This document shows, in pieces, positions 1 to 64,000 of a stretch of DNA of 64,000 bases. The stretch lies in the IMG/VR virus record IMGVR_UViG_3300042484_002041, positions 62,001 to 126,000 of that record; one strand, given 5' to 3'. A model generated the notes under the pieces. That model did no database searches and was not told the origin of the DNA. It saw nothing but the letters and a program-made list of their open reading frames with translations. Origin of the DNA: a virus. Positions within the stretch are counted from its first letter, which is position 1; each line of letters begins with the position of its first letter. A program made the position numbers and the translations under genes.

Positions 1-51
1 AATTTGCCAGTGGGTTCTCGGGTGAAAATTACATTTGAGGTGATTGAATGA
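1..51 (+). CDS. C-terminal end of an upstream gene (partial)
   Basis: The first frame is open from the window edge and reads sixteen residues (NLPVGSRVKITFEVIE) to a TGA. That TGA overlaps the ATG of the next gene as ATGA, the junction style used throughout this region. A GAGGTG Shine-Dalgarno for the next gene lies inside its last codons. Too little is present to say what the protein is. Confidence 0.5.
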   Translation, partial: NLPVGSRVKITFEVIE

Positions 52-296
52 ACGCACGAATCACAGCAATTATGCAAAAATGTTTTGACATCACGATTGA
101 TCAGCGCGGCCGCGAAGAATGCACCGCGGACTACGCCAACATCCAGATGTTTGTTCAACTGATCGGGTTGGAGTGTATCAAGGAAATTGAAACTGCCGCT
201 TATCACGATTCGTGTGAGGACTGGGAGTATGGTTATAACTCTGGGTTACGCAAAGCAAAAGAGTTGATTGTTAAACACTTTGAGGTGGAAGAATGA
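48..296 (+). CDS. Small protein, divergent member of the HFGVEE-tail family
   Basis: 82 residues, function unknown. The protein ends in ELIVKHFEVEE and has a central MFVQLIGLECI stretch, matching at low identity the KFAELIVRECV core and IKEHFGVEE tail of its downstream neighbours. GAGGTG lies about 6 nt before the ATG. The stop overlaps the next start (ATGA). Acidic, no membrane segment. The family assignment is a pattern match; nothing shows a biochemical role. Confidence 0.75.
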   Translation: MNARITAIMQKCFDITIDQRGREECTADYANIQMFVQLIGLECIKEIETAAYHDSCEDWEYGYNSGLRKAKELIVKHFEVEE

Positions 297-658
297 GTGC
301 GTGGAGTCATCTGCCTAACGCGGCACATATTGATCGTGTAATTGAATCCTCAAACTCATATCCTGAAGTTTGGAATGTGGCTTATGATTCGGCTTGGGAT
401 GCGGCTTGGGATGCGGCTTGGGATGCGGCTTATACTGCGGCTCGGGATGCGGCTCGGGATGCGGCTTATACTGCGGCTTGGGATGCGGCTCGGAATGCGG
501 TTTTGGCATTTATTGCATACGATGATGCTGCCAACTACCTGGCTATGCCTAGTGATCAATTGAAGGCCTGGGCTATACTGAGTGAAAACCCAGCGGCGAT
601 CTTATTGTTGCCTGTAGTAATCGCATATGAACGAATTAGTGAATGGGAGTTGGCATGA
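293..658 (+). CDS. Ala/Trp/Arg/Asp tetrapeptide-repeat protein
   Basis: 121 residues. Residues about 33-67 are an almost uninterrupted run of D-A-A-W, D-A-A-R and T-A-A-Y/W tetrapeptides, encoded by 12-bp DNA repeats. The spacing would put an aromatic or charged side chain on a regular helical face, so a long amphipathic helix is likely. The C-terminal third is ordinary globular sequence rich in Ala, Leu and Ile. It sits inside the small-gene array, translationally coupled on both sides. The repeat region may vary in length between related phages by slippage. Function unknown. Confidence 0.8.
   Translation: MSAWSHLPNAAHIDRVIESSNSYPEVWNVAYDSAWDAAWDAAWDAAYTAARDAARDAAYTAAWDAARNAVLAFIAYDDAANYLAMPSDQLKAWAILSENPAAILLLPVVIAYERISEWELA
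391..500 (+). repeat. 12-bp tandem direct repeat (gatgcggcttgg-type)
   Basis: About nine copies of a 12-bp unit, variants of gatgcggcttgg and tatactgcggct, in register with the reading frame of the surrounding gene. There are no spacers, so this is a coding minisatellite and not a CRISPR array. Confidence 0.9.
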
Positions 659-864
659 ACGAACGAATTGAACAACTTGCCGATGAGGCCGGTGCCGATA
701 TTTGGGGACACCAAGTAATGGCTAGTCGGCATTTTGATATAGAAAAGTTCGCCGAACTTATTGTTCGGGAATGTGTCGACTTGTTGCCAGCTGATATGAC
801 ACATGGCCCGGACAGTCGTCCGTTGTTGCAAGTATTCAAAGAACATTTCGGAGTTGCGGAATGA
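655..864 (+). CDS. Small HFGVEE-tail family protein
   Basis: 69 residues starting MNERIEQLADEAG. An upstream in-frame ATG at 643 exists, but the family N-terminus MNERI and the GGGAGT Shine-Dalgarno just before it favour 655. It carries the family core EKFAELIVRECVD and ends FKEHFGVAE. The start overlaps the previous stop and the stop overlaps the next start (ATGA). Predicted soluble and mainly helical. Function unknown. Confidence 0.85.
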   Translation: MNERIEQLADEAGADIWGHQVMASRHFDIEKFAELIVRECVDLLPADMTHGPDSRPLLQVFKEHFGVAE

Positions 865-1109
865 CCGAGAAGATTAAACTACTAGCCGAACAGGCTGGGT
901 TAGGTCAGGAACGATGGTCCACGACGGAACAGTTTAATTCTTTCCTAGACAAGTTCGGCGAACTGATTGTGGCAGAATGTGTAGGAATTATTGAATCTCA
1001 ACAAGTGCCAGTCGGTAACAGTCCGGCTGGCGAGATGGCGGCTGATTGGACAATAGCTGCGCTTAGTGAGTGTCGGACTGAAATAAAAGAACATTTCGGA
1101 GTCAAATGA
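861..1109 (+). CDS. Small HFGVEE-tail family protein
   Basis: 82 residues: MTEKIKLLAEQAG at the start, core DKFGELIVAECVG, tail IKEHFGVK. The GGAG in the previous gene's last codons serves as ribosome binding site. The final EE of the family tail is missing because the junction reads ggagtcaaatgatg instead of ggagttgaagaatg. Function unknown. Confidence 0.85.
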   Translation: MTEKIKLLAEQAGLGQERWSTTEQFNSFLDKFGELIVAECVGIIESQQVPVGNSPAGEMAADWTIAALSECRTEIKEHFGVK

Positions 1110-1252
1110 TGATTCGTGCGGCGGGTGATTATATCACCAACACCATAGCAACCCTGTTTATACTATGTGTTGTATTTGTACCACTAGGCATATGGAAACT
1201 TGCGGAAATAGCTATTTGGTGTTATAATCATATCAGTATCGGAATCAAGTGA
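1106..1252 (+). CDS. Short single-span membrane protein
   Basis: 48 residues beginning MMIRAAGDYI. Residues about 12-38 form one strongly hydrophobic segment (ATLFILCVVFVPLGIW), followed by a short tail. It starts at the ATGATG overlapping the previous stop, with GGAG five bases before, and ends TGATG into the next gene. The DNA of its last third also contains a possible promoter. Possibly an inner-membrane microprotein; function unknown. Confidence 0.6.
   Translation: MMIRAAGDYITNTIATLFILCVVFVPLGIWKLAEIAIWCYNHISIGIK
1200..1228 (+). promoter_or_regulatory. Possible internal sigma70 promoter
   Basis: TTGCGG, 17 bp, then TATAAT inside the short membrane-protein gene, about 24 bp before the next start. 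The -35 is poor, so this is only a candidate; the 17-bp spacing matches the better promoters elsewhere in the window. Confidence 0.35.
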
Positions 1253-1497
1253 TGAACGAACGAATTGAACAGTGTTTATACCTGTCAGGGCTAACTGCAC
1301 AGGGATGCTGGGACGAATTGGATGATTATGCTAAACAGGGTATATACAAGTTCGCCGAACTTATTGTTCGGGAATGTTTAGCACAATGTTTAGCACAGGT
1401 TGATAAAGTAGATGAGATGCTTGAGGATGACAGCGAGAAAGCAGGCGTGGCCTGGGTAGGATATGCAATTGAAAAACATTTCGGAGTTGAAGAATGA
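1252..1497 (+). CDS. Small HFGVEE-tail family protein
   Basis: 81 residues starting MNERIEQCLYLSG. A GTG three bases upstream is in frame, but the family pattern fixes the ATG. Core YKFAELIVRECLAQ, tail IEKHFGVEE. The core is followed by a short duplicated LAQC/LAQV stretch. Coupled to both neighbours. Function unknown. Confidence 0.85.
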   Translation: MNERIEQCLYLSGLTAQGCWDELDDYAKQGIYKFAELIVRECLAQCLAQVDKVDEMLEDDSEKAGVAWVGYAIEKHFGVEE

Positions 1498-1739
1498 TTG
1501 AAGATCGTATTATTGACGACAAGATTATGTTGAAAGATTTACTAGCACAGGCTGTGTGCCTTGGTGTCAAGGCCGGTCGTGAAGAACTTGATTACACTAG
1601 TCGTGGTGCTTGGCATATTGCCGAAGACATTCTGAACGAGACGGAAGAAATTCTAAGTCACCGTGAACGCATAATGGGCTTTAGAACTATAGCTGTTCAA
1701 ATGGTAGAAAAATTAAATCTTTTGGCAGATCAAGAATGA
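1494..1739 (+). CDS. Small helical protein of the array
   Basis: 81 residues (MIEDRIIDDKIML), mainly charged helical sequence with no recognisable motif; the family core and the HFGVEE tail are both absent. It is translated from the GGAG in the previous gene's tail and overlaps it by ATGA. It looks like an unrelated gene inserted between two family junctions. Confidence 0.7.
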   Translation: MIEDRIIDDKIMLKDLLAQAVCLGVKAGREELDYTSRGAWHIAEDILNETEEILSHRERIMGFRTIAVQMVEKLNLLADQE

Positions 1740-1894
1740 GAACAGCATATTCCAGTTTGAAGTCGGGCAGAAAACCTAGTAAGCCTCAGGGCTATCTGAG
1801 GGATCCTACTCCTGAAGAATGGAAGAAAACAATGGATGAATATTACAAACAACAGTCACAAAGTAGATACAACGGCAATAGGGGACGGTGGTGA
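1736..1894 (+). CDS. Small basic hypothetical protein
   Basis: 52 residues, MRTAYSSLKSGRKPSKPQGY at the start, with a Pro/Lys/Ser-rich N-terminus, a helical centre (TPEEWKKTMDEYYKQQ) and a Gly/Arg/Asn-rich end. Starts in the ATGA overlap with the preceding gene and ends overlapping the next start. Predicted disordered and positively charged, perhaps nucleic-acid binding, but no domain is recognised. Confidence 0.55.
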   Translation: MRTAYSSLKSGRKPSKPQGYLRDPTPEEWKKTMDEYYKQQSQSRYNGNRGRW

Positions 1895-2121
1895 ACGAAC
1901 GAATCAAACTCCCGGCTCAAGAATGGTTGGGATATGATCCAGAAAAAGGCGATCTTCATGGTTACACCGTTGAACAGATGCGAGAGTTCGCCGAGTTGAT
2001 TATTCAGGAATGTGTTGGAGTTGTGGAAGGTGGAAGGTTCCTACACACTCAGGCACCAACTGCTATCTTTGCTAAAGAGTGTAGTGATGCGATCAAACGA
2101 CATTTCGGAGTTTCAGAATGA
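1891..2121 (+). CDS. Small HFGVEE-tail family protein, GTG start
   Basis: 76 residues reading (M)NERIKLPAQEWLG, core REFAELIIQECVG, tail IKRHFGVSE. The start is GTG, placed by alignment with the MNERI of its paralogues and by AGGGGA six bases upstream; a further in-frame GTG lies one codon before. Function unknown. Confidence 0.8.
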   Translation: MNERIKLPAQEWLGYDPEKGDLHGYTVEQMREFAELIIQECVGVVEGGRFLHTQAPTAIFAKECSDAIKRHFGVSE

Positions 2122-2288
2122 ACGAAAAATATATGGATTTACAACAAAAAGTGGTTTATGCAGTGCTAGAAATGCAGAAAGGCTCACCATTAACAGATTT
2201 CCTGACAGATAGCGAAATTGAAGAAGCACTAAGTATGTTCGCAGATGTGTTAATTTCTTTAGGTATTCAACTCAAAGGCGAAGAATGA
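2118..2288 (+). CDS. Small hypothetical protein
   Basis: 56 residues, MNEKYMDLQQKVVYAVLEMQ at the start, then a short acidic helical region ending LKGEE. It keeps the MNE start but not the family core, so it may be a strongly diverged or shortened member. Coupled on both sides by ATGA overlaps, with GGAG from the preceding gene's tail. Confidence 0.6.
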   Translation: MNEKYMDLQQKVVYAVLEMQKGSPLTDFLTDSEIEEALSMFADVLISLGIQLKGEE

Positions 2289-2542
2289 ACGACAGAATTC
2301 GTGAACTATACCAACAAGCCCATAGCATACGTCATTATGACGGTGATCCTATGCGTGAGGGTAATCCTCCTACTGTTTATTGGCAAGGTGAAAAGAGTGC
2401 TGAAAAGTTCGCCGAGCTGATTGTGCGGGAATGTGCCAATCATTGTGACCTACTGCTGGATCATAAGATTAGTTCAGAATGGTCAAGAGGAACACACGAT
2501 TGTTCCAGAGCGATTAAGAAACATTTCGGAGTTGAAGAATGA
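2285..2542 (+). CDS. Small HFGVEE-tail family protein
   Basis: 85 residues: MNDRIRELYQQAH, core EKFAELIVRECANH, tail IKKHFGVEE. Between core and tail lies a variable region with two Cys and two His. Near-identical in DNA to its neighbours in the core and tail only, so the segments between evolve separately. Function unknown. Confidence 0.85.
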   Translation: MNDRIRELYQQAHSIRHYDGDPMREGNPPTVYWQGEKSAEKFAELIVRECANHCDLLLDHKISSEWSRGTHDCSRAIKKHFGVEE

Positions 2543-2787
2543 ACGAACGAATTAAAGAACTTGTTCAACATGCTGTCTTAGCCGTTGATATTGTCACGGG
2601 AAATGAAGCACTAGATGATGAACTGGCTAAGATGTATATTCCTGATTGCTTTGCCGAAAAGTTCGCCGAGTTGATTGTGCGGGAATGCTTGAATCAATGC
2701 TATAATCGTGGTATGAACGATGAATTGTATGCTGGGCAACTCAATGCCGCATGGTATATTGAACAACATTTCGGAGTTGAAGAATGA
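2539..2787 (+). CDS. Small HFGVEE-tail family protein
   Basis: 82 residues: MNERIKELVQHAV, core EKFAELIVRECLNQC, tail IEQHFGVEE. The first 30 and last 20 bases are practically identical to those of the flanking genes. Function unknown. Confidence 0.85.
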   Translation: MNERIKELVQHAVLAVDIVTGNEALDDELAKMYIPDCFAEKFAELIVRECLNQCYNRGMNDELYAGQLNAAWYIEQHFGVEE

Positions 2788-3041
2788 ACGAACGAATTCA
2801 ACAACTTGCACTTGAGGCATTTGATCCGATAAACGCATTGGCATCTGAAGGTGTGGCAGATCGCCACACCTTTGACCAAGCATGGTTCCAACTGTATAAC
2901 AAAAAGTTCGCCGAACTGATTGTTCAGGAATGTGGGACTGTAATCAATAGTGAAAATTATCGAGAACATTCTAAAGGTTGGAATAGCGCTATTGAATGGT
3001 CATTCGGTATGATTAAAGAACATTTCGGAGTTGAAGAATGA
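2784..3041 (+). CDS. Small HFGVEE-tail family protein
   Basis: 85 residues: MNERIQQLALEAF, core KKFAELIVQECGTV, tail IKEHFGVEE. Third of three consecutive near-tandem copies. Function unknown. Confidence 0.85.
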   Translation: MNERIQQLALEAFDPINALASEGVADRHTFDQAWFQLYNKKFAELIVQECGTVINSENYREHSKGWNSAIEWSFGMIKEHFGVEE

Positions 3042-3355
3042 TAACAATTAATCTTGAAGAAATTCCACAAGGTGTATTGGATGACATCGCTGATTGTGTT
3101 GAAGTAGTTACCTTTGAAAATTATATGAAACCGGTAACTGCTGAATGTGAACTCAGACGATCAAACTATCGTAGGTTCGTTGCCAACAATGTTGAAGGCT
3201 GGGCGTTAGATAGTAAAACTTTTGAATCTAAATTAATTACGGGAACTAAAATGGAATGTTATCTTGTTCGGGGTATTTTTACTGCCGATACCGCAGATAT
3301 CTATTCTGTCCTATCTGCTGGAATTGGGGTATCAAATTTCGGAGTTGAAGAATGA
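3038..3355 (+). CDS. Hypothetical protein with grafted FGVEE tail
   Basis: 105 residues. The body (MITINLEEIPQGVLDDIADC onward) shows no similarity to the paralogue family and looks like a small alpha/beta protein, yet it ends VSNFGVEE from the same junction DNA. This suggests recombination at the junction that joined a different gene body to the shared tail. Function unknown. Confidence 0.75.
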   Translation: MITINLEEIPQGVLDDIADCVEVVTFENYMKPVTAECELRRSNYRRFVANNVEGWALDSKTFESKLITGTKMECYLVRGIFTADTADIYSVLSAGIGVSNFGVEE

Positions 3356-3555
3356 AACCCTATGCAGAAATCAAAGTGTTAGATGTTTATCAGAATCCTG
3401 TGACAGGATCAGAGTGGGCAGTGGTGGAGAAATCTGATTCTGAAAAGATGGTGCAACTCACCATGATTGGCAGCAACAATGATAAGCAGTATACAATGTG
3501 GAAGCGAAACACTGATAGAATTTTTAATTTTCCACAAGTGCAATACGGAAACTAG
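3352..3555 (+). CDS. Small hypothetical protein
   Basis: 67 residues, MKPYAEIKVLDVYQNPVTGS, with alternating hydrophobic residues that suggest a small beta-sheet protein. Translated from the GGAG of the preceding FGVEE junction. No motif recognised. Confidence 0.7.
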   Translation: MKPYAEIKVLDVYQNPVTGSEWAVVEKSDSEKMVQLTMIGSNNDKQYTMWKRNTDRIFNFPQVQYGN

Positions 3556-3939
3556 ATGACGAGTTCAGAAATCAAAGGCTTCTTCTACTTTGGTAACGTA
3601 CGGTGGCTGCCATATAGGCTGAGCATCAAAGATAAACTTTGGTGGAGATTCGTGCCCGGAGTTGTGATCAATGTAAAGTGGCCCAGTGGTAAGATTGTAG
3701 CAGGACCGGGGCCAGGCGATCCATTCTGGTGTGATTTGGGTGGAGCAAACTATATAACTTTTGATTCGGCGGACCCGAATGACCACTATCGCCCGGAACT
3801 TACTAAACTTGTTGGCAAACAAGGAATCCATTGGAACTGGGGTATGTCCGATAGGGATGTTACTGATAATCGTGTAACCATAAAGATCATAAAAAGCAAA
3901 GCAAAATACGCTTCATACTTTGCCATTAAATGGAATTGA
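3556..3939 (+). CDS. Hypothetical protein, Trp-rich
   Basis: 127 residues with eight Trp and many Gly/Pro (VAGPGPGDPFWCDLGG), soluble, no recognised domain. It begins directly after the preceding stop with GGAAAC before it. A strong promoter follows its end, so it probably closes this transcription unit. Confidence 0.7.
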   Translation: MTSSEIKGFFYFGNVRWLPYRLSIKDKLWWRFVPGVVINVKWPSGKIVAGPGPGDPFWCDLGGANYITFDSADPNDHYRPELTKLVGKQGIHWNWGMSDRDVTDNRVTIKIIKSKAKYASYFAIKWN

Positions 3940-3960
3940 ATGATGAGCGGGCGATTTCGA

Positions 3961-3989
3961 TTGACAATAAATCGCACCTGTGCTATAAT
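3961..3989 (+). promoter_or_regulatory. Sigma70-type promoter with extended -10
   Basis: Consensus TTGACA, 17 bp, TATAAT preceded by TGC. The downstream gene starts about 25 bp after the -10 with a GGAG ribosome site. This is the best match to the host housekeeping consensus in the window and suggests early transcription. Confidence 0.85.
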
Positions 3990-4013
3990 AGCAGCTATAC
4001 AATGGAGTTGATG

Positions 4014-4253
4014 ATGATTGATACTGAACAGATTTATTCACAGTGTGTGTACGATGTTGACAACAGGTATGTTACCCTGCGTTTGAAAAATTGTGGAGTT
4101 AGTCAAAGTGGTTCGTTTTGGCTCATAATGTCCGACACGTCCAACGACACTAAATTGGATCAAGAAATCTCAATCTTCTTGACTCCGGGTGATTTAAGAG
4201 AAGTCATTGCTAGTTTGACAGAGGCGTTAGAGAAAAATGAAAGAAGAAATTAA
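4014..4253 (+). CDS. Small hypothetical protein, first gene behind a strong promoter
   Basis: 79 residues (MIDTEQIYSQCVYDVDNRYV). The ATG at 4014 has GGAG six bases upstream; an ATG one codon earlier is possible, and a longer frame from 3930 would begin before the promoter. Acidic, probably a beta-rich fold. No motif recognised. Confidence 0.7.
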   Translation: MIDTEQIYSQCVYDVDNRYVTLRLKNCGVSQSGSFWLIMSDTSNDTKLDQEISIFLTPGDLREVIASLTEALEKNERRN

Positions 4254-4440
4254 ACTAATGTGGTCTGATCCACGCTTTCAAGTCTTGATCAATGTGCTAC
4301 ATCTCCTTGAGGGAGATAGAATTTGGGGCGGTATGGATTGGGTGTATCATCCTATTCCTTCTTTTAAGTATCTGCCCGTCAGGGACCAGGTTCGCCAAGC
4401 ATTGGATGCTGTTAAAGCAGAGTACGGAGTAGTAGAATGA
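4237..4440 (+). CDS. Small hypothetical protein ending YGVVE
   Basis: 67 residues (MKEEIKLMWSDPRF). The end AEYGVVE and the junction tacggagtagtagaatg are a weak version of the FGVEE junction. Overlaps the previous gene by 17 bases in another frame. Function unknown. Confidence 0.65.
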   Translation: MKEEIKLMWSDPRFQVLINVLHLLEGDRIWGGMDWVYHPIPSFKYLPVRDQVRQALDAVKAEYGVVE

Positions 4441-4709
4441 ACAACCAAAGACTCAAAGCCTTGCTTGAGGAAGTTGGATTTGTTGGGTATCGCAATGCCG
4501 CTGGATTTGTTAACGTCCCGGTCCCTGCTTTTATTAGTCAGATGGATCGATTCGCTGAACTGATTATTCAGGAATGTGCAAGAGTTGCGGTTGCAACACC
4601 CTGTCCAATCACAGATGAAGTCAGCCTGCAGTCTCAGGGACACACCTGGGACATGGCCACTATCGAAGCCGCCAGATCCATCAGACAACATTTTAAGGAT
4701 CAGCAATGA
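4437..4709 (+). CDS. Small HFGVEE-tail family protein, degenerate tail
   Basis: 90 residues: MNNQRLKALLEEVGF, core DRFAELIIQECARVA, tail SIRQHFKDQQ in place of HFGVEE. The tail change coincides with a following gene of a different type. Function unknown. Confidence 0.8.
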   Translation: MNNQRLKALLEEVGFVGYRNAAGFVNVPVPAFISQMDRFAELIIQECARVAVATPCPITDEVSLQSQGHTWDMATIEAARSIRQHFKDQQ

Positions 4710-4945
4710 AATATACACTGTTTCTCTTGTTAGGATTCCTAATAGGATGTGGGCCATATGCAAAAGAAACACGCTGGCCTGTCATGCCCGATGGCCTGCA
4801 AGATTGTAAAATCTATAATCTATCTGATGGTAATGGTCATGCGATCACAGTTGCTCGTTGCCCGCTGTCAGCTACAACAGTGAAGAATTCAAATAAAATT
4901 CCCGCCACATCTATCACCATTGACCGCACAGAGGCAGCAAAATGA
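4706..4945 (+). CDS. Small predicted lipoprotein
   Basis: 79 residues. The N-terminus MKYTLFLLLGFLIGCG has one Lys, a hydrophobic stretch and a lipobox (LIGC, Cys15), so export and lipid attachment are predicted. The mature part is about 65 residues with two further Cys. Phage lipoproteins of this size sometimes act in lysis (Rz1-like) or superinfection exclusion; neither role can be assigned here, and no holin or endolysin is adjacent. Confidence 0.65.
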   Translation: MKYTLFLLLGFLIGCGPYAKETRWPVMPDGLQDCKIYNLSDGNGHAITVARCPLSATTVKNSNKIPATSITIDRTEAAK

Positions 4946-5196
4946 TGAACAAACGAATTCGACAACTTGCCAACCAGTCTGGATTCAGTACTGAATTGTC
5001 AGAAGCAATGACCACACGTCATAATACAGCATCGGGACTTGAAAAGTTTGCCGAACAAATCGTTCTGGAATGCTGCCAGATGATGGTTGACTTGGAACGC
5101 AAGTATCCAGTCAACCTCACTGTGCGAGAGATTAAACAGCATTTTGGTATTACTGTTAAACAACATGCCGCCGCTGAGTGGCCAAAGGAACTATAA
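4945..5196 (+). CDS. Small HFGVEE-tail family protein, extended end
   Basis: 83 residues from the second ATG of an ATGATG (MNKRIRQLANQSG). Core EKFAEQIVLECCQ; the tail reads IKQHFGITVKQHAAAEWPKE, so the usual end is replaced by an extra segment. Overlaps the previous stop by one base. Function unknown. Confidence 0.8.
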   Translation: MNKRIRQLANQSGFSTELSEAMTTRHNTASGLEKFAEQIVLECCQMMVDLERKYPVNLTVREIKQHFGITVKQHAAAEWPKEL

Positions 5197-5387
5197 TGCA
5201 CCTAACTAGAACTGACGTTGCAAAGATGTACGAGATCATGAGCTACTTTCCGGATGTGAGCCGCTTTGAGATCAATCAGGACGGCACATCCGGGATTGGC
5301 ACCGTGACCACCATGACCATGTTTGCCATAGTGAATGGCTACGAAGGTAAGTTTACTGTTGAAATTTCAGGAACGGAGAATTGGTAA
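5196..5387 (+). CDS. Small hypothetical protein
   Basis: 63 residues (MHLTRTDVAKMYEIMSYFPD). The ATG overlaps the previous TAA (TAATG), with AAAGGA nine bases upstream; a GTG further upstream is less likely. A short helix then four predicted beta strands. No known motif. Confidence 0.7.
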   Translation: MHLTRTDVAKMYEIMSYFPDVSRFEINQDGTSGIGTVTTMTMFAIVNGYEGKFTVEISGTENW

Positions 5388-5554
5388 TGAAGATTCAATT
5401 TGACAAGAAGACCATGCCCGATGCGCTGTACAATGCACTGCTGCAACACTTTGTCAACGAGGCAGTGGGCTTGGGTGTAGAAGTAAACAAGTTTACCCAA
5501 TTCAACAACTGGGTTGTAGAGTGTGAAGTTGATGCAAAGAAACCAGTGCACTGA
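5387..5554 (+). CDS. Small hypothetical protein
   Basis: 55 residues (MKIQFDKKTMPDALYNALLQ). Start overlaps the previous stop (TAATG), and a GGAG lies close upstream. Mixed helix and strand, no motif. It precedes the GSCFA gene by three bases, so the two are probably co-transcribed. Confidence 0.6.
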   Translation: MKIQFDKKTMPDALYNALLQHFVNEAVGLGVEVNKFTQFNNWVVECEVDAKKPVH

Positions 5555-5557
5555 TAA

Positions 5558-6598
5558 ATGAATCCATATCAAAGTCTGCCAGATTCTGCATTCTGGAAAC
5601 TAGCAGTATCAAGCAAAAGCATGTTTGATGTTGATAATTTATGGGACCCAAAGTTTGACATTCAATCAACTCAAGCCGTAGTAACTTTTGGATCTTGCTT
5701 TTCACAGCATATCGGTTCTGCATTGAAAGCTCGAGGATTTAACTGGCTGAGTACAGAGGCGGCCCCCTGGGGGCTAAGTAAAAAAAATTCTCGTTTGCTA
5801 AACTATGATATTTTCTCTGCGCGAACGGGTAACATCTATACAACATCTTTGTTAAGGCAATGGACCGAATGGGCACTGGGCATTTCTACTGTACCCGACG
5901 AAGTCTGGGTGAAAGATTCTCGCTACTACGACCCTTTTAGGCCGGTAATAGAACCCAATGGATTCGAATCCGAATCGGAAATGAGGCACTCGCAGGCCCA
6001 AGCCATACGGTCGTTTCGAGAAAGCATACTACAAGCCACATACTTTGTGTTTACGTTAGGCTTAACTGAAAGTTGGGTTAATCCACTGGGATATGAATAT
6101 CCCATGTGCCCGGGAACAGCAGCCGGAGAGTTTGATCCCGCTAAACACGAATTTAAGAACCAACAATTTTCGGAGATACTTCAAAATTTACAAAGTGTCA
6201 TATCAATGATGCAGCATGCAAATCCCAGTATCAAGTTTATCTTGACCGTATCACCAGTGCCGTTAACTGCTACTATGTCCAACCGACACGTGTTGGTTGC
6301 AACTACAGAAACAAAATCCATACTTCGCGCAGTTGCTGGCCAGTTAGCAACAAATAACGCACACATCGATTACTTCCCGGGCTACGAACTTGTTAATAGT
6401 CCGATCTTCAAGGGAATATTCTTTGAGCCAAATCAAAGAAATGTAAATCCATACGGAGTTAACTATGTCATGGATATTTTCCTTAAATGCTTAGAGAATA
6501 AATTTGGAAAGTGCCAAAATGCTTTAATCGACCTATTAGTCGAAGATACAGATGAAATATGCGAAGAAGAATTATTAGATGCATTTAAGGAAGGATGA
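5558..6598 (+). CDS. GSCFA-domain (SGNH-like) protein
   Basis: 346 residues. Residues 43-50 read TFGSCFSQ, the hallmark of the GSCFA family, which is related to SGNH/GDSL esterases; further conserved pieces are TLGLTESW near 170 and VSPVPL near 228. The family is usually found with bacterial polysaccharide or O-antigen modification genes and is thought to act on acyl groups of glycans, though few members are characterised. The following gene is a second SGNH-like protein, overlapping by four bases, so they probably act together. No signal peptide. Confidence 0.8.
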   Translation: MNPYQSLPDSAFWKLAVSSKSMFDVDNLWDPKFDIQSTQAVVTFGSCFSQHIGSALKARGFNWLSTEAAPWGLSKKNSRLLNYDIFSARTGNIYTTSLLRQWTEWALGISTVPDEVWVKDSRYYDPFRPVIEPNGFESESEMRHSQAQAIRSFRESILQATYFVFTLGLTESWVNPLGYEYPMCPGTAAGEFDPAKHEFKNQQFSEILQNLQSVISMMQHANPSIKFILTVSPVPLTATMSNRHVLVATTETKSILRAVAGQLATNNAHIDYFPGYELVNSPIFKGIFFEPNQRNVNPYGVNYVMDIFLKCLENKFGKCQNALIDLLVEDTDEICEEELLDAFKEG

Positions 6599-7311
6599 TG
6601 AAGATTTGTGTTATAGGTAACAGTCATGTGGGATCATTAAAAAGAGGATGGGCCAACATTAATGGCAACTTTCCCGGAATAGAAGTTACATTCTTTGCCA
6701 ACCGAGGTCAGGGTCTTGATAGACTAGGTGTGTGCAATGGAAAACTTTCCCCGAGTGATGCTGTGATGACCCGAGCGCTTGAGGTAACGTCCGGGGGCAA
6801 GAATAATATTGATCCATCAGAGTATGATGTCATCCTTATTTACGGAGCAGGTACCACTGGTGTTAGAGTGGCCAATGATACCCAATTTTATTCAAGAGCA
6901 GTTATTGAAAGTATCTTAACTGACTCTATAATAACCACCACTGGTTTTAGAATCTTAAAAAAATTAAGGGCTATCACTGATAAAGTTATGTTTGTTGGAC
7001 ATGCACCGCTGCCGGCTGCTACTCAAATCTTATCCAACGTGCCGCCCAGTGATTTTATAGACAGAATAGAACGTATTAACAATCTGATTTATCGTCCACT
7101 CAATAGCAAACTAATAATGCAGCCGTTAAGCACTATCGTGAATGGAAATAGTACACATCCAGAGTTGTCAAAAGGATCTAAAAAATTATCAGTTGGCGAC
7201 AGCCAGGATGATCTAGATCATCCTGCAGATGATACTATACATATGAATGCTAGATTTGGCGAGATTTGGTTAACAGAATTTTTAAACAACTACTCCAAAG
7301 GGACCGACTGA
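6595..7311 (+). CDS. SGNH-like hydrolase, partner of GSCFA protein
   Basis: 238 residues. The N-terminus MMKICVIGNSHVGSLKRGW has the block I position of SGNH hydrolases with Asn for Asp (GNS), and the C-terminus carries DTIHMNARFG, which could supply the catalytic His. An ATG one codon later is equally possible. Partnered with the GSCFA gene. A deacylase or acyltransferase on a sugar is plausible; the altered GDS makes activity uncertain. Confidence 0.65.
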   Translation: MMKICVIGNSHVGSLKRGWANINGNFPGIEVTFFANRGQGLDRLGVCNGKLSPSDAVMTRALEVTSGGKNNIDPSEYDVILIYGAGTTGVRVANDTQFYSRAVIESILTDSIITTTGFRILKKLRAITDKVMFVGHAPLPAATQILSNVPPSDFIDRIERINNLIYRPLNSKLIMQPLSTIVNGNSTHPELSKGSKKLSVGDSQDDLDHPADDTIHMNARFGEIWLTEFLNNYSKGTD

Positions 7312-7328
7312 TGTAAAAGAACATAGCA

Positions 7329-7336
7329 CTAAATAT
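7329..7336 (+). promoter_or_regulatory. Late-promoter-like motif CTAAATAT
   Basis: CTAAATAT, similar to the T4 late box TATAAATA, in the short gap after the SGNH gene. Eight bases later an ATG opens a 17-codon frame (7344-7397) with no ribosome site; I do not call that frame a gene. Confidence 0.35.
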
Positions 7337-7393
7337 TGGTACTATGAAAAAATACTTGCCTAGATTCTCCTACTGGTCGGGCACAACTAACAC

Positions 7394-7422
7394 TTGACAC
7401 GCAATTAGATTGCTGCTATAAT
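7394..7422 (+). promoter_or_regulatory. Sigma70-type promoter, start codon at the predicted +1
   Basis: TTGACA, 17 bp, TATAAT. The next gene's ATG begins seven bases after the -10, where transcription should start, so the mRNA would have essentially no leader. Confidence 0.8.
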
Positions 7423-7428
7423 ATATAA

Positions 7429-7662
7429 ATGACAACTACAGCAATCCCGGCCAATGGAGTCGATGGCGTGTTGATCTGGGTGCATGGCCTAGACAGATTT
7501 ATGTTTAGAGTTTACAACCCAGATCACACATTCAAAGATTATGACATTGACCACAGTGACCTCTGCGTGACCATCAAAGATCAAGACGCTTACTTCTACA
7601 AACATGATAACGGGTTGCTGACTCTGGATCACAGTCCCGAAACATTAGGAAAAACACTATGA
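7429..7662 (+). CDS. Small hypothetical protein, probably leaderless
   Basis: 77 residues (MTTTAIPANGVDGVLIWVHG), a predicted small beta-rich protein with several Asp and His. There is no Shine-Dalgarno because the promoter -10 ends six bases before the ATG; leaderless translation is the inference. The next gene overlaps by ATGA. Function unknown. Confidence 0.7.
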   Translation: MTTTAIPANGVDGVLIWVHGLDRFMFRVYNPDHTFKDYDIDHSDLCVTIKDQDAYFYKHDNGLLTLDHSPETLGKTL

Positions 7663-7880
7663 ATGACAGAGTCAAGACTCTAGCCGAGCAGGCCGGATTT
7701 AGTTTTTGGGGAGATTGTTTCTTTGTAACCGATCCCAAAAGCACCGGGCTTGCTGAACTAGAAAAGTTCAGCGCACTACTTCTGGATCAGTGCGCAGAAC
7801 TAGTGGGCGGGTATTACGACGAGAGAACTCAGCAGTGGGCAGGTCCCGCTATCAAAGAATATTTTGGGGTCAAGGAATGA
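7659..7880 (+). CDS. Small HFGVEE-tail family protein, remote copy
   Basis: 73 residues: MNDRVKTLAEQAGFS, core EKFSALLLDQCAELV, tail IKEYFGVKE. The junction DNA (attttggggtcaaggaatg) keeps the GG-rich Shine-Dalgarno. This is the farthest copy from the main array. Function unknown. Confidence 0.8.
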   Translation: MNDRVKTLAEQAGFSFWGDCFFVTDPKSTGLAELEKFSALLLDQCAELVGGYYDERTQQWAGPAIKEYFGVKE

Positions 7881-8056
7881 CTGATCTTGAACTGATGTTA
7901 AAACAACATGATTGGGGCACTGGCGGATACACAGATAGGCCCATGTTAGATAAACTAATCAAGGAAAATCCCGATTCAGGGCCGGCATTGTGGGAGCAAT
8001 ATTGTCCGTGGTCTGATACCAATGGTGGTTACATCATATGGACAACTCGTAGTTGA
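7877..8056 (+). CDS. Small hypothetical protein
   Basis: 59 residues (MTDLELMLKQHDWGTGGYTD), five Trp and four Pro. The start is the ATGA overlap behind the FGVKE junction; a longer frame from 7790 runs through the previous gene and is rejected. Function unknown. Confidence 0.65.
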   Translation: MTDLELMLKQHDWGTGGYTDRPMLDKLIKENPDSGPALWEQYCPWSDTNGGYIIWTTRS

Positions 8057-8084
8057 ATCATGAACGCAAGGTTGGAGTCAAATC

Positions 8085-8273
8085 ATGCCAGTTATTAAGA
8101 CCAGTCTAGCAGAAGTAATGAACGATGATCCTAATAGCCCTTTTTGGCAAGCTATGACTTCTACTCCGGCATTCAAACTGTTTGAAAAAGAACTTGACAA
8201 CATCATTGCTGTCAGTTTAAAGTACAATAAGCCATACAACGATCTTACCGCAGAGGAATTGAAGAATGGATAA
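8085..8273 (+). CDS. Small hypothetical protein
   Basis: 62 residues (MPVIKTSLAEVMNDDPNSPF), acidic and helical. GGAG lies nine bases before the ATG. No motif. It overlaps the next gene by eight bases. Confidence 0.65.
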   Translation: MPVIKTSLAEVMNDDPNSPFWQAMTSTPAFKLFEKELDNIIAVSLKYNKPYNDLTAEELKNG

Positions 8274-8598
8274 TCGTGCGTTAGTGTTTTCGATACTGGC
8301 AGGTCCAGCGCACTATGCTCACGAGACCGGTAAAGAGATGACCGCTATGATTCCAGGTGGGGTAGGTACACATCGTTGGCAACGTGTGCAGGAGAAAAAA
8401 ATGCTGCGAGCTGTTGATCAACATTTCGACATCATAATGCGGACGTTTACTATCGAGCAAGCGTCTCGTATTGCCAAGACTTGGTTAATACATTATCGAC
8501 TACCACTTGACCCATCTCGATTGAAAAATTTTGATTTGTTTCACGAAAGATGCGGGCCGTGGGTTTTAGAAAATGCCCAACACATCAAGGCTTATTAA
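8266..8598 (+). CDS. Hypothetical protein related to the C-terminus of the AAA+ ATPase
   Basis: 110 residues. Its end, RLKNFDLFHERCGPWVLENA, closely resembles the end of the MoxR-like ATPase at 17138-18229 (KLKNFDEFHQRYGKYILQAN), which points to a shared C-terminal element, perhaps a docking segment. The N-terminal part is unlike that ATPase. Function unknown. Confidence 0.7.
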   Translation: MDNRALVFSILAGPAHYAHETGKEMTAMIPGGVGTHRWQRVQEKKMLRAVDQHFDIIMRTFTIEQASRIAKTWLIHYRLPLDPSRLKNFDLFHERCGPWVLENAQHIKAY

Positions 8599-8807
8599 TG
8601 CGCGGACCACTACTGACATTTCGTGATTGCCCATTCTGTGGACATGACCTCAACGGTGATGACATTATGGACACTGTTTACCCCAGTAATCGTGAGCGCA
8701 CTGCCTGGCAGGTGGTGTGTCAAATATCAGCAACTGGATGTGGTGCTACTGTGTATGGTGAAACTGAAGAAGAAGCCATGGACAATTGGAACAAGAGAAC
8801 ACGATGA
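8598..8807 (+). CDS. Lar-type restriction-alleviation-like zinc ribbon
   Basis: 69 residues. Two cysteine pairs, CPFCG at 11-15 and C41/C48, followed by EEEAMDNWNKR, match the Lar (restriction alleviation) family, in which a small zinc ribbon ends in A-x(3)-WN-x-R. Rac-prophage Lar modulates the EcoKI type I system; most phage copies are untested. The ATG overlaps the previous stop (TAATG). Zinc binding is inferred from the Cys pattern. Confidence 0.8.
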   Translation: MRGPLLTFRDCPFCGHDLNGDDIMDTVYPSNRERTAWQVVCQISATGCGATVYGETEEEAMDNWNKRTR

Positions 8808-9058
8808 AAGACTTGATATATAGACTGCGTGAGCGAGCGCGGATTCGCCGACAGATCCCAACACGCAAGTCAGTCGAAGAAGGCAAGCCAGATCGAATCT
8901 CAGACTTGCTGGAAGAAGCAGCTGATGCAATCGAGCAACTGACTGCTGCTCGGGGCACACAGGGATGGGTGCAACAATGCTTGCCGCTGCACACCGAAGT
9001 ACAAAACGCTCTAGACAGTGCAGACTATAAACAATCTCTGGGCACTGGCCGTAACTAA
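8804..9058 (+). CDS. Small coiled-coil hypothetical protein
   Basis: 84 residues (MKDLIYRLRERARIRRQIPT), with a basic N-terminal helix and the segment ISDLLEEAADAIEQL, a pattern common in small phage proteins. Overlaps the zinc-ribbon gene by ATGA. Function unknown. Confidence 0.7.
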   Translation: MKDLIYRLRERARIRRQIPTRKSVEEGKPDRISDLLEEAADAIEQLTAARGTQGWVQQCLPLHTEVQNALDSADYKQSLGTGRN

Positions 9059-9074
9059 CCGGAATACATACACA

Positions 9075-9908
9075 ATGGCATCACACAATCACTATTGGTC
9101 CTGCACCACGTTTGCCGACTGGCTGCGCGGTACTCCAAAACCCGGCGCCGAGACCAGTTCAGGGTGGCGGGACTGGAGGAAGTCAGCACAGGCTGCACAT
9201 CCGTTTCGCTATTGGTTAGCCGACAAGTCCTTGGACAAGGTGCAGGACATTGTGTACTGGCCTGCGACTGTGCTGTACGATATCAAGCACTACATCAACA
9301 ACCGTTGGGTCACACGAACCCACGCACTTACCAGTTCAAGCCTGCCCCGGGGCAAATGGTGCGATCTTGACTGCCGTATTCTGCACTGTTTGTTTGACGA
9401 GTTGGTGAACCATGTTGAGATTGAACTGGCCTGGAGTAACATTGCTTGGAACAAAGAAGATCGTGTCAAATACAATGTACCATTTTATGCTGCAGGTTGG
9501 TTTAGGTGGCGTGTGTGGCGTTGCCCACAAGCAGGCCTGGACTATCTTGCATGGTCATCAGGGTTAAAACACAACGACGAATGGGACGACAAAGATGGTC
9601 CGGAATACAACAAACCTACCCGACAGGCCGTTGCTGCAACAGAAGTACTGGCGTTGTACGATTGGTGGAAGACCGTAAGACCGGTTCGCCCAGATCCGTA
9701 CGACGCTAGTGGGTGGAGTGAGATATGTGCTCGTCGGCGATCCGAAGACGAGGACTTCTTGGCAGGACTTGAGGATCGCACTGACGAGGAACGAGCCGAG
9801 AGCACCGCAGCCTTGGCCCGGTGTACTGAAATTGAACAGCAGCACGAAGACGAGGACACTGAGATGTTGACCCGTTTGATCCGTGTCCGAAAGAGCCTTT
9901 GGACTTAA
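9075..9908 (+). CDS. Conserved-looking phage protein, Trp-rich
   Basis: 277 residues starting MASHNHYWSCTTFADWLRG; a longer frame from 9018 overlaps the previous gene and lacks a ribosome site. The protein has about twenty Trp and many Arg, with an acidic Glu/Asp-rich helical region from about residue 220. I recall similar H-Y-W-S-C-T-x-F-A-D-W-L starts in large marine and freshwater phages, but no function is known. Confidence 0.75.
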   Translation: MASHNHYWSCTTFADWLRGTPKPGAETSSGWRDWRKSAQAAHPFRYWLADKSLDKVQDIVYWPATVLYDIKHYINNRWVTRTHALTSSSLPRGKWCDLDCRILHCLFDELVNHVEIELAWSNIAWNKEDRVKYNVPFYAAGWFRWRVWRCPQAGLDYLAWSSGLKHNDEWDDKDGPEYNKPTRQAVAATEVLALYDWWKTVRPVRPDPYDASGWSEICARRRSEDEDFLAGLEDRTDEERAESTAALARCTEIEQQHEDEDTEMLTRLIRVRKSLWT

Positions 9909-9937
9909 AGTAATACATAACTTTACGCCGCAACCCA

Positions 9938-9945
9938 GTAAATAT
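9938..9945 (+). promoter_or_regulatory. Late-promoter-like motif GTAAATAT
   Basis: GTAAATAT 35 bp before the next start, overlapping an AT-only inverted repeat (arms 9943-9951 and 9956-9964). Position and sequence fit the T4-type late box. Confidence 0.45.
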
Positions 9946-9979
9946 TATTATAAAAATAATAATAGTAAGGGTAAGTGGC

Positions 9980-10420
9980 ATGAAATCAACAGAAATAAAT
10001 GCCGGGGCAAAGGCAGCAATAGGAACACTACGTGAGAGCATGGCAGTTGGCAAAGAAGGCGCCAAGATTGTCACGGACATGCAAGCAGAAATTCATGCAG
10101 TTGTTAATCAAGAACGACAGAAGAGAGCCCAGGCTCTCAAAGAAAAAGAACAGCTGGGTAGTCAACAAGAACAAACAGCGTATAGAAAATTCTTAGACCG
10201 CGCCAGGGCCGCTAAAGACACTGCAGACCTGAAGGATCATATAATCAAAACACATGGCCCAAAGAGTTGGGAAGAATTCTTAAAAGTCAAGGCCGAAGTA
10301 GAGAAGCATGACATCGAAGAAGCACGACTGGTCAAGAACGATAAGGACAAGATAAACGATTTGTTCTGGTGGTGCATGGCTGCTGCATTTGTTATAGTTT
10401 ATTTTATATCAGGAGGTTAA
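9980..10420 (+). CDS. Coiled-coil protein with C-terminal membrane anchor
   Basis: 146 residues. Residues about 30-120 are highly charged helix (Lys, Glu, Gln-rich, likely coiled coil); residues 126-143 (WWCMAAAFVIVYFISG) form a single C-terminal membrane span. Tail-anchored topology with the coiled coil in the cytoplasm is predicted. It sits 35 bp behind a late-type motif and just before another small membrane protein. Function unknown. Confidence 0.75.
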   Translation: MKSTEINAGAKAAIGTLRESMAVGKEGAKIVTDMQAEIHAVVNQERQKRAQALKEKEQLGSQQEQTAYRKFLDRARAAKDTADLKDHIIKTHGPKSWEEFLKVKAEVEKHDIEEARLVKNDKDKINDLFWWCMAAAFVIVYFISGG

Positions 10421-10421
10421 C

Positions 10422-10535
10422 ATGGGACATGGACGACTGGTAGCTATAATTGTACTTGCATTAATAATGGGATCAGTTGTGCTAAAGCATCAGACCCCCG
10501 AAACGGCTGAACCTCATAAAAAATATCAAAAATAG
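10422..10535 (+). CDS. Small single-span membrane protein
   Basis: 37 residues: hydrophobic segment LVAIIVLALIMGSVVL followed by a short basic tail. AGGAGG, a perfect ribosome binding site, lies five bases upstream. It follows the tail-anchored protein by one base, so the two are likely co-translated. Could be a microprotein partner; function unknown. Confidence 0.65.
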   Translation: MGHGRLVAIIVLALIMGSVVLKHQTPETAEPHKKYQK

Positions 10536-10542
10536 TCAGACA

Positions 10543-10560
10543 CTGTAATAAAATTGTAAC
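10543..10560 (+). promoter_or_regulatory. Pho box (PhoB binding site)
   Basis: CTGTAAT-AAAA-TTGTAAC: two 7-bp PhoB half-sites separated by four A/T bases, one or two mismatches each against CTGTCAT. It ends ten bases before a -10-like TATTAT, the spacing typical of PhoB-activated promoters, and lies directly before pstS. This places the phage gene under host phosphate control. Confidence 0.8.
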
Positions 10561-10570
10561 AATTATATGC

Positions 10571-10576
10571 TATTAT
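10571..10576 (+). promoter_or_regulatory. -10 element of the pstS promoter
   Basis: TATTAT ten bases after the Pho box with no proper -35 hexamer, as expected when PhoB replaces -35 recognition. The repeated TATTATTATT leaves the exact hexamer uncertain by three bases. Confidence 0.55.
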
Positions 10577-10611
10577 TATTGTAAATAATGTAACACAAAG
10601 GAGAATACACA

Positions 10612-11607
10612 GTGAAGAAATTATTTGCAGTTTTGCTAGCAGCAGTGTCGATCGGATCAACCGCACAAGAAATTACAGGGGCAGGTGCAACATTCCCCGC
10701 ACCCATCTATGCCAAATGGGCAGCAGATTATAACAAAGCAACTGGTGCTAAGATAAACTACCAAAGTGTAGGATCTGGGGCAGGCATCAAACAAATTGAA
10801 GCCAAGACCGTAACATTTGGCGCAAGTGATATGCCGCTTACTGACGAAAAGTTAAAAGAAGCAGGCCTGTTTCAATTTCCCACAGTGATCGGCGGTGTTG
10901 TTCCGGTGGTCAACATCAAGGGCATTAAGCCGGGTGAACTAAAGTTAACTGGCCCACTGTTGGGCGACATCTACCTGGGCAAAGTTACCAAGTGGGATGA
11001 CCCTGCAATCAAACAACTGAACCCCACAGTGGCACTACCCAGTGATGCTATCATGGTGGTGCGGCGTGCTGACGGTAGTGGTACTACATTTATCTGGACC
11101 AACTACCTGAGCAAAGTGAGCCCCGAGTTCAAAGACAAAGTAGGAGAAGGCACCGCTGTTAATTGGCCCGTTGGCGCCGGCGGCAAAGGCAATGAGGGAG
11201 TTTCTGCATTTGTTTCTAGACTGCCCAACAGCATTGGCTATGTTGAATACGCATATGTCAAGCAGAACAAAATGACCTACGTTCAAGTACAAAACAGTGC
11301 AGGTACTTGGGTTACTCCCAGCGACACTGCATTCAAGGCCGCTGCTGCAGGTGCTACCTGGAGCAAGACATACTTTCAGGTGCTGACCAATCAAGCAGGC
11401 AAAGAATCTTGGCCCATCAGTGGTGCTACATTTATCCTGGTACACTTAAAACCACTCAAGCCAGAAGAGGTCAAGACAGCCCTGAAGTTCTTTGACTGGG
11501 CTTATACATCAGGTGATAAAGCAGCAGATGACCTAGACTATGTTGCACTGCCAGATTCTGTGAAGAATCAGGTTCGTGCTGATTGGAAGCGGTTAGGATT
11601 GAATTAA
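10612..11607 (+). CDS. pstS: Periplasmic phosphate-binding protein PstS
   Basis: 331 residues, full family length. A signal peptide ([18 protein letters not shown], cleavage likely before QE) directs it to the periplasm, where it binds phosphate for the host PstCAB transporter. Ligand-site motifs are all present: GAGATFPAP (22-31), VGSGAG near 58, GASDMPL near 70 and RRADGSGTT near 147. The GTG start has AAAGGAG nine bases before it. Overall wording strongly resembles Burkholderiales PstS, suggesting acquisition from such a host. No pstC, pstA or pstB is nearby, so it must rely on the host transporter. Regulated by the Pho box upstream. Confidence 0.95.
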
Positions 11608-11669
11608 AACAAACAAACCGGGCACACGATTGACTGCCGATGGAACTCGTAACCATCACTTTTCTACAA

Positions 11670-11677
11670 CTAAATAT
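11670..11677 (+). promoter_or_regulatory. Late-promoter-like motif CTAAATAT
   Basis: CTAAATAT 22 bp before the transporter gene, with TAAGGAG between motif and ATG. The arrangement fits a T4-type late promoter with a short leader. Confidence 0.5.
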
Positions 11678-11699
11678 TCCTTTAAAATAAGGAGTTCCC

Positions 11700-12314
11700 A
11701 TGTTAAATCGATTGTTTCCCGGGCTTGATCGCTCATTGGCACTGAGGTTAGTGGCCTTCCACACATTCATTATTGCTCTGAGCAATTGGCTTGTGACTTA
11801 TAAATTTACTATCTTTGACCACACCTTGGCTTATGCTGCGTTTACTTTCCCACTGGTGGTTATTGCCACCGACCTTACTGTTCGCCTGATCGGTAAGGAA
11901 ATGGGACAGGCTGTGGTAAGACTCAGCTTTATCCCTGCCATTATTGTCAGCATCTCGGTAGTGGCAGCAGGTGGTGCACCAGAAAGTGTTGCCATCCGAA
12001 TCGGTCTGGGTAGTGGTATGGCCTACCTGGTTGCTACTATGCTAGACGTGTATGTGTTCCAGTACCTGCGCGAGCGATATGAGGCATGGTATGTGGCTCC
12101 TGCACTTAGCAGCGTGGTAACCACCATCATTGACACGTATACATTCTTTGGCACAGCGTTTGCTGGTGGTGCAGACAAGTTCATGGCAGACAACTGGCAT
12201 ATTGTGGCCACAAATCACATTGTGACTAAGATTGTGGTCAGCCTGCTGGTGATCCTGCCAGCGTATGGCATTTTACTAAACTTTTTACAAAAGCGGATAG
12301 CCGCTAAACTCTAA
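11700..12314 (+). CDS. yhhQ: YhhQ-family queuosine/7-deazaguanine precursor transporter
   Basis: 204 residues with about six hydrophobic spans (first near 17-33, last near 175-195). The conserved pieces LSNWLVTYKFTIFDHTLAY, FPLVVIATDLTVRLIGKEMG and WYVAPALSSVVTTIIDTYTF match the YhhQ/QPTR family of inner-membrane transporters for preQ0 and preQ1. In bacteria these feed queuosine synthesis in tRNA; in phages with 7-deazaguanine DNA they supply the modified base. No DpdA-type transglycosylase or Que enzyme is in this window. Preceded by TAAGGAG and a late-type motif. Confidence 0.85.
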   Translation: MLNRLFPGLDRSLALRLVAFHTFIIALSNWLVTYKFTIFDHTLAYAAFTFPLVVIATDLTVRLIGKEMGQAVVRLSFIPAIIVSISVVAAGGAPESVAIRIGLGSGMAYLVATMLDVYVFQYLRERYEAWYVAPALSSVVTTIIDTYTFFGTAFAGGADKFMADNWHIVATNHIVTKIVVSLLVILPAYGILLNFLQKRIAAKL

Positions 12315-12344
12315 TTATGTCACACTTTATGTTCCGGTTCTGGA

Positions 12345-12632
12345 ATGATCCACAACGTACTGGTCGGTCAAGCCTGCACAACCAAATCCGTTGGCGGCAC
12401 TCTGCACAGGTACCGGGATATCAAGGTGACTCAACTGATCGTGGGCAACCGTGCCGTTTTAGTCGTTGGTATCGGTTGCCCAAACGAGCTCATCAATTGT
12501 ATTGGCGCACACATCAAAATGGCTGACATTCCGTGGTATATGTGGTTGATAGGGGTTGCTAATGTCAGCACTTGGGTGTATACTCTAGTAGTAGCGTGTA
12601 AAGATAGTAGTTATCGGGACAACGCTGAATAA
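12345..12632 (+). CDS. Hypothetical protein with C-terminal hydrophobic segment
   Basis: 95 residues (MIHNVLVGQACTTKSVGGTL onward). Residues about 66-86 (WYMWLIGVANVSTWVYTLVV) could span the membrane once. It is preferred over an overlapping frame at 12317-12526 because that product is an Arg/Trp/His-rich, shadow-like sequence. The ribosome site is weak (GGTTCTGG). Function unknown. Confidence 0.5.
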   Translation: MIHNVLVGQACTTKSVGGTLHRYRDIKVTQLIVGNRAVLVVGIGCPNELINCIGAHIKMADIPWYMWLIGVANVSTWVYTLVVACKDSSYRDNAE

Positions 12633-12635
12633 ATA
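12628..12635 (+). promoter_or_regulatory. Late-promoter-like motif AATAAATA before the tmRNA
   Basis: AATAAATA fits the NATAAATA late box reported for T4-like cyanophages. A start about seven bases later, near 12642, would give an acceptor piece of about 64 nt, a sensible size for a two-piece tmRNA. Confidence 0.5.
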
Positions 12636-12894
12636 AAAAGATTGTTGTAATTCCTCTGGATAGAAGGCATGTTGGACGGCGGATCATTCCCGCCCGGGTC
12701 CACCATAAAACATATTCCCATCGTGGAATCTGTGAAACCTAGATAGTATATAAGGCGGTTCCTGCAAGCCTTGAACTGAAAATGCTAGGTAAGGAGTATG
12801 TTTTATAATGGGCCCGAAGTGGTTTCGACAGCGTGAGATATTGAAGGCGGCAACACGGTAGGCGATGACCGTTAATCAAGCAAAACTCATAAAT

Positions 12895-12927
12895 GCAAAT
12901 GATAGCGTTTATTCTTTAGCAGCCTAA
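12895..12927 (+). other. tmRNA proteolysis-tag reading frame
   Basis: Ten codons GCA to GCC plus TAA read ANDSVYSLAA. The AND start and LAA end are the conserved SspB/ClpX-type parts; the middle SVYS differs from the common proteobacterial tags, so a tag distinguishable from the host's is possible. Confidence 0.88.
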
Positions 12928-12969
12928 ACACTGCTTGGGGCGGCTGTGCCTCGCAACAGAAAATAGCAG

Positions 12970-12995
12970 AGAGGCTCTTCGGGGCCTCTTTTTTT
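12970..12995 (+). terminator. Intrinsic terminator of the tmRNA
   Basis: An 8-bp stem AGAGGCTC/GGGCCTCT closed by a TTCG tetraloop and followed by seven T. It is the clearest factor-independent terminator in the window and separates the tmRNA from the next gene. Confidence 0.92.
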
Positions 12996-13011
12996 AACTC
13001 TTAGGAAACTT

Positions 13012-14163
13012 ATGCAATTGTTCCAGCAGCCGTCTGATCGGTATGGCTATTACACTGTGGGCAACGAGAAAATTTACAGCAAATTTGAAGCTGTCAAGCG
13101 ACACCAAAGTACCGGGCAATTCCCGCATTGGTACTTTCATGATGATGTGTTTGCCAGTTACGATTGGACACATGAACCCGAAGCGTCTCTCACTGACTTA
13201 TATCTTGCAAGGGCTCAACAACTACGAGAAAAATACGACTACGTTGTTATCTGCTTTAGTGGTGGTGCGGATAGTACCAACATGCTGCATGCGTTCTTAG
13301 ATAACGGTATACATGTAGATGAAGTTGTCACATGGCACACGTTCGAAGGCAATCATAACAGTAGCACTCACACTGATCAAGAAATAGCACAAGTAACGTT
13401 ACCGTACATGCAAAAGTTACAAGACGCCCATCCAGAAATCAAGTTTAGGGTCATTGATATGACTCGCCCTATATACGATTTCTTTCAAGATACAGACAAC
13501 ATTGATGACACAATAAATCAGTTGGCCCTGCCTAGTCCCAACAGCATGGCATGGACTAGGCCGTTTATGCTAGATAGATTCTATCTAGATTATATCCACA
13601 GCGGTAAAAAAATTGGGTTTGTCTTAGGCATGGAAAAACCACGGGTATGGCAAGTGGATGGCCGCTGGTGTGTTAGATTCTTAGATGTCAGCAATATTTT
13701 TTACATCGGGTCTAGTGCACCAACTGAAATGTTTTATTGGAGCCCAGAGCTGCCTCCCATGCTGATCAAGCAAGCGCATATAATCAAGCGGTATCTTGAA
13801 CATGCTACTGCTCAAACACCCTGGGTGCAGCACGAGTCTTCGGGACTGGCCTGTGTTGATCGTAATGGTCAAACATTATGGCTGCATCGTGACGGAGTTT
13901 CGTCTTTGATTTATCCAACGTGGGACCTTAGCACATTCCAAGTTGAAAAAACGCGAAGTCCGGTATTCATACCCAATACCACTTGGTTGTATGATAACGA
14001 AATAGATACTACTGCCAAACACTACCGCAATGGTATTCTACATTTTCGAGACTCGATTCCTGAGTATTGGAGAAATGATACCGATGATATCTTTCGTGGT
14101 ATTCGTGGTACTTGGAGTCGCCCTTACTACCTTGACAAACAAGTAGTCGATGCTCGGGCATGA
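13012..14163 (+). CDS. PP-loop ATP pyrophosphatase-like protein
   Basis: 383 residues. Residues 77-90 (YVVICFSGGADSTN) contain the SGGxDS loop of the adenine-nucleotide alpha-hydrolase superfamily (asparagine synthetase C-domain, QueC, N-acetyl-sugar amidotransferases, tRNA thiolases), which adenylate a substrate before adding N or S. A long C-terminal part has no recognised domain. AGGAAA lies six bases before the ATG. The neighbour is a B12-type radical SAM enzyme, so the pair may act on one small molecule. An amidotransferase acting on a sugar is one guess; the substrate is not visible. Confidence 0.75.
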   Translation: MQLFQQPSDRYGYYTVGNEKIYSKFEAVKRHQSTGQFPHWYFHDDVFASYDWTHEPEASLTDLYLARAQQLREKYDYVVICFSGGADSTNMLHAFLDNGIHVDEVVTWHTFEGNHNSSTHTDQEIAQVTLPYMQKLQDAHPEIKFRVIDMTRPIYDFFQDTDNIDDTINQLALPSPNSMAWTRPFMLDRFYLDYIHSGKKIGFVLGMEKPRVWQVDGRWCVRFLDVSNIFYIGSSAPTEMFYWSPELPPMLIKQAHIIKRYLEHATAQTPWVQHESSGLACVDRNGQTLWLHRDGVSSLIYPTWDLSTFQVEKTRSPVFIPNTTWLYDNEIDTTAKHYRNGILHFRDSIPEYWRNDTDDIFRGIRGTWSRPYYLDKQVVDARA

Positions 14164-14168
14164 CCCCG

Positions 14169-14176
14169 GTAAATAT
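14169..14176 (+). promoter_or_regulatory. Late-promoter-like motif GTAAATAT
   Basis: GTAAATAT nine bases before the preferred start of the radical SAM gene, just after the PP-loop gene ends. If active, the transcript would begin almost at the ATG. Confidence 0.4.
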
Positions 14177-14185
14177 CTTTATCAT

Positions 14186-16354
14186 ATGTACGATATTGTT
14201 TTAATTTCAGTCCCATATACTATTGTAGAAAGTCCTCCACTAGGAATCGCTGTACTCAAAGGTGCTGTGGAATCATATGGATTCAAATGTTTGACCCTGG
14301 ACTTGGGTTTAGAATTATTAAAGGATTGCAATCACGATCGGTCGATATTTGATTCGTTGCAAGAATATTTTTCTACCCCAGACATGTCAATTGACCCCGA
14401 CGCTGAGTTTTTAACATCTGAGTTTATCGAAAAGTGGGCCGTGAAGTTGTCTGCACTAGACACTACTTGGATAGGCATCAGTGTGTTTTCGTACTATTCG
14501 CATCTGGCCACTTATATGTTATGCGAGAAAATTAAACAACTAAATCCCAAGATTAAAATTGTTATCGGTGGGCCTGCAGTCGGAGTGCAGATGGTCAAGT
14601 CCATGCATGCCAAATATCATATATCTTCTACTGAAAAACTATTAAAATTTGGCGATATCTTACTCCGACGAAAACTAATAGATGAAAACATACTAGGTGA
14701 TGGCGAGCAAGCCCTAGTTGATTTGCTTAATGGTTGTGTCGAGCCCGATGTGTTTCATATGGAAAAATACCAACACCAGGATCATCCATACGCCAACTTC
14801 GACGACTTTGAGTTAGGTCTCTACACCGGGCAACTCAACAGAGGACACACTCAACTACCTATATTCAGCAGCAAAGGATGTGTTCGTAGTTGTGACTTTT
14901 GTGATGTCACTGTGGTACAAAACAAATTTAGATTCCGCAGTGGTTTGAATATTGTCAAGGAGATGATTTATCTTGCAGAACGGCACGGCATTAGAGATTT
15001 TATATTTTTAGACAGCCTAGTTAACGGAAGTATGAAGAGTCTCCGTGAGTGGGTAACAGAATTAGCCAGATTCAACAGGGAAAATCCTGACAAAAAAATT
15101 ACATGGTCAGCTTCGGGATGGATATGTAGACCAATTGGGCAAATGCCACTGGACTTGTACCCACTGCTGGCCGAGTCAGGGTTGGCCAGTGCCACCATTG
15201 GTGTAGAGTCAGGCAGCAACAATGTTCTCCTGGCCATGAATAAAAAGACCACTGTTGAAGCATTGTACTTTGAAGCAGAGCAGTTTCAAAAAAATAACAT
15301 ACACTTTATCACCTTGCTCATGGTCGGGCACTGGAGCGAGACTTGGGAGGACTTCTTAAAAACTATATCAATGGTGTATAAAATTTCCAGTTATGCCCGT
15401 ACCGGACATCTAGTTGCTGTCAGCCCCGGTGGTACGTTTGAATTAGGGCCCGATACTCCTGCAGACTTGAACTATGAAAAAAATCAGTTGCAACGTAGCG
15501 CCGCCGGAAATTGGTGGACTGAGCTGAATCCCAACTTGACTGCCAAGGAGAGATTTTATAGATTGTTGTTGTTAGAAAAGTTTTTACATAGACTCAGAAT
15601 CCCATTGATGGAGCAAACTGCAGGGATAGCGCACACTAAATTGGCTAATAATTTTAGTGATTATCAAACGTTTTATCCTTTGAAGGTACACGGCAAAGAA
15701 CTTGCACAGTGTGCAGAGTATTACTACGAGAACTTTGACGAGTTTTTAAATCTAGTGCTATCAAAAGAAACAGCTAGTGTATTAAAATTAGAGTTTGAGC
15801 TAGAGTCTAGTGTCACACATGATAATCCTCCGGTTATAGAAATTAAGTTTAACCAACAAACAATTTACAAATCGGGGTTGTCCGAAGGAACCCATCAGAT
15901 ATCATTGTCTGCTACAGTAACAGATGCTCGTCGGCCCTGGGCAGATGTATGGAATAAATTAGAAATGCTGTTTTCAAATAAAAGCAGCAATGATACTATT
16001 GTCGATAACAACGGGCACATTGTTAAAGATAAGTTTGTACTGCTCAAAAAGTTCTCAATCAACGGCATTGACTTGTTTGCCGATCATGACTTTTTTTACA
16101 AAAAGTTAAAGTACCATACTAACGGTGTTGCTACCGATGTCCATCCAGGATTTTGGCACAACAACTCTGCTGTGAGTCTAGAATTTGATAATCCATTCTT
16201 ATTGTGGTACCATGCCAACACCAATCACTTTGCACAGTTTGATGGATTTATTGTCACAGAGTCAACCATGGCCAAAACCAAATCGTTAACCAAAGATGAC
16301 TATACTCGGTTCCGTGCTGAAGCTGTGAAACTGTTAAAGCAGCTCGAGCACTGA
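14186..16354 (+). CDS. B12-binding-type radical SAM enzyme with C-terminal beta domain
   Basis: 722 residues. N-terminal 1-200 resembles a cobalamin-binding Rossmann domain (MYDIVLISVPYT, SPPLGIAVLKGA, WIGISVFSYYSH, KIVIGGPAVG), although the usual DxHxxG is not clear. The radical SAM cluster is CVRSCDFC at 232-239 (CxxxCxxC), with GVESGSN near 333. The last 200 residues are an extra domain of alternating strands that could bind carbohydrate. Such enzymes methylate or rearrange unactivated carbons. The start at 14186 gives the clean MYDIV; an ATG at 14150 inside the previous gene is an alternative. No ribosome site precedes either start. Confidence 0.8.
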   Translation: MYDIVLISVPYTIVESPPLGIAVLKGAVESYGFKCLTLDLGLELLKDCNHDRSIFDSLQEYFSTPDMSIDPDAEFLTSEFIEKWAVKLSALDTTWIGISVFSYYSHLATYMLCEKIKQLNPKIKIVIGGPAVGVQMVKSMHAKYHISSTEKLLKFGDILLRRKLIDENILGDGEQALVDLLNGCVEPDVFHMEKYQHQDHPYANFDDFELGLYTGQLNRGHTQLPIFSSKGCVRSCDFCDVTVVQNKFRFRSGLNIVKEMIYLAERHGIRDFIFLDSLVNGSMKSLREWVTELARFNRENPDKKITWSASGWICRPIGQMPLDLYPLLAESGLASATIGVESGSNNVLLAMNKKTTVEALYFEAEQFQKNNIHFITLLMVGHWSETWEDFLKTISMVYKISSYARTGHLVAVSPGGTFELGPDTPADLNYEKNQLQRSAAGNWWTELNPNLTAKERFYRLLLLEKFLHRLRIPLMEQTAGIAHTKLANNFSDYQTFYPLKVHGKELAQCAEYYYENFDEFLNLVLSKETASVLKLEFELESSVTHDNPPVIEIKFNQQTIYKSGLSEGTHQISLSATVTDARRPWADVWNKLEMLFSNKSSNDTIVDNNGHIVKDKFVLLKKFSINGIDLFADHDFFYKKLKYHTNGVATDVHPGFWHNNSAVSLEFDNPFLLWYHANTNHFAQFDGFIVTESTMAKTKSLTKDDYTRFRAEAVKLLKQLEH

Positions 16355-16363
16355 TCCTGCTGG

Positions 16364-16392
16364 TTGACCAGAAATGGCTCCTGTGCTATAAT
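16364..16392 (+). promoter_or_regulatory. Sigma70-type promoter with extended -10
   Basis: TTGACC, 17 bp, TATAAT preceded by TGTGC. The -10 context tgtgctataatg recurs at the promoters near 16608 and 20085. Confidence 0.8.
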
Positions 16393-16422
16393 GGTTGTAT
16401 GGTTAGCAACAAGGAGTTGGGA

Positions 16423-16602
16423 ATGACTGAGTTTACGTTTGTTGTGGGCAACGACAAGTTCAAGTTCGCTGCGGAAACTGCGTTCAAGGCCATGGAACTG
16501 TGCAACCGGCAGGTGATCGACAAGAAGGATCTGCATCCCATGGCCTGGGCCGAAGCTGGAAAAAACACGTTCCAATGCTGCCCTGGCAATTACTTCGATT
16601 AA
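16423..16602 (+). CDS. Small hypothetical protein
   Basis: 59 residues (MTEFTFVVGNDKFKFAAETA). AAGGAG six bases before fixes this ATG; an ATG at 16399 lies at the predicted transcript start and is less likely. Short strands then a helix, with three Cys near the end. Function unknown. Confidence 0.75.
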   Translation: MTEFTFVVGNDKFKFAAETAFKAMELCNRQVIDKKDLHPMAWAEAGKNTFQCCPGNYFD

Positions 16603-16607
16603 TCGAT

Positions 16608-16636
16608 TTGCCCAATAATTCATCTTGTGCTATAAT
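16608..16636 (+). promoter_or_regulatory. Sigma70-type promoter with extended -10
   Basis: TTGCCC, 17 bp, TATAAT preceded by TGTGC; the leader gcatacagtaaggagtt is nearly the same as that after the promoter at 20085. Confidence 0.75.
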
Positions 16637-16661
16637 GTAGGCATACAGTAAGGAGTTGGTT

Positions 16662-16889
16662 ATGAGTGATCAAGATAGCAGCAAGTATGATCAACGCCAT
16701 GGTGGGCCTTGGGATCGCGGTAGTGCCGATTCCTACTACGGACGAGGTTACGGGCCCCACTATTACGTGGGCGACACAGGCTCTAGCCAAGAAGTTGAGC
16801 TGGAGGGCATGACTGCTGAAGAGATCACAGCCTACACCGCAGGCTACAATGACAACGAACAGTTTGGCAACAAGAAGGAGTGGAACTAA
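16662..16889 (+). CDS. Small Gly/Tyr-rich hypothetical protein
   Basis: 75 residues (MSDQDSSKYDQRHGGPWDRG). The N-terminal half is low-complexity Gly/Tyr/Arg/Asp and likely disordered; the end resembles short helix motifs (MTAEEITAYTAGYND). AGGAG six bases upstream. Co-transcribed with the next gene. Function unknown. Confidence 0.75.
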   Translation: MSDQDSSKYDQRHGGPWDRGSADSYYGRGYGPHYYVGDTGSSQEVELEGMTAEEITAYTAGYNDNEQFGNKKEWN

Positions 16890-17071
16890 TGAAAGATCGA
16901 TTCTCGGTGACTTGGATATTTCGTAACGACCACGAGTGGCACAAACGATTTCGAACCGCAGATGATCGCGACGTGTTTGTCATTACCACGGGCATCCTGA
17001 CTCATCCGGACATTACGCGGATTGCATTTCATGACGGCGATGTTAAGAAACACATCAAGCAAGCTGGTTGA
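16889..17071 (+). CDS. Small hypothetical protein
   Basis: 60 residues (MKDRFSVTWIFRNDHEWHKR), overlapping the previous stop (TAATG) with AAGGAG nine bases upstream. Basic and His-rich, alpha/beta. Function unknown. The next promoter overlaps its last codons. Confidence 0.7.
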   Translation: MKDRFSVTWIFRNDHEWHKRFRTADDRDVFVITTGILTHPDITRIAFHDGDVKKHIKQAG

Positions 17072-17096
17072 CACGAAATTCAACATAGCATATAAT
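17068..17096 (+). promoter_or_regulatory. Sigma70-type promoter
   Basis: TTGACA, 17 bp, TATAAT. It drives the AAA+ ATPase after a leader of about 35 nt carrying AAGGAA. Confidence 0.82.
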
Positions 17097-17137
17097 AGAG
17101 TCATAGTTTAATTTTAACCCTGAGAAGGAACTACATT

Positions 17138-18229
17138 ATGTCCGTTGAACATCGTACCGTTACCAGTGTCACTGCCCGCCGTGCTATTCACAAACTGATT
17201 GCCAAACAGCGCCCGGGCTTCCTGTGGGGCCCTCCGGGGATTGGCAAGAGCGAGGTTGTTGCTAGCATTGCCAAAGAGCTTGGTGGTCTCATGATCGACC
17301 TGCGCTTGGGCCAGATGGATCCCACAGACATCCGTGGTATCCCGTTCTATAACAAAGAAATCAACAAGATGGATTGGGCTGCGCCGGTTGACTTGCCCGA
17401 TGAGGAAATGGCTAGCCAGTATCCCATCATTATCTTGTTCCTGGACGAACTGAATGCTGCTCCTCCTGCAACCCAGGCGGCAGCGTATCAGTTGATCTTG
17501 AATCGTGCTTGCGGCAAGTATAAGTTGCCGGCCAATGTGGCAATGATCGCAGCCGGCAATCGTGAAAGCGACAAGGGCGTGACATACCGCATGCCTAGCC
17601 CGCTAGCAAATCGTTTCGTGCACCTGGAAATGCGAGCTGACTTTTCTGCTTGGTTAGAGTGGGCAGTTGAGAACCAAATCCACAAGGACGTGGTTGGCTA
17701 CTTGAGCTTTGCCAAGCAAGACCTGTACGACTACGACAGCAAGAGCTCAAGCCGTGCGTTCGCTACACCGCGTTCCTGGACCTTTGTGAGCGAGCTGCTG
17801 GAGGACGAGGATACCAGCAATGCCGACATCACTGACTTGATTGCAGGTACTGTGGGCGAGGGGCTTGCTGTCAAGTTCATGGCTCACCGCAAGATTGCAG
17901 GGCGCTTGCCCAAGCCGGAAGATGTGTTGTCGGGCAAGGAAAAAGAGCTGGCAATCAAAGAAGTCAGTGCCATGTACAGTCTGGTTATCAGCTTGTGCTA
18001 TGAGCTCAAGGATGCGCTGGAAGTCACAAAGGTGTCAGACAAGGAATTCCACAGCATGGCGGATAACTTCTTTGCTTACATGATGAAGAACTTTGAGACT
18101 GAGCTTGTGGTTATGGGTGCAAGGATTGCGTTGACTACGTACAACCTGCCGTTCCAGCCTACCAAGTTGAAGAACTTCGACGAGTTCCATCAGCGTTATG
18201 GCAAGTACATTCTCCAGGCCAATGCCTGA
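17138..18229 (+). CDS. MoxR-like AAA+ ATPase
   Basis: 363 residues. Walker A GPPGIGKSE (31-39), Walker B IILFLDELN (98-106), sensor-1 Asn141 (AAGNRESD) and a likely arginine finger in LANRF (156-160) make a complete AAA+ module of the MoxR/RavA type, followed by a helical lid. MoxR ATPases act as chaperones with von Willebrand A partners, inserting metals or remodelling complexes. A VWA/metallopeptidase-fold protein is encoded 2 kb downstream under a matching promoter, so the two probably work as one machine. The C-terminal KLKNFDEFHQRYG recurs in the small protein at 8266. Confidence 0.88.
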   Translation: MSVEHRTVTSVTARRAIHKLIAKQRPGFLWGPPGIGKSEVVASIAKELGGLMIDLRLGQMDPTDIRGIPFYNKEINKMDWAAPVDLPDEEMASQYPIIILFLDELNAAPPATQAAAYQLILNRACGKYKLPANVAMIAAGNRESDKGVTYRMPSPLANRFVHLEMRADFSAWLEWAVENQIHKDVVGYLSFAKQDLYDYDSKSSSRAFATPRSWTFVSELLEDEDTSNADITDLIAGTVGEGLAVKFMAHRKIAGRLPKPEDVLSGKEKELAIKEVSAMYSLVISLCYELKDALEVTKVSDKEFHSMADNFFAYMMKNFETELVVMGARIALTTYNLPFQPTKLKNFDEFHQRYGKYILQANA

Positions 18230-18236
18230 TGCGGAC

Positions 18237-18262
18237 GGGGGGTCAACTACACCCCCCATTTT
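18237..18262 (+). terminator. Probable terminator after the AAA+ gene
   Basis: GGGGGGT (18237-18243) and ACCCCCC (18251-18257) form a 7-bp GC-rich stem with a 7-nt loop followed by ATTTT. The T-run is short but the stem is strong. Confidence 0.6.
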
Positions 18263-18266
18263 AACC

Positions 18267-18296
18267 AGTGTAAGGGTTATGTTCGACCCTTACACT
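18267..18296 (+). promoter_or_regulatory. Hairpin enclosing ribosome site and start codon
   Basis: AGTGTAAGGGT and ACCCTTACACT form a perfect 11-bp stem with an 8-nt loop TATGTTCG. The Shine-Dalgarno AAGGG lies in the 5' arm and the ATG of the next gene in the loop, so folding should block translation initiation. Confidence 0.65.
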
Positions 18297-18497
18297 TATC
18301 AGTCTGTACAGACGTTGTTGCGACATGTGCAGGCTGACTTTGGTCCCAACAGCAGCAGTCTAAGTAGAGGCACTGGTGGTACGGCACGATGGAATTGGAC
18401 CGCAGGAGACGACGGAGAACAAAACAGGTTTGCTATGATTTTCTATTTTACAGACCCACAAGATGCTATCATGTTCTCGCTCAAGTATTCAAGATAA
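18279..18497 (+). CDS. Small hypothetical protein, start hidden in a hairpin
   Basis: 72 residues (MFDPYTYQSVQTLLRHVQAD). The ATG lies in the loop of a perfect stem whose 5' arm holds its ribosome site. A longer frame from 18198 begins inside the ATPase gene. Ends DPQDAIMFSLKYSR, resembling a short alpha/beta fold. It converges with the next gene and overlaps it by nine bases. Function unknown. Confidence 0.65.
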   Translation: MFDPYTYQSVQTLLRHVQADFGPNSSSLSRGTGGTARWNWTAGDDGEQNRFAMIFYFTDPQDAIMFSLKYSR

Positions 18498-19712
18498 GAA
18501 ATCTAACGCAGCAGGCACTTCAGACATGACACGGCTGTATACTTGATCATGCAACCGGTACCGTGCTAGTTCGTAGTTTGCTTGCAGGCGGGGTTGGCAT
18601 CGTTGCCAAGCAGAAATAGCAAAATCTCGATCTTCTAAAAGTCTGCGATTTCGATCAATGGCTGCTGTGAGTCTATCAATTGGCCTAGTGATTACATCAT
18701 AGGAATGGTCAACTACATCATCGAACATATCAAACCCCAACTTGCGACAGTATTCGACTATGCCGAGCTGCCCCAGGACAATTGGTAGATTCATCCCATA
18801 TACTGAATTGATAAACTTTTCTGTCATATGAATACCAAATTTAAACTCAAAGGTAGTCTCATTAACAATTTCTACAGCCGAGTTTTCATATATTGGTCGT
18901 AGTCTTAGATCAAGATTTTCGGCATTACCATTGACTGTGGTATAAATTTGACTTGGAGGCTTAATATTATGCTCTTTGCCTCGTTCGGTACCTATCTCAA
19001 AAATTGATCCATATCTACTATCATCATCTGGAAGAAATGACCAATGCTGCTGCCAACGTGTGCGCCAATTATCGTTTGGTATGTTTATGCTTAACCAACC
19101 AGTTGCGTCTAATCCAAGCCCTTTAAGGTAGAGTGCTGCGCCCCATCGAGCTAGTCTTGCAATGCGAGTTAGACTAATCCAATGGTAGTTAGCTGCAAAG
19201 GATTTTTCTATCATATTAATATTCTGGTATTCTTCTTTTTGAAGCAAATAATCACTCCCCCAATGTATAATATGAAGATTTTCCAAACTCGGCCAAGTAT
19301 CCGGGAGATAGTGAGTACTAAATACAACAACTTTCATCTCGGGGTGAGTTTGAACAAAGTCAAGGAACTCATCGGAATACATTAATGCCTGATCGCAATG
19401 AAATATTAGGTGATTTCTTCCTTCCCACTCGTCGCATGCCTCTTTCCAAAGTACTCCAAATGGCTGGTAATATGCAGAAAACTCTATGTTTCGATCTTGA
19501 GTCATACGCATTATATTATTAATCATGTCAACAAAATACTGATCATTATGACGTTTAATGCCTAATAATTTAATCGGATGGCACCACTCAATACGATCAC
19601 AATAAAAATTGTCCGATACAGATAGTTCAGCATATAAGTTTTTTTCCTTCTGGCGCCAGTATTTTGGGTTAGGGCGCCGGGCAAGTATTTTTCGTATATC
19701 GTCATGATTCAT
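18489..19712 (-). CDS. TEK-motif putative glycosyltransferase, divergent
   Basis: 407 residues from the ATG giving MNHDDIRKIL; a longer frame would run into the divergent gene. The C-terminal block has ETTFEF, HMTEKF (T297-E298-K299), LPIVLGQ, LGFDMF and DHSYD, the same order as the six other TEK proteins here. That block resembles the donor-site motif of GT10 fucosyltransferases (a Glu, then TEK before a hydrophobic helix). The N-terminal half is not shared. It is the only - strand gene among + strand early genes. Glycosyl transfer is inferred; donor and acceptor unknown. Confidence 0.6.
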   Translation of the reverse strand: MNHDDIRKILARRPNPKYWRQKEKNLYAELSVSDNFYCDRIEWCHPIKLLGIKRHNDQYFVDMINNIMRMTQDRNIEFSAYYQPFGVLWKEACDEWEGRNHLIFHCDQALMYSDEFLDFVQTHPEMKVVVFSTHYLPDTWPSLENLHIIHWGSDYLLQKEEYQNINMIEKSFAANYHWISLTRIARLARWGAALYLKGLGLDATGWLSINIPNDNWRTRWQQHWSFLPDDDSRYGSIFEIGTERGKEHNIKPPSQIYTTVNGNAENLDLRLRPIYENSAVEIVNETTFEFKFGIHMTEKFINSVYGMNLPIVLGQLGIVEYCRKLGFDMFDDVVDHSYDVITRPIDRLTAAIDRNRRLLEDRDFAISAWQRCQPRLQANYELARYRLHDQVYSRVMSEVPAALDFLS

Positions 19713-19732
19713 ATTAATATATATACCGCACA

Positions 19733-20077
19733 ATGAAATACAATGTAAAATCACTTGATGGTCGGTACAGTTACAATAACTTGTTTGACTACTGTATTGA
19801 GTTTCATCCCACAATGAGTGTCTGGCACGGCCCCGAGGCATTCACTCAAGCTCAACAATGGTTTGTCGAAACATACGGCTGGAGTGCCGAAGTACGGCTG
19901 TGGACCGAGTTAAGTAAGTGGCGTAGCTGGGGCGGGAAGATAACAACTCAACTTGATCTCTCCGAGTACTGTAACCCGCTGTGGAGCTATTCAATCGAAA
20001 ATGCCAACCTTCGAATTTATGTTGCATCCGAAAAAGAGCTGATGTTTTTCCAACTGTCCCACCCCTGCACGAACTAA
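19733..20077 (+). CDS. Hypothetical protein, divergent from the TEK gene
   Basis: 114 residues (MKYNVKSLDGRYSYNNLFDY), seven Trp, mixed alpha/beta. Only 20 bases, AT-rich, separate it from the divergent TEK-motif gene, so their promoters must overlap. No motif recognised. Confidence 0.65.
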   Translation: MKYNVKSLDGRYSYNNLFDYCIEFHPTMSVWHGPEAFTQAQQWFVETYGWSAEVRLWTELSKWRSWGGKITTQLDLSEYCNPLWSYSIENANLRIYVASEKELMFFQLSHPCTN

Positions 20078-20084
20078 TCACGAT

Positions 20085-20113
20085 TTGACCATTAATTCAA
20101 CTTGTGCTATAAT
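20085..20113 (+). promoter_or_regulatory. Sigma70-type promoter with extended -10
   Basis: TTGACC, 17 bp, TATAAT preceded by TGTGC. It drives the VWA protein gene with an AAGGAG leader, and the -10 and leader match the promoter at 16608. Confidence 0.82.
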
Positions 20114-20145
20114 GTAAGCATACGGTAAAGAACAAGGAGTTAGAA

Positions 20146-21456
20146 ATGACAAGTGTTTTGCACGCCACAGCAGGTACCACTGCTACCAAAGAAGATGCCA
20201 AGAAGTTTGCGGCCCTAATAGGCCCCACTGACCCCAAGGTAGATCGCGAAGTTCGCGAGATGTTGATCACTGCTCGAATTGGCATGTTGCTGCGCGCCAG
20301 CTTCTTTGGCAATCTTGCTACTCGTCTCAAGATGATCAATGCCGACGAGTGGTGTGCCACTGCTGCCACTGACGGACGGTGCTTCTATTACAATAGCCGC
20401 TTTATCAAGATGCTGCGGCCCAAGGAGATTGAGTTCCTGTTCGGGCACGAAGTCCTGCACTGTGTCTATGATCACTTTGGGCGACGTGGTGATCGGGATC
20501 CGCAGTTGTGGAATATTGCCAATGACTTCTGTGTTAACGCCGACCTTAAGAAACACAAGGTTGGTGAGCTGATCACTTCTGTGCCTTGCTTGTACGATCC
20601 CAAGTATGACGGCATGAGCTCTGAAGAAGTATACGACGAGCTGTTCAAGAACGTTAAGAAGATCAATATCATTCAGTTAATCGACAAGATGATCGACGAG
20701 CACATGGACGGCGACGAAGGCGAGGGCGAAGAAGGCGAGGACGGCAATCAGTCAAGCAAGGGCGGCGATAAATCAGGCAAGGGCCGTCCTAAACTCAGTG
20801 ACGAAGAGCGTGAAAAAGTACGCGACGAGATCAAAGAAGCCATGATGGCTGCTGCACAGACTTGTGATGCTGGCAACATACCGCTTGGGGTCAAGCGCCT
20901 GATACAGGACCTAACTGAACCCAAGATGAACTGGCGCGAGCTGTTGCGCATGCAAATAGAGTCGACTATCAAGTCGGACTATACTTGGATGAAGGCCAGT
21001 CGCAAGGGCTGGCACGTTGATGCAATCATGCCCGGGATGAAGACTGCAGAAACAATCGACATTGCTATAGCAATTGACACGTCGGGCTCAATCTCAAGTG
21101 AACAAGCTCGAGACTTCCTTAGCGAGATTCGTGGCATCATGGAAACGTTCGATAACTATCGTATCCATGTGTTTACGTTTGATACTGAGGTGTACAATCC
21201 GCAACAATACAATTCAGACACACTGGAGGACATCGAGGAATACGATATCCAGGGTGGTGGTGGTACTGCCTTTGAAGCAATCTTTGACTATCTCAAGGGT
21301 GCCGATCTTGAGCCCAAGCGCCTGTTAGTATTCACAGACGGCTACCCAGGCGGCACCTGGGGAGATGAAAACTACTGTGACACTGTTTGGATTATACACG
21401 GGGACAAGAATCCCGACCCGCCCTTTGGCACTTGGGCCTTGTACGAAGAAGACTAA
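20146..21456 (+). CDS. Metallopeptidase-fold plus VWA-like domain protein
   Basis: 436 residues. N-terminal domain has HEVLHCVYDH (101-110), an HExxH zinc-protease-like site; residues 187-215 are an acidic Gly/Glu linker; the C-terminal domain begins IDIAIAIDTSGSIS (304-317) with a MIDAS DxSxS and a later FTDGYPGG. This matches the DUF2201 architecture (putative metallopeptidase, then VWA-like). Such proteins pair with MoxR AAA+ ATPases. Whether it cleaves peptides is unknown. Its own sigma70 promoter resembles that of the small genes near 16.6 kb, suggesting early expression with the ATPase. Confidence 0.88.
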   Translation: MTSVLHATAGTTATKEDAKKFAALIGPTDPKVDREVREMLITARIGMLLRASFFGNLATRLKMINADEWCATAATDGRCFYYNSRFIKMLRPKEIEFLFGHEVLHCVYDHFGRRGDRDPQLWNIANDFCVNADLKKHKVGELITSVPCLYDPKYDGMSSEEVYDELFKNVKKINIIQLIDKMIDEHMDGDEGEGEEGEDGNQSSKGGDKSGKGRPKLSDEEREKVRDEIKEAMMAAAQTCDAGNIPLGVKRLIQDLTEPKMNWRELLRMQIESTIKSDYTWMKASRKGWHVDAIMPGMKTAETIDIAIAIDTSGSISSEQARDFLSEIRGIMETFDNYRIHVFTFDTEVYNPQQYNSDTLEDIEEYDIQGGGGTAFEAIFDYLKGADLEPKRLLVFTDGYPGGTWGDENYCDTVWIIHGDKNPDPPFGTWALYEED

Positions 21457-21466
21457 TTTGCCCAAA

Positions 21467-21497
21467 ATCACTAAGTGAAATAAAATCACTTAGTGAT
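21467..21497 (+). repeat. Perfect 12-bp inverted repeat
   Basis: ATCACTAAGTGA and TCACTTAGTGAT with loop aataaaa. It lies between the VWA gene and the next gene. There is no T-run, so it is a weak terminator at best; each arm is itself nearly palindromic (TCACTAAGTGA), which would also suit a repressor dimer. Confidence 0.6.
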
Positions 21498-21503
21498 TAC
21501 TAC

Positions 21504-21511
21504 TTAAATAT
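21504..21511 (+). promoter_or_regulatory. Late-promoter-like motif TTAAATAT
   Basis: TTAAATAT ending four bases before the next ATG. If it directs transcription the mRNA would have no leader, consistent with the missing Shine-Dalgarno. Confidence 0.4.
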
Positions 21512-21515
21512 CATT

Positions 21516-21722
21516 ATGACAACCGACATCGAACTGACCATTAAAGACATTGCAGCGGTCAAAGACATCATCGAACTTGCATCTCGCCGCGGAGCATTCC
21601 AGGCCGACGAACTAACTTCGGTAGGTACCACTTACGATCGCATTGTTCAATTTATTAACCACATTGTTGCTCGTGCCCAAGCAGCCGAGCAAGCCCAACT
21701 AGGAGTCCCCGCTAATGATTAA
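21516..21722 (+). CDS. Small helical phage protein
   Basis: 68 residues (MTTDIELTIKDIAAVKDIIE), predicted two or three helices. The ATG is taken just after the late-type motif; a longer frame from 21387 overlaps the VWA gene. No ribosome site. I recall similar short proteins next to the following gene in T4-like phages of marine bacteria. Function unknown. Confidence 0.7.
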   Translation: MTTDIELTIKDIAAVKDIIELASRRGAFQADELTSVGTTYDRIVQFINHIVARAQAAEQAQLGVPAND

Positions 21723-22401
21723 ACATATTGGAAAACACAGTGACCGCAAGGTAGCTATTGTATTTCGTGAAGTGCCAGGTGAAGAGCATATGGCTCTTGT
21801 CATCTACCCCGACGTGATGCCTATTAGCATGCACGACACGATCATGAAAGTGATCGAAAGCCCGGTAGGGCAAGCTGCTGATAACTTGGGCGATGCACTG
21901 TTCCGTAGCCTGTTGTCCGATGGGCGTCCTATCCTGCAAACCTTGCATGCCGAAAACATGATCAAGAAGGTGCAAGCCAAACAGATCGTAGTAACGCCCA
22001 ATGCCACTAGCCATGTGAACCTTGCAGAGATGAACGAGATCCTTCGTAAGATGTCCTTGGGTAAACAAGCTATTAGAGAAATGGCCGAGCTTGATTCTAA
22101 CCGTGGCATGACCGGTAAGGTCAAGCAACGTGATGATTTCGGACGCGAAGTCGGTGCTGGCAGCAACCTAGGGCGCGGCTCCAATGTAGCAGGGTCAGAT
22201 GCTGCACTAGCAATTGACGACGCTGGACTTGCTGCGGATCTTCAAACTCAGGCTCAACGCATGGCAGCAGAAGCCCGCGGACTCTTAGCTGAAAGTGATC
22301 GTTTGATGAGAGAATCGGCTCAACTTTCCGGAACAGCAACTGTCACCGAAAAAGCAACACGTGGTCGCCCCAAGAAGGCCAAGTCCACCGATGCAGCCTA
22401 A
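21715..22401 (+). CDS. Conserved T4-like phage protein
   Basis: 228 residues. A structured N-terminal region (IGKHSDRKVAIVFREVPGEE, ALVIYPDVMP, ILQTLHAENMIKKV) is followed by a long helical, Ala-rich tail and a basic end (TRGRPKKAKS) that resembles an AT-hook. The first half looks familiar from T4-like cyanophages, where it is unannotated. Nucleic-acid binding through the tail is a guess. Confidence 0.75.
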   Translation: MIKHIGKHSDRKVAIVFREVPGEEHMALVIYPDVMPISMHDTIMKVIESPVGQAADNLGDALFRSLLSDGRPILQTLHAENMIKKVQAKQIVVTPNATSHVNLAEMNEILRKMSLGKQAIREMAELDSNRGMTGKVKQRDDFGREVGAGSNLGRGSNVAGSDAALAIDDAGLAADLQTQAQRMAAEARGLLAESDRLMRESAQLSGTATVTEKATRGRPKKAKSTDAA

Positions 22402-22693
22402 CCCGGATTTTTTAGACCAGTGGGGCAGGATCGTCAATGATGTTGAAAAAGATCATGTCCCTATCGAGTGTGTCAAGAAAGTAATATTCCGACACAACGA
22501 TCGTCGTCAGAAAACTTTAAATCTAACAAATCTTCGACGGCAGAATCTTGTCAGTGATGAGATTTCAGCAATCGTCGAACGTTACATACAAGAGAACGAA
22601 GACGAAATTAATAGCATGGAATTTGTTCTTGATGTCGAAGCTGTAGCTGCGATACTTCAACCTGAAACTGATAAGTTACTTAAAGATATTTGA
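22391..22693 (+). CDS. Conserved small phage protein
   Basis: 100 residues (MQPNPDFLDQWGRIVNDVEK), basic N-terminal half and acidic helical C-terminus (EFVLDVEAVAAILQPETDKL). It overlaps the previous gene by eleven bases. Similar M-x-P-N-P-x-F-L-x-Q-W proteins occur in T4-like marine phages from memory. Function unknown. Confidence 0.72.
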   Translation: MQPNPDFLDQWGRIVNDVEKDHVPIECVKKVIFRHNDRRQKTLNLTNLRRQNLVSDEISAIVERYIQENEDEINSMEFVLDVEAVAAILQPETDKLLKDI

Positions 22694-23400
22694 TGATTGC
22701 GATTGCGGGAGACAGCTGGGGATGCGGGTTGTGGGGAGCCGATGTTGAAACTATAAACGTCAGTCGGCCCAATGGATCGAATCAAGATTCCATTAATCAG
22801 CTCGCAGCTCTATTAGATAATAGTCCGCATCTTAAAATTGATCAAGCTGTGGTCTTCCAGACCGAGTATATTCGAGATCTGCATAACGGACCAAAGGTAA
22901 CTGATAACTATCAAGTCACAGTCAATAACACAATATCTAACTTTTACTACCGTCTAAGTGATCTTGCCACAAAACACAATGTACAGATTCAACTGGTAGG
23001 CGGATTTAGTGATACTATTTGGCTTGATAAATTTGCCCAAGAATACCCTGGTGTCAATCTTGCTTGCCAAAGCGTGACTAATTTATTGTTAAGCAGCAAG
23101 TCTAAAATTAATACAGATTACCGATATCTAATTCATGATGATTCAGTTATCGATACGCCAGTCTTCTCTACATACAGTAATAAACTCGATGCGCCGGTAA
23201 TCGAGCAAATGAAACAGAACTGTGGCCCTGGCGAAGTGGACCAACTAACGGATGCTATTGCAGCTGGTCGGCACCGAGCTACATTATGGCAAGCTCATCC
23301 AGAATGGTTTAGTGATGACGGACTTTATCTTAGTGCTCGCAGTTGTGCTACAATAGCAGATTACTTAATTTCCAACCAACACATTAGAAAGACAATATGA
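22693..23400 (+). CDS. SGNH-like protein lacking the usual catalytic His
   Basis: 235 residues. Starts MIAIAGDSWGCGLWG: GDS is the block I nucleophile of SGNH hydrolases. The family block V DxxH is replaced by SDDGLYLS, with no His, so activity may be lost or altered. It resembles the 48165-48902 protein. The ATG overlaps the previous stop. It sits apart from the main glycan operon, next to thyX. Confidence 0.65.
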   Translation: MIAIAGDSWGCGLWGADVETINVSRPNGSNQDSINQLAALLDNSPHLKIDQAVVFQTEYIRDLHNGPKVTDNYQVTVNNTISNFYYRLSDLATKHNVQIQLVGGFSDTIWLDKFAQEYPGVNLACQSVTNLLLSSKSKINTDYRYLIHDDSVIDTPVFSTYSNKLDAPVIEQMKQNCGPGEVDQLTDAIAAGRHRATLWQAHPEWFSDDGLYLSARSCATIADYLISNQHIRKTI

Positions 23401-24083
23401 ATGTTCGCCTGCTCAGCTACAGTCAACCCACAGCTGAATTTAAAGAACTTGGTATCGCCGATGCGCAAGAACTCATTGCCTATTGCGCCCGTGTGTCCAA
23501 TCCCAGCAATCAACTTAATACAGAAACAAGCGAAAAACTCATCCGATACTTGGTCAAGCACCAGCACTGGAGCCCACTCGAAATGGTCAGTGCCTGTATC
23601 GAAATTACCACAACAAGAGATATTGCCCGACAGATCCTGCGCCACCGTAGCTTCAGTTTCCAAGAATTCAGCCAACGATATGCTGACCCTACTAAAGACC
23701 TCTCGTTCGTACTTAGGGATGCCAGACTGCAAGACACAAAGAATCGACAGAATTCAGTCGACCTTGACCTCGGTAATGCCAGCCAACGAGAACTTAGCCG
23801 CTTGTGGATTGAAAAACAACAGGAAGTTATACGAACAGCAACCGATGCCTACACCTGGGCTGTCACTAACGGCATAGCCAAGGAACAGGCTCGTGCTGTT
23901 CTGCCCGAAGGTATTACTGAAAGTAGGCTTTACATGAATGGCACCTTGCGCAGCTGGATTCACTTTCTTGAGCTGCGCAGTGCAAATGGCACACAAAAGG
24001 AACACCAAGAAGTGGCTGTTGCTTGTGCCAAGGTAATTGCTACAGTGTTCCCAATAGCTGCGGATCTAGTTGCTGCAACATAA
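23397..24083 (+). CDS. thyX: Flavin-dependent thymidylate synthase ThyX
   Basis: 228 residues, normal length. The signature RHRxxSxxxxSxR is intact: RHRSFSFQEFSQR at 82-94. Also AYCARVSNP near 29 and the C-terminal LRSWIHFLELR, which holds dUMP-binding residues. The enzyme methylates dUMP to dTMP with methylene-tetrahydrofolate, FAD and NADPH, supplying thymidine for phage DNA. The ATG overlaps the previous stop by four bases. Cytoplasmic. Confidence 0.95.
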   Translation: MNVRLLSYSQPTAEFKELGIADAQELIAYCARVSNPSNQLNTETSEKLIRYLVKHQHWSPLEMVSACIEITTTRDIARQILRHRSFSFQEFSQRYADPTKDLSFVLRDARLQDTKNRQNSVDLDLGNASQRELSRLWIEKQQEVIRTATDAYTWAVTNGIAKEQARAVLPEGITESRLYMNGTLRSWIHFLELRSANGTQKEHQEVAVACAKVIATVFPIAADLVAAT

Positions 24084-24085
24084 CT

Positions 24086-24370
24086 GTGGCAGATTACCAA
24101 GTCCGTATAGTCGATGGTGTTCCTGTAGCCAGCAGCACCGTTAGTGTACACGAATTCCATGTAGGCGATGTTGAGGAGCCTACTGTATTAGCTGGATTTT
24201 TAATTGGCGAATGGGAAAGTACCGTGATCGGAAAGTGGGTTAAGGAAAATTCCATTGGGCCATTGCATTGGCAGAGCATGCACGACATGTCATACATGGG
24301 ATATCGATACTGCATAATTGCTCGTATGACTGAAGCTAATCAAGTTTTTTTCAAACTAAAATTTAAATGA
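24086..24370 (+). CDS. Small conserved phage protein, GTG start
   Basis: 94 residues from GTG (MADYQVRIVDGVPVASSTVS); a longer frame inside thyX starts with low-complexity Cys/Ser and is rejected. Contains GEWESTVIGKWVKENS and a Tyr/Met-rich end, an alpha/beta pattern. It lies two bases after thyX and overlaps the epimerase by ATGA. Function unknown. Confidence 0.65.
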   Translation: MADYQVRIVDGVPVASSTVSVHEFHVGDVEEPTVLAGFLIGEWESTVIGKWVKENSIGPLHWQSMHDMSYMGYRYCIIARMTEANQVFFKLKFK

Positions 24371-25332
24371 ACATTCTAGTCACAGGTGGATATGGCTTGA
24401 TCGGGCACAATGTTGTCCAACGCCTGGTTGCGCAGGGACAGCATACGGTGTCCATCCTTGATAACAAGACCAACTACGGCATTATCCCGCAAGCAGAACT
24501 AAAGTACTTGATGGCCGAACGCCGGGCCAAGATCAACAATCATCCTTGCTGGCTCAGATCAATCGAAAATGCCAACAGTGTCGACCGTGTGATCATAACA
24601 CAACGGCCTGAAGTGATAGTTCACATGGCATCGTTTCCCCGGCAAAAAGTAGTCAACGCCGACCCGGCAGCCGGTGCCGATGTCATGATGCGTGGGTTGA
24701 TCAACCTGCTCGAGAGTGCCAAATCACACGGCGTTCGACGGTTTGTGTACATTAGTTCAAGCATGGTTTATGGGAACTTCACAGATCAAGTACGCGAAGA
24801 TGCTCCGTGTGAGCCTCAAGGGCAGTACGGCATTATGAAGCTAGCAGGCGAGTGGCTGGTCAAAGACTATGCGCGTCGCACCGGCATGGAGTATGTGATC
24901 ATTCGTCCCAGCGCAGTATACGGCCCACTAGATGTAGAAGACCGTGTAGTGGCCAAGTTCATGCTGACAGCAATGCGTGGCGGGACACTTAAGGTAAACG
25001 GGTCTGGGGAGACTCTGGACTTTACCTATGTTGACGATGCTGCAGATGGTATTGTTGCTGCTACACTGACTGTGGCCAAGAATCGAACGTACAACATTAC
25101 CAAAAGTCATTCCGTAAGCCTGCTGCAAGCCGCAGAGATGATAGTCAAGATTGTAGGCAAAGGTAGGATCGAAGTACGTGATCGTGATGCCGACTTCCCG
25201 AGTCGCGGTTCCCTTGACATTACTGCAGCCAGGCAGTATCTTGGTTTTGATCCACAAGTTGATGTCGAAGAAGGGTTCCAACGTTACTATCAGTGGCTAT
25301 CAACATCTTCGTACTGGAATCAACTTATATAA
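24367..25332 (+). CDS. NAD-dependent sugar-nucleotide epimerase/dehydratase (extended SDR)
   Basis: 321 residues. NAD-binding TGGYGLIG (6-13), catalytic Ser region YISSSMVYG (128-136), and Tyr154/Lys158 in YGIMK give a complete extended SDR active site. The closest general type is UDP-hexose 4-epimerase or dehydratase. It likely prepares a nucleotide sugar for the DegT aminotransferase encoded two genes downstream. Cytoplasmic. Confidence 0.88.
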   Translation: MNILVTGGYGLIGHNVVQRLVAQGQHTVSILDNKTNYGIIPQAELKYLMAERRAKINNHPCWLRSIENANSVDRVIITQRPEVIVHMASFPRQKVVNADPAAGADVMMRGLINLLESAKSHGVRRFVYISSSMVYGNFTDQVREDAPCEPQGQYGIMKLAGEWLVKDYARRTGMEYVIIRPSAVYGPLDVEDRVVAKFMLTAMRGGTLKVNGSGETLDFTYVDDAADGIVAATLTVAKNRTYNITKSHSVSLLQAAEMIVKIVGKGRIEVRDRDADFPSRGSLDITAARQYLGFDPQVDVEEGFQRYYQWLSTSSYWNQLI

Positions 25333-26078
25333 TGCGATTATTTACAAACGGTTGTAGTTTTACTGAAGGATACGATCTGCCAGATCCGTCAATGGCCTGG
25401 CCGTCAGTTCTATCAAATAGTATTAAATGCGACGTAAATAATATTGCATTAGGCGGATGTAGTAATGACCGTATATTTCGTACAACTATCGAATATTTTA
25501 ATATTCATACTGCACCCGACATTGTAATTATCGGTTGGACATTTAATGATCGTGCTGAGTTAAGTCATCATTCAGGGGTTAGATTAAGATTAACGTCGAA
25601 TGCTTGCTTGCCAGACACAACCGAAATGACCGAAGATCTAACCCTTGTGCATAAATTTTGGACTACACAGTTACACAATCGATACTTAAACTATCATGCA
25701 TGGGTTCATTCTATGTTACATTTACAAGAGTATTTTAAATCTAAAAAGATTCAATATCTGTTTTTTACAGCAATAGGCAATGATTACATACACGAATTTA
25801 TCAACAATACAGACCTTGCACTAGAGCTTGCAGATCAGTCCTGGCAATGGAGAGATCGGGCTCGATATGCCCCATTCCGAAACATACATCGAGAATATCA
25901 GGATCTTAGATTGTGTATTGCCAAGATTGATCTCACCCATTGGGTAAGTCAGGCAAATTATACCATGGGTCAATATTTACTAAATCAAGGATTTAAATCT
26001 GACTGCACTGGGCACTATCACAGCGATGGACACCTGGCCTGGGCCGATCATCTTCGGGAATATATTAAAGGTGTCTAA
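25332..26078 (+). CDS. SGNH-like protein with GCS nucleophile motif
   Basis: 248 residues from the ATG overlapping the epimerase stop. MRLFTNGCSFTEGYDLP has the SGNH block I with Cys for Asp (GCS), IALGGCSNDRI block II, and HSDGHLAWADH the block V Asp/His. It shares the DIVIIGWTFNDRAE segment with the protein at 35225-35869 (DLVIIGWTVSRRQE), so the two are paralogues. A role in acylation or deacylation of a sugar is inferred from family and neighbours. Confidence 0.72.
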   Translation: MRLFTNGCSFTEGYDLPDPSMAWPSVLSNSIKCDVNNIALGGCSNDRIFRTTIEYFNIHTAPDIVIIGWTFNDRAELSHHSGVRLRLTSNACLPDTTEMTEDLTLVHKFWTTQLHNRYLNYHAWVHSMLHLQEYFKSKKIQYLFFTAIGNDYIHEFINNTDLALELADQSWQWRDRARYAPFRNIHREYQDLRLCIAKIDLTHWVSQANYTMGQYLLNQGFKSDCTGHYHSDGHLAWADHLREYIKGV

Positions 26079-26079
26079 T

Positions 26080-27201
26080 TTGTCAATCCCATTCTTTGGT
26101 CTTGACCGGCAATACCGCAATTTGCGCAAAGAGATCCTGGATGTTACGGATCAGGTATACAGCAGCGGCCAAGTACTAGACGGTTACTATACCAGGGTCT
26201 TCGAGGATGCCATCGCTCAAAGATGCAACCGAGAGTATGCAGTATCAGTCAACAGTGCCACTACAGGCCTGTTCTTTGCCATGCAGTGTGCGCCTGCTGT
26301 TGATATAGATAATGAAGTACTGATCCCAAGTCTAAGCTTCCCTGCCACATTAAACGCTGCCAACACCCGCGAGCACTTGGTCCGTATGTGTGATGTCAGT
26401 CCCGATGGATTGATCGACTTCGGAAGTCTTCCTACTACCTTGAGCCAGAGTCGTGTTGCTGTAATCATGTACGTTAACTTATTCGGCAACACAGTGGACT
26501 GGGAGAGATTTAACTTAGAGACCAAGTTCTTTGGCGGTGATAACTTCTTTGTAATCGAGGATGCTGCACAAAGCTTCGGTGCAAGTTCGCGTGGGGTGCC
26601 GTCGGGCAAGATGGGCGATGTTAGTGTACTAAGCTTTGACCCTACCAAGAACTTGCCCAACTATGGCTCTGGTGGCATGGTGTTGACTGACGATCCCACA
26701 ACCTTTAACCTACTACTCAATCTTAGAAACAACTGCAAAGAAGACGAACATGCTTATGTGGGGTATAACAGCAAGATGAGTGAGGCAGATTGCGCACAAA
26801 TGATGGTCAAGCTGGCGCACTTTGACAGCTGGCAAAAACGTCGTACTGCTATTGCTGAATACTATAACGAGAGGCTGGCCGCGTATGTTGACCTTCCGGG
26901 CATTACAGCAGGCACTACACATGCTTGGCACAAGTATGTGATTCGAACTCCAGCACGGGATCGTTTGCAACTAGACTTGGCTGCAAGGCAAACAATGACC
27001 CGTATACATTACGAAAAATCATTGCCCGAATATGATCTCGGTAGTCTAGCACTGGGAACCGATAACATGCTAGATGACATCAATCATTGGGAAGTCACGG
27101 CGTTCTGCCATGAGTGCCTGAGCTTGCCGATATACCCTGAGCTAACTGATGCCGAGGTCGAAACTGTGGTTAGTCAGGTAAGAGGTTTCTTCTCAGCATA
27201 G
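26080..27201 (+). CDS. DegT/DnrJ/EryC1 PLP-dependent sugar aminotransferase
   Basis: 373 residues from TTG (MSIPFFGLDRQYRN), chosen because AAAGG lies eight bases before; a GTG three codons upstream is also in frame. The PLP Lys is K190 in LSFDPTKNLPNYGSGGM, and EDAAQSFG (160-167) holds the cofactor Asp and Gln. These enzymes transfer an amino group from Glu or Gln to a keto-sugar nucleotide. It follows the epimerase and SGNH genes as a sugar-modification set and ends overlapping the convergent - strand gene by 32 bases. Confidence 0.9.
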   Translation: MSIPFFGLDRQYRNLRKEILDVTDQVYSSGQVLDGYYTRVFEDAIAQRCNREYAVSVNSATTGLFFAMQCAPAVDIDNEVLIPSLSFPATLNAANTREHLVRMCDVSPDGLIDFGSLPTTLSQSRVAVIMYVNLFGNTVDWERFNLETKFFGGDNFFVIEDAAQSFGASSRGVPSGKMGDVSVLSFDPTKNLPNYGSGGMVLTDDPTTFNLLLNLRNNCKEDEHAYVGYNSKMSEADCAQMMVKLAHFDSWQKRRTAIAEYYNERLAAYVDLPGITAGTTHAWHKYVIRTPARDRLQLDLAARQTMTRIHYEKSLPEYDLGSLALGTDNMLDDINHWEVTAFCHECLSLPIYPELTDAEVETVVSQVRGFFSA

Positions 27202-29200
27202 CATAGCTGGCCAACCAGGCCCACTCATAGCTCTTGCGCAACTCAGTAAAGTTGCCCTGGACTGCATCGTAGTACTCTATTGCGTCCTGTGCGCCACAAC
27301 GACTCCACTTCTCGTTGACTATGTGCTGGTTAGTGTTGTCAAAGTTAAGCCAACGATCAAGTCTGTATTCGCTTTCCACATCTGGTAAGCTGGCGCGTAG
27401 TTTAATCGCCTCTCTAAATGCTGTACGCCAGGCCGACCAAGGTGTCTGGGCGTAATACGCGGTGCCCGACAGTATAGGAACAACTTCGTGTGCTTGATCT
27501 AAGGTAAAGTCCAGGCCTGTTCCGGAGTTTGATAATACCAGTTTCTTGTTGTACGCAATCATGGCTTGGTGTCCGTATTCTAAACCGTTAACGGGATTCT
27601 TTGCGTTGAAAATATAATGCTTGGCGGCCTGCAAGCGGTCTGGTTGCCAGTCCCACGGGAATCCAACATCTATCCGAAGCTTGGCAAACACACACAAGGC
27701 CCAAGGTGTTGTGCTTGCTTCTAACGCAGCGTGGTATGCAGCAACCCGGCCGTTAATACCATCAACACGGTGTAACCGATTAGGCTGTTCCTGTAGGCAC
27801 ATGGCAAGATGATTGTAGTGAAACTCTGCATTTCTTTCGCCGTTGCTGATAAACACCACATCCAGTGGGGCAGCACACAACATATGGTCACGTTCAATGT
27901 ACGGGTAGTCGTAAATCTGTGTGCGGACGTAAGGCACAGCAGTCTTGGGTATGATCACCGTTGCGCCACCGGAGTCCAATGCAACCACAGTCTTGGTCTG
28001 TTCTCGCCACAAGGACACAATGGCGAGATCACTAGACACATACTCCGTTGTGGTAAACACTGCAAATGGGCCTGACCAGTCTTGTGTCTTAACCGCATCA
28101 ACATGTGTGTCTTGCGCATGCCGCACAACCGGCATGGGCCGTCGGGGCACATCAGTATCTGTAATAAAATTTAAATCATACCACTCCAACAGTTGACAAC
28201 GTGCACTGCGTTCCTTAAAGGTAGGAACATGCATAAAGAATGTGTCGCCAAACTTTTGCCCCGAGCTTGGGAATACATGCAGCATGGTGCTTTGCCAGCG
28301 TTCTGGATGCCAAGAGAAGTCAAACCCAGTATAGTCACATAAAGAACTAACGATCCAGATCCACTCTTGATCATCTGGCGCAGAGTTGGCAATGCGCTTT
28401 AACGTGTCCAAGTAGTTGTCAAAGTAACGTACACGTTTAAGCACCTGGGTGTGCTGCTCAACTTGCTGCGTTGTCCTGTCCACGGCACCGTCCAGGTGAT
28501 CAATTACATATGCACCCGACGTATATGTGCTGCGGATGCGCAAATTCTCGGCAAACTTTGTATCAACTGCACCCGGAACCACGTACTTGGGGCCGCCGGT
28601 ACGCTGATGTTGTGTACCAAACTCATAAATGTAAGGCTGTTCTGTGGTGTCTGGATGCCAAGTCCAATCAAAGCTGTTGACATCAACTCCGGGAGGAACA
28701 AGCCAACAATCATCACGACTGGTAACAGTAGCCCGTGGAGCGGCCACATATTTAATATCCTGTCCGCCCGGCACTGTGTATACTGGGCCGCCTGACTTTT
28801 GATGCTGTGTGCCAAATTGATACACCATAGGCGGCTCTGTAGGATCTGGGTGCCAACTAGTATCCCATGATTCGATGCTACGATGTGGCATTGTCCAGTT
28901 GTCCGCAGCAGGCAGCCGTGTGATGATGGGTGCAGCATGATAGTTAACATCTGCACCACCGTGCTTGGGAATCAGATACGTTCCTGAATCCTTTTGCCAC
29001 TGGCTTGCCCAAGCATGCTGTTGATGACTTTGCCAAGGCACAGGTTCCCAAAGCCAATCCCACCCCGAGTAGTTCGCTAAGTATGTTACGATCCAGCAGT
29101 ACCGTGTGCGACTTAATGCCTGTGCATGGCGGATTGATTCACACTCTTGCTCGTGCGCAAACAGATCTGGTTTGTTGCCAATATAAAAAACGTCAAACAT
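27170..29200 (-). CDS. Large repeat protein with C-terminal degenerate GT-A-like domain
   Basis: 676 residues. Two internal repeats (about 110-165 and 180-235) share WHPDxTExP, FGTQHQ, TGGP/SGGP, VVPG; looser W-E/H-P copies lie near 45 and 290. The C-terminal part from about 440 (DVVFISNGERNAEFHYNHLA, RVDGING, AALEAS, NPVNGLEYG) aligns with the GT-A-like protein at 53952-54875, but where that one has LIDGDN this has VFAKLR, so the metal-binding DxD is lost. It may be a glycan-binding or scaffold protein. Its start codon shares the CATG with the divergent + gene. Confidence 0.65.
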   Translation of the reverse strand: MFDVFYIGNKPDLFAHEQECESIRHAQALSRTRYCWIVTYLANYSGWDWLWEPVPWQSHQQHAWASQWQKDSGTYLIPKHGGADVNYHAAPIITRLPAADNWTMPHRSIESWDTSWHPDPTEPPMVYQFGTQHQKSGGPVYTVPGGQDIKYVAAPRATVTSRDDCWLVPPGVDVNSFDWTWHPDTTEQPYIYEFGTQHQRTGGPKYVVPGAVDTKFAENLRIRSTYTSGAYVIDHLDGAVDRTTQQVEQHTQVLKRVRYFDNYLDTLKRIANSAPDDQEWIWIVSSLCDYTGFDFSWHPERWQSTMLHVFPSSGQKFGDTFFMHVPTFKERSARCQLLEWYDLNFITDTDVPRRPMPVVRHAQDTHVDAVKTQDWSGPFAVFTTTEYVSSDLAIVSLWREQTKTVVALDSGGATVIIPKTAVPYVRTQIYDYPYIERDHMLCAAPLDVVFISNGERNAEFHYNHLAMCLQEQPNRLHRVDGINGRVAAYHAALEASTTPWALCVFAKLRIDVGFPWDWQPDRLQAAKHYIFNAKNPVNGLEYGHQAMIAYNKKLVLSNSGTGLDFTLDQAHEVVPILSGTAYYAQTPWSAWRTAFREAIKLRASLPDVESEYRLDRWLNFDNTNQHIVNEKWSRCGAQDAIEYYDAVQGNFTELRKSYEWAWLASYAMLRRNLLPD

Positions 29201-30311
29201 GATTCGTATAGATGAGATTTACAATAATACTTTTTGGCCATTCTTAAAGAAGAACGCACCACAAACAAGAATGTTCTTTTGCGATCCACCCGGTCGCAGC
29301 GATCCCGAAAGCTTGTTTAATTTTGGAATTAATGATGTTGAATGCAATTATATACTATTCCACGATCAAGAACCAATACATATGGACATCCATTGCGCTC
29401 TATTTGATGATGTAGTACGGCGAAATGATGATATTGATAATCAACAACCAATTAAAAATCGAGCCGTAGTCACAAGCGAATACAATAGCGAATTTGTTGA
29501 ACAAGTATGTAGTCAATATAATTGGCAGCACTACTATTACTTCTATCACGGGTGGGCAGCACTGGATTGGTATCGCGGCTATCATCGTACCTGGCTCATT
29601 ACACCTCCCGAACAACGCAAAATAACTAGAAGCTTTATTGCCCCTAATCGTATTGTGGGGGGCAAGCGCGATCACCGTGTATTACTGCTGTATCACATGT
29701 TCCGCAATCAAGTTAGTAATGCCTGGATCAGTTGCCCAAGGGTGTGCCCTGCCGAAAATGTCGCCATTGATCAAATAGCTGCAAAATTTAGTACACGTTA
29801 TCCTGATATCGGTGCAGTATTCAAACAAGCACCAATCCCCATGAACTTTCCTGGTGAGACTGATCACCCCATGCATAGCTGCTGGTTAAGCTTGTTTGAC
29901 GAAAGTGCAGAAAGTCTTGCTTATGTAGTAACAGAAACTGTGTTCCAGGGACGCAGACAGCACTTGACTGAAAAGACTTTTAAGCCCATATGCTTGCAAA
30001 TGCCATTTGTTTTGGCCGGCGCTGCAGGCAGTCTTGAGTACTTGCGTAGTTATGGATTCCGTACATTCAGTGGCATATGGGACGAGAGTTACGATACGGA
30101 AACGGACGACTTTGTTCGCCTGGAAAAAATAGGACAGTTGCTTAAAGACCTAGACAACATGAGCCAACGCGAGCTCAACCAATTGTATCAAGCTGCGCGA
30201 CCTGCTGTAGAACATAACTATAAACATTTCTATGGGGGCACGTTTGAAGCCCTGTTATGGAACGAGTTGCAACAAATGTTAACACAAATTAAAAATGATT
30301 TTCGAGTTTGA
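29199..30311 (+). CDS. TEK-motif putative glycosyltransferase
   Basis: 370 residues. The C-terminal block has VVTETVFQ, HLTEKTFKPI (T257-E258-K259), PFVLAGAAGSLEYL, YGFRTF, WDESYD: the fullest example of the repeated family here. The pattern resembles the GT10 donor site, in which Glu, then TEK, contact the nucleotide sugar. The N-terminal half holds HDQEPI and FYHGWAALDWYRG, shared only loosely with others. There is no clear ribosome site; the ATG overlaps the opposite gene's start. The following paralogue overlaps by 17 bases. Confidence 0.65.
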   Translation: MIRIDEIYNNTFWPFLKKNAPQTRMFFCDPPGRSDPESLFNFGINDVECNYILFHDQEPIHMDIHCALFDDVVRRNDDIDNQQPIKNRAVVTSEYNSEFVEQVCSQYNWQHYYYFYHGWAALDWYRGYHRTWLITPPEQRKITRSFIAPNRIVGGKRDHRVLLLYHMFRNQVSNAWISCPRVCPAENVAIDQIAAKFSTRYPDIGAVFKQAPIPMNFPGETDHPMHSCWLSLFDESAESLAYVVTETVFQGRRQHLTEKTFKPICLQMPFVLAGAAGSLEYLRSYGFRTFSGIWDESYDTETDDFVRLEKIGQLLKDLDNMSQRELNQLYQAARPAVEHNYKHFYGGTFEALLWNELQQMLTQIKNDFRV

Positions 30312-31458
30312 TCAATACGTTCAAGGCCGTCCGTGCCCTAACTTGGCACGACATCAAGCTGTGCCTTACACTCCCGGGTGGAGACAGTTTAACGGACACT
30401 GGCCCTGGGTACAACCTGCAATACTACCTGACTACTTGCAGCATGAGGGAGTTGATACTACACAAGGTGCCCGCTATTATGTTGTGGCATTAAGTTGGTT
30501 TGACTTTGGGATACAGTGGTTCAACTTGATCCCTGCAGAGAGAATTAAACAAATGCAGCAAGGGCAGCTAAAGCTGCTGTTCTATTACAACGAAGGCGAC
30601 AATCCCAAGCGACTTCGCGACCATTTACTAGCGCAGTGTAGGAGCGCAGGAGTAGCCGAGGATCAGTTAATAATCATTAGTGGCAACTCTGCTGCTGACC
30701 TGTTACCTAACTCAGCCTGGTTCCCTGATCATGAATTATTATATGCAAAAAGAAATCGACGTGTAGAGCCTATTGCTTATCACGAGCAGCCCCGCAGTAA
30801 ACTGTTTACTGCACTGGTAAGGACACACAAGTTTTGGCGTGCAACCACCATGGCCGAACTATGGAGGCGGGGGTGGCATCAACATGCCTACTTCTCTTAT
30901 AACACACGCTTGGCAGTAGAGGAGACTCCGTCTGACAATCCCATTGAGATCCATAAATTTGACGGACTCAATGTCAGTATGTTTGACTTCTTGCGCTACC
31001 AATTCAAAGCTGATACCCTGACGTCTGATCAACATAATGATCATCATTTAATTGTAGCCGAGCACCATAATGACAGTTACTTGAACGTGGTACTCGAAAC
31101 ACACATGGATGCAGATCAAAGTAATGGCGTATTCTTAACAGAAAAGACATTCAAGCCCATTAAACATGCGCAGCCATTTGTTATTTTTGGAGCAGCACAT
31201 AGCCTTGCACGGCTGCGGGACATGGGGTACCGAACATTCGACCACGTGTTAGACAATAGATACGACAGTATAGAAAACACCACAGATAGGTGGCAATGCT
31301 TGGTCACTATGTTGCACACAATGTTCGGGGGTGGTGTGCCGCACATGCATCAGTTATATTGTGCGTGCCGAGATGATATGCTGCACAATCAACAGCATTT
31401 TTTAGCCTCGCGCAGGGACCGCTTAAATAATCTACTTAGGAAAATCAATTGCGAGTAA
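30295..31458 (+). CDS. TEK-motif putative glycosyltransferase
   Basis: 387 residues. Motif block NVVLETHMD, FLTEKTFKPI (T282-E283-K284), PFVIFGAAHSLARL, MGYRTF, LDNRYD. The N-terminal half (YYVVALSWFDFGIQWFNLIP, LLFYYNEGDNP, LFTALVRTHKFWRATTMAEL) looks like an N-terminal Rossmann half of a GT-B fold. It overlaps the previous gene by 17 bases and the amidinotransferase by ten, so all are one transcript. Confidence 0.65.
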   Translation: MIFEFDQYVQGRPCPNLARHQAVPYTPGWRQFNGHWPWVQPAILPDYLQHEGVDTTQGARYYVVALSWFDFGIQWFNLIPAERIKQMQQGQLKLLFYYNEGDNPKRLRDHLLAQCRSAGVAEDQLIIISGNSAADLLPNSAWFPDHELLYAKRNRRVEPIAYHEQPRSKLFTALVRTHKFWRATTMAELWRRGWHQHAYFSYNTRLAVEETPSDNPIEIHKFDGLNVSMFDFLRYQFKADTLTSDQHNDHHLIVAEHHNDSYLNVVLETHMDADQSNGVFLTEKTFKPIKHAQPFVIFGAAHSLARLRDMGYRTFDHVLDNRYDSIENTTDRWQCLVTMLHTMFGGGVPHMHQLYCACRDDMLHNQQHFLASRRDRLNNLLRKINCE

Positions 31459-32471
31459 ACTCATACACCAGCTGGCAACCGCTTGAAGAAGTTATTGTGG
31501 GACGAACCTACACCACGGACTACTTTGACTTTATCGATAATGCGCAAGTACGTGGCCAACTACAGCAAATTCTTTTTGAAACACAAGAAGATCTTAGCAA
31601 CTTGGCACGTACCATTGAATTGTTTGGGGCTAAAGTTCAACGTCCAGACTTGCCCGATAAGAAAGATTTTGAGCAGTGGCAAATTCAAGGTCAAGGTGCA
31701 CCACTTCCTCCTCTTACTCCAAGAGACTGGCAAATTACCCTAGGTAACAAGCTGTTACGGGTGTTGCCCATGCCTGAACTGGATCGTATTTGTTCCGAGT
31801 ATGGAGATTCTGTACTTAATCCGCACGGAGACAATTGGGATCCTGACTGCATCTTAAATGGTGCCAGTGCCAGTTGCATTGTACGGGTAGGCCGGGATGT
31901 GTTCTTTGATAATTCAGACTTCTTGCGCCCTGATCAAAGCGCCTGGATCCAGGACAATTGTTTAGATTCCAACTATCGCATCCACGAGGCTGTCACCGAC
32001 GGGCACGGCGATGCTGTGTTTGCTATCCTCAAGCCCGGTGTTATCCTGAGTAGCAAACACGATGTCAATCTCAACTTGGCAAAGGACTTTCCTGGATGGG
32101 ATGTTTGCAAGATTTGGGACAGTAGTATCTGGGCAGCAATGGAAGTAGGCAAGTTCAAGTACGAGCAAAGTCCTGGCGCTTGGTATGTGCAAGGACAAAC
32201 CCCTACTCCTGCATTTACAGAGTTTGTTAATACTTACTTGACCAAGTGGACTGGCTTTGTTGCCGAGACTGTGTTTGATGTCAACTGCTTGGTACTAGAC
32301 GAGTCGCACGTGATCTTTAGTGCATACAATAAAGAAGTGTTTACGTTTTGTCACAAACACGGCATTGAGCCTATTATCAGTGAGCTACGGCATAGTTACT
32401 TTTGGGACGGCGGCATTAGCTGCTGCACACAAGACATTCGGCGCTGCGGCGGGTTAGAAACATACTTGTGA
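31449..32471 (+). CDS. Amidinotransferase (glycine/inosamine amidinotransferase family)
   Basis: 340 residues from TTG (MRVNSYTSWQPLEEVIVGR), with AGGA seven bases upstream. The active-site Cys is C325 in WDGGISCCTQDIRR, and His186 in TDGHGDAVF lies at the catalytic His; HGDNWDPDCI near 126 also matches the fold. The family moves an amidino group from Arg to an amine: glycine in creatine synthesis, scyllo-inosamine-phosphate in streptomycin. A neighbouring aminotransferase could make the amine, so a guanidino-sugar or cyclitol is a reasonable guess. Cytoplasmic. Confidence 0.85.
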   Translation: MRVNSYTSWQPLEEVIVGRTYTTDYFDFIDNAQVRGQLQQILFETQEDLSNLARTIELFGAKVQRPDLPDKKDFEQWQIQGQGAPLPPLTPRDWQITLGNKLLRVLPMPELDRICSEYGDSVLNPHGDNWDPDCILNGASASCIVRVGRDVFFDNSDFLRPDQSAWIQDNCLDSNYRIHEAVTDGHGDAVFAILKPGVILSSKHDVNLNLAKDFPGWDVCKIWDSSIWAAMEVGKFKYEQSPGAWYVQGQTPTPAFTEFVNTYLTKWTGFVAETVFDVNCLVLDESHVIFSAYNKEVFTFCHKHGIEPIISELRHSYFWDGGISCCTQDIRRCGGLETYL

Positions 32472-33760
32472 ATGACCTTGACAACATCTATAAAGAACTA
32501 GGCAAAGACATATGTTTAATGCCTTTCCTGGCGGCCTTCTATCAAACACATAATGTAGCGCAAGTACAAGACGGCGAACTACCAAATTCTGTTCGCCCGT
32601 GTAGTTTAATCACAAAAGATACACCTAGAAGATGGGCAATTACCAATCAAAGTGTGTATGAGGCCAGAAATTCGCCTGCCTGGAGAGAGATTCGGGAACA
32701 GTTTGTCCAAGGCCAATTTAAATCAATAGATGATTGTAGCATTTGTATTCATAATGAATTAGTAAACGGTACTAGTCCCAGAAAGGAAAGCAATCGAGCG
32801 TTAGCACATCAACTAGATATCAACATTGTTGATACTGTAAAACAAATCATTGCAGACGATTACTATGCTCACAATATCTATGCACTAGATTACTATCCTA
32901 GCAACTATTGTAATCTAGAATGCGTAATGTGCGGCAGTGGCTCCAGTAGTCGTAGACAAGTGTTTGAGGTTAAATTTTTAAATCAACCAAGCCGGATTAC
33001 ATTTAACGAGGCTGATCCAGACTTCCTGGACGCATTACATAGAGTACAAGTAATAAACTTTGCCGGTGGCGAAACAATGATGCAACCACAATTTCACAAA
33101 GTGCTGGATTACCAGATTGATAATGATCTAGCCCATAATGTTATTGTTGGCTTCTTGACCAATGCCACTAGCAATACTAGCAAAGTTGATAGTAAATTTC
33201 AACACTTCCGTCAAGTTGTGTGTAGTGTGAGTATAGACGGAGTCGGAGAAGTAATTGAATATCAGCGCCGCGGCTGCAACTGGGCTGAAGTATCAGAGAA
33301 TGCACTTACGCTAATGCATCATACTGATGTCGGTGCTGTGGTTAACTATGTGCTTACCAATATAAATGTATTCAGCTTTATGGACTTTGTTGACTGGTGT
33401 TACACTAACGACTATGGTCCCAAGTATAAAGAAGAGCAACGGAACTTTATCACGATCACACCTGTGTTCAGGGCCGATCATTTAAGCGTCACAGCACTGC
33501 CCCCGGAGTTAAAACACACAGCACTGAGTAGATTACATGCCGGGTTGGTCCGTTATCGTGCGATCAACACTGTGATGTCCAGGTACTACAGTCGTATAAT
33601 CCTGCAGGCAATTGATATTGTGACAGCTGCCAAGCATGATGAATCACACTTGATGCAGTTTGTTCAGTTAATTCAAAAAGAAAATCTTGCAAGTGCCCGG
33701 TCTTTACAGCAAGTGGTGCCTGAATGGGCACCATACTTACAGCCTAACTACAAACCTTAA
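32468..33760 (+). CDS. Radical SAM enzyme with N-terminal twitch/SPASM-like cysteines
   Basis: 430 residues from GTG overlapping the amidinotransferase stop. The [4Fe-4S]-SAM cluster is SNYCNLECVMCGS (C148, C152, C155), and FAGGETMM matches the GGE motif. Cysteines C16, C45, C90 and C93 before the core follow the C...C...CxxC order of a SPASM/twitch auxiliary-cluster domain, placed N-terminally. The reaction is unknown; neighbours point to a sugar or guanidino compound. It ends 17 bases into the convergent carbamoyltransferase gene. Confidence 0.82.
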   Translation: MNDLDNIYKELGKDICLMPFLAAFYQTHNVAQVQDGELPNSVRPCSLITKDTPRRWAITNQSVYEARNSPAWREIREQFVQGQFKSIDDCSICIHNELVNGTSPRKESNRALAHQLDINIVDTVKQIIADDYYAHNIYALDYYPSNYCNLECVMCGSGSSSRRQVFEVKFLNQPSRITFNEADPDFLDALHRVQVINFAGGETMMQPQFHKVLDYQIDNDLAHNVIVGFLTNATSNTSKVDSKFQHFRQVVCSVSIDGVGEVIEYQRRGCNWAEVSENALTLMHHTDVGAVVNYVLTNINVFSFMDFVDWCYTNDYGPKYKEEQRNFITITPVFRADHLSVTALPPELKHTALSRLHAGLVRYRAINTVMSRYYSRIILQAIDIVTAAKHDESHLMQFVQLIQKENLASARSLQQVVPEWAPYLQPNYKP

Positions 33761-35225
33761 CACCGTACTGTTGTTCAAAACGGTCTGCATCAGCGCGATC
33801 ATTAACAATCGGCTCGCCCCTAATGTTAAGGCTAGTGTTAAGCAGCATGGGGCAGCCTGTAAGCATGTGCCAGTCTTCAAGTAGTTGTCTAATCCCGGAA
33901 CCATCCGCAGGCACAGTTTGCACCCGTGCAGTGTTGTCCACATGGCAAATGGCCGGGAACTGCTCCGGATGTCGACATGGGGCAACAATCTGCATGTAGT
34001 GACTAGACTGCCAGTTGTGTGGCATATCAAAGTGTGCACCAGCAAACTCAGCCAACACAACAGGGGCAAAGGGCCGAAACTGCTGCCTACGCTTGATCAA
34101 GTTGACACGGTCTTTGATGTCTGGTCCACGTGGGTCAGCCAGTAAGCTACGGTTACCCAAGGCGCGCGGACCAAACTCTGCACGGCCACTTGCTACACCC
34201 ACAATCTTGTTGGCCAATAGTTCATCAATCACTGCTCGTACTGGGTATGCGCCCGGGATCATATGGCCCAAGAATGCAGTTTTCCAATTCAATCTACGTC
34301 CAAATGCCAGTGCTGCTGCACCCAAGCTGCTACCAGCATCACCCGGGTTGGGCATGATCCATATGTGATCAAACATGCTACCTAGTTTACTGTTGGCAAC
34401 ACAGTTCAGTGCTACTCCGCCCATGTACACTAAGTTGCTCTCGCCTGTGAGCGCACGGGCATGCTGCATGATGTTCCGGACCAGTGCTTCAGTCAATGTC
34501 TGTGCAGCCGCTGCAATGTCTTCTTTACGTAGAAATGGCAGCTCATAAGGATCCAAGCCTATGTGTAGATTCTTTTTAAAACGGGCAGTTTTAATATCAT
34601 CAATGAACTGATCGCGCATCCAGGCCGCGCCCAGATCAGATCCATACGCAGCCATGCCCATGGTGATGTATTCTTCTTCCATGGGCTTCAAGCCTACTGC
34701 CTTGGTAATGGCCGAATAGAAAAGACCAATACTGTGTGGATACCCTTGCCGCCATAACAGTTGGTATTGCGCACGGCCATCTGCTGCGGAATATCCTGCA
34801 CGGTAAATGCTTATAGTATCAAGCTCGCCAATGGCATCAATTACCACAACGGCTGCAGTTTCAAATGGGCTGGTCTGAAAACCCGCTGCGGCATGACTCA
34901 AGTGGTGGCCGGCACAGGTAACACTGGCAGACTCCGGATACCAGCGGCCCAGGTGTTGCTTTAACGCAGTTCGCAAGCGCCAAGGGCCATACAAGTGCTG
35001 CCCGCTGCGCCACTGTTGTATGTTATGCATCCAGGGGCGCTCGTAGTACGCTACTGTAGACCAGTCCCATTGGCTAGCATCCTGTAACAAGGTAGTGTGC
35101 AGGAGTTTATCGTTTTTCTTTTTACTGTACCGCTCGCTATGCCCAGCAAATAGAATCTCGCCGTCGATGCTAATCACAGAGGCTGCAGCGTCATGATAGC
35201 CGGCCGAAATCCCTAATATGTTCAT
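33744..35225 (-). CDS. Carbamoyltransferase (NodU/CmcH/TobZ family)
   Basis: 493 residues. N-terminal MNILGISAGYHDAAASVI begins a Kae1-like domain with metal His residues in HHLSHAAAGF (107-116), and GGVALNCVAN holds the nucleotide site; the C-terminal YrdC-like domain has GRAEFGPRALGNRSLLADPR, FRPFAPVV and NTSLNIRGEPIV. The enzyme makes carbamoyl-adenylate from carbamoyl phosphate and ATP and transfers it to a hydroxyl. TobZ carbamoylates tobramycin; NodU a Nod factor. It is somewhat shorter than TobZ but complete. It is the last gene of the 23-kb - strand operon. Confidence 0.93.
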   Translation of the reverse strand: MNILGISAGYHDAAASVISIDGEILFAGHSERYSKKKNDKLLHTTLLQDASQWDWSTVAYYERPWMHNIQQWRSGQHLYGPWRLRTALKQHLGRWYPESASVTCAGHHLSHAAAGFQTSPFETAAVVVIDAIGELDTISIYRAGYSAADGRAQYQLLWRQGYPHSIGLFYSAITKAVGLKPMEEEYITMGMAAYGSDLGAAWMRDQFIDDIKTARFKKNLHIGLDPYELPFLRKEDIAAAAQTLTEALVRNIMQHARALTGESNLVYMGGVALNCVANSKLGSMFDHIWIMPNPGDAGSSLGAAALAFGRRLNWKTAFLGHMIPGAYPVRAVIDELLANKIVGVASGRAEFGPRALGNRSLLADPRGPDIKDRVNLIKRRQQFRPFAPVVLAEFAGAHFDMPHNWQSSHYMQIVAPCRHPEQFPAICHVDNTARVQTVPADGSGIRQLLEDWHMLTGCPMLLNTSLNIRGEPIVNDRADADRFEQQYGVKVCS

Positions 35226-35869
35226 TAAATTATTTTGTTACTCTGAATAAAATCATAAACCTTGTCTGCTACAAGGCGGTGCCCATCTTCTAAAAAGTGG
35301 TGTTCAGGGCCAAACTTGCATCCGGCGGCATGTGCCCATTCAACCATTCCAGTATTTTCATTGGCTGCAATAAAAAGAGATCGATCTACCAAGTCGGTAG
35401 AGTAATAGTATTCTGGAAGATTGATAACTTGGCTACGCAACATCACATATGGTATTTTCCTCATTTTTAAAAAACTCGTTACGAGAATGACATTGTGATA
35501 CCAGGTTGTTTTCTCCAGGAATTCTTCATTATGATTTCTATCTATGTAGTTCAACAAAGGCAATCGTTCTTTCCGAACGCTACAAAATGCTGCATAGCCT
35601 GGCCATAAATTAAATGTTCCGACCTCATCAGAAAATTCCTGGCGTCGTGATACTGTCCACCCAATTATTACCAAGTCCGGCGCCAGGCGGGTAGGGTGGG
35701 TGCAATAGTCCAGCAACTGCCTGCATATTCCAGGGTTGCTGTTGCCCCGGTGGGCTAGGTTAGTCAAGTCGGCTAAAAGCCGACTTGACACCAGGGCCGG
35801 CCATGCATTGTCCAGGTTTGATAGCTCTTGACCGTACGTAAAACTATCACCTAAGGTTAGTAGGTTCAT
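35225..35869 (-). CDS. SGNH/GDSL-like hydrolase
   Basis: 214 residues. MNLLTLGDSFTYGQELS has a canonical GDS block I, LAHRGNSNPGI block II and LEDGHRLVAD the block V Asp and His, so a full catalytic set is present. Paralogue of the protein at 25332-26078. The stop and the carbamoyltransferase start share a base. Likely an O-acyl esterase or acyltransferase in the same glycan pathway; no signal peptide. Confidence 0.78.
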   Translation of the reverse strand: MNLLTLGDSFTYGQELSNLDNAWPALVSSRLLADLTNLAHRGNSNPGICRQLLDYCTHPTRLAPDLVIIGWTVSRRQEFSDEVGTFNLWPGYAAFCSVRKERLPLLNYIDRNHNEEFLEKTTWYHNVILVTSFLKMRKIPYVMLRSQVINLPEYYYSTDLVDRSLFIAANENTGMVEWAHAAGCKFGPEHHFLEDGHRLVADKVYDFIQSNKII

Positions 35870-35970
35870 TAACGATAGATAAAAGGATCCCGTTTCCTTA
35901 ACTCTTTGAGTTTTTTACGGTATCGAATTTCTAATCGAATTCGATTGTATAGGTTTTTAATCCAGTTCAT
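35869..35970 (-). CDS. 33-residue basic microprotein
   Basis: The frame reads MNWIKNLYNRIRLEIRYRKK then LKELRKRDPFIYR. Its start and the stop of its 5' neighbour meet at position 35970, and its own TAA shares a base with the next ATG, so it is coupled in the operon. Amphipathic and strongly basic. I recall short proteins ending KRDPFIY in T4-like marine phages, so it is probably a real phage gene. Function unknown. Confidence 0.6.
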   Translation of the reverse strand: MNWIKNLYNRIRLEIRYRKKLKELRKRDPFIYR

Positions 35971-37067
35971 TATGAGTTTCCTTGTCTAATGATTGCAACT
36001 TGTCGAGCCATAAAGTCACCGTCACTCCAACGATAATCATAATGAGCTGCACTGCTACTTGTTTTTACACTGTAAACATCAAGGTGCTGTACTAATTTAG
36101 TCCATATGTCTTGATACTGTATAGAACCAAATGTGCGCAGTAAATCAACCTGTGCAACTTGCGGATGTCCAATAGTCAAGCTTTTGTCGCTGGGGTCAAA
36201 TCCATTATGGATTAGCCAATCTCGGAACTGAGCAATCTTTTTTTGCTGCCAGGGAAAGGTGCCGGGGTTGTTGGCCCACTCGATGTCAAAGTCTCCGGCT
36301 GCTTCAGTTTGACTTTTTAGTGTCGTCGTAATTAGTTCACTAACGTCCCGGCCCTCATCACAAAACACCTCCCAGTGGTGCTTGCCCACTGCTTTGTTTA
36401 CGCCCACAAACACACCACCTAGGGGCCGGTTAATAGTGTCAACCCCAAACAGTTCGTAGTCTTCTTGATCTAAGGCAAACCTTGGCGCTTGCAGCCAACA
36501 CATCAACTGACTGGGGCGCTGCCATTCAGGTGCTGCTAGTTGCATGCGGAAACTAAGGGCCCAGCTTTCGAACTCATGACAAAGTAGGTTAAGCTGTCTA
36601 ATATGCCACCTTGTTTCGGCGTTGGCCTGGAGGAAGAATGGGCTCATGTTCCCACTTGTGCCTTGCAGGTCTTCAAAGTAACGGTGTAACCAGTTCAAGC
36701 GATTGTGTATAAGATTACGCTTTAATGTAATTCCTGTACGTGCAGATAGCGCATCGTCGCGGTCTGCAATGCAGTTGTCCATTGTGAAGAAGTCATTAAT
36801 TTGATACCCCAAGTCAGCTGCATTAATTGCAGCAATGGATCTGTTTACTTGTTCAAGAATCAACTGCCCATTACGTTTATGCTCTACTATGCCAAAAAAG
36901 CAATAGTTCTTTTCAAGATGATAATTGTTTGTTAGTAATTGATTCAGTGCAGCCAGCCATTTACGCGACAAGCTGCTGTCGTATACATCAACGTATACGG
37001 TCAACGGTTGATTGTCTTGACCGCGTAACCCAATTTCAATCTGATCTAATACTGTTCCACCACTCAT
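35970..37067 (-). CDS. Conserved partner protein of the radical SAM genes
   Basis: 365 residues (MSGGTVLDQIEIGLRGQDNQ). Segments VYVDVYDSSLSRKWLAALN and LEKNYCFFGIVEHKRNGQL start an N-terminal domain; RPLGGVFVGVNKAVGKHHWE is a Gly-rich central part. No catalytic motif known to me. It overlaps the radical SAM gene at 37036 by 32 bases, suggesting a shared function such as substrate carrier or acceptor recognition; this is inference from position. Confidence 0.65.
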   Translation of the reverse strand: MSGGTVLDQIEIGLRGQDNQPLTVYVDVYDSSLSRKWLAALNQLLTNNYHLEKNYCFFGIVEHKRNGQLILEQVNRSIAAINAADLGYQINDFFTMDNCIADRDDALSARTGITLKRNLIHNRLNWLHRYFEDLQGTSGNMSPFFLQANAETRWHIRQLNLLCHEFESWALSFRMQLAAPEWQRPSQLMCWLQAPRFALDQEDYELFGVDTINRPLGGVFVGVNKAVGKHHWEVFCDEGRDVSELITTTLKSQTEAAGDFDIEWANNPGTFPWQQKKIAQFRDWLIHNGFDPSDKSLTIGHPQVAQVDLLRTFGSIQYQDIWTKLVQHLDVYSVKTSSSAAHYDYRWSDGDFMARQVAIIRQGNS

Positions 37068-38334
37068 ATATTTCTTTGTCCTGTTGTAGTATATCTAGCA
37101 TTGTGTAGGTGTCGCTGCGAATTTCTTCCAGCTTTAGAATTCTACGCTTGCCTTTGATCAGACCAGCTTGCCAAGTGTCCGGCCATTGTTGTTCAAACGT
37201 GGGACGATTCTTTAACTGTAACAACACATCACGCAAGGCACCGTCGGGTAGCTGTGCTGCCAGCTGGTCTACCCGACAGTCCAATAACTCCCTGGGCAGT
37301 GCTAAGGGACTAAGCACAATGTCTGGACTGAAGCTGAACACTACCTTGGCCAGCACGCCTACACCATACTCCTGTGCCAGCTGCTGTATGTTCTCTATTT
37401 CAAACAAGCCGGGCAGTGTCAGTGTAAAGTCTATACGCATCTGACGTGGATGTCGTTGCCGTTCTACCCCACGTGCAAAGTTATCCCGCCACTGCGCATA
37501 CTTTAGCCCAGTACGGATGTACTCCCCTGTGGCTCCTGTGCCATCCAGGCTAGCACAGATTTGCCAGTCGCGTATGTTATCAAGAATATCTCGATAAAGA
37601 TTATTGCCTCTGTAATCCACCCTGCTGAGGTTGGTGTTGTATCTAGCGTAAACACGTGGTCCATCTCCTAGTTCAATAATTCTGCGCATGTAGCGCCAGT
37701 GCTGTTCGTACATCAAGGGCTCGCCGCCTACCCAGTATATTTCTTCTACCCGGTGCTGTTCAACTGCTTGTGAGAACTCGGCCTCTACCTGTTGGTCTTG
37801 GAACTGCGTGATCTCTTTACGTACAGCAGGCAGCATCCAGTTGTTCCGGGCATTGCCCCAGTCAATCATGTTGTGCTGTTGCTGCTCTGACTCCCACTGG
37901 CTACTTAACATGTCGCCGCACATGCGACATTTGAAGTTGCACAGATTACTGAAACGGTAGTCCCAGCTGACAGGTTGCATTGTGGTGTAACCAGCGGCAT
38001 CTGTACTGTTAGCCAACTCATCGTATTTGTGCTTGAACAAGTGCCAAAAATAACTACGGTAAACATCTGTATTCAGCAGGCGGTCATTACAGACTTCGCA
38101 CTCGGGCAAGGTCTCCCCGGCCAGCATCCTACGCCGTACACTGCGCATGTGTTCTCCATTCCAGTGCTGCTCTAGAGTGATGGGAATATATCGCCCTGTG
38201 CCTGCTGCGGTGTCAATGTACTGTTGGAAGTTCTGTGCCGGTTCCCTGCTTGCACAGCACATGCGGCGTTCGGTCTGCGGGCTCAGGTAAGTGTGCGTCC
38301 AAGGCGCCAGGCACAGGGTGTCAGGTTTCTGCAT
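37036..38334 (-). CDS. Radical SAM enzyme with N-terminal SPASM/twitch-like domain
   Basis: 432 residues. N-terminal C8, the pair C26-C27, and C79/C82 in LPECEVCND, with LAGE between, follow SPASM spacing. The SAM cluster is SNLCNFKCRMCGD (C132, C136, C139), then IYWVGGEPLM and a C-terminal helical region. SPASM/twitch enzymes hold one or two extra Fe-S clusters and include sugar dehydrogenases such as BtrN and RiPP-modifying enzymes. Substrate unknown. Very similar in plan to the proteins at 39237 and 43129. Confidence 0.85.
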   Translation of the reverse strand: MQKPDTLCLAPWTHTYLSPQTERRMCCASREPAQNFQQYIDTAAGTGRYIPITLEQHWNGEHMRSVRRRMLAGETLPECEVCNDRLLNTDVYRSYFWHLFKHKYDELANSTDAAGYTTMQPVSWDYRFSNLCNFKCRMCGDMLSSQWESEQQQHNMIDWGNARNNWMLPAVRKEITQFQDQQVEAEFSQAVEQHRVEEIYWVGGEPLMYEQHWRYMRRIIELGDGPRVYARYNTNLSRVDYRGNNLYRDILDNIRDWQICASLDGTGATGEYIRTGLKYAQWRDNFARGVERQRHPRQMRIDFTLTLPGLFEIENIQQLAQEYGVGVLAKVVFSFSPDIVLSPLALPRELLDCRVDQLAAQLPDGALRDVLLQLKNRPTFEQQWPDTWQAGLIKGKRRILKLEEIRSDTYTMLDILQQDKEIYEWWNSIRSD

Positions 38335-39232
38335 AGTTCAGTAAAGGATAAATTATTTCTTCTATTATGTGTTTGGTCACCAGTTGTGTATCAAAAAATA
38401 ATGCATGATTATGTCTAAGTTTCTGTTCAGTGAGTGTGTCATAGGGTTGTTTATTAAATTGCTGTACAATGTTTACCAAGATATCTAATCGGTTGAGCCA
38501 GTCGGGCTCAGTGTCGTAGCTTTCATCAAACATGTTTTCGAATGTTTCAAACCCTAAACTCTTTAATAATTTTAAACTACCAGGTTGTCCCATTATAATA
38601 AAAGGGTGGCGAAAAGCAATAGGCTTGTAAGTTTTTTCTGTTATAAAAACTGTATTATTAACCGGCGGGTCAACTATAGACTCTAACACCATACTAAAAC
38701 ATGTTTGATCATACCAACTTGCGTTGAAGAATCTTTGCGAATCAATTGACGTCATGTCGTCGTCGGGTAGGCGGCGGCCTTTGCTAACATAACTCCAAAC
38801 GAAATCATCTAGCCAGGGCTGCAACTTTCTTTCAGCTAGATCCCTGTGTACTTTTCTCCTACCAATGGGCATTAGTGCCAGATGTTTATAGTTCTTACTG
38901 GGCCGATATGTGTTGTATCCAAGATATGTGTACCATAAACACTCGTAATACCTAAACCAATTTGGGTCCTGTAAAATATACTTTGAGTTGTCATCGGACA
39001 TAACCTCCCATAAATTATCATACACAATTTTATATCCGCCATCAATAAAATGCTGCCGAATACTAGTAGTAGGTGCGTAATAGTTGGCACAAAAAATACT
39101 GCATTTCTTGTCGTAAGTTTTGCTTGAATCGTACTGCTCAACCGACAGGTACGGCTCAATGATTGTACGGAACCAGGGTTGTATTAACGGTTTTGATTTT
39201 TCTAGTATTAGAGTTGGTTTAGCCCTTAGCAT
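38321..39232 (-). CDS. TEK-motif putative glycosyltransferase
   Basis: 303 residues, the shortest of the family. Motif block MVLESIVD, FITEKTYKPI (T198-E199-K200), PFIIMGQPGSLKLL, LGFETF, FDESYD. The N-terminal half is reduced compared with the + strand copies. It overlaps the radical SAM gene downstream by 14 bases and lies four bases after the one upstream, so it may glycosylate what those enzymes modify. Confidence 0.65.
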   Translation of the reverse strand: MLRAKPTLILEKSKPLIQPWFRTIIEPYLSVEQYDSSKTYDKKCSIFCANYYAPTTSIRQHFIDGGYKIVYDNLWEVMSDDNSKYILQDPNWFRYYECLWYTYLGYNTYRPSKNYKHLALMPIGRRKVHRDLAERKLQPWLDDFVWSYVSKGRRLPDDDMTSIDSQRFFNASWYDQTCFSMVLESIVDPPVNNTVFITEKTYKPIAFRHPFIIMGQPGSLKLLKSLGFETFENMFDESYDTEPDWLNRLDILVNIVQQFNKQPYDTLTEQKLRHNHALFFDTQLVTKHIIEEIIYPLLNYAET

Positions 39233-39236
39233 AAAC

Positions 39237-40454
39237 TTATCGATTAGGACCTGTATATCCGATAGCTGTTGCTAGTTCTGGATGATCGGTGCGAAGATCC
39301 TGTTTGCGCTTCCAGTCTAGGTCTTCGACCTTCATACGCAACACGTTACCATCTAGGCTTACTCCACGTTGCATAAACTCAATTATGTTATTGAACTCTA
39401 GTCTATTACGCTCCGACACTTGTGCTGTTTGTAAGCGCAGGGCAATAGTGTCCTTAGCCGCCTGTGGCAAGGTTGAGATACTAAAGTAGTATGCTTCGTG
39501 CATCATGTTCCAGTACACAAAGTCAAACGCCTGTTGGTCAATCCAGTTGGCCACACCTTCAAGGTACGCTACATTAAACACATTGACTGTGGTGCATACT
39601 TGCAGCTGAATATTAGTGTGACTGCTACGGAGTTCGCGGAAACGTTGTATGTTCTCCTGCACTTCGGTCCAGACAGCATTGGTGCGCTGGTATTCAAAAC
39701 GTGCGCCTGTATCATCAATGCTGAGTGCAATCTCCACGGTTTTAAAATGGCGCCAGATGTCCGGGCCTCTTTCCGGGAAGTTGGTTCCATTTGTGTTGTA
39801 ATGGATCTCAACTTGATGGGCAATGCCAAGATCCACTATGCCTTGCAGCATGTCAAAATGCTGCTGGATCATAAATGGTTCCCCACCTGTGAATTCAATA
39901 TAACGTATCTGATCCAGCACTCGGGCAATCTCTCCCCAGAACTGTTGATTCTCCCGGGGCCAGGCACCAGCACGAAGCATTTGATAATGGAAGCTTTCTT
40001 TTTTCTTCTCCGGGGTCAGGAACTGTAGCTCCTCTGTAGCAAACGAGCTAGAACTCCAAGAACCACAAATACGGCATTTGAGATTACAGATGTTGCCTAG
40101 TTTAAGATCAAGAAACACCAATGGTCGTGCATCCGCAGTCCACTCGGATTCCGGGATCATGTGTTTGAGACGATTTAGCGTGTGCATACGCTTGCTGGTG
40201 CGACCAGACCTCTCTTCATTCCAACACTTACGGCACGTTGCAGGCTGTTTTTTATCTAAAAAATCCTGCCGTAGTCGTTGCATGTATTGACTTGACTGTA
40301 CTACAGAAAGATCTGCCGAGACAAGATCAAACTTTATACCGGCATCATCTACAATCTCTTCCTCTGCTAGGCAACAAGGGCGTACAGTGCCAATGGGACT
40401 AGCTTCTAAGCTGACCCAAGGCAGTACGCAAAACTTATCGTGTGGTATTTTCAT
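39237..40454 (-). CDS. Radical SAM enzyme with N-terminal SPASM/twitch-like domain
   Basis: 405 residues. N-terminal FCVLPWVSLEA (C9), RPCC (C27, C28), CRKCW (C74, C77) before the core; SAM cluster GNICNLKCRICGS (C123, C127, C130); IEFTGGEPFM and LSIDDTG follow. The opening C-x-x-P-W and internal G-x-V-x-P-C-C are the same landmarks seen in C-terminal SPASM domains. Substrate unknown. Overlaps the SGNH gene upstream by ATGA. Confidence 0.85.
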   Translation of the reverse strand: MKIPHDKFCVLPWVSLEASPIGTVRPCCLAEEEIVDDAGIKFDLVSADLSVVQSSQYMQRLRQDFLDKKQPATCRKCWNEERSGRTSKRMHTLNRLKHMIPESEWTADARPLVFLDLKLGNICNLKCRICGSWSSSSFATEELQFLTPEKKKESFHYQMLRAGAWPRENQQFWGEIARVLDQIRYIEFTGGEPFMIQQHFDMLQGIVDLGIAHQVEIHYNTNGTNFPERGPDIWRHFKTVEIALSIDDTGARFEYQRTNAVWTEVQENIQRFRELRSSHTNIQLQVCTTVNVFNVAYLEGVANWIDQQAFDFVYWNMMHEAYYFSISTLPQAAKDTIALRLQTAQVSERNRLEFNNIIEFMQRGVSLDGNVLRMKVEDLDWKRKQDLRTDHPELATAIGYTGPNR

Positions 40455-41176
40455 ACTATAGGGTAAATGCCAAATTCATTACTAATGATTCCGGTTAGCC
40501 GCTCGGCCCATAATTTGTGACAGCGTGCGCTATGATGGCTGCCATCAGAAGAAGCATTATCAAATATCCAACTGCGGCCTTCCTTTTTTTCATCTATATG
40601 CACTGTGATGTTAAACTTGCTTAATAGCTCCCGGTATTCCGGGACACAGTCCTCTAGCACTATATTTACTATAGGGATGTTTAGGGATGCAACCAGTTGA
40701 TTTAAAGTAATTATACTATCTAACCAGGGGATATCAAAGTTTATTTCTGTACGACGCAACATTTCGTGCAGTATCGAATCATCTTGCGATACACTTACCC
40801 GTTGGCCCCGGTTCTTGCTATCCCATGTTGTACTTCGAACAACACCTGGCCACTGTGCTAGTATTAGCCCTGTGTCGGGATGCATACGCAACCATAATTG
40901 AATATTCGTCCGGGTAATCTGATGATTACCCATACCTATTGCCAGATTATGAATGGTTTTTCCGTAACTGCGACTGAGTTGGTTGCAATAGTTATCAATT
41001 CTGGCTACTCCCGACCCAACTGTGTGGCTACACCCGGCTGCTACCCAGTCTCCGGGGGTGACTGAAAAGTCTGATTCATTACTGTAATGTATTTTAGCCA
41101 GGTAGTTGATATGGTCAAAGAATCCGATTCCATTCGTGTAGGGATCCGGCGTCATTGGTTGGTCGTAATGTTTCAT
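40451..41176 (-). CDS. SGNH-like protein with GCS nucleophile motif
   Basis: 241 residues. DWVAAGCSHTVGSGV has block I with Cys for Asp, HNLAIGMGNHQITR gives block II/III Gly and Asn, and SDGSHHSARCH the C-terminal Asp/His. A 42-residue N-terminal extension precedes block I. Lies between two radical SAM genes. Acyl hydrolase or transferase activity is inferred. Confidence 0.7.
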   Translation of the reverse strand: MKHYDQPMTPDPYTNGIGFFDHINYLAKIHYSNESDFSVTPGDWVAAGCSHTVGSGVARIDNYCNQLSRSYGKTIHNLAIGMGNHQITRTNIQLWLRMHPDTGLILAQWPGVVRSTTWDSKNRGQRVSVSQDDSILHEMLRRTEINFDIPWLDSIITLNQLVASLNIPIVNIVLEDCVPEYRELLSKFNITVHIDEKKEGRSWIFDNASSDGSHHSARCHKLWAERLTGIISNEFGIYPIV

Positions 41177-41177
41177 T

Positions 41178-42434
41178 TTAGAAATACACCTTTGGGCCCG
41201 GCCCAGTTGTTTGCTGTAGCAAGTTGATTACTTGTTCGTACTCGGGATGAGCCGGGTTATAGACGTTAAGTTTTACAAATTCATCCTCGGGCCAGGTGTA
41301 CCAATTCCACATTTTTTGAAAGTTGATTTGCTGGATGCCGAGGTCTGTGCAAAGCTGTTTAAATAACACTATCTCTTTATAGTTATCGCGCTGTACCACG
41401 AAGTCTGCAGTAATTAGCAAGGGTAACTGTTGTTCTTTGACCAGATTAATAATCCAGCGAGTATTCTCCAACAGCGTGTCCCATTGACCATTGACACGCA
41501 CACGGTGATATGTGTCTGCGGTGGCTGCATCAAAGCTGATCCTAAGTTCAGAAACATACGGTAGTAACCGTTCAACCAGTTCAGATTTTGATTTTAAATA
41601 GCTGCCATTGGTTTGTATGATGTGACGGATGTTGCTTTTTTTCTGTCCGATAATGTAGTCAATCAACTCGACATAAACTTGACTGATAAACAATTCTCCG
41701 CCGGCCCATCGAATCTCTACAGGTTGATCTTTAATCTCATCAATAACTAGACGCTTGATCTTTTCAACAATGCCATTGTTAATTTTTCGTATGTACAAGT
41801 GTTTGTTGTTGTTGATCAAGGCAGGTCTACAACTGGGACACTTGAAGTTGCAGGTATGATCAAAATCAAATATCAAGTTACTGGGTACTTGTGAAAGCAT
41901 TATGCTGCGACTGTCGACCGACTCCAGTGGTGCTGTATCGTCAGACGCTGCTACTGCTATTGGGTTAATGCTAAAGAACCTGCATAGATTATTGTTGCAA
42001 TACAGATACCTACCGGCTAGTATTTCCTGACGTATGTCTTTGGCAGTCTGAGAATTTAAAATATCATAAATTGAATCAACTGCATTTATATTGCCGGCGA
42101 ACTTTGGCAGCCAGGCAGGACTCTGACAGATGAATACGTCCCCGTATGAATTAATGCCCAGGGTTTCCCATGGTGCACGGCAGTGGGCAACGGTAGCAGG
42201 TACTTTTTTATTAAAAAACACCTGTCCTTGCATGCGTCTGTTACCGTCGGCAATTTGGTTACCTTTGTTTAGCTGTTGATATTCTTTGTATCTGCTGTCT
42301 ACCGCAGTGCTAATACGTTGTTGTACAGCAGGATCAGAGGATCCTTTCCCATGTACTACTTCCCAAAATTCCGGCCAGCCTGGCTCGGCTAGGGCTTGAT
42401 ATTCAGCTTCGTTTATGAAGTCATTTAATTTCAT
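41178..42434 (-). CDS. Radical SAM enzyme with clear N-terminal SPASM-like domain
   Basis: 418 residues. Residues 84-151 read like a whole SPASM half: HCRAPWETLGINSYGDVFIC, then GNINAVDSIYDILNS, then RQEILAGRYLYC; cysteines 85, 103, 146 and 151. The SAM cluster follows: DHTCNFKCPSCRP (C195, C199, C202), with EIRWAGGELF. About 80 extra residues precede the SPASM part. This is the clearest evidence for the swapped domain order in this set. Substrate unknown. Confidence 0.86.
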   Translation of the reverse strand: MKLNDFINEAEYQALAEPGWPEFWEVVHGKGSSDPAVQQRISTAVDSRYKEYQQLNKGNQIADGNRRMQGQVFFNKKVPATVAHCRAPWETLGINSYGDVFICQSPAWLPKFAGNINAVDSIYDILNSQTAKDIRQEILAGRYLYCNNNLCRFFSINPIAVAASDDTAPLESVDSRSIMLSQVPSNLIFDFDHTCNFKCPSCRPALINNNKHLYIRKINNGIVEKIKRLVIDEIKDQPVEIRWAGGELFISQVYVELIDYIIGQKKSNIRHIIQTNGSYLKSKSELVERLLPYVSELRISFDAATADTYHRVRVNGQWDTLLENTRWIINLVKEQQLPLLITADFVVQRDNYKEIVLFKQLCTDLGIQQINFQKMWNWYTWPEDEFVKLNVYNPAHPEYEQVINLLQQTTGPGPKVYF

Positions 42435-43132
42435 AATGATGTCAAAAAAGACTGTTGGGTGTAATTTATAAAATCAGCATTTTTATCGGCTAGCCAGACT
42501 TTAGCTAATTCAAATTCGTCAGCAAAGGTAAATGGCACGCGCCACTTTTTTATTAAACAAATTGCATGGCACCAGGCCAGCCAGGGTACATTATTTGATA
42601 GGTCTAAGTCTACTAGTGCCCAGGACGTATTCTTAAAATTTTCTATAGCTGCAGAAACAAACACTGTGTTTGGTTGATACTGTACATGATGATGATCTAA
42701 AAAATTAAACACTTGCTGGGAAAAAAGCTCTTGATTCAGAAACATCTGATCTGCGTCAATAACTTGGTAATCATAATATTCGCGCTGTATCAACTTGTCT
42801 TTGTTCATTCTCCAACAGGCATTATCAGATAACAAAAAAAATACTTCAAGCTCTGATGAACTGTTATGCTGTGGCGTTCTACTATACCATTTATAATAGG
42901 AGTTTAAGTATGCAATAAATTGGGATTTGATTCCAACAAAAGATCCAGCAATATCAGTATCAGAAAAAACATTAGCATGTCCGACACGAAAATTACCGGT
43001 CCTTGGGTGTAGATTAAATTCGTTGTGTGGCGGCTGCTGGATTTCAAATTGACCAGTTTCAAGTCCGTAGAACAAATTGGCTAACCAATGACCGCCTTGG
43101 CCATTGGGGTAAATCACCGCTGGCTTTGTCAT
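42431..43132 (-). CDS. Hypothetical operon protein with Gly-rich N-terminal loop
   Basis: 233 residues. The start MTKPAVIYPNGQGGHWLANL has a P-x(3)-GGxxL loop after a strand, like the protein at 45083 (FLPGSGGSML). This could be a P-loop or sulfotransferase-like nucleotide site, but no Lys is in the loop here. It overlaps a radical SAM gene on each side by four bases, so it is probably its dedicated partner. Function unknown. Confidence 0.6.
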   Translation of the reverse strand: MTKPAVIYPNGQGGHWLANLFYGLETGQFEIQQPPHNEFNLHPRTGNFRVGHANVFSDTDIAGSFVGIKSQFIAYLNSYYKWYSRTPQHNSSSELEVFFLLSDNACWRMNKDKLIQREYYDYQVIDADQMFLNQELFSQQVFNFLDHHHVQYQPNTVFVSAAIENFKNTSWALVDLDLSNNVPWLAWCHAICLIKKWRVPFTFADEFELAKVWLADKNADFINYTQQSFLTSL

Positions 43133-44388
43133 TTTAATTCTACTAACTCTGGAATTATATCTAACATATTTTCATTCCTTATGCTGTCGAGTTCATGTGT
43201 TTTGCGCCAGAATGTATCTATTAGATGCGTGTTGTCAGTGGCCATCATGAATGTGATTGCAGATTCAAATCCCTGGGTAGCTCGTTGCAATGGGTCTTGA
43301 TCACGTAGCCAAACCAAATGCTCACGATACCGGGACTCAATTCGCTGTTTGTATTCCGTAGTAGCAATATCGATTCGATAGTGTTCTGGATCCTGTAGAA
43401 TATTTACATTTAAATCCTGCGCTTTTAATAGACCTTTTGCAACCCAATCACGGTGAAAATCTGGCAAGTGCAAGGCATTCATTATGCTTACAGTAGGACT
43501 AATATAGAAATCCACCTCAGGGCACATGTTGAGCATGTCTTTGCGATTTTGCTCTACTTGGGCCCACACAGTGCCCTTGCGTATATATTCACCATACCTG
43601 TACATGCCGTCTAAGCTGGCACCTACTGACACTGATTTGAACTGTTTCCAGTATTCAAATACTGACTTGCCCTTTAAATCCGTATGCGTAAAGTTTGTAT
43701 TATAAATCAACCGCACATCAAAACGGCCGCGCTTGACAAGTTCATTTAGAATGTTATAGTGCTCTTCCATGAGCAAGGGCTCGCCTCCGGCAAAGTAAAT
43801 CTGCTCTACATAGTCCAAGTGCGGTTCTAACTGCGTCCACATGTCTGTGGGCGTACGGCCTGCAATATTCAGCACTGTGTTGTGTTTTTTCCAGTCTCCT
43901 CCAGCAAGCTTGGCTTGATCCTGGTACCACTGACTAGAGAAGATGTGCCCGCAACTACGACAACGCAGGTTACATAGGTTGCTGAATCGAATATCCCAGT
44001 AGGTCAGTTCAAAAGGATTTGATTCCAGTTTTTTGATCTGATGCCCGTGATGTTTATTAGCTGACCGCCGGCCTGAAAAGAAGCCGGCTGCTTCTTGTTC
44101 GTAGCAGCGTGTACAGGCTGAATTCTTGCGCTCGTTTAGCATGTCATCTCGCAGGAGTTGCAGAGGTTCGCCTTGCCAGATTTCTTCAAGTGTTTGAGTG
44201 CGGCAATTGCCCACAACTCCGGGTTTCATCTCAGCATGGCAACAAGGATAAGCTTCGCCAGTGGGATAGGCATGTAAGTGCACCCAAGGATAGATACAAA
44301 AAGTTTTAGATTCTTTGAGTAAGAATTCTTCGCGGCTTGTTAATTCAGTGGGCCGTACTAAATCACTGCTACTATAGTTGTATGACAT
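43129..44388 (-). CDS. Radical SAM enzyme with N-terminal SPASM/twitch-like domain
   Basis: 419 residues. N-terminal FCIYPWVHLHAYPTGEAYPC (C31, C49) plus C50, then LEEIWQGEPLQLLRDDML and CTRCYE (C92, C95); SAM cluster SNLCNLRCRSCGH (C139, C143, C146); IYFAGGEPLL; VGASLDGMY. It shares the plan of the 37036 and 39237 proteins and is the closest to them. Substrate unknown. Confidence 0.86.
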   Translation of the reverse strand: MSYNYSSSDLVRPTELTSREEFLLKESKTFCIYPWVHLHAYPTGEAYPCCHAEMKPGVVGNCRTQTLEEIWQGEPLQLLRDDMLNERKNSACTRCYEQEAAGFFSGRRSANKHHGHQIKKLESNPFELTYWDIRFSNLCNLRCRSCGHIFSSQWYQDQAKLAGGDWKKHNTVLNIAGRTPTDMWTQLEPHLDYVEQIYFAGGEPLLMEEHYNILNELVKRGRFDVRLIYNTNFTHTDLKGKSVFEYWKQFKSVSVGASLDGMYRYGEYIRKGTVWAQVEQNRKDMLNMCPEVDFYISPTVSIMNALHLPDFHRDWVAKGLLKAQDLNVNILQDPEHYRIDIATTEYKQRIESRYREHLVWLRDQDPLQRATQGFESAITFMMATDNTHLIDTFWRKTHELDSIRNENMLDIIPELVELK

Positions 44389-45095
44389 TATGTTCTAGGT
44401 TGATAAAGTTTAAGCCAGTGGCTTGATATGACATTTTGCAGATTAGAATTGACATCATGATCAAACACGCCCGGAGACAAAAATACAAATTCTGGAAATT
44501 GTATAAGATATTGAGTTATATCACTGTGCAATTGGTTTTCTTCATGGGGATCAGCTCTAAACATAATAAACTGACTGCTAGTGCTTCTACACTTCCATAC
44601 TATTTGATTAACCCAGTTAGTAAATAAATCAAAATCATCTACCCACCCCAATTGCAGCACTAGGTTTATATTTCTAGTGTCAATGGTCATAACTTTTTGA
44701 TACAGTTGTTTATTACTTTTTACATTGTACACAGTGTGCAGTCCTGTGGGTTCGAAATGTTTAACAACATAACACCAGGCTTGCTGCGATTGTATGATCA
44801 CGGGTTGATAGTTTTTTGCATGGCTGCACAGTGCATAGCTCTGATCATAGGATTCTGAATGTTGGTAAGTATCAATACTTTGATCTAATAGTATTATCAA
44901 ATCAAAACAATGTTCTACTGATCTTACAAAATCCACAGACACTGTTCCAACATCAGTATAATAACATCCATTTTTTATTTCAGTATCTTCTGTCAACAGT
45001 CCATTCAGAGTAACTGCATACTTCTGTGCAATCAAGGCGCTGCGGTCAGCTGTATCCTCGGTACTGTTACCTATACAAAGAATTAATGATGCCAT
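44388..45095 (-). CDS. Hypothetical operon protein
   Basis: 235 residues. MASLILCIGNSTEDTADRSA suggests an initial strand and loop; the DLIILLDQS segment also looks Rossmann-like. It shares one base with the radical SAM start downstream and overlaps the upstream gene by 13 bases. I recognise no family. Nucleotide binding is only suggested by the strand-loop pattern. Confidence 0.6.
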   Translation of the reverse strand: MASLILCIGNSTEDTADRSALIAQKYAVTLNGLLTEDTEIKNGCYYTDVGTVSVDFVRSVEHCFDLIILLDQSIDTYQHSESYDQSYALCSHAKNYQPVIIQSQQAWCYVVKHFEPTGLHTVYNVKSNKQLYQKVMTIDTRNINLVLQLGWVDDFDLFTNWVNQIVWKCRSTSSQFIMFRADPHEENQLHSDITQYLIQFPEFVFLSPGVFDHDVNSNLQNVISSHWLKLYQPRT

Positions 45096-45715
45096 ACAAG
45101 ATTACTTTCTCGGGCCCACGACTGCCATAACTGTTCAACAAGAGTCATGTCCAGGTGCAGGTTCAACTGTTGATTTAACTTTTCAATCTCTTGCATATAG
45201 CTATCTTGTTTTAAAAAAGTTAAAAATGGAATAGTGCATGATATATCCCTAAACTGATGTTGTAGTTGTCTTAACTGGGCAAGCTCACTAACAAAATTCA
45301 GAGTGTATTTTTTAGTTTCTTGATTATTAGATAAAAATTCCTGCTGTGTAGAGTCAACATCTATAAAAATAACATGCTGATAAAATGTATCCCCCCATAG
45401 TGCGTTGGATTCCAATAACTGTGCAAATTCCACTGGGTGCCACCAGTCTATCAGCCAAAGATCGCTTTGTTCATAATGAAGAAAGTCTACTTTTCCTAGT
45501 TTATAACTCAAATAATCTTTTGCTTCTTCTTTTTTCCAATTATTAGCGTCCCATACAACATAACGATTGAATTTTTCGTGTGCTGATAATTTTTTTTTAT
45601 ATTCTTCTAGATCTACACAATTTGTACCAGTGATTGTTTTTTCAGAGAGGGTTAAAGTTTTGTATAACATACTACCGCCAGAACCTGGTAAAAATACAAT
45701 TGTAGCTTTCAACAT
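45083..45715 (-). CDS. Hypothetical operon protein with PGSGGS loop
   Basis: 210 residues. MLKATIVFLPGSGGSMLYKT has a strand followed by PGSGGS, reminiscent of the PAPS-binding loop of sulfotransferases, though the loop lacks the usual Lys. The rest is charged and helical. A sulfotransferase-like or kinase-like fold is a guess. Sits between two radical SAM genes with one-base and 13-base overlaps. Confidence 0.6.
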   Translation of the reverse strand: MLKATIVFLPGSGGSMLYKTLTLSEKTITGTNCVDLEEYKKKLSAHEKFNRYVVWDANNWKKEEAKDYLSYKLGKVDFLHYEQSDLWLIDWWHPVEFAQLLESNALWGDTFYQHVIFIDVDSTQQEFLSNNQETKKYTLNFVSELAQLRQLQHQFRDISCTIPFLTFLKQDSYMQEIEKLNQQLNLHLDMTLVEQLWQSWARESNLVWHH

Positions 45716-47052
45716 TATAGTGTGTTATACCAGTCTGCTAGGGCAGGAAACGTGCCGACAAAGTCTTTGCCGCGACGTTGATCGTATTGTGTGTAAAACT
45801 GTTTGAAGTCATTTAATAGTTTGGGACTATCAAACGCTTCACTGTGCGGTGTCTCTACAACCTCTAAGTAATCAATTAGCCGCTGTACTTGATTGATCTC
45901 GTGCTCGTGCAGCCAGGGGTTGCTGCGGTGGCGATACATCCAGTCCTGTAGCCGAACACAGTAACGGTCACGCAGCTCATCACTTAGTACCAAAGGACTT
46001 TGAAAGCTGGGGAAGCGCAGTATGTTCACGCTAAAGTTCACACGGCTGCGTCCGTATATCTGCTTGAACTCTAGTAGCTGGTGCAACAGGTCTGTAAAGC
46101 TGTCCAAGCAAAGTGCATTAATAGTGCACATGACATGCACGGCCTTGACAGTGTTGGACTCTAGTAGGGCACACACATTCTCGCGCCATTCTTCATAGTC
46201 CAGGCCATCACGTATGTACTCGGCCTGCGCGGCCACGGCTTCTATGCTGGTGTACAACTCCACGTGCGGCAAAGGACAAATGGCTTCGATAAATTCTTTC
46301 ACCTTGGCCAGCGGGAATCCCAGGTTGCTGTTGATTGCTAGCTTGGTAGTGGACTTGCCTTGATTCTCTTTGAACCATTCAATCAGCTTCCAGGTGTAGC
46401 CAGACATCAGGGGCTCGCCGCCTGTGATCCTTAGTTCTTGTAGGGTGGCGTGTAGGTCTGTTTCCCACCACTTGAAGAACGCATCCACATACGGATTGAC
46501 TTGATTAAACGTGTAAAGTTGAGCGCTATCGTGAGCGTGAGTAAAGTGGTTACGCCCATCAGACACCAGGTCGGTATAAGGGCCATGCTTTTTAATGTCA
46601 TTAACCCATGTACTACTGAAAGCAGGGTTGCAATAACTACAAGCGAACTGACAAGTTCGATCAAACGCAATCTCCAGGGTCTTGAGGTTAACGTCTTCGG
46701 TATATGGGATGGCAGTGGCAGCATGTAGATCCTTAATGGGGTAGATTTTTGATTTGTACACACGGTCGCTGATGGCATCGCGGCCCATGTCTTCAATCTT
46801 CCAGCAGTACTCACACCCGGTGGGGCGCTCTCCTGCTAGCATTTTTTTGCGATCGTCCTTTTTCTGGGGCGTGTTGTGCAAGGCACTGGGGCGGGCAGTG
46901 ACTTCCTCCGGACTCACTCCATGTGCAGGCGGGTGGTGACAGCTGGTTGTTTGGCCGCTGCCTAACCATATGGTGGCATTGTACCACTTGGCTGCACAGA
47001 AACTGCTACTGATGGGGTCAAGGACTTCTTGACGAAAGGTTAAATCATTCAC
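45715..47052 (-). CDS. Radical SAM enzyme, SCHHPP subgroup
   Basis: 445 residues from GTG (MNDLTFRQEVLDPISSSFCA); a TTG at 47118 would extend it 22 residues into the upstream gene. N-terminal C19, C38 (TSCHHPP), CEYCW (C80, C83) and the SAM cluster DRTCQFACSYCNP (C134, C138, C141), then LRITGGEPLM and YTSIEAV. The second auxiliary Cys of the pair is replaced by His-His-Pro. It is a paralogue of the 51632 protein, sharing CxHPP, SALHNT and YCWxxED. Substrate unknown. Confidence 0.83.
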   Translation of the reverse strand: MNDLTFRQEVLDPISSSFCAAKWYNATIWLGSGQTTSCHHPPAHGVSPEEVTARPSALHNTPQKKDDRKKMLAGERPTGCEYCWKIEDMGRDAISDRVYKSKIYPIKDLHAATAIPYTEDVNLKTLEIAFDRTCQFACSYCNPAFSSTWVNDIKKHGPYTDLVSDGRNHFTHAHDSAQLYTFNQVNPYVDAFFKWWETDLHATLQELRITGGEPLMSGYTWKLIEWFKENQGKSTTKLAINSNLGFPLAKVKEFIEAICPLPHVELYTSIEAVAAQAEYIRDGLDYEEWRENVCALLESNTVKAVHVMCTINALCLDSFTDLLHQLLEFKQIYGRSRVNFSVNILRFPSFQSPLVLSDELRDRYCVRLQDWMYRHRSNPWLHEHEINQVQRLIDYLEVVETPHSEAFDSPKLLNDFKQFYTQYDQRRGKDFVGTFPALADWYNTL

Positions 47053-48181
47053 GATGTTGGTTGATAAAGTTGAAAAACTTAGTAGGGAATTCAGATCGAA
47101 TTCCTGGCACCATTTCAATCAAGTGCTGCTGGTTGTATTTACAAACTTCCCGTGCAGCAGCTAAGAAACTAGACAAGCTATTATTACATAAATCTCCCAC
47201 AATGTCAATGATTCTATCCATACGGTCCTGATGATTAGCTATACTATCAAAGCTTTCATCAATCAAATGGCCAAATGTTTTAAACCCTAGGTTTCGAATA
47301 TCACGATAAAATCCCGGGCTAGTGGCACAGATCCAAGGGTGACCCATGACCAACTCCTTGGCTATCTTCTCTGTGCGAAAGCTGTAAGGATAATCAAACA
47401 CTGTTTCTGTTACCAAACTAAAGTATGTGTCACGGTATACTTCAGGAACAAGATAAATCTCGCCCCAAAGTCCATTAAATAGTGCATTCTTAACAAATGG
47501 CTGTTCTGAATTAGGCTGAATCTTGTTACCTCGGAATTGGGCAACTTCATACTCAGTCGGCAGGCATTGTATAGGTGTAGAAGTAGTCATTAGATCAATG
47601 CCAGACTGGGTCAATCTAAAATGTCGACTGGCTGTAGGTCTGCTATCTAGTATAGTCCATAAGCTGCGATCTAGTAATCCCCGGCGGTTAAGCTGTTCCC
47701 AGATGTATTTTCTATGAGGTCTGGCTCGGCCATTTAAGAAAAGGAAATCATAAGGCTTGTCCACGTGAGTGTAGATTTCCTCACTGCGTTTCATTGCTGC
47801 CACATTCTCGTCGTAGTCTAGGATCTTTTCTAAAAAATGATCATGCAGTATATAAGGATACTTAGAGTCTAAGTCGCTGCCGCTGATCAGTAGTACCTTA
47901 TGGTCAAGTATGAGCTGTTCTAATCCGATTCCTCGCAGCTGACTAACTAGCGGTTCTGAGCCTTCGGCAGAGTTACCAAATATCATTATGTACTGCGGGT
48001 CCTGGGCCATTGCACAGAACTTTTCTCGATTGTCTAAGTACTGCCGTCGGCCTAGTACGTAGATGGAATCGGGGACCGGAGTATGGCTAGCAAAGTCCCA
48101 AAACTCGTGTGTGCGCCAGGGCAGTAAAATATTGTAGACTTCACTGAATGTGTCGATTACTAAGTTACGTCTGTTGAGCAT
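47045..48181 (-). CDS. TEK-motif putative glycosyltransferase
   Basis: 378 residues. Motif block LVTETVFD, FRTEKIAKEL (T270-E271-K272), HPWICATSPGFYRDI, LGFKTF, IDESFD. Also FLFLNGRARPHRKYIWEQL, a central GRxRxHR segment seen as CYNRKPKPHR in the 48905 protein, probably part of the nucleotide-sugar site. The TEK is followed by IAKEL rather than the usual T-F/Y-K-P-I. Overlaps the SGNH gene upstream by 17 bases. Confidence 0.65.
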   Translation of the reverse strand: MLNRRNLVIDTFSEVYNILLPWRTHEFWDFASHTPVPDSIYVLGRRQYLDNREKFCAMAQDPQYIMIFGNSAEGSEPLVSQLRGIGLEQLILDHKVLLISGSDLDSKYPYILHDHFLEKILDYDENVAAMKRSEEIYTHVDKPYDFLFLNGRARPHRKYIWEQLNRRGLLDRSLWTILDSRPTASRHFRLTQSGIDLMTTSTPIQCLPTEYEVAQFRGNKIQPNSEQPFVKNALFNGLWGEIYLVPEVYRDTYFSLVTETVFDYPYSFRTEKIAKELVMGHPWICATSPGFYRDIRNLGFKTFGHLIDESFDSIANHQDRMDRIIDIVGDLCNNSLSSFLAAAREVCKYNQQHLIEMVPGIRSEFPTKFFNFINQHRE

Positions 48182-48902
48182 GGCGTTCTACTATCCCTAG
48201 AATTCTTTTAGCTAGCAACTGAAAACAATGCCTGGCTGGATGACAGTTGTCAGGAAAGTTTGCGCTGCGTTTGGCAAAGTCTTCGATTCGTATCTGTTGA
48301 TCCAGTTGGTCCAAGTGATCAATAATGTATTGTCTTTGACTCAGTTGGTAGTGATCTAAGATACGCTGTATTTTTTCAAAAGAAAAAAATGTATTAATTG
48401 GAGTGTTAATTCCTCCCAGTAGCTCACTGAGCCAATTTGGGATTACATGCCTGGCAAAGGAAAAATTTACAATACTGGATCCAACTGGACTTTGCCCGCC
48501 AACTACAACAAACGGAATGTTGTATTCTTCACTAATCATCTGTGCGTATTTGTAGTTTTGATGATTAATATATGCTAAACTAGAATCAAACTTAGTTATA
48601 TCAAACTCAGGAAACTGTATGGCTGCTTCCTCAGGATCATCGATGATGATTTCTTGAATGTCTCTAAAGGATTCTGTATGGAACCAGACAGCATAATCGT
48701 ACTGATGATCTTGTTTTAGTGTCCAATACGCATGTCTTAATTGCCCAAAGTTTCCGGCGCTGCCAGCTGATATGTTGGTGACACTGTGCCCAAACTCTCT
48801 GAGATAATGATCTAGGCCTGTGCCGGGAACAGGCTCAAAGAAATGAGTCTTGTTGGTCCATTCTCCCACACCCCAGCTGTCACCTAATATAAAAAATCGC
48901 AT
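48165..48902 (-). CDS. SGNH/GDSL-like hydrolase
   Basis: 245 residues. MRFFILGDSWGVGEWT has a canonical GDS at 7-9; ISAGSAGNFGQL gives block II, VVGGQSP block III-like, and DNCHPARHC the C-terminal His. Resembles the protein at 22693 (GDSWGCGLWG) but keeps its His. Flanked by TEK-motif genes on both sides. Acyl transfer or hydrolysis on a glycan is inferred. Confidence 0.74.
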   Translation of the reverse strand: MRFFILGDSWGVGEWTNKTHFFEPVPGTGLDHYLREFGHSVTNISAGSAGNFGQLRHAYWTLKQDHQYDYAVWFHTESFRDIQEIIIDDPEEAAIQFPEFDITKFDSSLAYINHQNYKYAQMISEEYNIPFVVVGGQSPVGSSIVNFSFARHVIPNWLSELLGGINTPINTFFSFEKIQRILDHYQLSQRQYIIDHLDQLDQQIRIEDFAKRSANFPDNCHPARHCFQLLAKRILGIVERHAQQT

Positions 48903-48904
48903 TA

Positions 48905-49975
48905 CTACCCAAATACATTATTAATTTTATATTGTTGCTCTTGCGCAAATTCCCAAAACCGTTGTTCGTTGTGCTTGAGGTCTGGCAACATATCGGTATA
49001 CATCTGTTTGATTTGCTGTTTGGAAAGCCTGGTTAAAAACTTTATCACAGATACGATTGAATCGTGTATTTGGTGTTCTGGAATATCCTCTAGTTCGATA
49101 CCATCAAACCAGTGCGTAAATGTTCGGAATCCATTGTCTCTTAGATACCGATAAATCTTTGTTTGGCCGTTTAGTATAAAAGGTCTCAATCCTAGTATGG
49201 GCTTCCATGTTTTCTCAGTGACAAACATATTGTCCCAGGGAAAGAATTCAGATTCGCAGACTATATTTAAAAAATGTGTTTGCCAGATATCCAGACGCCC
49301 TAGACTCAGTAAGTCGTACGGGATCCCTCCAAAATTGTTATGCACCAGGAATCTATTATTATAACTGTAGTCCTGGGCATTTTCTTCTACTGTCAAATAC
49401 AAGTCTGTTTTTAGTCCCTGGCTAACATCGTAATCAACATCATTCTTGCCCAGGGTTACAATGCCAAACTGTTCTAGCTTATTAGAGTATATTTTTTCAA
49501 CCAACTCAATTCGGTGCGGCTTTGGTTTTCTATTATAGCAAAGGTAGTAGTTATCTACTTCAGTAAGTAGGATCTGATCCTGGCTGTATCTGATAAAATC
49601 TTCTGCCGTTATAGTCGATGAAAAATTAAATGCAAACTCCGACTGCTCAAAGCCCCCAATATAATAGGCTTGTTTTACTTGTAGATTCTTTTCAATCTCT
49701 GTTATTTGAGCAGGCAGTAGGAATATTGGTTCAGTAGATGCCATCCAAAATAAATTATCAAATTGTACTTTATCTTTGATCAATTTGATAACATTATTGT
49801 ATATACTGTTGTTATTTCCAAACTGTGGCCCGAACCAGGTCAGGTTGATCAGTAGGTTCGATTCGTCTTTGAATCTAGAACTAATTTGATCTTGTATATT
49901 TTTAACTAACATGTGTTCTTGCGGTCCCCATTGCTCTTGTGGAGAAACCGCAGTGCCTATATAAGTTACAGTCAT
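48905..49975 (-). CDS. TEK-motif putative glycosyltransferase
   Basis: 356 residues. Motif block IVCESEFF, FVTEKTWKPI (T253-E254-K255), PFILNGQTKIYRYL, NGFRTF, then WFDGIELED in place of DESYD. Central CYNRKPKPHRIELVEKIY matches the GRxRPHR segment of the 47045 protein. It overlaps the UDP-sugar dehydrogenase gene by four bases, hinting that its donor comes from that branch. Confidence 0.65.
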   Translation of the reverse strand: MTVTYIGTAVSPQEQWGPQEHMLVKNIQDQISSRFKDESNLLINLTWFGPQFGNNNSIYNNVIKLIKDKVQFDNLFWMASTEPIFLLPAQITEIEKNLQVKQAYYIGGFEQSEFAFNFSSTITAEDFIRYSQDQILLTEVDNYYLCYNRKPKPHRIELVEKIYSNKLEQFGIVTLGKNDVDYDVSQGLKTDLYLTVEENAQDYSYNNRFLVHNNFGGIPYDLLSLGRLDIWQTHFLNIVCESEFFPWDNMFVTEKTWKPILGLRPFILNGQTKIYRYLRDNGFRTFTHWFDGIELEDIPEHQIHDSIVSVIKFLTRLSKQQIKQMYTDMLPDLKHNEQRFWEFAQEQQYKINNVFG

Positions 49976-50763
49976 TGTCGCATGCCTTGAAAAACTGTTG
50001 TTTTAATTTTTTGGTTATCGTTGTCGATTGCTCGGAGCAACTCAAAGTCCAGTTTGTTTTCTTTAAGATAGTTAATTAACACTTTTACATCCTTGGGCAA
50101 ACACATCCCTCCATAACCACGTAGAGTTTCGCTGCAATCCATATAGTTGTCAGACGCAACGTCCCTAAGTAGGTATGCTTCTTTTATTAGATTGTAGTTA
50201 GCATTGGCAGCCTGACATACCTCATACATAACATTTGAAAATGCTACTCTGACAGCATTGAACACATTATTATAATATTTCAATATTTCAGCTTCGGTAG
50301 GGGAGAGTTTTTTGATATTGTCCGGGAGGGTTCCGTGACTTTCTACAACCAACTGATATGCTCGATCGCTTGCTGTTCCAATGGCCAATAACTTGTGGTT
50401 TGTAACGAAGTCTTCAACTGCACATCTTTCACGCAAAAACTCCGGCACAAAACATATATCTAACGTTGTTTGTTTGCTTAACATTTCGGTAGTGCCTGGC
50501 GTCACAGTGCTTTTTATAGCAACTACACCTGTGTATTGATAGTCATTTAATAAATTAACAACATCAATGACATTAGACTGGTCAATTGCTCCATCATTCG
50601 ATAACGATGTTGATACACATATATAAACAATATCTGTATCAAGTACATCATTGATGGTAGTGCGTAATGCTAAATCGTGTATGCTTACTTGATGTTTCTG
50701 TAATAAAAATCCTTGTCTACATGCTTCGCCAACTACACCGACTCCAACGATTCCGACTTTCAC
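49972..50763 (-). CDS. UDP-glucose/GDP-mannose dehydrogenase, two-domain form
   Basis: 263 residues. NAD-binding GVGVVGEA (7-14), VYICVSTS (46-53), STVTPGTTE (85-93), PEFLRER (107-113), Lys162/Asn166 and the catalytic Cys221 in GGMCLPKD. The enzyme oxidises a sugar C6 alcohol to a carboxylate in two NAD+ steps. The C-terminal UDP-binding domain (about 120 residues) is absent; the frame ends cleanly with a four-base overlap on each side, so this is not a frameshift. Paired with a decarboxylase-like epimerase. Confidence 0.88.
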   Translation of the reverse strand: MKVGIVGVGVVGEACRQGFLLQKHQVSIHDLALRTTINDVLDTDIVYICVSTSLSNDGAIDQSNVIDVVNLLNDYQYTGVVAIKSTVTPGTTEMLSKQTTLDICFVPEFLRERCAVEDFVTNHKLLAIGTASDRAYQLVVESHGTLPDNIKKLSPTEAEILKYYNNVFNAVRVAFSNVMYEVCQAANANYNLIKEAYLLRDVASDNYMDCSETLRGYGGMCLPKDVKVLINYLKENKLDFELLRAIDNDNQKIKTTVFQGMRQ

Positions 50764-51635
50764 GGCAATGACTCCAGGGTTAATTTAATCCCTGTATTTA
50801 AGTTAACATTTTGCGTATACTCTATTTTTGATTTTAACAAGGATATATCTGGACATCGTCTGCTAACAGAACCTAGCGGTGCCGGATGTAACACCAGCCG
50901 GCCACTGACATTAAGATATGTTTTAATTAGATTTGCTACTGCCAGGATTGATATTTCTTCGTCAGAGCCAACATTGATTGGACCATTGATCGGAGCGTCT
51001 AGTAACTTGATAGTTGCATCAATTGCATCAGTAATATAAAAAAACGATCTAGTGTTACTGTGTCCATGTAAATCTGTGTTACCCTGGCGCAATCTATTAG
51101 CAAACTCTGGAATAAAATGATCCACTTGCCCGGGACCATAAATGTTATGATATCTAATTATTGTAAAGGGTTGGCCGAACTGTTGATGGGCAGCAGCACA
51201 CAACAGCTCAGATGCAATTTTAGATCCTCCATAACTCCACCGTGGATTTAATATGTCATTGACTGTCAGTGGCACTTGTTCATCAGTCGGTACCAAATAT
51301 CCAAATGTATCAACACTGCCAGCATAAGATTCACAAGTACCGGTGAAGATAAAATGGTTACACTGATTCAGATACCGGTCCAGTAAGTACTGTGTCGGTA
51401 AAATATTGTTTGTAGCAACGTCCCAGGGGTTGGTATAAAAATACTTTGTACCATTGAACGCTGCGGCGTGAAATACGATATCAACATCGGGTAGATTTTT
51501 AACAGTGGTTTGATCACATAAATCAATGCCAATTTTCTTATCAGCGCAATACACTGTATATCCATTCTTTTCAAGTGCTGTTACCAAATAAGAACCAATA
51601 AATCCGCTGCTGCCCGTGACTAGTATTTTTTTCAC
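50760..51635 (-). CDS. Extended SDR, UDP-glucuronate decarboxylase (UXS)-like
   Basis: 291 residues. TGSSGFIG (7-14), Tyr135/Lys139 in WSYGGSKIAS, RYHNIYGPGQ, RSFFYITDAI, GPINVGSDEEISI and RRCPDISLLKSK follow the order of conserved segments in UXS and dTDP-glucose dehydratase relatives. With the adjacent dehydrogenase it could make UDP-xylose or a UDP-4-keto-pentose from UDP-glucose. A 4-epimerase is the alternative. Overlaps both neighbours by four bases. Confidence 0.82.
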   Translation of the reverse strand: MKKILVTGSSGFIGSYLVTALEKNGYTVYCADKKIGIDLCDQTTVKNLPDVDIVFHAAAFNGTKYFYTNPWDVATNNILPTQYLLDRYLNQCNHFIFTGTCESYAGSVDTFGYLVPTDEQVPLTVNDILNPRWSYGGSKIASELLCAAAHQQFGQPFTIIRYHNIYGPGQVDHFIPEFANRLRQGNTDLHGHSNTRSFFYITDAIDATIKLLDAPINGPINVGSDEEISILAVANLIKTYLNVSGRLVLHPAPLGSVSRRCPDISLLKSKIEYTQNVNLNTGIKLTLESLP

Positions 51636-53014
51636 TGTTTACTCCAGTACTCACATTCGGCCCACCAGGTGCGCATCTCGGGAAATGTCTTCAAGAAATC
51701 TGTTCCTCTTCTGCGATCGTGCTCACTAAAGAATCGATAAAAGTCTGCACGAGCCTGAGAATGATTTTGCCCTAATCCACTACGCATCCAGGCAAGATCT
51801 CGATCTAGTCGAGCAACTTCGTAGTCCTTGAAACCTTTAAAAGGTAAGCTAGCGTTTTCTTTATTCTCTGACATCCAGGTATGCACTTGATCTAATCTAG
51901 TAACATAGCTTTCGGGCAAGATCTGCAAGCTTTGCCAAGCAGGTTCGCGCAGCACAGGCGTGTCAAACCACACCCGTTGATAAGTTTCAGAATAACGATT
52001 GCGTAATTCTAATATGCCAGCAAACAAGGTTTCTAGACTAGGTATACTCAGGTTGTTCATTGTTATGATGAACGTTAAGCTGTTATAGCTAGGGATTTCT
52101 GTGAGGAATTGATTTACCCTATCCCATAACAGATCAAAGTCTAGTCCGTGTCTGATGTATTCAGCCTGTGCACCCCATGCGTCCAAGCTCACGTACTGCA
52201 TAAAGTGTTCGATACGACCGTCGCACAGTTGCTTAACGGATGACAAGTATTTCTGCCACAGCTTTTCTTCCACACTAAAGTTGCTAGTAACATTCAGGTG
52301 CAGTTTAGGGCTGGGGTTAGCAATCACATAGTCAAACACACGGTATGTGTTCTTGTCCATGAGTGGCTCGCCACCGGTCATTCTAAAGTGTTCCAGCTGC
52401 GGGTATAACTCGGGCCACCAGGCCCAGAACGCATCCACATACGGATTGTCTTCACGGACAGGGATAACACGCCTTGACCCTGTAAAGTGGTCAGGTGCAT
52501 TGTGTGGTGTTTTAGTAGGATAGGCACCGTGCTGGTCAACTTCGGCTTGCCAACTACTACTGAATTGCGGGCTACAGTAGCTGCATTTCAAGTTGCAAGC
52601 ATGATTAAAGTTGACTTCTACATAGCTAGGAATCACATCATCCTCGTTGCCGGTGCTGTTCTTTATCTTATCAAAGTCCAGGGAAGCCCAGGGTTCTCCA
52701 CTACGGTAGTGTCTATCACTGAGCTTGCCTTGATCTTCCATGTTCCAACAGTACTGACATTCAACTGGTTTCTCCCCGCGCAGCATCATCTGTCTCTGTG
52801 TTTTTTTGTGCGTGGTGTTATGCAGTGCAGACGGATTAAGTTTTATTTCAGCTGGGTCAATTTGATGCAACGGAGGGTGGTAACAGCTATTATTCAATCC
52901 AGTGGGCAAGTGTAAACTGACTTGTTTCCATTTAGCTAGACATAGTGCAGGTCCAAGATCCTGTTTCATTTGTTCGGCTGAATTTAAAAATATGCTTTTG
53001 TTTGCTGCGGTCAT
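51632..53014 (-). CDS. Radical SAM enzyme, SCYHPP subgroup
   Basis: 460 residues. N-terminal C25, C44 (NSCYHPPLH), CQYCW (C86, C89); SAM cluster NHACNLKCSYCSP (C140, C144, C147); FRMTGGEPLM; YVSLDAWGAQAEYIRHGLD. Close paralogue of the 45715 protein over its whole length, so one duplicated within the operon and both are retained. Different substrates or successive steps are likely. Substrate unknown. Confidence 0.85.
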   Translation of the reverse strand: MTAANKSIFLNSAEQMKQDLGPALCLAKWKQVSLHLPTGLNNSCYHPPLHQIDPAEIKLNPSALHNTTHKKTQRQMMLRGEKPVECQYCWNMEDQGKLSDRHYRSGEPWASLDFDKIKNSTGNEDDVIPSYVEVNFNHACNLKCSYCSPQFSSSWQAEVDQHGAYPTKTPHNAPDHFTGSRRVIPVREDNPYVDAFWAWWPELYPQLEHFRMTGGEPLMDKNTYRVFDYVIANPSPKLHLNVTSNFSVEEKLWQKYLSSVKQLCDGRIEHFMQYVSLDAWGAQAEYIRHGLDFDLLWDRVNQFLTEIPSYNSLTFIITMNNLSIPSLETLFAGILELRNRYSETYQRVWFDTPVLREPAWQSLQILPESYVTRLDQVHTWMSENKENASLPFKGFKDYEVARLDRDLAWMRSGLGQNHSQARADFYRFFSEHDRRRGTDFLKTFPEMRTWWAECEYWSKQ

Positions 53015-53958
53015 AATTGTGTTATTGTTGTTTGATAAGTGTGTTGTTGGAGCAAATTATAGTTGTGATCCAACGAGTACTGCATATCCCAATACATTGC
53101 TTCTAGCTCAACTGTTGTTTTTTGTGATAGCATATCTATTAGATTGAAAATCTTTTTCAATCTGTCTCCGCTGGAGAATCCATCATACTCTTCGTCCCAA
53201 AAATCATTGAACGTCCTAAATCCCATTTGTCGCAAGTATGCCAGGTAATCTTTAGATCCAAATATAATAAATGGTTTCTTTAATAACATAGGTCTTACTG
53301 TTTTTTCTGTAGGGAAAAAAGTCCGGCCTGCGATATGAGATTCTACTACTATATCTACTAGCGTATGCTTATACATGCTAGTTAATGGATCATCGTAGTG
53401 GTATCCTGCTGTGGCTGTATATCCCGCAGAACTATTTTGTAGCAGTGGTAAACGCGGTATCATCTCGCCGGCTGCCGAGGCTTGCTGTACATCATAGGTT
53501 AACAGCTTGTCTAATTCGAACTGTATTAAATTATTAGGATCAATCGTGGCAGAAAAATGTACTAGCGACTGATCGAAATAGTTTTTCCATACATAGCCAG
53601 CTAATCCTAGTCGCCCGGCCGTAGGTCTATGATAGAAACAAAGAAATCTCTTGCTTAAATCCCATGTGTGCAACTCTGGGTTTATTTCATACGTATTTCG
53701 AATCCAAAAGTTAGGACCATTAAACTGTATATTATATTTCTGATGTTGTTCTAATGGATTCCATGTCTTAATACAAACAGACTCAAACTTAAACGCATCT
53801 AACAGTGTGTATACGCCTAGGTTTTCCAAACAAATTGCCTCGGGATCTAACTCTAACTCAATTGCTTGCCCCTGATGTTTCGTCAGAAACTGAATAAACT
53901 CAGTAAGGTTCCAGAAACGATCACTTGTAGCACTGATTACAAAACTAGGTGTTACCAT
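53011..53958 (-). CDS. TEK-motif putative glycosyltransferase
   Basis: 315 residues. Motif block IVVESHIA, FPTEKTVRPM (T217-E218-K219), PFIIFGSKDYLAYL, MGFRTF, WDEEYD. The N-terminal half includes CFYHRPTAGRLGLAGYVW. It overlaps the radical SAM gene downstream (ATGA) and the GT-A-like gene upstream by seven bases. Confidence 0.65.
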   Translation of the reverse strand: MVTPSFVISATSDRFWNLTEFIQFLTKHQGQAIELELDPEAICLENLGVYTLLDAFKFESVCIKTWNPLEQHQKYNIQFNGPNFWIRNTYEINPELHTWDLSKRFLCFYHRPTAGRLGLAGYVWKNYFDQSLVHFSATIDPNNLIQFELDKLLTYDVQQASAAGEMIPRLPLLQNSSAGYTATAGYHYDDPLTSMYKHTLVDIVVESHIAGRTFFPTEKTVRPMLLKKPFIIFGSKDYLAYLRQMGFRTFNDFWDEEYDGFSSGDRLKKIFNLIDMLSQKTTVELEAMYWDMQYSLDHNYNLLQQHTYQTTITQL

Positions 53959-54875
53959 CCCTCTTGCTGCCGTATAACATCAATCTCTCGTACCATGACA
54001 CCACGGCTGTGCCAGTTGCTGCGGTAGTGGTGCTTGAAGAATTTACTTTGATCCGCATCAAATAAATTGACCGGGAGTCCCAGTTGTGTATTAAGTGCTA
54101 CAGCAGTGGAGGTGATCATGTGGTAGGCGCTTTGTTCCGAAACTTCATTCCAAATCTGTTCAAGGGCATCAAACGACTGTACTTCAGTATGGTCCCACTC
54201 ACTTAGCATGGTCTTGAATGTACCTAATCTGGCGCCAGCAATGGCCCAGTTGCCGTGTTCAATATCCTGCCCGACGTTTTGCCATACAGTAAGGTTGTCA
54301 AGGTTACGTTGGTGTACACGATCTCTGAACTCGCTTAGTGTGGGCTTGCGTCCTTTGTCCAGGCACATCTTAACACCTTCTCTAAACCCGGCGCGCCAGG
54401 CGTGCTGTGCTGATCCATTAGGGTATGTAGTAGAGAAGCAGTCATGCATGGACCAGTACAAGGGGTCAAAGCAAAACTCCACTTGTGTCTCTGTGCGCCC
54501 ATCTGTAGCCTCATGGGTACGCATGTTTTGCACAAAGGTACGGGTCCAAGAACTCATGCCTCCATTGCCGTACATAAGGCCATTGACGTGATTTCGGGCG
54601 CGCCAACGGAACACTGCGTTTTGGTAATCCTCTGTGGGCAAGTCTAGAGTTTGATTAAAGAACGCAGGATCAGGCATGTTGTCGCCGTCGATCAGGATGA
54701 ATCGTTCGGTATCACTTGCCTCTGCTGCTGCCTTGTGTGCTGCATCACTGCCCTTGACTCCGTCAACGCGGCGTGCCCAGGGTACCATATTCCGAATCTT
54801 GATCCAGAACTCTTCCTTTTGTGGTTCATCATAGCTTAGATAAACTACATCTAACTCTGCTACATCAACTTTCAT
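53952..54875 (-). CDS. GT-A-like glycosyltransferase
   Basis: 307 residues. LDVVYLSYDEPQKEEFW begins a nucleotide-binding domain; RVDGVKG and FILIDGDNMPD (D63-G64-D65) supply a DxD metal/donor site; NHVNGLMYGNGGMSSWTR matches the acceptor-side region also found in the 27170 protein (NPVNGLEYGHQAMIAY). Likely an active retaining or inverting transferase. The homologous C-terminal domain of 27170-29200 has lost the DxD. Confidence 0.75.
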   Translation of the reverse strand: MKVDVAELDVVYLSYDEPQKEEFWIKIRNMVPWARRVDGVKGSDAAHKAAAEASDTERFILIDGDNMPDPAFFNQTLDLPTEDYQNAVFRWRARNHVNGLMYGNGGMSSWTRTFVQNMRTHEATDGRTETQVEFCFDPLYWSMHDCFSTTYPNGSAQHAWRAGFREGVKMCLDKGRKPTLSEFRDRVHQRNLDNLTVWQNVGQDIEHGNWAIAGARLGTFKTMLSEWDHTEVQSFDALEQIWNEVSEQSAYHMITSTAVALNTQLGLPVNLFDADQSKFFKHHYRSNWHSRGVMVREIDVIRQQEGW

Positions 54876-55218
54876 ATTTCTTTGTCCATTTGATATGCGG
54901 CGATAGGGCCGATACTACAATGCTAACATCACTAGGCGCACAAGGTGTGCCGTTCTCGGCGCCAGGAGTTAACTTAGCAAGTGCTGCGGTGCGAGCCGCT
55001 ACTGTTACTAACTGTTGATCCACAACCCGCACATGATAAGATTGTGTTGCATAGGTAGCATGATCAATCTCAATATAGTTACCTGGCAAATCCTCCATGC
55101 TGTACACAATTGGCATGCCTGAATCATCATGATACAGTCTATAAAACACCGGAGGCGGTGCAGCACGATCCCAAGCTGCCCAAGCTGCCCAGAAGTTGTC
55201 TGTGGTTTCGTTACTCAT
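54865..55218 (-). CDS. Conserved small phage protein
   Basis: 117 residues from ATG (MSNETTDNFWAAWAAWDRAA); two upstream in-frame codons begin with TTG and are ignored. YRLYHDDSGMPIVYSMEDLP and YIEIDHATYAT look like a small beta-rich fold that I recall from T4-like cyanophages as a hypothetical protein. Overlaps its neighbours by four and eleven bases. Function unknown. Confidence 0.7.
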   Translation of the reverse strand: MSNETTDNFWAAWAAWDRAAPPPVFYRLYHDDSGMPIVYSMEDLPGNYIEIDHATYATQSYHVRVVDQQLVTVAARTAALAKLTPGAENGTPCAPSDVSIVVSALSPHIKWTKKYES

Positions 55219-55976
55219 AACCAATTCTTAACATGATAGTGAAACATGCCCCATTGCGCAACTGTGTTAATTCGCACGCCAGGGTCGGTGTGTTCCCAGA
55301 CCAGTTCCCGTGTCCAGTTGTCAGTCTGAATAGGATTTATATATCGTTTCATGTGCACAATCTGTGGGCCAACACCAGTAGGTAAAGTTACACGCTCGGG
55401 GCCCATGATTTGTGCAGCCATTGCGTATACAACGTCAGTTGTAGCAGCCTCGTCGGGGAACTTGAGTAAGGTACGATACTGAGCCCAGTTTTCAAATATT
55501 CGACGCACCCACTCAAAAAACTCTTGCGCGGTTGTGCTCAATCGCCAATAGGTTATGGCGTTGTATACATCAGGCAGGTTGTTGTCATCAAACAGCTTGC
55601 GGTAGCGGCGACTCGTAGCAGGCTGATCATAAAAATCTCTTGCGCCTTGACTAACAACAACATCACGATGTTCAAACAGTGTCCACCAATGGTCGATAGG
55701 AGAAGCTGCGATCATGTCAGCTTCCAACTTGATAGTCTGACGGAATGGGCTGGCTCTAAACACTTGCCAGTCGTTGGCAAACCCGCCTAGATTACCAGAC
55801 GGCAGTGTCCTCACAATGTCAAAGTCAGATTCCTCAACTGCTGAATCAGTTAACAAGCACACCCGAGCCTCGGGGTGCAGTTGGTGTATGCTACGGGCCA
55901 AGTGTCTAGCGCAATTTACATAGTCAACTGTGTCTGTATTGACTGCAGGGATTAAGTATCCACGTTCTTCAAGCAT
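55215..55976 (-). CDS. GT-A-like protein (GT8-like), EAD motif
   Basis: 253 residues from ATG (MLEERGYLIPAVNTDTVDYV), which overlaps the upstream stop by eight bases; a TTG three codons earlier is possible. LTDSAVEE near 43, then FRQTIKLEADMIA (E85-A86-D87) at the DxD position, with Glu for the first Asp. HMKRYINPI near the end resembles the His used by GT8 enzymes. Close to the following protein in plan. Confidence 0.68.
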   Translation of the reverse strand: MLEERGYLIPAVNTDTVDYVNCARHLARSIHQLHPEARVCLLTDSAVEESDFDIVRTLPSGNLGGFANDWQVFRASPFRQTIKLEADMIAASPIDHWWTLFEHRDVVVSQGARDFYDQPATSRRYRKLFDDNNLPDVYNAITYWRLSTTAQEFFEWVRRIFENWAQYRTLLKFPDEAATTDVVYAMAAQIMGPERVTLPTGVGPQIVHMKRYINPIQTDNWTRELVWEHTDPGVRINTVAQWGMFHYHVKNWL

Positions 55977-56766
55977 GGGCGACAATGTTCATTAGAGTGC
56001 GCTTGCCCATGGCATGGAAGTCTTGGCCATTGAACTCTATCCACTTTCTCTGCGATTGCGCAGTCAGATAGTTGACCCTAAAATGGTCGGTATCAGTCTG
56101 TACTAGTTCATGTTCAGGGGTCAAGCTAGCCAAGGGCCAGGCAATGTTGGGTTGGTGCAGTACATGCCCATTAACTATGTTAAGTGCTATGCTCAGTGCA
56201 TGGTCGTTGCGGTAGGTGCTGCGCGGGTTTCCGTACAGGTTGCAGTAATGTTTCCAATTTTCTCGAACCATTTGCATACTTCCAAAAATTAACTCGGCTG
56301 TGGTGCTGCGTCTAAACATCATGACTGTAGCCCAATACATTGGCATACGATTGCGACCAAAGTAGTTTAGATCATTGAATGTTTGTAATCCTGTAACATC
56401 ATATGCCAGTCGGTGACAGAGAAAATCTTGCTGCGTCTGCAATGTGTTCTCAAGTTGCGTGCTTGCAACTACATAGTCGGCATCTAGGACTAAGGTTTGA
56501 TCCCAGGGTGTTATCTCGTATGCTGTGGTGCGGTTAGAGTTGTGCCATACAACATTGGTACCAAAATCAGTAAAGTGCCGTGTGCTTGATCCTTCTGGCA
56601 CGGCGCGAATTACTTTGTCAAATGCATCTACGCGCTCTGTGCTGTCAGTTACTACTGCAACAGGAATATTCAAGTGACGGCGAATCCGATTGGCAGACCA
56701 AGCAGCCATGGCCAAATAGTCAATTTCTGAATTGTTAAATGCAAAAATTAATGCACCAGTTGTCAT
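55969..56766 (-). CDS. GT-A-like glycosyltransferase (GT8-like), DAD motif
   Basis: 265 residues. Starts ALIFAFNNSEIDYLAMAAWS; VAVVTDSTE near 37; QTLVLDADYVVAS (D95-A96-D97) is the donor/metal site. The C-terminus FHAMGKRTLMNI has an H-x(2)-GK element as in GT8. Second gene of the operon. Sugar donor unknown. Overlaps its neighbours by four and eight bases. Confidence 0.74.
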   Translation of the reverse strand: MTTGALIFAFNNSEIDYLAMAAWSANRIRRHLNIPVAVVTDSTERVDAFDKVIRAVPEGSSTRHFTDFGTNVVWHNSNRTTAYEITPWDQTLVLDADYVVASTQLENTLQTQQDFLCHRLAYDVTGLQTFNDLNYFGRNRMPMYWATVMMFRRSTTAELIFGSMQMVRENWKHYCNLYGNPRSTYRNDHALSIALNIVNGHVLHQPNIAWPLASLTPEHELVQTDTDHFRVNYLTAQSQRKWIEFNGQDFHAMGKRTLMNIVAHA

Positions 56767-57068
56767 CTCTGTTTGCTAACTTGTTCAAACTCCACTAACC
56801 ATGCGTTCATTTGTTCTTGCCAGCGGCTGTAGGCCAGCAGTTGCAGATCTAAAGTGTTTACTCTTATTGGTGTGTTATACAGATCTAGCAATACTACATC
56901 TTGTTCAGGGCAAGCCTGCAACAATGTTAGCAACTCTGGGCCAGCACGCCACATACCGCCGGCATGAGCAAACAGCATTTTGGCTGTGTACTTTTCGTTA
57001 AGTAACCGACGAGCAGACTCGTGGTCAAATCGTGCCCGTGAATGAGCGATAAGTTGATCTGTATCCAT
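56763..57068 (-). CDS. Conserved small phage protein, first gene of the operon
   Basis: 101 residues (MDTDQLIAHSRARFDHESAR). The segments KYTAKMLFAHAGGMWRAGPE and VVLLDLYNTPIRVN look like a conserved T4-like phage protein that I remember without a function. Its ATG lies nine bases after the promoter -10, so the leader would be two or three bases and no Shine-Dalgarno is present. Confidence 0.72.
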   Translation of the reverse strand: MDTDQLIAHSRARFDHESARRLLNEKYTAKMLFAHAGGMWRAGPELLTLLQACPEQDVVLLDLYNTPIRVNTLDLQLLAYSRWQEQMNAWLVEFEQVSKQR

Positions 57069-57077
57069 ATAGCAACT

Positions 57078-57106
57078 ATTATACAGAAATGCTAGACAAA
57101 AGTAAA
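57078..57106 (-). promoter_or_regulatory. Sigma70-type promoter of the 26-gene operon
   Basis: On the - strand: TTTACT, 17 bp, TATAAT, then nine bases to the first ATG. No other gap of more than five bases occurs until 33744, so this single promoter probably drives the whole run, with internal promoters possible. Confidence 0.7.
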
Positions 57107-57121
57107 GTACTAAATTGTCCG

Positions 57122-58156
57122 TTACCCTTGGATTGCTTGTACTAGACCCACACCAAAACTTATTCGATTTTTAAATTCGTTATATGTTTTCGTAAGGCAT
57201 TCCATAGCAGCATTGTGCTCCAAATGCTCAACATTGCCAATAACATCATGATCGGCATAATTATCCCAAGAACCCCAATCTTCGAGTTTTGTGATCCCCC
57301 CAAAAAATCCGTAATCGACACATACTTGACAAAAATTTTGTATATCAAAGTAATTGTCGCGTTGGATTACAAGAGTTAAGGCAACTGATATTTTGTTAGT
57401 CTGGGTTTGCTCTTTAAGGTAATCAAAGTTATCAAGTAATTGTTCCCATTTACCGCCGAGTCTAACTTTTTCATATACTTCTTTGCTACCGGCATCGATG
57501 CTGATTAGATATTCGGTGATACGATCACGTATGCTGCTGTCTGCAATTTGTTTTCTTATCAAGAGCCCGTTAGTAAACAGTTTTATATGTTGATCTTTTT
57601 TAGGCTTAAATCGATGTATCAACGGACGTAGTATAGAACTAGCCAGAGGGTCGCCATTACCGCTCATGATAATTCTGCACGGATGGTCAAAGTTTTCTAA
57701 TAGTGTTACTAAATGATTAACCTGTACTAGTTTTATATCATAGTCAGGTCCACTTGTGATCATTTTTGCATCGCGTCTGCAACTAGGGCAACGAAGATTG
57801 CAGCTTTCATCTATGTTAATTGATATAGTGTAAATGGGCCGACTAATATTGCCATTGGTTATGCCGCAGCGCGAAACAGCACAGTGTGAGAATTTTTTAC
57901 TTGCTATATCTTGCTGCAATTCTAACGCAGTAGGACTAGTCCATACTTGCTCTAATGTTGTAAAGTCTGTAATTTTACCCACACTTATCGGTAACCATGC
58001 TTCGCACTCACAAATAAAACAATCACCTTTCCAATCCACTAGTAATGTTTTGTTAGGTATGTCACAGGAATGTGGTATGTCTAACTGCAATTGTTTGTTT
58101 CGTGGGATTGCAGTATATGAAAATTGATTAGCAATTGGTATAACAAGAGTGGCCAT
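57122..58156 (-). CDS. Radical SAM enzyme with N-terminal SPASM-like domain
   Basis: 344 residues, the shortest of the set. N-terminal SCDIPNKTLLVDWKGDCFIC (C31, C46, C49) and C51, then FTTLEQVWTS and C92/C97 follow SPASM order; SAM cluster DESCNLRCPSCRR (C119, C123, C126), with IIMSGNGDPL replacing GGE. It resembles the 41178 protein (INxDxxCNxxCPSCRx). It lies between the structural genes and the operon promoter, preceded by a hairpin. Substrate unknown. Confidence 0.85.
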   Translation of the reverse strand: MATLVIPIANQFSYTAIPRNKQLQLDIPHSCDIPNKTLLVDWKGDCFICECEAWLPISVGKITDFTTLEQVWTSPTALELQQDIASKKFSHCAVSRCGITNGNISRPIYTISINIDESCNLRCPSCRRDAKMITSGPDYDIKLVQVNHLVTLLENFDHPCRIIMSGNGDPLASSILRPLIHRFKPKKDQHIKLFTNGLLIRKQIADSSIRDRITEYLISIDAGSKEVYEKVRLGGKWEQLLDNFDYLKEQTQTNKISVALTLVIQRDNYFDIQNFCQVCVDYGFFGGITKLEDWGSWDNYADHDVIGNVEHLEHNAAMECLTKTYNEFKNRISFGVGLVQAIQG

Positions 58157-58168
58157 TTATAAGAAAGT

Positions 58169-58189
58169 AAAGGGCCAATAAGGCCCTTT
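58169..58189 (-). terminator. Hairpin after the structural genes
   Basis: A perfect 8-bp stem AAAGGGCC/GGCCCTTT with a 5-nt loop lies 20 bases past the structural gene stop. The - strand run after it (ACTTTCTTAT) is only partly T-rich. Probable terminator or RNA-stabilising hairpin. Confidence 0.65.
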
Positions 58190-58209
58190 GACTATGTTAG
58201 TTTTTTACG

Positions 58210-59205
58210 TTATACCACAGTAGCAGCAATCGTAGGTGTGCCCCAACTTGCTGTAGTAAGGTAAGTGGAACTCGGCGGGAAATATGTAACCAGTGTCGTT
58301 GGTGCTGTTGCTGCACCGAACGATGTGGCTGGGCTCGACAAGCCTGTGCCGCCAGAGATATTGTCTGACGATCCTGCACCTGAACCGCCCGGGTCGGTCC
58401 AGACAGTTGTTAATACCAACTGTGTGCCGGTTCCTGCTGTTTTGGCATTTATCTGAATGAATGAACCTGTATAAGGGGCAGTATCAGCAAATTGCTTGTA
58501 AATGAGTGTATCGGAAGTAAGTAGCTGGTACCAGCCAGTTGCAGTTAATAATGTATTCGGAGTTCCTGTTCCGCCAACTTTGGTGGTACCTGTATAGTTT
58601 GTACCAGCAATACTTGCTGTGCCGCCACCTGTGATATTAATATTACCAACTAGCGTGTTTGCCAGGTCATTCCATTCAGTATCAGCTGCTGTAGTATCAG
58701 CAGTCTTTTGTGTCTGCCATCTAACTATGCCACCGGCATTAAAGAAATACCGTGCAGCATCGGCACTGGCCCAGGTAATTGTGTGAGTAAATGTAATAGT
58801 CCAGGCGGCAGCGCCCGATCCTGTTGCAGTAGTTTTACTTATGTTACCAGTAAATGTACCGTACTGAGTGCCACTTGCTGCTGCGTTAGCACGATTTGCT
58901 GTTATTGTGGTAAGATCGGTGTTTACTGCTGCCAATACCGCAATAGTGTTGCCGGCCACTGGTGCTGTTCTTGCAGTAGTTGTGGCGCCGGTATGACTGG
59001 CCATTGATTGGATATTATTAACAAGGCCAGCCCATTGTGTAGCTGTTACAGTACCTGCAGCAGACACTGTAGTCAATTCAGATTGCCCATATCCACTGGT
59101 AGTGGAACCAGTTGCCCAAACGTTGTTAACGTTGGCGCCAACGTTTGTGCTAATAAAGCCATTATAATCCGCTGCTTGAATTAAGCTGCCGCTGGTGTAA
59201 GTCAT
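58210..59205 (-). CDS. Virion structural protein, Gly/Thr/Ala-rich
   Basis: 331 residues (MTYTSGSLIQAADYNGFIST), almost entirely Thr, Ala, Gly, Ser and Asn with short beta strands, like tail-fibre or decoration proteins. I recall structural proteins of T4-like cyanophages starting with the same GSLI-x-A-x-DYN pattern. AGGATC precedes the ATG. Last gene of the structural block in this direction. Position on the virion unknown. Confidence 0.75.
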   Translation of the reverse strand: MTYTSGSLIQAADYNGFISTNVGANVNNVWATGSTTSGYGQSELTTVSAAGTVTATQWAGLVNNIQSMASHTGATTTARTAPVAGNTIAVLAAVNTDLTTITANRANAAASGTQYGTFTGNISKTTATGSGAAAWTITFTHTITWASADAARYFFNAGGIVRWQTQKTADTTAADTEWNDLANTLVGNINITGGGTASIAGTNYTGTTKVGGTGTPNTLLTATGWYQLLTSDTLIYKQFADTAPYTGSFIQINAKTAGTGTQLVLTTVWTDPGGSGAGSSDNISGGTGLSSPATSFGAATAPTTLVTYFPPSSTYLTTASWGTPTIAATVV

Positions 59206-59214
59206 GTTTGATCC

Positions 59215-60585
59215 TTATTTTGATGCAACAATGGCTTCGACAACGCCTTCTGCATCTGTTAATTTATCTTCTAGCGCACGACCCAGTACATTAAAATGCG
59301 TCGCTTCACCAGGTTTTGCTGATCTAGCAAGTCCATTTCCAGCCGAAACTAAACGGTCTCCTTTGAATACCTTACCAACTGCGCGAACCGGAACACGTCC
59401 AGTCATTGCAACCGGTGGGTGAGTTGCGTCGTCGCCGGCTGCTGAATTCATCAAATAAGCTGCTTGTGTGCTTATCACTCCAAACACATTTTCGCTTAGT
59501 TCAAGCAAGGAGGTTGTGATTTCGGCGGTTCCGCCTAGTTCAACTACTGTGCCTGGAGCAATAAACTGATCAGCAGCAAATCTCTCAGCAACGTCAGCAT
59601 ACTGTGCCGATGTAGACTTGGCGAATATAGTGTTAAAGTACCCAGCCGAAGAACCGATGTTACCGACTCCGTTACCATTGCCGTTGATCAAGCTAACGAC
59701 ACTTAGCACAGTCGGCGAGCTAACTACGCCAGTTGCGCCAGCAACATCAAGCACTGTGGTGTTAACTCCAGCAACATTAACTTGCAATAGCAAGTTGCCG
59801 GTTTGTGTTTGATTACGAAAGAACACATCATTGCCACTGACCAGGACACGAGCATCACTATTAACACCAACAGCTAGGCCACTATTGTTAAGTATGCCCA
59901 GCGTTCCTGTGGTAGTGTCGTTGCTGGTTGCACTCAAGAAGCCGGTACTATCAATACCATCAAGTAGTTGCGAATCAGTCGCAGTGCCACGGAACAGGTT
60001 ATTGCTAACCGAAGTGCTTAGTTGCATACCAGGACTAATTGTAGCAAACCCAGTAATTAAAGTTTGTGGAGTAAACGTAGCATCCTTTGACAGGATTGCA
60101 ACAATATCGTTCTCAACATAAAACATAACAACCACGTGGTCTGCAGACAGATTGTCAGTGACAGTCATAACAACTGCCCCCGAAGTGCCTTGACCAGCTG
60201 TGCTAGCCGGGCCAACTAAGATGAAGGCAGCTCCAGACCAGACTTTGAGCTGTGCATTGGTGCTATCATACCAAAGATCACCCTGCACATTACTAGTCGG
60301 TGCTGTGGCACTAGCTGTTGCTGCGCTAACAACCTTAAAGACGCTACCATTGTAGACCTTCAATAAATTATTAGCTTTGTCCCACCACAGCTGACCCACT
60401 AGCGGTGCGCCGGGTTGAACTGTGTTTGATCCACTCTCTAGCAAGTGAATAAAGTTCTCGTCGAGGAACTCACCGTAACCGGCATAGTTTTTACCAACTA
60501 GAGTCATGCTCGAGCTAGTGTTAATGGTACCATCTGCTACTGTTGCAAAAATAGTTCCATCTGTTAAGTTAATGGTATAGGCCAT
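59215..60585 (-). CDS. Tail-fibre-like structural protein
   Basis: 456 residues. N-terminal MAYTINLTDGTIFATVADGT and LLESGSNTVQPGAPLVGQLW, then two WWDKANNLLKVYNGSVFK / WYDSTNAQLKVWSGAAFI repeats, a beta-rich shaft, and a C-terminal SAQYADVAERFAADQFIAPG segment typical of phage fibre or intramolecular-chaperone ends. GGAG lies about 11 bases before the ATG, behind a TATAAATA box. Receptor binding is possible; no trimer or receptor data can be read. Confidence 0.75.
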   Translation of the reverse strand: MAYTINLTDGTIFATVADGTINTSSSMTLVGKNYAGYGEFLDENFIHLLESGSNTVQPGAPLVGQLWWDKANNLLKVYNGSVFKVVSAATASATAPTSNVQGDLWYDSTNAQLKVWSGAAFILVGPASTAGQGTSGAVVMTVTDNLSADHVVVMFYVENDIVAILSKDATFTPQTLITGFATISPGMQLSTSVSNNLFRGTATDSQLLDGIDSTGFLSATSNDTTTGTLGILNNSGLAVGVNSDARVLVSGNDVFFRNQTQTGNLLLQVNVAGVNTTVLDVAGATGVVSSPTVLSVVSLINGNGNGVGNIGSSAGYFNTIFAKSTSAQYADVAERFAADQFIAPGTVVELGGTAEITTSLLELSENVFGVISTQAAYLMNSAAGDDATHPPVAMTGRVPVRAVGKVFKGDRLVSAGNGLARSAKPGEATHFNVLGRALEDKLTDAEGVVEAIVASK

Positions 60586-60610
60586 CTTGTCGTTTACTCC
60601 GTCTTATTAC

Positions 60611-60618
60611 TATTTATA
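60611..60618 (-). promoter_or_regulatory. T4-type late promoter TATAAATA
   Basis: An exact TATAAATA on the - strand, 25 bases before the structural gene's ATG, which is the position expected for a T4 gp55-type late promoter. It is the best copy of the motif in the window. Confidence 0.7.
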
Positions 60619-60637
60619 GGACAATAATACATCATAT

Positions 60638-61243
60638 TTATGTTGCGCTCAAGTTTGTCAGAGTCTGAATTCGAACCGTGTAATCAATTTGAATTTGACG
60701 ATTTAGACTCTTCTGAACTGGATGGAATATCACATGAGTGATCAACATAAGATTAGCTGAACTACCTTCCCAAGATTTAAGTCCTAATTCGTCAAAAACG
60801 AATTCACCGTTAAAATTTGTGCTGTTGTCAAACGCTTGCTGCCCGGGTGGCTCGCCGTAATCCAACAGGCAAGTTACTAACACATCAGTGTACACTTTAC
60901 CCGAAGTGTGTAGCACTGTAAGATTATTGCGAGTAGGGTCTGTGTTGGCTGCGCTACCATCTTCGACTACTTTGATATAGGTTTGATTGTAGAGGTCTGC
61001 ATTTTGCCCAGTGGTATTTGGGGGCAAATATGTGATCACACCGGTAGGATCTACCGAGCTGCCGCCGTTGCCAAACGCCATTGCATAGATGAACCCTAGA
61101 TTTTTGTTAGCTAGTGTTTGTGCCAATGCCACACTCATATTTTCATAATGGATGGCATTGTATTTGTCCACAAATACTTCTTGTGTAACGGGATCATAAA
61201 TCTTTAAAAATCCCTCGATTTTAGCAGGGCCCAGGTCCATCAT
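60638..61243 (-). CDS. Phage structural protein with KIxDP/VFVxK start
   Basis: 201 residues. The first 30 (KIEGFLKIYDPVTQEVFVDK) form a short motif repeated in the upstream mini-gene; the rest (MSVALAQTLANKNLGFIYAM, AFGNGGSSVDPTGVITYLPP) resembles T4-like cyanophage structural proteins from memory. Starts at ATGATG overlapping the mini-gene stop. Exact role unknown. Confidence 0.72.
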   Translation of the reverse strand: MMDLGPAKIEGFLKIYDPVTQEVFVDKYNAIHYENMSVALAQTLANKNLGFIYAMAFGNGGSSVDPTGVITYLPPNTTGQNADLYNQTYIKVVEDGSAANTDPTRNNLTVLHTSGKVYTDVLVTCLLDYGEPPGQQAFDNSTNFNGEFVFDELGLKSWEGSSANLMLITHVIFHPVQKSLNRQIQIDYTVRIQTLTNLSAT

Positions 61244-61392
61244 GATCGTATCTCCACGAAAACTTCTTTTGTGGATGGGTCAAATATCTTTACAACTCCA
61301 TCCACACTAAACCCTGCCACTTCATTAGGGACAGGGCCAGGTCTGGCGGACTGTGGCTTGGGTGTAGGGGTGTTTTGTTGCTTTTGGTCCAT
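61240..61392 (-). CDS. 50-residue mini-gene sharing a motif with its neighbour
   Basis: 50 residues: a Pro/Gln-rich N-terminus, then FSVDGVVKIFDPSTKEVFVE, which matches GFLKIYDPVTQEVFVDKY at the start of the next gene. Its TGA overlaps the neighbour's ATG (ATGA). It looks like a partial tandem duplication retained as a separate small protein. Confidence 0.7.
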   Translation of the reverse strand: MDQKQQNTPTPKPQSARPGPVPNEVAGFSVDGVVKIFDPSTKEVFVEIRS

Positions 61393-61408
61393 ACGTTATT
61401 TACCTGCT

Positions 61409-64000
61409 TTAATTACCACGGATAAACCTAGCTGCCAAAGTATTTGTATCTTGTAGGCTAATCCCGTCACTTGGGGTACTAATGCCCGGGTGATACCAGC
61501 TTAGGCCTTGCCGAATTCGAATACTTACTTGATAACCTGCTGCAGGCGCTGTTGTAAACGCAATTGCAACCGGGGAATCGGTAATTATAATGTACCCGCC
61601 CATTTGTTTAATCCCGCCCACATACACCTCGACTGCTTCAACTAGTTCAGTGCTGTCGAGACTAGAAATTGAGATCTCAGTTGCAGTGAATACAGTTTCT
61701 GTACCATCCCCCAGGAAGTTTTGCGCAATTATTCTATCTTGGTATTCTACTGGTAACAAATTACCAATACCAATGTCATATACCGCCGAACCAACCGCAT
61801 GATCGGCTGCTGCTGTACCGGCAGTTCCACGACGTAACCCACTGAGTGTGTTGGTTATAAGGTCCCGGGTACGGTATGTAATCCTCTCGCCATTGATTGT
61901 AATCAAGCCAAATAATCCTGCAGTTAGATTAGGTTCAGACAGTTGGCCCGCATCATCAACATAGATTACCGCGTCGTCGCTATTCAATACAGACACAAGT
62001 TGTGTAGTAGTACTGGTTGTGATTCTGTAAGTGCTTTGTTGTCCGCGCATGTCTTGAAATATACGGAAAGCAATACCACCAGGCAATACGCTTTGGGTAA
62101 AGCTAGTAATAGCCACCACCTCATTAACAGCAATTGGAGGCCCAGAGATTACGATAGCAGTCCCATCAACTACATAATTTAAACCTTCGTATAAGTAAAG
62201 TCCATCTAAGGATACCATGATACGATTAGGATTAGATATAATACGTCCAGTATCAAATCTATTGGTTTGAATAATTGTACCTTGGCTGTAATCGTATGAC
62301 CCGGGATCACCTGTTATTGCGCCTGCGTCGTACAGAGTTGAGTCATATGATTCAGATACTAAAGTGCCAATTGTTTCTGGACCCACAAACACCTGTGTTA
62401 AAATGTTTTGTTGTGCTGTGTCATTCCAGGTGGTTACTGAAACAACATCGTTCACAATAGGTATAAACCCGCTTCCAGATTTAAATGTTAACACGTTGCC
62501 AACAATAGTATAAACAGATGCAGTGCTTACAGTGATTACAACTTCTGTTCCGATAAGAGGGAGTTCGGCTAGAACAACAGTTCTCGGGTCTCCGGTATAC
62601 GGTGTTACTGTAAACTGTGATCCCAGGGTCAATCGAACGTTATTTACAAACACCGAAACCTCGTTGTCTGCGATTAAAGCCTGACTATACCCACCACGGA
62701 CAGGCAAGTAATATTCAAGACTTGATCCATCTCCAATATATTCTACGCCCTCGACTGGCCGAGCACGAACCCCATTTTTCTCAACAATCACATTGGCCGG
62801 ATTTGTCCCGCCTAAGTAGTTGGTTAAAGTATATACAAGTTCACCTGCACTAACAAAGTACTCAGTTACTGGTAGACTCCAGCTATATGTTGTTGGGAGT
62901 TCTGATCCTAGTATTGTAACCACAACATCGTCAGTACTGGTCCAGGCGGCATCAAACACAATTTCAGTGTCTGAAATGTTGATTGTGTTATAGGTGTAAT
63001 CAGTAACAAATATTCCATTCACAAACACCACAACTTCTGAGATGAGACTGTATGCAACAGGAACTACAACAGTGTCGCCAATGTCTGCACCATTGTAACG
63101 ATTACGGTAGAATTGATTTCCTCCGCCTAATTCGTACACATCAATTAATAAAGTATTACCTGTAACAACGCCCGAATTAACGGTCACTGTTTGATTAACC
63201 CAATCAATTACATAATCAACTGATGGCACTAACTCGTTACCCACGGTCTTGTTAAACAGTCGAATTGCGCTTGGGAATTCGAGCAAATCAGCAAAACTAT
63301 AGCTGGTCCCGGCTAAAGTGAATTGATAACCAATCGAGATTAACGGGAATCCATGACCGTCACTTTGCCAGTCGGCGCCCGGTGTAGTATATACTCGCAG
63401 ATCTAATGTGTCAAATATTGCTCCGGGCACCAGTTCTTCTGGTGCATGACTTGAGTATGTGTCAACAAACGCACCACCATCCACATCAATTGCAGACGGG
63501 CCTACACCCAGGTACGGATCGACAAAGTTGCTTTCGTAGATAGCGTCTAGAATTGCCGGATCATAGGTTGGCAGTCCCTCTGGTCCGTATGCAATATTAT
63601 CATATGGGTTAATGTCGAAGTTTCCAACATCGAAACCAGTATCTTGGTCAAAGTCCGGACCATACACTTGTACACCTGGATAATCAACACCAGAAATTAA
63701 CAGAGCAAGATCAAGACCGGGCTCATTAGGAGTTGCAACATAGTAGCCCATGGTACGGTCAACACCGTTGAGATCACCGGCAGGGACAACGGTCCATTGC
63801 TGTGGATCAAAAGTTTCGCTTTGTACACCAGTACTGTCATCGCTAGTGGCTTCCCACACACGGTTGATATAACGTACTAGCGTGCCGTTGTCGTAGTTTT
63901 CATTAGGTACCCACTCTTGCACATCAGTTTGATACTGGTAACGGTCGTACTTGATGGTGGTTTTAATATTACGCACCAATGCGTTAGACAGGTTAGCATA
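61409..64000 (-). CDS. Large virion structural protein (5' end outside the window)
   Basis: At least 863 residues with no in-frame stop up to the window edge, so the true start lies beyond. Contains DVQEWVPNENYDNGTLVRYI and WEATSDDSTGVQ, then repeated beta-sandwich units of the form VxVFVNG/VxVYVGG-x-Y-x(6)-DTEIVF (near 315, 440, 590, 790), which suggests a string of Ig-like or fibre domains. Very rich in Val, Thr, Gly and Asp. A baseplate or tail-fibre role is likely. Confidence 0.72.
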   Translation of the reverse strand, partial: YANLSNALVRNIKTTIKYDRYQYQTDVQEWVPNENYDNGTLVRYINRVWEATSDDSTGVQSETFDPQQWTVVPAGDLNGVDRTMGYYVATPNEPGLDLALLISGVDYPGVQVYGPDFDQDTGFDVGNFDINPYDNIAYGPEGLPTYDPAILDAIYESNFVDPYLGVGPSAIDVDGGAFVDTYSSHAPEELVPGAIFDTLDLRVYTTPGADWQSDGHGFPLISIGYQFTLAGTSYSFADLLEFPSAIRLFNKTVGNELVPSVDYVIDWVNQTVTVNSGVVTGNTLLIDVYELGGGNQFYRNRYNGADIGDTVVVPVAYSLISEVVVFVNGIFVTDYTYNTINISDTEIVFDAAWTSTDDVVVTILGSELPTTYSWSLPVTEYFVSAGELVYTLTNYLGGTNPANVIVEKNGVRARPVEGVEYIGDGSSLEYYLPVRGGYSQALIADNEVSVFVNNVRLTLGSQFTVTPYTGDPRTVVLAELPLIGTEVVITVSTASVYTIVGNVLTFKSGSGFIPIVNDVVSVTTWNDTAQQNILTQVFVGPETIGTLVSESYDSTLYDAGAITGDPGSYDYSQGTIIQTNRFDTGRIISNPNRIMVSLDGLYLYEGLNYVVDGTAIVISGPPIAVNEVVAITSFTQSVLPGGIAFRIFQDMRGQQSTYRITTSTTTQLVSVLNSDDAVIYVDDAGQLSEPNLTAGLFGLITINGERITYRTRDLITNTLSGLRRGTAGTAAADHAVGSAVYDIGIGNLLPVEYQDRIIAQNFLGDGTETVFTATEISISSLDSTELVEAVEVYVGGIKQMGGYIIITDSPVAIAFTTAPAAGYQVSIRIRQGLSWYHPGISTPSDGISLQDTNTLAARFIRGN

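Follow-up and report, generated by a model that had tools for sequence, protein, structure and literature searches.

In a survey of 18,146 phage genomes, tmRNA was found in 2.3 %, and 53 of the 133 unique tmRNA structures were two-piece, mostly aquatic (PMC9004378). One of the phages carrying a permuted tmRNA is Melnitz, in which a glutamine riboswitch is predicted in the 3′ domain of ssrA (PMC9004378). In a second study, which lists 79 phage sequences, a tRNA-Ala is reported to lie inside the spacer of a permuted tmRNA, in one nominally archaeal assembly (PMC11915505). A different group of small RNAs, from prophages, includes PasD, which is related to STnc100 but has different seeds and targets (Zhu et al., 2026; PMC13192938).

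The stretch investigated here (64,000 nucleotides, the window) comprises positions 62001–126000 of the record IMGVR_UViG_3300042484_002041 (167,584 bp, assembled environmental DNA). At 12643–12992 of the window there is an intact permuted tmRNA gene of the betaproteobacterial type, matched by RF01850 (beta_tmRNA) at 12592–12992 across the entire model (145.1 bits, E 2e-44, cut-off 84) and by RF04321 (tmRNA_permuted) at 12643–12927 (134.1 bits, cut-off 47). ARAGORN also calls a permuted tmRNA, at 12613–13018, with the tag ANDSVYSLAA, and calls no further tRNA or tmRNA genes in the window. The first-pass annotation had proposed, from the letters alone, a phage-borne permuted two-piece tmRNA with this tag, an acceptor strand, a CCA and a UUCG terminator; the covariance searches and ARAGORN support the gene and its tag, the remaining parts can all be located in the sequence, and the gene sits in a virus record of 167.6 kb. 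Its rarity had been overstated, given the permuted tmRNAs of Melnitz and others and the survey frequencies above. The parts of the gene are as follows.

12643–12705 (5′ end approximate), plus strand: tmRNA acceptor piece, with P2 strand, T-arm, 3′ acceptor strand and CCA (Rfam, ARAGORN, sequence)
12706–12809, plus strand: intervening segment of 104 nt, which maturation would be expected to remove, holding the nested RNA module (Rfam alignment, fold z -3.29)
12810–12967, plus strand: tmRNA coding piece, with GGGCCCG acceptor strand, D-loop region, P2 strand, tag frame and 3′ region (ARAGORN, Rfam)
12895–12927, plus strand: tag reading frame ANDSVYSLAA, with stop (ARAGORN, comparison of phage tags)
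12968–12991, plus strand: intrinsic terminator with UUCG loop (sequence)

The gene order is that of permuted tmRNAs, with the acceptor piece and its CCA followed by the spacer and then the coding piece. The acceptor strand CGGGUCC-A-CCA, with the encoded CCA at 12703–12705, ends at 12705, and its CGGGUCC forms a 7 bp acceptor stem with the GGGCCCG that begins the coding piece at 12810; G3-U70, the alanine identity pair, is present in this stem. The tag frame (GCA AAT GAT AGC GTT TAT TCT TTA GCA GCC TAA) is short, with a hydrophobic degron end and a stop. Related phage tmRNAs carry the tags ANDELFMIAA, ANDEQFALAA, and ANDESFRIAA, therefore the middle of the tag varies among phages. Gene order, tRNA-like domain, G3-U70, CCA, tag frame, and carriage by a phage are all common to the window and to the permuted tmRNAs described by RF01850 and RF04321 and known from phage Melnitz, and by itself the tmRNA of the window is a further member of this already known class.

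No SmpB (PF01668) was detected across the 167.6 kb record, in a search whose control was positive in 10 of 14 genomes; any ribosome rescue would therefore need the SmpB of the host, which is the presumed partner of this tmRNA. T4-type capsid and Terminase_6 families were likewise not found in the record, the capsid result being uninformative for want of a positive control. A late-type promoter, which had been suggested at the start of the gene, is rejected: AATAAATA is seen once in the window where 3.8 occurrences are expected by chance, and TATAAATA once where 3.0 are expected. Both counts lie below chance expectation, so a late promoter is not supported by these motifs.

It is in the spacer that the window differs from the described cases. 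This segment is 104 nt long, compared with approximately 22–29 nt in the model consensus, and 0 of 200 shuffles fold as well as it does. The initial description of a folded spacer was therefore right about the folding (z -3.3) but missed that the segment is no mere spacer, since a separately conserved RNA module lies within it. The glutamine riboswitch of Melnitz is absent: there is no glnA match in 12690–12830 (cmscan to E 10) or in 12500–13100 (Rfam), and a glutamine riboswitch or another Rfam family in the spacer is rejected on the lack of any Rfam match. Neither ARAGORN nor Rfam finds a nested tRNA in 12706–12809. The window thus resembles the tRNA-Ala case in having a separate RNA gene within the spacer, but here it is a non-tRNA module, and the spacers of several phage tmRNAs contain it. 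The module and its core match no Rfam family, and the open-access literature, searched with exact sequence strings included, nowhere describes it. The module of the window has these parts.

12702–12718, plus strand: 5′ strand of the helix P1, which closes the module, paired with 12793–12809 (pairing in 8 type I copies)
12719–12736, plus strand: conserved unpaired strand CATCGTGGAMTCTGTGnn of type I (alignment A1)
12734–12795, plus strand: core module P3 (blastn E 1e-8 to 5e-7 in phages; CMs R1 and R2)
12793–12809, plus strand: 3′ strand of P1 (pairing in 8 type I copies)

When all copies are aligned, two architectures with one common core, GTNTATAAGNCGGTNNCTGCAAGNCTTGNACT, are seen. In type I, which includes the window copy, the long closing helix P1 is followed by the strand CATCGTGGAMTCTGTG and then by the core hairpin P3, and the scaffold arms P2 and P4 described below are absent. 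P1 has 17–22 pairs in 8 of 8 complete type I copies, a length reached by 0 of 2000 shuffles in each case, and in the window it continues into the acceptor stem of the tmRNA (22 pairs over 24 positions). The P1 helices lie at the same junction offset across the type I copies while their sequences differ, with 15 of 17 pairs changed on both sides. Over the whole type I alignment 97.4 % of cells are paired, and two-sided changes are found in 19 of 34 pairs, compared with 10.6 in shuffles (0 of 500 as many). The unpaired strand is invariant in alignment A1 except for the M and the last positions, and pattern scans, including one with the pattern CATCGTGG, met it solely together with the core. The core comprises an outer stem (12737–12742 with 12785–12790), a conserved internal loop, and an inner hairpin (12751–12756 with 12768–12773) with the loop GGTNNCTGCAA. 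A simple antisense role of this loop against a fixed target was considered and judged unlikely because two of the loop bases vary.

BLAST and pattern scans place the module in approximately 30 phage records. Used as a blastn query against phage genomes, the tmRNA gene returned no tmRNAs, but 43–46 nt of the spacer were matched at 91 % identity in Acinetobacter phage BS46, Cronobacter phage ENT47670, and Klebsiella and Shigella phages, at unannotated intergenic sites. Pattern scans of IMG/VR gave 17 and then 26 stretches; L032, one of the 26, is a chance match, and the matches L032–L035 and L058–L060, which have no flanking stems, were treated as chance. Type I copies lie in permuted-tmRNA spacers in the window and in the stretches L008, L010, L016, and L061 (the tmRNA being verified with Rfam for L010 and L016), directly 3′ of the CCA of a tRNA-Thr in L020, and between the tRNAs of large arrays in L025–L031. 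With the core CM R1, 18 phage records each give a single copy. Outside phages, 84,980 bacterial and archaeal genomes were scanned twice by pattern and yielded no genuine copy of the core, and core-only searches of plasmids and E. coli found nothing.

The phage of L020 also carries a tmRNA, which lacks the module, and the module is placed elsewhere in that phage; the module is therefore independent of the tmRNA. In that permuted tmRNA (L020, 2554–2613, minus strand) the spacer holds another insert, which contains a T-arm-like hairpin and is closed by a P1-type helix; tmRNA spacers thus seem to offer one more site at which modules dock. In two of the tRNA arrays, approximately 100 nt immediately upstream of the module (1825–1930 in L025, and the corresponding part of L030) are alike by eye and may represent another structured RNA, although the two were not connected by local blastn.

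In the Klebsiella, Cronobacter, Shigella, and Acinetobacter phages the core is carried by a cloverleaf-like RNA (type II/III), in which P1 encloses an arm P2, the core as central arm, and an arm P4 lying directly on P1. The P2 loop is complementary to the P4 loop (GTCGA/TCGAC, GCTGA/TCAGC, GCGA/TCGC, and ACTGA/TCAGT), and because the two change together they probably kiss, in the manner of a tRNA elbow; this predicted kissing helix can be paired in every row of the type II alignment. The pair counts of that alignment give 99.3 % paired, and two-sided changes occur in 10 of 42 pairs, compared with 3.3 in shuffles (0 of 500 as many). ARAGORN calls no tRNA among the type II RNAs, and they are not regarded as classical tRNAs. 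The CM R2, trained on type II/III copies alone, detects the window copy (E 2.6e-13), and as no type I copies went into R2, the relationship between the two types is independent of the window sequence. The existence of an RNA family rests on this independent detection and on the covariation, which supports the fold, the kissing loops of the cloverleaf form included.

The scaffold of P1, P2, and P4 is more widespread than the core. Blast searches with the BS46 and L024 copies and a P1-like copy located it in more than 140 Acinetobacter phage records, in Pseudomonas phage ZC08 (within a tRNA array), in phages P1 and P7, and, at least partially (mostly the 5′ half), in 1,112 of 5,426 complete E. 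coli genomes. R1 has no match in ZC08, and in E. coli the core-only search is negative yet the scaffold is often present, carrying other modules. The Acinetobacter scaffolds are nearly letter-identical but hold ten distinct central modules, the mean identity of which (0.51) is close to that of shuffled sequences (0.49); scaffolds with entirely differing central modules are seen in L037, L038, L039, and L041–L050. By comparison of sequences, central modules are thus shown to be exchanged on a common scaffold. In phage P1 (NC_005856, 69500–70200; L070), type-II-like RNAs lie directly after trnA/trnT, where the sole annotation is that of the antisense ORFs plp and upl. An array of type-II-like RNAs with differing central modules is also found in L054, a P1-like plasmid (880–1714), and in P1-like elements such an array is placed behind tRNA-Asn/tRNA-Thr.

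One described RNA shares the plan of this scaffold. A type-II-like copy of L054 is matched by the STnc100 model with 42 bits (E 3.8e-8), just under the cut-off of 47, and the two have in common the order GGUGAAU-P2-variable-P4-CACC. STnc100 and, through Zhu et al. (2026), PasD appear to be already described RNAs related to the scaffold: the type II form and these sRNAs share the GGUGAAU closing helix, P2, a changing centre, and P4 on the closing helix, as well as the prophage setting (PMC13192938). The type I copy of the window is unlike STnc100 in having neither P2 nor P4, and the STnc100 model (RF02076) matches neither the window spacer nor the core.

The tRNA cluster of phage T4 contains two stable RNAs, rnaC and rnaD, whose function is unknown. 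The module resembles these in being a structured phage RNA, associated with tRNA clusters, to which no function has been assigned, but R1 finds nothing in T4 (NC_000866), so no homology to rnaC or rnaD is detected with this model.

The window is best explained as a functional-looking phage permuted tmRNA that uses the SmpB of its host and has an independent, trans-acting RNA gene nested in its spacer, a reading that is considered probable, if not secure. It has to be set against a role in cis, in which the long P1 would fold the permuted precursor and guide its cleavage, the module having no independent life. The collinearity of P1 with the tmRNA acceptor stem would fit such a role, as would the position of all type I copies beside or within tRNA-type genes or clusters; moreover, in the phage of the window the module is known from the tmRNA spacer alone. 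Yet the module stands by itself in BS46 and in the enterobacterial phages, where the stretches examined contain neither a tRNA nor a tmRNA gene, and the tmRNA of L020 has a different spacer. Since consensus spacers have only approximately 22–29 nt, permuted tmRNAs do not need such an element, and a role in cis is regarded as unlikely. A spread as small mobile or selfish DNA that prefers tRNA-like genes, with conservation reflecting recent spread and not RNA function, would account for the scattered occurrence of the module, in phages and at sites that are unrelated, and for the single copy per phage. The compensatory changes seen in the variable helices contradict this and, with an invariant loop on top of a changing stem, indicate selection on RNA; in addition, the P1 helices on either side have unrelated sequences, and neither common ends nor target duplications were seen. 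Such a spread is very improbable.

The resemblance to STnc100 raises the question of whether these are base-pairing sRNAs, with the scaffold as carrier and the central module as seed for host or phage mRNAs. The near-threshold match of the P1-like plasmid copy and its common plan, the differing seeds and targets of PasD and STnc100, and the completely different central modules on near-identical Acinetobacter scaffolds all speak for this. The module of the window, on the other hand, is highly structured and nearly invariant across beta- and gammaproteobacterial-type phages, which a seed would not be expected to be, and the P2 and P4 arms are missing from type I copies; this function is possible, but not favoured for the module. 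As for the tmRNA, it might act against the system of the host, as a decoy or by redirected tagging, and not in ribosome rescue; an action of this kind has been proposed for the TLD-only tmRNA of DS6A. A phage with no detectable SmpB would compete for that of the host, and DS6A-type molecules inhibit tmRNA (PMC4131195). Unlike in DS6A, all parts are intact here, including a normal tag ending in LAA, as would be expected for tagging, and action against the host is accordingly thought improbable.

If the favoured reading of a functional tmRNA with a nested trans-acting gene is correct, tRNA-processing enzymes of the host would cut the precursor, RNase P before G12810 and 3′ processing after the CCA at 12705. 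These cuts would mature both tmRNA pieces and would release the module, 104 nt long and closed by a hairpin, to act in trans as a stable RNA. Its conserved loop and internal loop may be the surface that binds a host factor found in both beta- and gammaproteobacteria; this factor could be a protein, the ribosome or an RNA, possibly one of defence or RNA decay. Phages would shuttle the module as a cassette between tRNA-like or hairpin scaffolds. More tentatively, a previously undescribed class of trans-acting phage RNAs is proposed, in which interchangeable modules might serve during infection as decoys or inhibitors of host factors (e.g. defence or RNA-decay enzymes) and would sit on tRNA-like scaffolds with kissing arms, within tRNA arrays or in the permuted-tmRNA spacer. 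Near-identical scaffolds with unrelated central modules are the pattern expected from an arms race or from swappable targeting. The nested gene in the spacer of one phage tmRNA points to a large and mostly unannotated phage RNA family, with copies in phage P1 and, at least partial, in approximately one-fifth of complete E. coli genomes, and permuted-tmRNA spacers and phage tRNA clusters are suggested as places to look for hidden RNA genes.

Some other features of the window are recorded here. Directly upstream of the tmRNA (10612–12314) are a phosphate-binding PstS and a transporter of the Vut_1 family (vitamin or queuosine-precursor type). At 48–5196 there are approximately ten paralogous small proteins of about 80 aa, which have in common KFAELIVREC and a C-terminal HFGVEE, and an ORF at 293–658 contains DAAW/DAAY repeat units. 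A large cluster on the minus strand, at approximately 27000–60600, encodes several radical-SAM proteins and a Nol-like carbamoyltransferase, which is unusual for a phage.
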